A stretch of 21,032 nucleotides of DNA. Source: a virus. Within the stretch, counting starts at the first letter, position 1; each line of letters begins with the position of its first letter. Location of the stretch: positions 1-21,032 of the IMG/VR virus record IMGVR_UViG_3300032156_000090, one strand, 5' to 3'. The notes under the pieces were generated by a model. It made no database searches and was not told the origin of the DNA. It saw only the letters and a list, made by a program, of their open reading frames with translations. Positions 1 to 21,032 of the stretch are shown in pieces. The position numbers and the translations under genes are program-made.

Positions 1-339
1 TCTGCAGAAATTTTTAGATGTTTTTTTAACAAATTTAATGCTCACATCATCCATTTCCAGTTCCTGAATAGCATGAAGAGTATCAATGTGTACTTTACTT
101 GATGCATCCCTATTTTCAAGCATAATTTTCTGCTCGAGAGTAACATATGCGGGAATTGCACCATATAATTTATATAATTCTTTAATATTCTCCATAAGAT
201 ATTTAAAGTATGGCCCATCAAAATATTTACTTTCAATGGTTTCAATGACTGTGATTGAGAACTTCTTATCCTCAATTAATATTTTAAGCAGTTGCTGTTG
301 AAATGTTGTTCCTAAATAACCAAAATTTTTATCACTCAT
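1..339 (-). CDS. Replicative DNA helicase, N-terminal part (DnaB/gp41-like), cut by window edge
   Basis: A reading frame opens at the ATG at 337-339 and stays open for 113 codons to the left edge, so only the N-terminus is seen. It begins MSDKNFGYLGTTFQQQ and continues with a helical region (KILIEDKKF, YFDGPYFKYLMENI, IPAYVTLEQKI). This resembles the N-terminal domain of phage DnaB-family helicases, which unwind DNA at the fork. The catalytic RecA-like domain with its Walker motifs lies outside the window, so the call rests on the N-terminal pattern and the context. In T4 the helicase gene 41 also lies close to uvsX. The start has a clear Shine-Dalgarno sequence (AGGAG, 7 nt before ATG) that overlaps the stop codon of the upstream gene. 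That suggests translational coupling and is unusual in this window. Confidence 0.7.
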   Translation of the reverse strand, partial: MSDKNFGYLGTTFQQQLLKILIEDKKFSITVIETIESKYFDGPYFKYLMENIKELYKLYGAIPAYVTLEQKIMLENRDASSKVHIDTLHAIQELEMDDVSIKFVKKTSKNFCR

Positions 340-349
340 TTTTTATCTC

Positions 350-802
350 CTATTTTACTTTTAGCTCATATTGTAGGTACTTCATAGTTAGTACTTCAGA
401 TGACAATATATTCGTTATATTTAACAATATCTGTCTGACTTTCGGCCTAATATCCACCGCGTATCTTGCTTTTGGATGATAAATATGAGCAGGAAAGATC
501 CTAGAAATAAATACATCTTCCCCCATCTTTATTCTAAGTAAAAAATACTCTTCTTTATTATCAGTTGGATCTTCTAAATTCTTAATATCGGTAAAAAAAT
601 TTGTATTTTCATTCATAAAATCCAATGTTTTTATTTTCAAATCTTGCGAAATTTCTTCACAAATTTCTTTTACACACTCATATAATTCTACCGAAAATTT
701 TGCGTCTGGATTATAATGTGAAACATTAAAATATCTCTGAATAACTATGTTTTTTTCTAGTGTTAAGAGAAACTCAAATTTAGCGATATCTTGGTTCTGC
801 AT
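350..802 (-). CDS. Hypothetical protein with an internal duplication
   Basis: A 150-residue protein that I do not recognise by function. It consists of two related halves, about residues 10-63 and 86-142. Each has a strand-rich start (FLLTLEKNIVIQRYF and YFLLRIKMGEDVFISRIF), then HYNPDAKFSVEL or IYHPKARYAVDI, then a helix (ECVKEICEEI or PKVRQILLNI). A charged linker of about 20 residues with NLEDPTDNKEE joins them. No catalytic motif, signal peptide or membrane segment is visible. It sits between the FEN-like nuclease gene (4 nt upstream) and the helicase gene, whose Shine-Dalgarno sequence overlaps this gene's TAG stop. Tight packing implies one transcript and suggests a replication accessory role, which is only inference. 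Confidence 0.8.
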   Translation of the reverse strand: MQNQDIAKFEFLLTLEKNIVIQRYFNVSHYNPDAKFSVELYECVKEICEEISQDLKIKTLDFMNENTNFFTDIKNLEDPTDNKEEYFLLRIKMGEDVFISRIFPAHIYHPKARYAVDIRPKVRQILLNITNILSSEVLTMKYLQYELKVK

Positions 803-806
803 ATTT

Positions 807-1817
807 TTATCTTTTAAAATTTAATCGTTTATTTTTTTCTTTTCTGGTTAATCTGAGGAATGGATTCAAAAATTTAAGCCACGCGTCATCTGATTTTGGA
901 AGGACATTAAATAATCCATCTTCTATCATCATTTTCATTGTATTCTTATATGACCTTCCTTCAGGATCAAGATTTTCATTTATTAATGTATTTATACCTT
1001 CCTTTGCTTCATCAGTTAAAATTGGATTTTCTAAACTTACAATACTACTATTAATCTGGTAAAATTCTTCACCGAATACACCATATTTAGTAACCCCCGT
1101 CAATAAATTCTGTACAATTTTATCCTCCTTATCTTGTTCGAAAAGGAAATTGGCTTTATGTTTTACATAATCCAATGTAAGGGGTTGAGTTACAATCTCA
1201 GGAAAAAGCACTAAAAGCCTTTTAATTCCAAGACTCTTAATTCCTGCAATGTCATCTGAATAATCACCGCACAACATTTTTACTAATTTAATGTTCTCGA
1301 TTAAAATCTCTTTATGGTCATAAACAAAACTATCTTTTGGTTTATAAAGTTTTCTATGAGATGGATTATATAATTGTGTATCTTTTGAAACAAGTTGCGT
1401 TAGATCTCCATCCGAAGAGAAAATTATCTTTTTCTCTGGCGAAGAATTTTGAACATAATATGCAATGCAATCATCTGATTCACAATATGCATATTCTCCT
1501 TGTCTCACATAAACCTCTTCAAGATATTGTTTTATCCTACTTCTTTGATAATTATAAGAATTTTCTTCTTCTTCAGATTTAAGTCTAGATTTTCTATTTT
1601 CCTTATAATGATGATATATTTTTTTTCTTGATAGAGATCCATCCTCTCCATCCCAAAAAACTACGATCTTATCTAAATGATAATTCTCAAATGATATTCT
1701 AAGGGTGTTTAGAAAATGAAATATCCCTCCAATATGATTTCCCTTATAGAAAAAGTTTTTTGCTCCATAAAAGCCGATGGTTAATAAATTATCACCATCA
1801 ACAACTAAAGTGGTCAT
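807..1817 (-). CDS. 5'-3' exonuclease / flap endonuclease (T4 RNase H-like FEN family)
   Basis: A 336-residue member of the FEN/5' nuclease family, which removes RNA primers and 5' flaps during lagging-strand synthesis. The acidic residues that bind the metal ions are in the expected order: D7 and D9 (VVDGDN), D56 (VVFWDGEDG), E113/D115/D116 (CESDDCIAYY), D136/D138 (SSDGDLTQL), and D185/D188/D189 (CGDYSDDIAGI). The last motif begins the helix-3-turn-helix DNA-binding element with GIKSLGIKR. The basic stretch near residues 64-80 (RKKIYHHYKENRKSR) matches the arch region. The length is close to that of T4 RNase H (about 305) plus a C-terminal basic tail. No Shine-Dalgarno sequence precedes the ATG. 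The gene lies 36 nt after the secreted-protein gene and 4 nt before the next gene. Confidence 0.9.
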   Translation of the reverse strand: MTTLVVDGDNLLTIGFYGAKNFFYKGNHIGGIFHFLNTLRISFENYHLDKIVVFWDGEDGSLSRKKIYHHYKENRKSRLKSEEEENSYNYQRSRIKQYLEEVYVRQGEYAYCESDDCIAYYVQNSSPEKKIIFSSDGDLTQLVSKDTQLYNPSHRKLYKPKDSFVYDHKEILIENIKLVKMLCGDYSDDIAGIKSLGIKRLLVLFPEIVTQPLTLDYVKHKANFLFEQDKEDKIVQNLLTGVTKYGVFGEEFYQINSSIVSLENPILTDEAKEGINTLINENLDPEGRSYKNTMKMMIEDGLFNVLPKSDDAWLKFLNPFLRLTRKEKNKRLNFKR

Positions 1818-1853
1818 TCATTTTTATTATTCGTGAATATATCTTCTATAAAC

Positions 1854-2336
1854 CTAGAAATTGTATGTTACTGCCAACAGAATAAAAGGATTTTTTGTTG
1901 TAACATTATATCCGCCGCCCACATTTATAAGCCTAAAAGCACTTACTGTTCCTGCAAAAGATACCGAAGCGCTAGTCGTTTCTGTTGGTACGGCGCCTAA
2001 TAACATCAATAAATTAAATCCGTAATTATTATACGGAGTACCATTATTATCAATGTAATGTTGGTAACCAAGACCTAACCCAGCTGAAGTAAGTGACGAA
2101 GATGACCATTCTTTTGATGTTCTATCATAAGTCAACTGTGTTGCCGAAATTTCAATTGCTGGCCTAAAATACCATAGCGAAGAAGGTTCTACTGATGTGT
2201 TTAACGGACAAGTTGCATTTAAACGATTTACAAATTGCTGATGCGTTACAGGACGCAAAAATCCTCTCCACGGTCCTTGTGAAAACCCTGAAATTGTTAT
2301 GGCTACGAAAGCCATCAAAATTAATAATTTTTTCAT
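1854..2336 (-). CDS. Secreted, probable outer-membrane beta-barrel-like protein
   Basis: A 160-residue protein that starts with a textbook Sec signal peptide: MKK, a hydrophobic core (LLILMAFVAITIS) and a likely cleavage site at GFSQ, the form common in Bacteroidota. The mature part has alternating hydrophobic and polar stretches rich in G, S, T and Y (LTSAGLGLGYQHYID, YGFNLLMLLGAV, VSFAGTVSAFRLI). It ends in aromatic F (LLAVTYNF), as outer-membrane barrel proteins usually do. Two cysteines are not expected here; one (TCPLN) is present. No enzyme motif is visible. A protein exported by the host and encoded among replication genes may alter the cell surface, for example in superinfection exclusion or lysis, but that is inference. 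It has its own candidate promoter at 2380-2410 and no Shine-Dalgarno sequence. Confidence 0.75.
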   Translation of the reverse strand: MKKLLILMAFVAITISGFSQGPWRGFLRPVTHQQFVNRLNATCPLNTSVEPSSLWYFRPAIEISATQLTYDRTSKEWSSSSLTSAGLGLGYQHYIDNNGTPYNNYGFNLLMLLGAVPTETTSASVSFAGTVSAFRLINVGGGYNVTTKNPFILLAVTYNF

Positions 2337-2379
2337 ACTTACTTTAATTTATTTTTTTGTTATTTTCATATTGATAATT

Positions 2380-2410
2380 AAAAGATACAAAAAATTTTCC
2401 ATAAATCAAA
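2380..2410 (-). promoter_or_regulatory. Candidate Bacteroidota-type promoter for the secreted-protein gene
   Basis: On the minus strand TTTG (2407-2410) is followed by exactly 19 nt and then TATCTTTT (2380-2387). This fits the Bacteroidota primary sigma factor pattern (TTTG near -33, TAnnTTTG near -7), except that the final G is A. Transcription would start near 2372, about 36 nt before the ATG at 2336. The same TTTG-N19-TATnTTTT layout occurs twice before the ssDNA-binding protein gene. The AT-rich background makes single matches weak; the shared spacing is what supports it. Confidence 0.5.
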
Positions 2411-2414
2411 TAAT

Positions 2415-3080
2415 CTATACTAATATTTTGAATGATTTATGAATGTTATCTATCCACCATAAAGGCTGAAGATTTGTATAATGACATAATTTATATAATT
2501 CATCTTCTGTTTTTGCTGAGTCTAACGGTATTCTATGATCAATATGCCATCCAAATTGTCCGTGATTTCCCCAATTCATTCCATCAGTAAATTGTTTTTC
2601 TAAATACTCTTTTAATTCTGGCGGCGATATTCCAACAATGTCGAATGTTTTATTTCTCTTCGTTATATTAAATTTTTTTATATATTTATGTAAACTAGAT
2701 CGCACATTATTTGTGATTTTATAAACTGGATCGTCTTTTTGTCTTTCTTTCTTTCGTTCTCTTTTTCTTGGATTATAATTTTTACGATATTCTTTTCTTT
2801 TTTCTGGATGATTCATTATCCATTCTTTTGTTCGTATTTTATTTTTTTCAATAAATTCTATGTAATTTTTTTTATTACGATCATTAACCCAATCAGGATG
2901 ATTTTGCCTCCATATTCGTTGAGATTCTAAAACTTTATCATAATTCTTTTTGGAGTATTCTTTACTGCGTTTATTATTACATTCCTTACAAAAATAATTT
3001 AATCCATCTTTACTTTTTGATAGCTTTCCAAAATCAGAAAAATTTTTTTCGATTTTACATTTACAACATATTTTTCCCAT
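2415..3080 (-). CDS. HNH endonuclease with N-terminal zinc finger (free-standing homing endonuclease type)
   Basis: With the start at 3080 the protein has 221 residues. It has an N-terminal C-x2-C ... C-x2-C zinc site (C5, C8, C31, C34, around FSDFGKLSKSKDGL). A long, very basic region with repeated NHP/NP segments follows, typical of DNA-contacting parts of phage HNH enzymes. The C-terminal HNH nuclease domain has GWHIDHRIPL (H179, D181, H182), then YTNLQPLW (N203) and DN-HKS (N212). Such genes cut DNA near their own insertion site and spread between phages. A longer start at 3104 overlaps the end of the recombinase gene by 20 nt. I prefer 3080 because the zinc site then begins right after the N-terminus, as is usual in this family. 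It sits directly behind the uvsX-like gene. Confidence 0.85.
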   Translation of the reverse strand: MGKICCKCKIEKNFSDFGKLSKSKDGLNYFCKECNNKRSKEYSKKNYDKVLESQRIWRQNHPDWVNDRNKKNYIEFIEKNKIRTKEWIMNHPEKRKEYRKNYNPRKRERKKERQKDDPVYKITNNVRSSLHKYIKKFNITKRNKTFDIVGISPPELKEYLEKQFTDGMNWGNHGQFGWHIDHRIPLDSAKTEDELYKLCHYTNLQPLWWIDNIHKSFKILV

Positions 3081-3084
3081 TACA

Positions 3085-4104
3085 TCATTCAGAATCTTCC
3101 TCATTTATAATATTTGCGTCTGCTATTTCTGATATAGGAACGCCCAATTTTTCACTAATATAGTCGCCAGCAATTTTTTTATATTCTTCAATGGATTTTT
3201 TCTCTTCAGCCTCATTTTTGGCCCTCATAAAATCATGCGCGGTCACTAATATCTTACCATCTTCATATCCCAATCCATTGACATGATTCTTCATCACGCT
3301 AATTTTAGTCCTCGTTGCAATTTTAACCTTTCTGCCGTCTTTTTGAATTGAAATTTTTGTTATTCCCGCATTTTTCTGATTTCCAAATAAGAAAACCAAA
3401 GTCGAATTCAGCCATATTGCTTCCCCGCCTTTTGCTTTAATCCTTGGTTGTCCCATTGGATTATCTGGAAGTTCAACCCATGGTTGGTTGCAAATAACCA
3501 TCGTATTTGTGTGTTTTTTATCAGATCTTCTTGATCCTGTAATTCTCTGGTTCAAACCCATTCCTATTTTATCTGATAATACTGCTGCGTTGTGCATTTT
3601 ACCGCCACGACCCTCATATGTCATTTTGCATGGAATGGATCCTACGGAATCCCATAAAAAGCACAAATCATAATCTATTTCTCCTTTATCTTGTGCATTA
3701 AGTAAATCCTCAATATAATCCGTGATTTGCTCAATATAATCAAAGTGATTATTAAAAAGAAAAAATCCATCCCACACATTTTCGCCAGTCTTTTCATCTA
3801 TTTTTTGTTCACATAAAAGGCCCATAAGCATTGCATGAAAAAATGTCCATTTTTGCTCTGTTATAAGAAAAACCGGCAATATATTTTTTTTCTGAGCATC
3901 AATTGCTGTTTTAATTAAGGCCCCCGTTTTACCCGTGTCGGTATGTCCCAAAAACATATTTAAATGTCCCATAGCGGGGCCAGGAATGCCACAAGCATCC
4001 AAAAAAGCATCTCCTAAATCAAAAAATCTATCAGGTTTAAATGATGCTTCTTGTGAATATTTTTTCTGTATCACCGAAAAATCCATTTTTTTAATTGTCG
4101 CCAT
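3085..4104 (-). CDS. uvsX: UvsX/RecA-like recombinase
   Basis: A 339-residue RecA-fold ATPase that would form filaments on ssDNA and drive strand invasion. The Walker A motif GHTDTGKT is at residues 53-60, after the strand LNMFL. A glutamate-containing strand follows (VFLITEQKW, 78-86), then a Walker B-like segment YDLCFLWDS (145-153), a loop region (GRGGKMHNAAVLSDK), the strand TMVICNQPW (201-209) and KGGEAIWLNSTLVFLF. This order and length match phage UvsX proteins (T4 UvsX is about 390 residues). The C-terminal tail is acidic (NEEDSE). It lies directly after the ssDNA-binding protein gene with a large hairpin between them. No Shine-Dalgarno sequence precedes the ATG; the leader is A-rich. 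A replicative RecA-like paralogue other than UvsX cannot be excluded. Confidence 0.88.
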   Translation of the reverse strand: MATIKKMDFSVIQKKYSQEASFKPDRFFDLGDAFLDACGIPGPAMGHLNMFLGHTDTGKTGALIKTAIDAQKKNILPVFLITEQKWTFFHAMLMGLLCEQKIDEKTGENVWDGFFLFNNHFDYIEQITDYIEDLLNAQDKGEIDYDLCFLWDSVGSIPCKMTYEGRGGKMHNAAVLSDKIGMGLNQRITGSRRSDKKHTNTMVICNQPWVELPDNPMGQPRIKAKGGEAIWLNSTLVFLFGNQKNAGITKISIQKDGRKVKIATRTKISVMKNHVNGLGYEDGKILVTAHDFMRAKNEAEEKKSIEEYKKIAGDYISEKLGVPISEIADANIINEEDSE

Positions 4105-4129
4105 ATGTTCGTGTTCTATTTATTTTATT

Positions 4130-4185
4130 AAATTACCGATAATCTTCCGAGCCTTAATAGTCGTCGGAAGATTAACGGCTAATTT
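4130..4185 (-). promoter_or_regulatory. Large inverted repeat (hairpin) between ssb and uvsX
   Basis: The arms 4140-4150 and 4164-4174 are perfectly complementary over 11 bp (core AATCTTCCGA / TCGGAAGATT), with a 13-nt loop. Beyond one mismatch (4139/4175), the segments CCG/CGG and, after one bulged base (4179), AAATTA/TAATTT extend the stem to about 20 bp. The hairpin begins 6 nt after the ssb stop codon and ends 25 nt before the uvsX ATG. No run of U follows the stem in the minus direction, so it does not look like a classic intrinsic terminator. It may be an mRNA processing, stability or attenuation element that sets different levels of the two proteins; that is inference. Confidence 0.7.
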
Positions 4186-4191
4186 GAATGA

Positions 4192-5037
4192 TTAAAACGG
4201 TAAATCATCTTCACTTTCAGGTTCCTCATCTGCCTGTGGATCTGGCAAATCTGCTGGCGCTGAACCGCCTATTGTTTCCTCTGCAGTTGATCCAGAAACC
4301 CATTTTTTAGTGTTTGGATCCCATTTTGGCGTTCCTCCATTAGCCACCATTTCAAGATATTCCTCTGGCTTTTTAGAATAAACATCCGACCACACTAGAG
4401 TATCCTCAATCCATTTCTTTGCAATTTCTGGATCAGTATGTAACGGACTTGGATCTTCTGGAATAATTGAATTTATTGTTGTATAGACTTTCCCATTGCC
4501 TGATGTAGTCAGAGCTAAAGAAAGAGTTAAATCACGCCCTTTAACTGGATCGGTAATATCTCCTTTATTTTTCCATATCGGAAAAATCTTATCAAAAACG
4601 CCCTCAGCTTTGGAATTATTTTTAAATCTCCAGAATTTCGGCCCGTCCTGCTCATGATCTCTGTCAATAAGTTTTACAACAAAGAATTTACGAGAACGAT
4701 AGTTCTTCGCTATTTCTTTATCAGATTCAATACCCGTAGCTTCGAGGTTCTCTCTAACTTCATTCAATGGTGAACGCTTGCCATCCTGTTTCGGATCAAA
4801 AAGCTTAACCCATTTTCCATCCACTTGTATTTCATGGAAAAACACTTCACTAAATGGAGATGATCCATCTTTTGTGGGCAAAATACGTACCCGTCTCTCT
4901 TCACCTTCAGAACCTTTCGGTAAAATCGTGGTGAAATACTTTTTCATTCGTTCCTCTTGAGAGGCAAATCTGTTGCCGCTTGCGGCTCTTCTGTTTCTTT
5001 CGTACTGTTCTTGTACTGTTTCAAATTCTGTTCCCAT
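4192..5037 (-). CDS. Single-stranded DNA-binding protein (T4 gp32-like)
   Basis: A 281-residue protein that would coat ssDNA at replication and recombination sites and assist UvsX. The N-terminus is charged and helical (EQYERNRRAASGNRF). A central OB-fold-like region has basic and aromatic strands (RRVRILPTKDG, SEVFFHEIQVDGKWVKLFD, KFFVVKLIDRDHE, KFWRFKNNS, RDLTLSLALTT). The C-terminal tail is very acidic and ends SEDDLPF. T4 gp32 (301 residues) has the same three-part layout. Two points differ from T4. There is no cysteine at all, so the zinc site of gp32 is missing. The tail tip looks like that of bacterial SSB (DDDIPF). Two promoter-like elements lie upstream (5071-5102, 5145-5175). There is no Shine-Dalgarno sequence. 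Confidence 0.85.
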   Translation of the reverse strand: MGTEFETVQEQYERNRRAASGNRFASQEERMKKYFTTILPKGSEGEERRVRILPTKDGSSPFSEVFFHEIQVDGKWVKLFDPKQDGKRSPLNEVRENLEATGIESDKEIAKNYRSRKFFVVKLIDRDHEQDGPKFWRFKNNSKAEGVFDKIFPIWKNKGDITDPVKGRDLTLSLALTTSGNGKVYTTINSIIPEDPSPLHTDPEIAKKWIEDTLVWSDVYSKKPEEYLEMVANGGTPKWDPNTKKWVSGSTAEETIGGSAPADLPDPQADEEPESEDDLPF

Positions 5038-5070
5038 AATTTAATTTAGTTTATAAAAAAATATTGTAAT

Positions 5071-5102
5071 CAAAATATACATAAAAAAAAGTTCATATCA
5101 AA
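5071..5102 (-). promoter_or_regulatory. Candidate promoter for ssb, proximal copy
   Basis: On the minus strand TTTG (5099-5102), a 19-nt spacer and TATATTTTG (5071-5079) fit the Bacteroidota pattern TTTG-N19-TAnnTTTG with one extra T. Transcription would start near 5064 and leave a leader of about 27 nt before the ATG at 5037. It shares TTTTTTTATGTATATTTT with the distal copy at 5145-5175 and has the identical spacing. Confidence 0.55.
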
Positions 5103-5144
5103 ACTAAATTCTCTTTTTATTAAAAATAATTTTGTTTAACATTA

Positions 5145-5175
5145 AAAATATACATAAAAAAAGCCTGATTTCAAA
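5145..5175 (-). promoter_or_regulatory. Candidate promoter, distal copy, overlapping the terminator
   Basis: On the minus strand TTTG (5172-5175), a 19-nt spacer and TATATTTT (5145-5152) repeat the architecture of the proximal copy. Here the TTTG lies in the loop of the terminator hairpin and the spacer includes its U-tract. It is either a second promoter for the replication genes or a degenerate duplicate of the first. Confidence 0.4.
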
Positions 5176-5185
5176 ACCAGACTTT
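5156..5185 (-). terminator. Intrinsic terminator at the end of the structural gene block
   Basis: In the minus-strand transcript the arms AAAGUCUG and CAGGCUUU form an 8-bp stem with one U-G wobble pair around a 10-nt loop and run into a tract of seven U. On the plus strand the wobble becomes a C/A mismatch, so the minus direction is favoured. It lies about 36 nt after the stop of the 217-residue gene at 5221 and separates the structural genes from ssb. The rest of the 183-nt gap 5038-5220 holds the two promoter-like elements. Confidence 0.75.
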
Positions 5186-5220
5186 CTTTTTTAAAAAAAT
5201 TATTCAATTAATCTTGTGAT

Positions 5221-5874
5221 TTACATAGTATTGGCGTCTGCATTTGGATTAAATGATTTCATTACATCATATTTACCATAATTTTCAACATCATTTTTGG
5301 TTAACACATATTCATTCTTACCCGATTTTTCCATTTCGCCTCGTTTTTCAGCAAAAAATTCATCGGGTTTTTTATTAAATGGATATGAATCCAATGACCT
5401 CATCTCAAGTTTTTCTATTGGTGTTTTTGGCTTAATTTTTTCAATTTCGGATCCCAGTTGATCAATTTTAGCTAAAACGCTATCCATTTCGCCTAACTTA
5501 GCTTCCAAATCATTTAATTTTGTAAAAACATCGTCCATTTTTTGAGTTACTCCGATATCGGCTTTTGGCGCATCGTCAAGCTGCTTTTTAATACTTTTTG
5601 TCATATTAACCAAATCCGTAACATCAAGTTCTTCGGTTTCATCGTCAGCGCCAGTATCTTTTGCAACTTCTGGCGGCGGAGGTAATTCGTCTTCTTTTCC
5701 CGCTGGCGGTGGTAATGGTGGTTCTCCACCTGGTGCTGGCGGTGCGCCTGCTGGCGCGGCATCTGCTGGCGCGGCGTCTGCTGGGGGTAGAGGAGCTTCT
5801 TGCTCAGATATAAGTTTCTCCGTATACTTATTTATAGCATTGAAACGCTTTAGTTCTTCTTGTAAATTTCCCAT
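5221..5874 (-). CDS. Hypothetical protein with Pro/Ala-rich repeat and coiled coil
   Basis: A 217-residue, mostly acidic protein of unknown function. Residues 1-25 are helical (LQEELKRFNAINKYTEKLISEQ). Residues about 27-72 are low-complexity Pro/Ala/Gly with a repeated ADAAP unit and runs of proline. Residues about 80-150 are acidic and then heptad-like (VFTKLNDLEAKLGEMDSV), suggesting a coiled coil. The C-terminus (SYPFNKKPDEFF, NPNADANTM) is charged. No catalytic or export motif is seen. It is the last gene before the terminator of the structural block, 13 nt after the 65-residue gene, so a virion or assembly role is plausible. The proline-rich linker suggests a flexible tether between two helical ends. 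Confidence 0.75.
   Translation of the reverse strand: MGNLQEELKRFNAINKYTEKLISEQEAPLPPADAAPADAAPAGAPPAPGGEPPLPPPAGKEDELPPPPEVAKDTGADDETEELDVTDLVNMTKSIKKQLDDAPKADIGVTQKMDDVFTKLNDLEAKLGEMDSVLAKIDQLGSEIEKIKPKTPIEKLEMRSLDSYPFNKKPDEFFAEKRGEMEKSGKNEYVLTKNDVENYGKYDVMKSFNPNADANTM
5736..5785. repeat. 15-bp tandem repeat in coding DNA
   Basis: Two near-identical 15-bp units (5751-5765 and 5766-5780, one base different) start with CTGGCGCGGC. They are flanked by a diverged unit at 5736-5750 and a partial one after 5780. They encode the ADAAP repeats of the gene at 5221-5874. The unit length is a multiple of three, so gain or loss of units keeps the frame. The patch is much richer in G+C than its surroundings. 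Confidence 0.75.
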
Positions 5875-5887
5875 TTTATAATTTATT

Positions 5888-6085
5888 TTAATCTTGTAAT
5901 AATTGTCTTCCGTCTTCGGTTATGTATTTCTTGTTAATTCGTTCAATTAGACCATCTTTTGTTCTAATTACATAACATTCGCCCGTCTCTGGATCGCAAA
6001 TAGTTTCTTCTTTTCCATCTTCAGAAACATCTTTAATAATTGTTTTATCCAAAAAATCATCTAATGCTTTGTCTGTATTATTCAT
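5888..6085 (-). CDS. Small acidic hypothetical protein
   Basis: A 65-residue protein, mainly charged, with a short central segment ETICDPETGECYVIRTKDG that holds two cysteines 8 residues apart and ends in a helix (ERINKKYITEDGRQLL). I do not recognise it. The ATG follows an A-rich leader without Shine-Dalgarno sequence. It lies 39 nt after the giant hub ORF and 13 nt before the next gene in the same direction, so it is likely co-transcribed. The two cysteines might form a disulfide or half a metal site, which cannot be decided from one sequence. Confidence 0.7.
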   Translation of the reverse strand: MNNTDKALDDFLDKTIIKDVSEDGKEETICDPETGECYVIRTKDGLIERINKKYITEDGRQLLQD

Positions 6086-6124
6086 ATTTTTATTTTTATA
6101 TAAATATCTAACAATTTACTAATC

Positions 6125-9100
6125 TCATTCTGATAATTTGAAATATACTATTTGACCATCAGTTAATCCCAATTTTGTCATTAATGATTTAGATAATCCA
6201 ATGCCTGCTCCCACAGATGTAGATGGACCAACACTAACAGGTCCCGCATATATATGATTACTATTACTCATTTTTGTAATTACAATTTCAGATCGTGGAA
6301 TTTGGGTATTTGGATTTAAAAATATTGTTCTGGGAAAATGAGTAACAAGAGAATCTGGAGATACTCTTTCTCGATTAAATCTGGTTACATAAAAATCTTG
6401 ATTTTTGCTTAAATTCCTAAGCTCATTCCATATTACCTGTCTAGGAGTATCAATACTTCCAGTTTTCAGATTTGAAATTATAGTCATAGTAATGCCAGAT
6501 TCAATTGGATATTTTGTTCCGTCCATAAGAACGGCAACCGTTCTTAGCCATTTATTGTTTTCATTCTGATATGAAATTAATTGTATGTATTTTTCTCCAT
6601 CAAATCCATTATATGGTATTCCATATTCTGTCACACCCGCTTGATTGACAAGTTTTTCGCCTTTTGGAGCTATATCCTTGGCTCCCATATCATATGAATA
6701 TGATCCTGAATCTGTAATCATTGTATTTTCAGTAGCGGTCTTACCTGATAATTGCATTTGCTCTTCTTTAATTTTAACATCCGCTCTTTTTACTAATTTA
6801 TCAAAAAATGATCGATAACTAGCCAAGAATGAATCTATTGGATTTGGTAATGATTGTAATGGCATTCTCGATCCTTTAAACGTCGTTTCAATACCTGTTG
6901 TACGAATATTATGCGTTACTTCTGTAATCCAATATGAACCTCTAAACATTGGAATGTTTTTTAAATAAAAATACATTGTTGGTTGTATCATAACATCACC
7001 CATGCAAGTCACTTGACATTGATATGATGATTGTCTATATATATCAAATAATCCAATATCGATTTGCGCCGTACTAGATCCCGTTTCACTTCGTCCTAGT
7101 CTTTCTAATACTGGAAATGTTTCTGAAGTGTTTTTTATTGATGATTGATCTAATTCCACCGATTTAAAAATAGACTGATTTTGATCACCAAAGCTTACTT
7201 CAAACGCAACCACTTTATTCGACTTAGAAAGATCCGACTTGGTAAAAACATCGGGGGCCACAATAACTGGATTATTATTGACATCTCCAATGTTAAATCC
7301 GTCATTCTTATATTTGTATTTACTATCAATATCATATAGCTCTAGATGTTTTGAAGTCGGGCCAATATATTGTAATATAATTTTTGGCGAAGAATCCATA
7401 GTGTCAATATCTAAAAACGACCCAAACAGATTTTGAGCAACATTTTTAGATGGAATAATTTTTTTCGTATCTGAAAAATTTGTTCCATAAAAATTAACAT
7501 AGGCTGGCAATGCTCTTATATCAAATCCAGTATCTTGAACCAAAAGACTAATTGCACTAAATAAATTAATTTTTTCATTTCCTTCTGCCGTTAATCTCAT
7601 TAATTTTTCCATATCAATATAAACAGAACTACCAATATCTCGATTTGCTTTATCCAAAAATAAAAACTCTTCCATTAGCGTTCTTTGTCCTATTGAATTC
7701 CCTGATGTCCACTTATCATTAAAAGATTTAAAAAGATTATATAATTCTAATTTAATAATATCATCGCTATATCCTCTTTTTTTCTTTACGCCTTGGGTCT
7801 CTTGTCTTTTTAAATCATTTTGTATTTTATATCCTATTTGGTCTAAAAATATTTTTAATCTGTCATTTGGCCCGCTAACGCCAGTTATATTATTCTTAGT
7901 TGGCGTTACAATTTTCTCTTTTAAATAAGTAATAAATGTATCTTTTGTTGGCGTTTCTCCATCAGCTCTCATTCCAGCATATATGTAAATTAAAGATCTA
8001 AATTGCTTTATATTATCCTCATTAATTTCAATATTATTTACTGAAAAGAAATCAGCATAATATCCATCTAAATCTTCGCCAAGATAAAGCTTCATATTAT
8101 TTATATTGTCAGGATCGGTAAGTTGAAAAGGATCAAATTCATTTACGCTAAAACGCTCTACACCTGTATTGGTAAATCCGCCTAAAACGTAATTATCAAT
8201 TTCTCTAGGATTTGCCAATGAAATCCTTATAAGATTATCAGTTGATAAAATATTACTTGTTATTTCAAGTAATTTACTTGTTTGTCTTTCTCTAACTATT
8301 GTAAATAAACTGTCATTATTTGTGAATGTAACGCCAGTAAGTAAGACTATTGGATCGTTACTGGTTTTTGATACGGAAACTATTTCTTTTAACAAATCTT
8401 GGAATTTTGGGTATTTCACATCATATAGTACATATGGAATTTCTTCATTAAGGCTTTCGCTTGCAAAATTTAAAAATGCCTGTTCAAATATATCCAAAAT
8501 ATCAAATTTAAATGTTGCAATTAAATCAATTACTTTTCTGTAATTTGTTGATAATGAATACGTGTCAGTCGATCCCGTCAATTTAAAATATTCATCGGGC
8601 GATGGAAATGTATATCCACTATAATTCACATAGTTTAATGAATAATCAGTTCCAATGTTCCATAGAATTCTAAAATTTTCTTGTTCTGCACTATCAAAAT
8701 CACTCGCATCAATATCTTTATATCCGTTAGATGGTATTAATGTAAATCTCTGATCTACAGAATCAAATTTTGATTCATCTATAACTGTTGACCATGCCGT
8801 TCCTCCAGGCGCTTCTCGATAAAATGTTTTTATAACACCATTATCTATTGATGCTGAATAATCAACTGGACCCGCTATTTGATCGAAAAATCCGTACCCA
8901 TTAACTATTTGATGAAATACTGTATCATAAAAAGGATGAAATCCCACATCACTAGTGGCGCTTCGATCTATAATTTTAACTGGATTTGTATATCCTGTAT
9001 ATGTTCTACCAGTAAACGAATTATCAAAATATATGTCTCCACTAATCGGAATAGTTACATTACTAATAATATCAATACTATCATTAATATATTTTTTATA

Positions 9101-10960
9101 TCTATGATAAATCGATCCCCATTTTAACATTAAATGATATGGAACATAATGACTTGCTCCAATTTCTCTAAAAAGCGTTGATACTAAAGTATCGGTTTGA
9201 ACTGGCCCTGCATATCCAAAGCTTATTGTATCATCCAGATCTTTAAAAGGTAAAGAATTTAAGAATAAATACGCCGAACCCACATACTTTTCTTGCGGTT
9301 GAAGTTTAGTAAAATCATCATATAATTGTTTATGAAAATATGGGGTATTCAAAATATGCTTATACTGATCTCCTATTTTTATAACATTATTAAATAAATT
9401 AAGTCCATATCCGTCTTTAACCCACATATACGGATTTAATGGCAATGACCCAGATGAAATGAAATCTTCTGGCGCATTAACTTTTAAAAGCCCATTTAAG
9501 CTTAAATTTTTTAATTCAAAACTCCTATAAGACTTATATGTTGACGAATTAAAAGGATATATTATTGTTCTATATTCTTCAGGTTGATAATCCAATAAAA
9601 ATTTTGATAATTTTGTATATAGATCTTCATGCATTGCCCGACTTTCAACATTTTTTTGATATTTTTTTATGCTAAAATCTTGATTTAAAACATCTTTAAT
9701 ATATGGCACCGTTGGTAATTGATCTTGATAATATGTGTATCTTTCAAATTCCGAAAATGCTCCCATATAATAAAGTAAACTTTCATAATTTGTAATATAA
9801 GCTTTTAATATATCTATAATATCAATATCTTCAGCTATTTGAACCTTTAAATTATCATATTCGACATTGGCGAGTTCAATCGTTACATCATTACTAAATG
9901 GATTAAGCGAAGTTACATATTTTGATCTCTCATATATTTCATATAAAATTGAGCTAATTGCTTTATCCCCATATGGTATATATCCCGATACGTTAGTTAA
10001 TACTCCAATATCTTTTTTAGATAGATTAAGATCCGTGGCAAAAATATAATTTATATTTTCTGGACTACCTTCTTTATCTGTTAAATTATCAGCTTTTTTC
10101 GTCGCGACTTCATAAAAATTTTCAACAAAATCAACTTCGGGCCATAATGTCGTATCTCCCGCCTGTAATTTGTCTCCCAATTCCCTACCGCCAGGATATA
10201 CTAAAGCTAATCCGCCAGCAGTTTGAGCTTTAATTTCGGGCCACGGATATATTGAATCCCCAATACTGTCTGTTGACACATTTTTAAGTATTTCTTTTCT
10301 TTTTTTTGCTTGATCGAATGCTTTTAGATGAACATCTTTCATTAATCTTATATATGTTTCCGCATTAGCAAGAAGAACTCCCACAATATTCCTAACTGTT
10401 GGCTCAAATCCTATTCCAATATCTGTTTTTTTGACGATTTCGTTCATTTTTGCTTCAATATCGGATTCCAATTTGTTCCTTTGTTGTACAAAATCTCTTT
10501 CAATAGCGGTAATAACATCAAATATTCCATTAATATCAACGCCAACCTTTCCTTCATCTCTTGTATAAAAATTTGAAATTGTTTTTAATTGATAAAACGA
10601 TATTGTTTTAACCACAAAATTTTTATCGTGAAATAATTCGTTATTTCTTTTTACGCCAAAAGTTTGATTCTCTTCTAAATAATTAATATATTTGGTAATT
10701 AAATACTCAAGAGTACTTGTTATGGTACTTCCCGTAATGGCATCCAATGTGTCTTTAGCTGGGCCTGCCACTTGTATATACCATTCTATATCTTGACTTG
10801 TGCCTGGCCGTTTTGTACCATTTGTAAAAAATTCTCCAGACAAATGTTTTCCTTTCCATGCTTCAATTGTTGTTTGAAAATCTTGAATTTTTTCTTCAAA
10901 ATCTTTTACTCCAGATAAAATTTTTGGATCTACAATTTGTTCAAATATTACTCTTTCCAA
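6125..10960 (-). CDS. Giant baseplate hub-like protein (C-terminal main part of a split reading frame)
   Basis: An open frame of 1611 residues from a TTG at 10960; the frame is open a further 23 codons up to a TAA at 11030-11032 and has no ATG there. Those 23 codons read like normal protein (LPKDFPIRTLREI) and continue the previous ORF, so the true product may be one protein of about 1919 codons. Most of the length is alpha/beta with no motif I recognise. Residues about 1315-1375 (TCMGDVMIQP, YFYLKNIPMFRGSYWITEV, HNIRTTGIETTFKGSR) match the end of the tube-like domain in gp27/gpD-type tail hub proteins. The C-terminal 200 residues are a separate domain ending TDGQIVYFKLSE. T4 gp27 has 391 residues, so this is a very enlarged protein. 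It would sit at the tail tip, under the tube. Confidence 0.8.
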   Translation of the reverse strand: MERVIFEQIVDPKILSGVKDFEEKIQDFQTTIEAWKGKHLSGEFFTNGTKRPGTSQDIEWYIQVAGPAKDTLDAITGSTITSTLEYLITKYINYLEENQTFGVKRNNELFHDKNFVVKTISFYQLKTISNFYTRDEGKVGVDINGIFDVITAIERDFVQQRNKLESDIEAKMNEIVKKTDIGIGFEPTVRNIVGVLLANAETYIRLMKDVHLKAFDQAKKRKEILKNVSTDSIGDSIYPWPEIKAQTAGGLALVYPGGRELGDKLQAGDTTLWPEVDFVENFYEVATKKADNLTDKEGSPENINYIFATDLNLSKKDIGVLTNVSGYIPYGDKAISSILYEIYERSKYVTSLNPFSNDVTIELANVEYDNLKVQIAEDIDIIDILKAYITNYESLLYYMGAFSEFERYTYYQDQLPTVPYIKDVLNQDFSIKKYQKNVESRAMHEDLYTKLSKFLLDYQPEEYRTIIYPFNSSTYKSYRSFELKNLSLNGLLKVNAPEDFISSGSLPLNPYMWVKDGYGLNLFNNVIKIGDQYKHILNTPYFHKQLYDDFTKLQPQEKYVGSAYLFLNSLPFKDLDDTISFGYAGPVQTDTLVSTLFREIGASHYVPYHLMLKWGSIYHRYKKYINDSIDIISNVTIPISGDIYFDNSFTGRTYTGYTNPVKIIDRSATSDVGFHPFYDTVFHQIVNGYGFFDQIAGPVDYSASIDNGVIKTFYREAPGGTAWSTVIDESKFDSVDQRFTLIPSNGYKDIDASDFDSAEQENFRILWNIGTDYSLNYVNYSGYTFPSPDEYFKLTGSTDTYSLSTNYRKVIDLIATFKFDILDIFEQAFLNFASESLNEEIPYVLYDVKYPKFQDLLKEIVSVSKTSNDPIVLLTGVTFTNNDSLFTIVRERQTSKLLEITSNILSTDNLIRISLANPREIDNYVLGGFTNTGVERFSVNEFDPFQLTDPDNINNMKLYLGEDLDGYYADFFSVNNIEINEDNIKQFRSLIYIYAGMRADGETPTKDTFITYLKEKIVTPTKNNITGVSGPNDRLKIFLDQIGYKIQNDLKRQETQGVKKKRGYSDDIIKLELYNLFKSFNDKWTSGNSIGQRTLMEEFLFLDKANRDIGSSVYIDMEKLMRLTAEGNEKINLFSAISLLVQDTGFDIRALPAYVNFYGTNFSDTKKIIPSKNVAQNLFGSFLDIDTMDSSPKIILQYIGPTSKHLELYDIDSKYKYKNDGFNIGDVNNNPVIVAPDVFTKSDLSKSNKVVAFEVSFGDQNQSIFKSVELDQSSIKNTSETFPVLERLGRSETGSSTAQIDIGLFDIYRQSSYQCQVTCMGDVMIQPTMYFYLKNIPMFRGSYWITEVTHNIRTTGIETTFKGSRMPLQSLPNPIDSFLASYRSFFDKLVKRADVKIKEEQMQLSGKTATENTMITDSGSYSYDMGAKDIAPKGEKLVNQAGVTEYGIPYNGFDGEKYIQLISYQNENNKWLRTVAVLMDGTKYPIESGITMTIISNLKTGSIDTPRQVIWNELRNLSKNQDFYVTRFNRERVSPDSLVTHFPRTIFLNPNTQIPRSEIVITKMSNSNHIYAGPVSVGPSTSVGAGIGLSKSLMTKLGLTDGQIVYFKLSE

Positions 10961-11029
10961 TGTTTTATTTAATCTACCAGCAATAATAATAATTTCTCTA
11001 AGCGTTCTTATTGGAAAATCTTTTGGTAA

Positions 11030-11032
11030 TTA
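11030..11032 (-). other. In-frame TAA joining two ORFs of one protein
   Basis: The upstream ORF ends ...GAA TAT ATA AAT AAA GGA TAA, and the same frame goes on TTA CCA AAA GAT TTT CCA without a stop for 1634 codons. No ATG and no Shine-Dalgarno sequence lie near the junction; the first usable start is a TTG 23 codons on. One base change (for example TAA to TTA) would restore a single frame. Possible explanations are a nonsense mutation, a sequence error, read-through or re-initiation. Confidence 0.8.
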
Positions 11033-11884
11033 TCCTTTATTTATATATTCCTGATATACAGATTTTAGCATTCTGTATCCTTTTGTTGATTTACTAACCT
11101 TTACATCATAATACCCTGTTTGTTCATTAAATGTAGTTGTGTTGGTATTTTCCGATATATAAAAATACGGGGCATTTAATGCCGCTTCTAATGGTATATC
11201 AGCTAAATATGCATATGTTGATCCAACAAAAGTCGTCTCAACTTCAAAATTACCATTACTTGGATTATATCTTGAATTAAATTTAGTCATATGCAATCTA
11301 TATTTTACAGCCTTTCCATAATATCCTTTGACTGTTAAATAAAATATAGGCCAAGGTAAATGAAAAAAAGCAGAATACGGAGAATTCGGCGGCGAATCAA
11401 ATAATGTTTTTCCTCTAGCATCAATAAATTTAATTGTTACTCTAGGTATAAAAGTGGCCCCCAATATTTGTATTGATATACTACTAATTCCAAAACTCTG
11501 TCCAGACGGGTCATTTTGAACAAAACTGTTAGCTGTTGGATTAGTACTTGATGAAGTATTTTCAGAACTTGCTGATGATTCTCTAATATCGGTATATGCG
11601 TCTGTCCATTTAGTATCAAAATCAGTACCATTTGGATTTTTCATAAAATTTAATGTGCCTTTAGCAATTGATAATAAAGTATTTTGATCGTTACCAGCAA
11701 CTAAAATAGAACGAGGAACCAGATCGGCCTCCAAATTAACATACATTACAAGATTTTCGGGCTCCACACTTCTTGGCACAGCTAATCCATTAAACACAAC
11801 ACTATTAGGGTCGATATAAATAAGATTATTTTGATCAACTTTAACTAATATGTCATTCGTGGTTTTTAAATTATTATTCCCCAT
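11030..11884 (-). CDS. Baseplate protein, N-terminal part of the giant hub-like protein
   Basis: A 284-residue ORF with an ATG start that overlaps the upstream gene by 11 nt. Residues about 1-60 form a strand-rich domain (ILVKVDQNNLIYIDPNSVV). A Ser/Asn/Thr-rich linker follows (residues about 103-120), then a conserved-looking tail domain: SISIQILGATFIPRVTIKFID, DSPPNSPYSAFFHLPWPIF, LTVKGYYGKAVKYRLHM. It ends in helix KGYRMLKSVYQEYINKG and a TAA, after which the frame continues. The part before the stop is not a complete fold by its look, because the final helix runs into the next ORF. The position after the gp53-like gene and before the hub domain fits a baseplate role. Confidence 0.75.
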   Translation of the reverse strand: MGNNNLKTTNDILVKVDQNNLIYIDPNSVVFNGLAVPRSVEPENLVMYVNLEADLVPRSILVAGNDQNTLLSIAKGTLNFMKNPNGTDFDTKWTDAYTDIRESSASSENTSSSTNPTANSFVQNDPSGQSFGISSISIQILGATFIPRVTIKFIDARGKTLFDSPPNSPYSAFFHLPWPIFYLTVKGYYGKAVKYRLHMTKFNSRYNPSNGNFEVETTFVGSTYAYLADIPLEAALNAPYFYISENTNTTTFNEQTGYYDVKVSKSTKGYRMLKSVYQEYINKG

Positions 11885-12197
11885 AATATAATTTGTACAA
11901 ATCTATACCTTTTTTGTAATCTTGTAAAGACGGAACAAGAGGAAATGGAATCCTAAGTAAAAAATTATCAGGTATTTCAAATTCAATTCCACCGCATAAT
12001 GGATTTGCTAACAATATTAACCATCCGAATAGTGGCGAGTTATAATATTCCTGAGATAATTTATCAAATCTATCTTTATCGTGCTTATATTGAATATATT
12101 TATCAGTTGATTTGATGGGTATTTCAATACCAGGAACAATTTTAAATTCCCCATCTTCAATAAAATATTGATATCTATCAAAATATTGATTGTTCAT
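11874..12197 (-). CDS. Baseplate wedge protein, gp53/LysM-like
   Basis: A 107-residue protein with the pattern of small LysM-like baseplate proteins. Its pieces are KYIQYKHDKDRFDKLSQEYY (residues 33-52), then NSPLFGWLILLANP (53-66), then IEFEIPDNFLLRIPFP (71-86). This is the usual helix-strand order in which a W/LA-N segment precedes a final strand with IP..LRIP. T4 gp53 and the tail X proteins of other phages share this motif; the T4 protein is longer (196 residues). The ATG overlaps the stop of the preceding gene (TAATG), so translation is probably coupled. The C-terminus overlaps the next gene by 11 nt. It should help join the baseplate wedges to the hub. Confidence 0.7.
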   Translation of the reverse strand: MNNQYFDRYQYFIEDGEFKIVPGIEIPIKSTDKYIQYKHDKDRFDKLSQEYYNSPLFGWLILLANPLCGGIEFEIPDNFLLRIPFPLVPSLQDYKKGIDLYKLYYGE

Positions 12198-15100
12198 TAT
12201 CTATAATAATTTAAAAATTTTGTTGTTTTATTTCCACTAGTTCTATGTACATTTTCTAATTCTGTCTTTTCCGCGTTACTAAATCCATAAGTTTCGTCCT
12301 GAATAGTAAATGTAATTATATTACTATCTTTTCTCATTGGATATTTTTTTATTCTAAAATTTTTTTCTTTTGGATCTGCAGCCATAAATTTATTTAATCC
12401 CTTTTCAATATTAGCCGTTATTTTTTGGAATGTGACGTCATTACGATATAAACTTAGAATATCGGCTTTATACCCTTTTAATAATACAGAAAGAAAATAA
12501 GAAAAATCATTTACCGTCATTGTTGTATTTCGACTAAATACATAACTTTCATCAAGATCTTCTGAAAATTTATATTGATTATCTTTTATAAATTCTATAA
12601 CATTACTATACGTATTATAAAGTTTATCATATGTAAAATCAATTAGATTTGCTCCAGTATATGATTTATCTTTCATAGAAATTTTACCGTCATGTAATGT
12701 TTCAACAATAAAATTCAGTTTATCTAATGAAACAATAACATTATTTCGATTTATTTCAATATTTTTAGCATCAGGATTTGATATTATTCCGTCAATTACT
12801 TTACCAATAAGTTCCTTGATTTTTGGCTTTAATATTCGTTCAGATTTATCTAGCATACCATTAGTCATATATTTATCAATTCCAAAAATTGTGGTAATAT
12901 TTTCTGATACAATCTTATCTTCCAATTTTGATTGAAAATCTCTTGCTAATATGCTTAACTCTGAATTAGCTTTATAATTTCCTAAAAATTCAATTGTATC
13001 TGTACTACCACCGCCTATCTGAACAGTATAATCTTTTATTGTCCTATATGTTGGAGATAATATCATAGAAGACACTTTTGCATCATATTGTTTTAGTATA
13101 CTATGATACGATGTTTCATAATTATCAAAATACTCTTGAGTGGATTGAAAAAGACTATCTACCACATCATCATATGTTAATTGTTTTATTGGCGGAACGA
13201 CGCTAGTCATACCCAATGTACCAATATATGTGCCTTCTGTAATTTTAGTTTCTGTCGGAGGTATTTCTTGTGAATCGGAGTTAATCTTAGCGTTATAATC
13301 ACTCATTAAATTTTCTAGAAATTCTTTTGTAAACTTACTTTTATCTTCAGTTGCGGTTGATCTTGGATCATAAATTTCAGTATTGGCATAGAAATTAGAA
13401 GATAACGCATTTTGTAGTATTTCTACTGGTTTTTCTAATCCGTGACCTCCAATGAAACTCACTTGTAATGTAACATTAGCTATCATTGGCTGTACTCCAA
13501 TTCCTTCTGGATTAAGATCCCAAACATTATCTTGAAAATCAACATTGTAATCTCTAACAATAATTTTTGAATGATAAAAATCACCAATTCTCATTATAAG
13601 AATTGGAGGAGGACCAAATGTCGTATTTCTTGCATTTAGATCACTTTGATCCGATACTCCTTTAATTGGTAATGTATCGCCTGGTCTAACACATTGATGT
13701 AAAAATGTTAATCTTGAATTTAATCCTTCGGGCGTCATTGAATGAAACGCGGGATGAAAATATCTTAATTTCTCTTTTAATGATGAAAATTGTAATGGCG
13801 ATTCCTCTTCAAGTTTTTTGAAATAAAAACATTCGGACAGTGTCTTCATTATTATAACTTTCATTTCATCAATTGGTGGAATTTTTTGCGTTCCAGTTGT
13901 TGCATCAGGAACTTCTGGAATTAATTTTGGCTTTCTTATTGGAGTAGAAACTTCTGGCGTATCGGGCGATTGCGTTATATAAGATATATCAGCCGTAGCT
14001 TCTCTACACCAAAATGTTACTGGTGCGGTTTTCTTTAATTTAAGTATAACTGGTAAATTCGCATTACCACAATCTACATTTGCCCTTACCCACATATCGC
14101 TAGCTGTTCCTTGCTCCCCTCTATTTTTTACATAATTAATTGTAAATGTCCCTTCTTGATCTTCATATCCTAAATCCTTAAATGTTATTACTTGTGGAGT
14201 TTCAGTTTTTTCTTTATTTGTATCAGCAACATTACCTGCCCAAGTAACTTTTGCATTATTACCATTTCCGTCTTTTGATATTTTATTTAATATATCTTTA
14301 ATAATACTATCACTTCTTCTATATGAAAGTTTTAAATTATATAGATCGTCAGCAACTGCTGATGTTGATGAACTAATTTTAACTGATATTTGCTTTATAT
14401 TCTTTATATTATTTTTTAAATCCGTTAAATTTTGTTTAAAAGAATTATAATTCGATGTAAGCACTGCAAATCCATCTACTGCATTTTGATTGATAGTGGT
14501 AACCATCTCGTTAAGTTTGCTTATGTCTGGTTTTTTTCCTATATTTGTTAATACTCCTGTTAAAACTTTATAATCCTGTATTTGATTTTTTCCCCATGAT
14601 GTTGCATTTCTTAATTGTATTAATCCATTATTCAAATCGTCATAATATTTAGTCATTATATCAGAACTTGTATATCTACTATATATTTTTTCATAATCAT
14701 CAGTAGAATATAATCCTTCAGCATCAATTGCAGATGGTTCATTATTATTAAAATATAAAACTGTGGAAAAATTCTGCTCTGATGGCTGATTTGTGGGAAC
14801 AACAGCATCTGGCACAGGATCAAATACCGCCTTATATCTTTGAATAGTTTTAGTGTCTTTATTTTGATTTAAATATGCTTCGATTGCCTTAACGTCAACT
14901 GGAGTTAATGTTGTATATTTTCTTATTAGCCCATAAAAATCAACATCTTCACATCCGGCAAAAAACGCATTAATATAATTATCTGCTTCTTCATCTGACA
15001 TTCCCTTAAAATGATCCCTTACTAAAAGATTTAATATACTTGGATGGTCAACAATGACTTTAAATGAAATTGTTCCATTTCTAGCAGTATTTTGATACGT

Positions 15101-16975
15101 ATAAACTGGTTCGGGTCTTCCTAAAAATATATTTTCTTCCCATTTAGCGCTATTTTGTTCGGTAACTTTTAAATCATATGGAGGAAACCACATAATTCTA
15201 CCGCCATTTGGACCTCTTTCACAATATGGTAAATCATTATATGTAAATCCAGGTCTATTTGATGATTTCCATGCAAGATTTTCTATCGAAAACATATATT
15301 TTTTAGCATAAAATCCGCCGCCGCCACTTTCTATTTTATTTGTTCTGTTATTAAATCCTCCAGTTCCAATATTTGTTGAACTACTATCAAATGCTCCATT
15401 ACCGTTTGAATTTGGATATACGTTCAAATTCCATGGTCTTGAAAGAACGCTACCTTCAAATTGTCTTGATAATTGATTCGTTCTTTTCATCGTGTCAGAA
15501 TAGTTCATATATGATCTGTCTTTAGTCCATACTCGACAATATTCTACTCCACTCTCTTGTCCCGTAAATTTATCGACATATTTTACCGCAGAACCTCTTG
15601 ACATAACAACATCACCTTCTCTGAATATTCTACTTGTTTGGTCTATAACATTGGCAACGTGAGAACGAGAACTTCCGCCATCAGTAGGTAGTGTTTCAAG
15701 TATTTGCTGCGTTAATCCCAAGATTGAATCATCTCTAAACGCATAATTTGTTGATAACGATTCTTCTATTAATGATGCTTCTGAAGCGTATTCGGCATTA
15801 TTTTCTCCTAATATGTTTTTCGATTTGGAACTTATCCATGTTAATTTACCACCAATACCTCCACCTTCTCCAATATTTTTCTTTCTTTGAAATAATTCTG
15901 CCTGTATTGGATCAAATAATAGGCTTAAATAATAATTACTTTTTACAATTCTATCATTAAAATCACCCATTGCATATTTTACATCATTACCTCGGTCATC
16001 ACCAATATATGCTGTTCCTTTTGGCGCTTCAAGTCCTAACATATTTTTAAATCCTTCGGCAAATTGATCAACATAATTAAATAATTTTGATGTATTTTGC
16101 GATCTTGCTGTTGTTGTATAATCTGGGGCATATTTTGAATATGAAAGATTGTCATAAAGAGTTGATTTTGGCCCATCTCCCATATATTCAATGAATAAAT
16201 CTGACGGTTTTCTTGTTGTTGTTGGCCTTCTTTGGATTCCGAATAATTGTCCCAATTCTCCTGTTATATCTTGAAATACTCTATTGGCTTCACTTGTCGC
16301 TGTTGATCTAAAATTAGTTGTGGCGTTTTTTGGATTGGATAAATAATCGCCAGGAATTTCAGCCCATGGAAATTCTACCCCATTAACTGTTTGTAAAAAA
16401 TCAACCGCTTTTCCTGTTATTTCACGAGCAACGGTAATTCTTTGATTTTTTTCAATTAAAGGCTCTCTTCCTGTTATAATATTAATTGCAGTTGATGTAT
16501 TTCCTTCTAACGCATCAATTAATCTAACTCTACCAACTGTTGTTCTATATAAATTCTGTTGTAATCTAGCAAAAAACGGGCCTTCTGGATTTTCTTTTAT
16601 GTTCCATGCTGCAAATTTCATTAATTCTGATTCAGTAGTATAATCAGATGTCGTCATAATACTAATGAAACTATGATATTGTCCTTCTACAAAATATGGA
16701 TATAAATTAAGATTTGCTTTTCTCGGAATTGTTTCAAGACTTTCAGTTACAAAATATTCTGTTGGCTTAAATACATTTGACGTCTGAGGCTGTTTTAAAT
16801 CTGCCGATCTGTTAGTATCAACAGCACCAGGATCGACATTTGCCATATCATTTGTACTTTGAATAATATAATTCGATGCAGTAAATGATTGTGGTCCGTT
16901 TGGAACAGTTAGTGTTTTAGCTATAATAAAATCTCTGAAATGTTTAGTCGTATCAAAATCTACATAACTTGGCAT
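12197..16975 (-). CDS. Giant tail/baseplate structural protein, possible tube initiator
   Basis: A 1592-residue protein placed directly after the tape-measure gene, where T4-like phages carry the baseplate proteins that start the tube (gp48/gp54). Two segments look like tube-type beta domains. Residues about 560-650 contain KKYMFSIENLAWKSS, GRIMWFPPYDLKV and GRPEPVYTYQNTARNGTISF; the pattern of polar residues, GR-EP-Y-Y and R-G-F is common in tube initiator proteins. Residues about 1138-1205 have SKIIVRDYNVDFQDN, GVQPMIANVTLQVSFIGG. Between them lie helical, Ser/Asn/Lys-rich regions (about 760-900) and a charged linker. The C-terminal 350 residues are helical. T4 gp48 and gp54 have 364 and 320 residues, so this appears to fuse several parts. 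It shares one base with the next gene. No Shine-Dalgarno sequence. Confidence 0.7.
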   Translation of the reverse strand: MPSYVDFDTTKHFRDFIIAKTLTVPNGPQSFTASNYIIQSTNDMANVDPGAVDTNRSADLKQPQTSNVFKPTEYFVTESLETIPRKANLNLYPYFVEGQYHSFISIMTTSDYTTESELMKFAAWNIKENPEGPFFARLQQNLYRTTVGRVRLIDALEGNTSTAINIITGREPLIEKNQRITVAREITGKAVDFLQTVNGVEFPWAEIPGDYLSNPKNATTNFRSTATSEANRVFQDITGELGQLFGIQRRPTTTRKPSDLFIEYMGDGPKSTLYDNLSYSKYAPDYTTTARSQNTSKLFNYVDQFAEGFKNMLGLEAPKGTAYIGDDRGNDVKYAMGDFNDRIVKSNYYLSLLFDPIQAELFQRKKNIGEGGGIGGKLTWISSKSKNILGENNAEYASEASLIEESLSTNYAFRDDSILGLTQQILETLPTDGGSSRSHVANVIDQTSRIFREGDVVMSRGSAVKYVDKFTGQESGVEYCRVWTKDRSYMNYSDTMKRTNQLSRQFEGSVLSRPWNLNVYPNSNGNGAFDSSSTNIGTGGFNNRTNKIESGGGGFYAKKYMFSIENLAWKSSNRPGFTYNDLPYCERGPNGGRIMWFPPYDLKVTEQNSAKWEENIFLGRPEPVYTYQNTARNGTISFKVIVDHPSILNLLVRDHFKGMSDEEADNYINAFFAGCEDVDFYGLIRKYTTLTPVDVKAIEAYLNQNKDTKTIQRYKAVFDPVPDAVVPTNQPSEQNFSTVLYFNNNEPSAIDAEGLYSTDDYEKIYSRYTSSDIMTKYYDDLNNGLIQLRNATSWGKNQIQDYKVLTGVLTNIGKKPDISKLNEMVTTINQNAVDGFAVLTSNYNSFKQNLTDLKNNIKNIKQISVKISSSTSAVADDLYNLKLSYRRSDSIIKDILNKISKDGNGNNAKVTWAGNVADTNKEKTETPQVITFKDLGYEDQEGTFTINYVKNRGEQGTASDMWVRANVDCGNANLPVILKLKKTAPVTFWCREATADISYITQSPDTPEVSTPIRKPKLIPEVPDATTGTQKIPPIDEMKVIIMKTLSECFYFKKLEEESPLQFSSLKEKLRYFHPAFHSMTPEGLNSRLTFLHQCVRPGDTLPIKGVSDQSDLNARNTTFGPPPILIMRIGDFYHSKIIVRDYNVDFQDNVWDLNPEGIGVQPMIANVTLQVSFIGGHGLEKPVEILQNALSSNFYANTEIYDPRSTATEDKSKFTKEFLENLMSDYNAKINSDSQEIPPTETKITEGTYIGTLGMTSVVPPIKQLTYDDVVDSLFQSTQEYFDNYETSYHSILKQYDAKVSSMILSPTYRTIKDYTVQIGGGSTDTIEFLGNYKANSELSILARDFQSKLEDKIVSENITTIFGIDKYMTNGMLDKSERILKPKIKELIGKVIDGIISNPDAKNIEINRNNVIVSLDKLNFIVETLHDGKISMKDKSYTGANLIDFTYDKLYNTYSNVIEFIKDNQYKFSEDLDESYVFSRNTTMTVNDFSYFLSVLLKGYKADILSLYRNDVTFQKITANIEKGLNKFMAADPKEKNFRIKKYPMRKDSNIITFTIQDETYGFSNAEKTELENVHRTSGNKTTKFLNYYR

Positions 16976-17021
16976 CTTAATCTTTTAATAATAAATACAA
17001 CTTAATGAAAAATATCACGCC

Positions 17022-18992
17022 TTATTCACCTTCTCCGAATTGACCTCCAGGATTTCGTCCTGTAAATTGATCAGGATGATCTAATATTTCTTTCATATTT
17101 AACATTCTGGTTATAGGATCCATAATCACGTCGCCAGATTTATGAACAACTGTTACATAGCTTCTTGTTATTTTTTCAGGTGTTTCTTTTGTTAATTCCA
17201 TTTTCTCTCTTAAAAGATATTCTGGAACTGGCGCAGATGCGATCTCTCCCCCCTTTATGGTTCCTTTTGTCATAGCTCCCGATATACCTTCTTTACGACT
17301 CTGATCAATGGCTTCTGGTTTTATTTTTGCTCCTGACATGCCTTTTTCATGCATCCAGTCAACAACTGATGTTTGAAGTTCTCCCATCTTTCCTCCCATA
17401 ATATCCCTTATTTTTGCGCTTTCTTCAATAATTTTTGTCTTATCAATACCAACAAATTCTTCTAATGCCTCACCCATTACCTGTCCAATTCCAACCCTAA
17501 GAGTTGCTCGAATAAAAGAAACATCCCTGTCAATATTCTGTAGAATACTAACTTGTTGTCTTGCATATTGTTCGGTTGTCATTTTCTCAAAAGCTTTTCT
17601 TTGTTCCAATAATGTTTTTGCCTGTTCATCTGTCATCGATTCTAACGCAATTGCTGTATTATCAGCAGAAACCCCCATTTGTTTTCGCAAATCTGGCGGA
17701 ACTTCAATAACCATTTTACCCCCCTTCATTTGAGCTAGGTTTGTTAAAAATTCTCTATCTTTATCATCAATAATAAGACCTGTTGACAATAAATCAGTGG
17801 CGGCTCTTGATCTTTCCATTGCTGCAACGGCAGTGGTTGTTAGTTCTTGCATACTCATACCGAACTGGTCGGCCATTTCTTTAGCTCGTCTAAGATTAAC
17901 TCCCGTTACTTCAAATCGTCCTTGTTCTTTATTAAATGTAACCAATGTTTTTGATGCATTAATTAATGCATCCTGTAATCCTTCAACATTATTGGTTGCC
18001 ATATACATTAATTTAAGAGGATCATTTAAATCGCCATACGCCCCGCCTAAAACCTGTAAATTTGCAACAAGTTCCAATGCTTTATCTGGATCCCACACTT
18101 TATCTGCAAATGTAAATGCGTCGCTCATATTCATTCTGAATTCAACAGATTTTCGAGTCATAGCACCTAATCCTTCTATACCATTTTTAAATCCATAGGA
18201 GTTTATTCTATTTAAATTTTCGTCTATTAATTTTGTTGACATTTTAGCGTTTAGTCCGACTTCTAATGCGCTATGCCCCGCTTTATCAATTATTCTTGAC
18301 ATATCTCTAACACCCACCCCAACAGCCTCAAAATCTTTTCCCATTTTACTGAATGCAATCATATCTTCAGTAAAAACGCTAGCAAGCTCCATTTCTTCAA
18401 TTGTTTCCCTGCTAAGTAATTTAAATTTTCCTGATTCTCCAACTAATCCACTAACAGATTCTCTTAATTCCTGAAAACTAATACCAATTTTTTCCGCTGC
18501 AGGAGATGCAGCCATAATTTCTTCTCGAAATTCTTTAGATAATTTACCTACTATTCCTGTATTCTTACTAATATCATTTAAAAGATCATTCTGTTGTTGT
18601 AAGTGTAATTCAATCTCATCTTTAAAGAGACCTCCCATCTCTTTAATCATACCTTTCCATCCCCTGAATTTTCCTGCGGGATCAAAAAATATACCTAACC
18701 CTTTTTGTATACTTTTAAATTCTCCAGCTTCTCCAGCTTCTGGCCTAATCTGGGTGCTTATTAACCTATCAACAAATCCCGATCCTCTAGTTGACGCCCC
18801 GTATTTACTTCCGCTTGCTATATCTTCTCCTATTTTACCTGTTTTTGATCTAAGAGAATTATACATTGATACCGCATTTTTTGATTCACTATTAAATAAA
18901 TCAGTATTATTTCGGTCAACGCCAGTTAAGTATTCTTCTAAGAAAGGCCCAAGTTCACCTTTTGATAATCCGCTTAGTTTACTTATATTCAT
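17022..18992 (-). CDS. Tail tape-measure protein
   Basis: A 656-residue, almost wholly helical protein rich in Ala, Glu, Lys, Leu and Met, lying between the tail assembly chaperone and the baseplate genes, the standard place for the tape measure. Long amphipathic stretches are visible (EIELHLQQQNDLLNDISKN, SFQELRESVSGLV, MTDEQAKTLLEQRKAFEKM). Gly/Ala-rich patches occur (VGVGVRDMSRI, ALEVGLNAK). At about 0.15 nm per residue of helix it would set a tail of roughly 100 nm, like that of T4 (gp29, 590 residues). No lysozyme or peptidase motif is seen. The C-terminus is Gly-rich (RNPGGQFGEGE). The ATG has no Shine-Dalgarno sequence and lies 14 nt after the second-frame extension of the chaperone. 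Confidence 0.75.
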   Translation of the reverse strand: MNISKLSGLSKGELGPFLEEYLTGVDRNNTDLFNSESKNAVSMYNSLRSKTGKIGEDIASGSKYGASTRGSGFVDRLISTQIRPEAGEAGEFKSIQKGLGIFFDPAGKFRGWKGMIKEMGGLFKDEIELHLQQQNDLLNDISKNTGIVGKLSKEFREEIMAASPAAEKIGISFQELRESVSGLVGESGKFKLLSRETIEEMELASVFTEDMIAFSKMGKDFEAVGVGVRDMSRIIDKAGHSALEVGLNAKMSTKLIDENLNRINSYGFKNGIEGLGAMTRKSVEFRMNMSDAFTFADKVWDPDKALELVANLQVLGGAYGDLNDPLKLMYMATNNVEGLQDALINASKTLVTFNKEQGRFEVTGVNLRRAKEMADQFGMSMQELTTTAVAAMERSRAATDLLSTGLIIDDKDREFLTNLAQMKGGKMVIEVPPDLRKQMGVSADNTAIALESMTDEQAKTLLEQRKAFEKMTTEQYARQQVSILQNIDRDVSFIRATLRVGIGQVMGEALEEFVGIDKTKIIEESAKIRDIMGGKMGELQTSVVDWMHEKGMSGAKIKPEAIDQSRKEGISGAMTKGTIKGGEIASAPVPEYLLREKMELTKETPEKITRSYVTVVHKSGDVIMDPITRMLNMKEILDHPDQFTGRNPGGQFGEGE

Positions 18993-19006
18993 ACTATATA
19001 AATAGA

Positions 19007-19138
19007 TTATTTTTTGTTTTCTAATTCTTGTATATAGTTAACAAAATATTTTCTTAAATATACTGGCATAGTAAGAATATCAGAATATGAAAAGTTTCGA
19101 TTAACCAAAAAAAGTATTTGATCTAATTGTGTTTTCCT
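19007..19138 (-). CDS. Second-frame extension of the tail assembly chaperone (frameshift product)
   Basis: After the chaperone stop (TAG 19137-19139) the +1 frame reads 43 codons, beginning RKTQLDQILFLVNRNF, containing YSDILTMPVYLRKYFVNYI and ending ELENKK before a TAA at 19007-19009. It is not a random frame. The pattern (acidic/aromatic helix, then a small residue, MP, R-K/R-F/Y, basic end) is typical of the C-terminal part of T-even-like and lambda GT-like chaperone products. It has no good start of its own: the frame is open back to about 19210 with only TTG codons before the internal ATG. It is most likely joined to the upstream protein by a +1 or -2 ribosomal frameshift, giving a product of about 293 residues. 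Only the amino-acid pattern supports it. Confidence 0.65.
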   Translation of the reverse strand, partial: RKTQLDQILFLVNRNFSYSDILTMPVYLRKYFVNYIQELENKK

Positions 19139-19889
19139 ATAATCCGTAGAAAGGACGAAAAAATTCCGCCCCAAATCCAATTTCAACTTGGATATTTTCC
19201 TTTGAGGGGGTAGTTACTGTCTGAGTTAAATCTAATCCAGGTTTATTTTCAATAGCATATTTTCTAAGATCTTTTGAATCTGTTATTGGCATTTTATTTT
19301 CAATAAAACTATGTATTTCCATCGGATTTCTATTTCCATTAATAGATTGTATCATCATTTCAAGTCTTTTTGATATAATAGGAGCTATTCCTTGTCCGTT
19401 CCAACTATCTCTTATTTTATCAATTTCTGTTTCTTGTTTCTGTGTTAAATATTTAAATGTAATATTAATGCCAGATTTTTTTAAAAAAAATGGATATTCA
19501 CCATTTGTGTCCGCAACCAAAGTAAAATCTTTCATTTTTAATACTGATAAATCCAAAACCACATCAAAAGGCTGCTTTGTTTTTGGATCGGTTACTGTCA
19601 TATTATATTCAGATCCAAATGCAGTATTCCTCAAAAATATTAATATTGCTTGTCTATCCTCATCAACAATATCGTCAAGCTCTAAGTCTTTATCTAATAT
19701 TTTTCTTTTCAACAATTCATCAATAACGCCGCCCGACGCAATCAAATTTACTGATGATAATATATTTTCATCTGCTGCAGTTAAATAAGCCACCCTAACT
19801 GATTTTTTCTTATTTGCATAATGTATTCCCCTGCTTGGTAATTCAACAACATCATATGCTATTGAAGGGTCGATTCTAAATTCATCCAT
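19137..19889 (-). CDS. Tail assembly chaperone (gp26-like, T4 baseplate family)
   Basis: A 250-residue protein with the N-terminal signature of the T4 gp26/baseplate-hub assembly family: VELPSRGIHY (residues 15-24), then KSVRVAYLTAADENILSS (29-46), ASGGVIDELLKRKI and a domain with FLRNTAFGSEYNMTV and LDLSVLKMKDF. The end carries GFGAEFFRPFYGL. Such proteins keep the tape measure soluble while the tube assembles around it. The gene lies between the tube and tape-measure genes, the place of the lambda G/GT genes. Near the end are runs that could allow slipping: GGGGC (plus 19168-19172) and UUUUUU followed by C (plus 19157-19163), where a tRNA-Phe could move +1 from UUU to UUC. The downstream second frame at 19007-19138 fits such a shift. 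Confidence 0.75.
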   Translation of the reverse strand: MDEFRIDPSIAYDVVELPSRGIHYANKKKSVRVAYLTAADENILSSVNLIASGGVIDELLKRKILDKDLELDDIVDEDRQAILIFLRNTAFGSEYNMTVTDPKTKQPFDVVLDLSVLKMKDFTLVADTNGEYPFFLKKSGINITFKYLTQKQETEIDKIRDSWNGQGIAPIISKRLEMMIQSINGNRNPMEIHSFIENKMPITDSKDLRKYAIENKPGLDLTQTVTTPSKENIQVEIGFGAEFFRPFYGL

Positions 19890-19919
19890 ATCATATCTTT
19901 AATTAATAATTATTGCATA

Positions 19920-19955
19920 AAAAATTCTCATATACCGTAATATACGAGAATTTTT
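19920..19955 (-). terminator. Strong intrinsic terminator after the tail tube gene
   Basis: The minus-strand transcript forms a 16-bp stem (arms beginning AAAAAUUCUC and ending GAGAAUUUUU) with two G-U wobble pairs and a UACG loop, followed by a U-tract. The loop belongs to the UNCG class. On the plus strand the wobbles become mismatches, so the direction is minus. It lies 25 nt after the tube gene stop. It probably limits read-through from the highly expressed tube gene into the chaperone gene; the rest of the 91-nt gap 19890-19980 shows no clear promoter. Confidence 0.8.
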
Positions 19956-19980
19956 CCACAATATCAATAGATAATATTTA

Positions 19981-20469
19981 TCAATATACTTGAATGCAAC
20001 GATCCATACGAAGAGATGCGTTGATGTCCGCTAATTTATCGTCAGTATAATCCAGTGTTCCAAAGTCAAGACTTGTTAAAAATGTACCTTGAAGTATCCA
20101 TTTTTCAACTACAACCCCAGTTGGGTCGAGCATTTCTAACTCAACATCTTTCTTGTATCCTGCAGCATATCCCATTCTACCTGTAACTGATTCTGCGTGT
20201 AAACGGAACCATTCCATAAGTGCTTGTGAGGCTGATGGCCCAATCGGATCTTTAAAGGTCACTTTAAGTTCTTCCCAGTTAAACCTACCAGCAACATATG
20301 TTTGTGTATTAAGAAATGGTATTTCAACCGAATTTATTTTTGCATTTGGCCTGGCTGCGGATGTAACATACCATTCATTTATTCCAAGACTCGAAGGAAA
20401 TCTTAGTATAAATCTATTTTTTCTTTTCGGTTCATAAGGAACCGGCATTTTCATTAGTAAATCTGCCAT
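19981..20469 (-). CDS. Tail tube protein (T4 gp19-like)
   Basis: A 162-residue protein matching the T4 gp19 family in length (T4 gp19 has 163 residues) and layout. It has a basic N-terminus (PYEPKRKNRFILRFPS), then the tube signature region with SAARPNAKINSVEIPFLNTQTYVAGRFNWEELKV, then DPIGPSASQALMEWFRLH, the strand KKDVELEMLDPTG and ending SLRMDRCIQVY. Stacked hexamers of it form the inner tube for DNA transfer. A strong terminator follows the gene, as usual for such an abundant product. The start is an ATG with A-rich leader (ACGAAAAT) and no Shine-Dalgarno sequence. It lies only 31 nt from a plus-strand gene that faces away from it, while in T4 the sheath gene lies upstream; that gene may be beyond the right edge. 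Confidence 0.9.
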   Translation of the reverse strand: MADLLMKMPVPYEPKRKNRFILRFPSSLGINEWYVTSAARPNAKINSVEIPFLNTQTYVAGRFNWEELKVTFKDPIGPSASQALMEWFRLHAESVTGRMGYAAGYKKDVELEMLDPTGVVVEKWILQGTFLTSLDFGTLDYTDDKLADINASLRMDRCIQVY

Positions 20470-20479
20470 AATTTTCGTA

Positions 20480-20487
20480 TATTTATA
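20480..20487 (-). promoter_or_regulatory. Possible late-promoter-like box TATAAATA before the tail tube gene
   Basis: The minus strand has TATAAATA, identical to the T4 late promoter core, 10 nt before the tube gene ATG. Transcription would start almost at the start codon, so the leader would be very short. In DNA this rich in A+T a chance match is likely, and no other gene start in the window has the same box on its coding strand. Confidence 0.2.
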
Positions 20488-20500
20488 TATTGATAAATAT

Positions 20501-21032
20501 ATGACTATGGAAAAAAATAAAAAAGAATTAAAAATTTTTTTATCGGAGAATAATAAAAGTGGATATAAAACAAAAAAAAATTATATTAATACCAATTTTC
20601 CAAAATTTTCTTCAAGTTTAAAATCTTATATTAAAAGATATAAATTAGAAAATATTCAATTTAAAGAACAATTATTTTTATTTTTGAATGATCTTAATGA
20701 TATTCCAATATGTTTAACTTGTGGCGAAAAATTAAAATTTAAAAGATCGATTAAAGAAGGATATGGTACTTATTGTTCAATTAAATGTACAAATAAATCT
20801 GAAAAACATATTAATAACGTAAAATCAACTAACATTAAAAGGTATGGCGGCGTTGCTCCGTGTAGTTCTTCTGATGTAATGAAAAAAATGTCAGATACAA
20901 ATTTTAAAAATTATGGCGTGCATAATTTTTTTGAAAAAAAGGATATTATTCAAAAAAAAATATTTGAAAAATATGGAAATTCAATTATGACAAAAACTGA
21001 TCATTATAAAAAAATAATGAAAGAAAATTATG
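20501..21032 (+). CDS. Zinc-ribbon homing-endonuclease-like protein, N-terminal part, cut by window edge
   Basis: The only plus-strand gene, with an ATG at 20501 (a second ATG at 20507) and 177 codons to the right edge. It is very Lys/Asn/Ile/Phe-rich, more A-rich than its neighbours. The N-terminal 65 residues are basic and helical. A zinc site C71-x2-C74 and C92-x3-C96 (ICLTCGEK, YCSIKC) is followed by repeated units with a YG motif: STNIKRYGGVAP, DTNFKNYGVHNF and IFEKYGNS. This plan is seen in putative phage homing endonucleases whose nuclease domain lies further downstream, which is not in the window. Being opposite in direction to the tail genes and close to the tube gene fits a mobile insert. 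The exact nuclease class is unknown. Confidence 0.7.
   Translation, partial: MTMEKNKKELKIFLSENNKSGYKTKKNYINTNFPKFSSSLKSYIKRYKLENIQFKEQLFLFLNDLNDIPICLTCGEKLKFKRSIKEGYGTYCSIKCTNKSEKHINNVKSTNIKRYGGVAPCSSSDVMKKMSDTNFKNYGVHNFFEKKDIIQKKIFEKYGNSIMTKTDHYKKIMKENY

Follow-up and report, generated by a model that had tools for sequence, protein, structure and literature searches.

The stretch of viral DNA analyzed here (the window; IMG/VR record IMGVR_UViG_3300032156_000090, positions 1–21,032, 21,032 nucleotides) raises the question of why a very long reading frame is interrupted by one stop codon. On the minus strand, an ATG at 11884 opens a frame that is interrupted by a TAA at 11032–11030 and then stays open up to a TGA at 6125, giving 1,920 codons when both stops are counted. 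As an earlier note on this DNA had described, the 284-residue ORF (11884–11030, from ATG to TAA) lies in the same frame as the ORF at 6125–10960, and the two are separated by the TAA and 23 sense codons (11029–10961) without an ATG. The first NTG start codon past the stop is a TTG at 10960. The features that are discussed are as follows:

11033..11884, minus strand: N-terminal 284 codons of the giant hub-like gene, with a weak tail-tube/baseplate-hub fold
11030..11032, minus strand: private in-frame TAA, a sense codon in 80/80 relatives
10961..11029, minus strand: 23 sense codons after the stop, aligning to relatives and predicted to form a loop and then the second helix of a helical hairpin
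6125..11029, minus strand: remainder of the gene, 1,634 codons plus TGA, where purifying selection is the same as that acting on intact relatives
10958..10960, minus strand: first in-frame NTG past the stop, TTG; Leu in 33/33 relatives, TTG in 6 only, not a conserved start

Our overall verdict is that the stop almost certainly reflects a one-base assembly error or else a mutation of very recent date, and not a novel way to make two proteins. For the complete reading, a private single-base change at 11032–11030 in one ordinary gene that arose by error or very recent mutation, we estimate a probability of roughly 0.87. Relatives carry one uninterrupted gene and all encode an amino acid at the site, and past the stop the window copy shows no decay. 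In the window, the gene would then comprise approximately 1,919 sense codons and encode one giant, putatively baseplate-hub-like protein of an uncultured T4-like (contractile-tailed) lineage.

A search of IMG/VR with the N-terminal 284 residues returned 191 encoding stretches, and 80 loci were kept. At the position of the TAA, most of these 80 have TTA, the codon that the earlier note had guessed, and the others have other Leu codons or codons for Tyr, Phe, Ile, Arg, Lys, or Asn. The 33 non-redundant copies encode Leu (28), Tyr (2), Phe (2), or Ile (1) at this position; TTA accounts for 23, with Leu, Tyr, Phe, or Ile codons in the rest. A stop within the locus is reached by 63 copies, of which 62 consist of a single ORF of 1,880–2,003 codons, and the 63rd (L035) has a frameshift that is absent from four sister contigs. 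The possibility of a broken or erroneous copy, raised in the earlier note, is strongly supported by these data, and the arrangement that the note had set against it, two separate genes in relatives, was not seen.

Pattern scans of IMG/VR, which may not cover the window's own record or very near ones, detected a Leu or Phe codon at the site in 104 stretches and a stop in 0, and a tighter pattern gave 6 and 0, respectively. The nearest relatives are only ~79% identical to the window in DNA, so that the TAA could also be present in further members of the species. A tblastn sweep of 184 loci, covering 281,741 aligned and partly redundant codons, revealed no other in-frame stop in the hub-like gene; the window's own stop is detected by this method. 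Compared with L003 (IMGVR_UViG_3300036761_000480), the amino acid identity is 84.8% for the part upstream of the stop and 73.0% for the part downstream, the latter being in frame throughout. A contig chimaera at the stop could be dismissed, since L002/L003 is the closest relative both before and after it. The 23 codons past the TAA encode LPKDFPIRTLREIIIIAGRLNKT, which aligns without gaps to the nearest relatives; these codons are therefore coding sequence, as had been proposed because they read like normal protein.

Selection was analyzed with a five-taxon codon model, in which omega on the window branch was compared with the background by a likelihood test. For the part downstream of the stop, omega was 0.109 on the window branch and 0.102 in the background (p = 0.73), and omega = 1 was rejected (2 delta lnL = 92). 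The upstream part gave values of 0.075 and 0.074, and a control, the adjoining gene for a protein of 1,592 residues, behaved in the same manner (0.097 vs 0.093). A neutral period since the stop arose, if any, would amount to at most ~3% of the window branch; in the profile of the neutral fraction, the log-likelihood was 1.4 under the best value at 2% and 3.4 under it at 4%. A crude parsimony count had hinted at an excess of nonsynonymous change on the window branch, which the likelihood model does not show. The 1,634 downstream codons contain no further stop or frameshift, and no in-frame stop or frameshift was found in the other genes of the window upon comparison with a 61-kb relative. The window copy breaks only one of 254 otherwise invariant columns, by a conservative Leu-to-Ile change, and other copies break 0–7, which argues against a local cluster of errors.

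These results bear on the idea that the window comes from a phage remnant or prophage undergoing decay, in which the gene has long been a pseudogene. Such a pseudogene would contain an in-frame stop, as is seen here, but relaxed selection past the lesion, expected if the pseudogene were long-standing, is not observed: the two omega values hardly differ, the neutral fraction is below ~3% of the branch, and neither the downstream codons nor the other window genes are broken. We consider this explanation very improbable. A private stop combined with full purifying selection instead indicates that the stop is erroneous or arose by mutation only very recently.

Concerning these two causes, we infer that the stop is erroneous and not a real mutation, because a genome encoding a truncated form of an essential tail protein should not remain the majority for long; a wrong base in the consensus or assembly of the metagenome contig is the most likely cause, with odds somewhat better than even. 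In favor of an error, contig-private lesions that are absent from sister contigs occur in the same set. Among contigs of one phage, L035 shows frame changes in the hub-like gene and also in the gene for the 1,586-residue protein, L036 has a stop in the latter gene, and L037–L039 have none of these lesions. The private lesions of L035 and L036 provide a yardstick for contig errors. Against an error, the site is in the middle of the contig and not at a low-coverage end, and elsewhere in the window nothing suggests poor quality. That the sampled virus truly carries a nonsense mutation of very recent date is less likely, though a reasonable second candidate; if real, this mutation would leave a protein of only 284 residues, which would probably be inactive.

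The earlier note had also suggested that read-through or re-initiation yields a short and a long form of the protein. The signals that were looked for around the stop lend no support to conserved read-through, re-initiation, or bypassing. One version holds that the stop is real, fixed, and tolerated, and that a few ribosomes read through it by means of an ochre suppressor tRNA or near-cognate decoding, producing 31-kDa and ~215-kDa forms. Undiminished purifying selection downstream is what one would expect if the long product were still made, but a very recent origin of the stop accounts for this result equally well. Phages with an alternative code do translate stop codons within structural genes, using suppressor tRNAs (PMC9523058). 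In the present case, neither the 21-kb window nor the examined stretches of relatives yielded a tRNA gene, and an ochre suppressor would hit the 8 of the 14 listed window genes that end in TAA. All three stop codons, TAA, TAG, and TGA, are used as terminators in the window and only one in-frame TAA occurs in a conserved gene, which does not fit an alternative code; the note's rejection of a general reassignment of TAA thus stands. A stop kept at the same place, as conserved read-through would entail, occurs in no relative. Nor is there a stimulatory structure, the 106 nt from the stop onward folding no better than shuffled sequences (z = +1.3). A TAA followed by T is, moreover, regarded as a strong termination context. 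Read-through of a fixed stop is, in our view, unlikely. Even less likely is a very recent, lineage-specific stoichiometry switch, in which a TAA that is real, fixed in the species, and partly read through would give a short N-terminal hub fragment plus rare full-length hub.

Re-initiation would imply that the gene is split in two, with the product of 284 residues assembling together with another one whose translation begins at TTG 10960. This TTG is located 23 codons past the stop, in a phage without clear Shine–Dalgarno sequences. The earlier note was right that no Shine–Dalgarno sequence precedes the TTG, but a clear one was found for none of the window's annotated genes, and its absence is therefore uninformative. 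The TTG is not a conserved start: the six relatives (of 33) with TTG at that place have an uninterrupted frame, so that it is an ordinary Leu codon. A restart at the TTG would lose the conserved LPKDFPxRTLRE segment and cut the helical hairpin, and none of the relatives is split at the site. A split gene seems about as improbable as a stoichiometry switch. Scans for a terminator or promoter at the stop gave nothing above chance; one terminator-like hairpin was noted ~140 nt upstream of the stop, inside coding sequence.

Programmed bypassing, as known from T4 gene 60, was considered because the codon before the stop is GGA, and bypassing in gene 60 uses a GGA take-off codon followed by a stop (PMC5009743). 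However, most intact relatives also have GGA or GGT directly before the site, where it is plain Gly. No in-frame GGA landing codon exists close past the stop, the nearest GGA (in TTGGAA) being out of frame, and no stem-loop follows the stop. The segment to be skipped is conserved protein in all relatives and not a non-coding gap. We regard bypassing as the least probable of the explanations discussed.

As to what the gene encodes, we infer that the giant protein is probably baseplate-hub-like and belongs to an uncultured T4-like lineage, the indications being suggestive only. The protein has no credible Pfam or PHROG match. Its first 222 residues gave weak Foldseek and VIA-align matches to tail-tube, hub, and baseplate folds (best E 0.01, Z 5–6), and it is in the part with these tube-like and hub fold matches that pLDDT is low. 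AlphaFold models of residues 1–700 and of the last 651 residues of L003 were partly confident, with mean pLDDT values of 65 and 57, respectively. The stop site corresponds to residue 283 in L003 numbering, which is predicted to lie in a loop between helices 266–281 and 293–314; the model thus does not place the stop inside one continuous helix, which corrects the earlier note on this detail, where the last helix before the TAA and the residues past it look like one continuous segment. According to the model, a 284-residue product would lack everything past that loop. Sequence matches in the PDB to pentatricopeptide-repeat (PPR) proteins at 273–335 were attributed to a helical hairpin and not to homology. 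The last ~200 residues (L003:11100–11703) form a confidently predicted C-terminal domain with weak likeness to double-psi beta-barrels (loosenin, p97 N-domain, 4avr), where the domain that matched was deduced from the confident part of the model.

The neighboring genes encode a gp53-like baseplate wedge protein, a T4 baseplate/hub-assembly-like protein, a gp19-like tube protein, and a UvsX-like recombinase. An Endonuclease VII/HNH-like gene (2415–3104) overlaps the end of the UvsX-like recombinase gene, and its position is kept in G001 (L091). Between the hub-assembly-like and tube genes, where G001 has a 295-residue homing-endonuclease-like gene, the window has 91 bp only (19889–19981). On the opposite strand, a gene at 20501–21031 (+) is cut by the contig end; in G001, its counterpart has 520 residues and matches families of homing/HNH endonucleases (phrog_3339, E 9e-105). 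The presumed tape-measure protein (17022–18992) has 656 residues compared with 791 in G001; residues 59–543 align well, and the C-terminal part is strongly diverged.

Window positions 6125–11884 together with loci L001–L080 make up a family of hub-like baseplate proteins of ~1,900 residues in uncultured T4-like phages. Using the N-terminal part plus a relative's C-terminal part as queries, tblastn found no match in 50,697 phage records, and no confirmed relative of the giant protein was found in GTDB genomes. An intact family of such proteins without a detectable relative in these phage records is the more lasting observation of this study. As for the stop, an apparent recoding signal in a metagenome contig was resolved through a comparison of orthologues together with a codon test of the window branch; if the stop were real and fixed, an essential tail protein would be made by ochre read-through, which is rare.

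Several known systems resemble this locus in part. In crAss-like phages using genetic code 15, in-frame stops likewise occur inside phage structural genes (PMC9523058), but there TAG is found in many genes and is accompanied by suppressor tRNAs, whereas the window has a single such TAA and all three stops terminate. T4 gene 60 shares the GGA followed by a stop codon and differs in that the window has no in-frame landing codon, no structure, and no non-coding gap. The Mu gp44 and T4 gp27 hubs are likewise encoded in a baseplate gene cluster, and hub, baseplate, and tail-tube folds weakly match residues ~1–222 of the giant protein; these hubs have ~380 residues, compared with ~1,900 here, and there is no sequence-family match. 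The closest counterparts are the intact orthologues in uncultured T4-like contigs such as L003, which have the same gene with the same neighbors (the gp53-like gene and those for the 1,586-residue protein, the hub-assembly-like protein, and the tube). The difference is that the gene in L003 is an uninterrupted ORF of 1,901 codons with a sense codon at the site.
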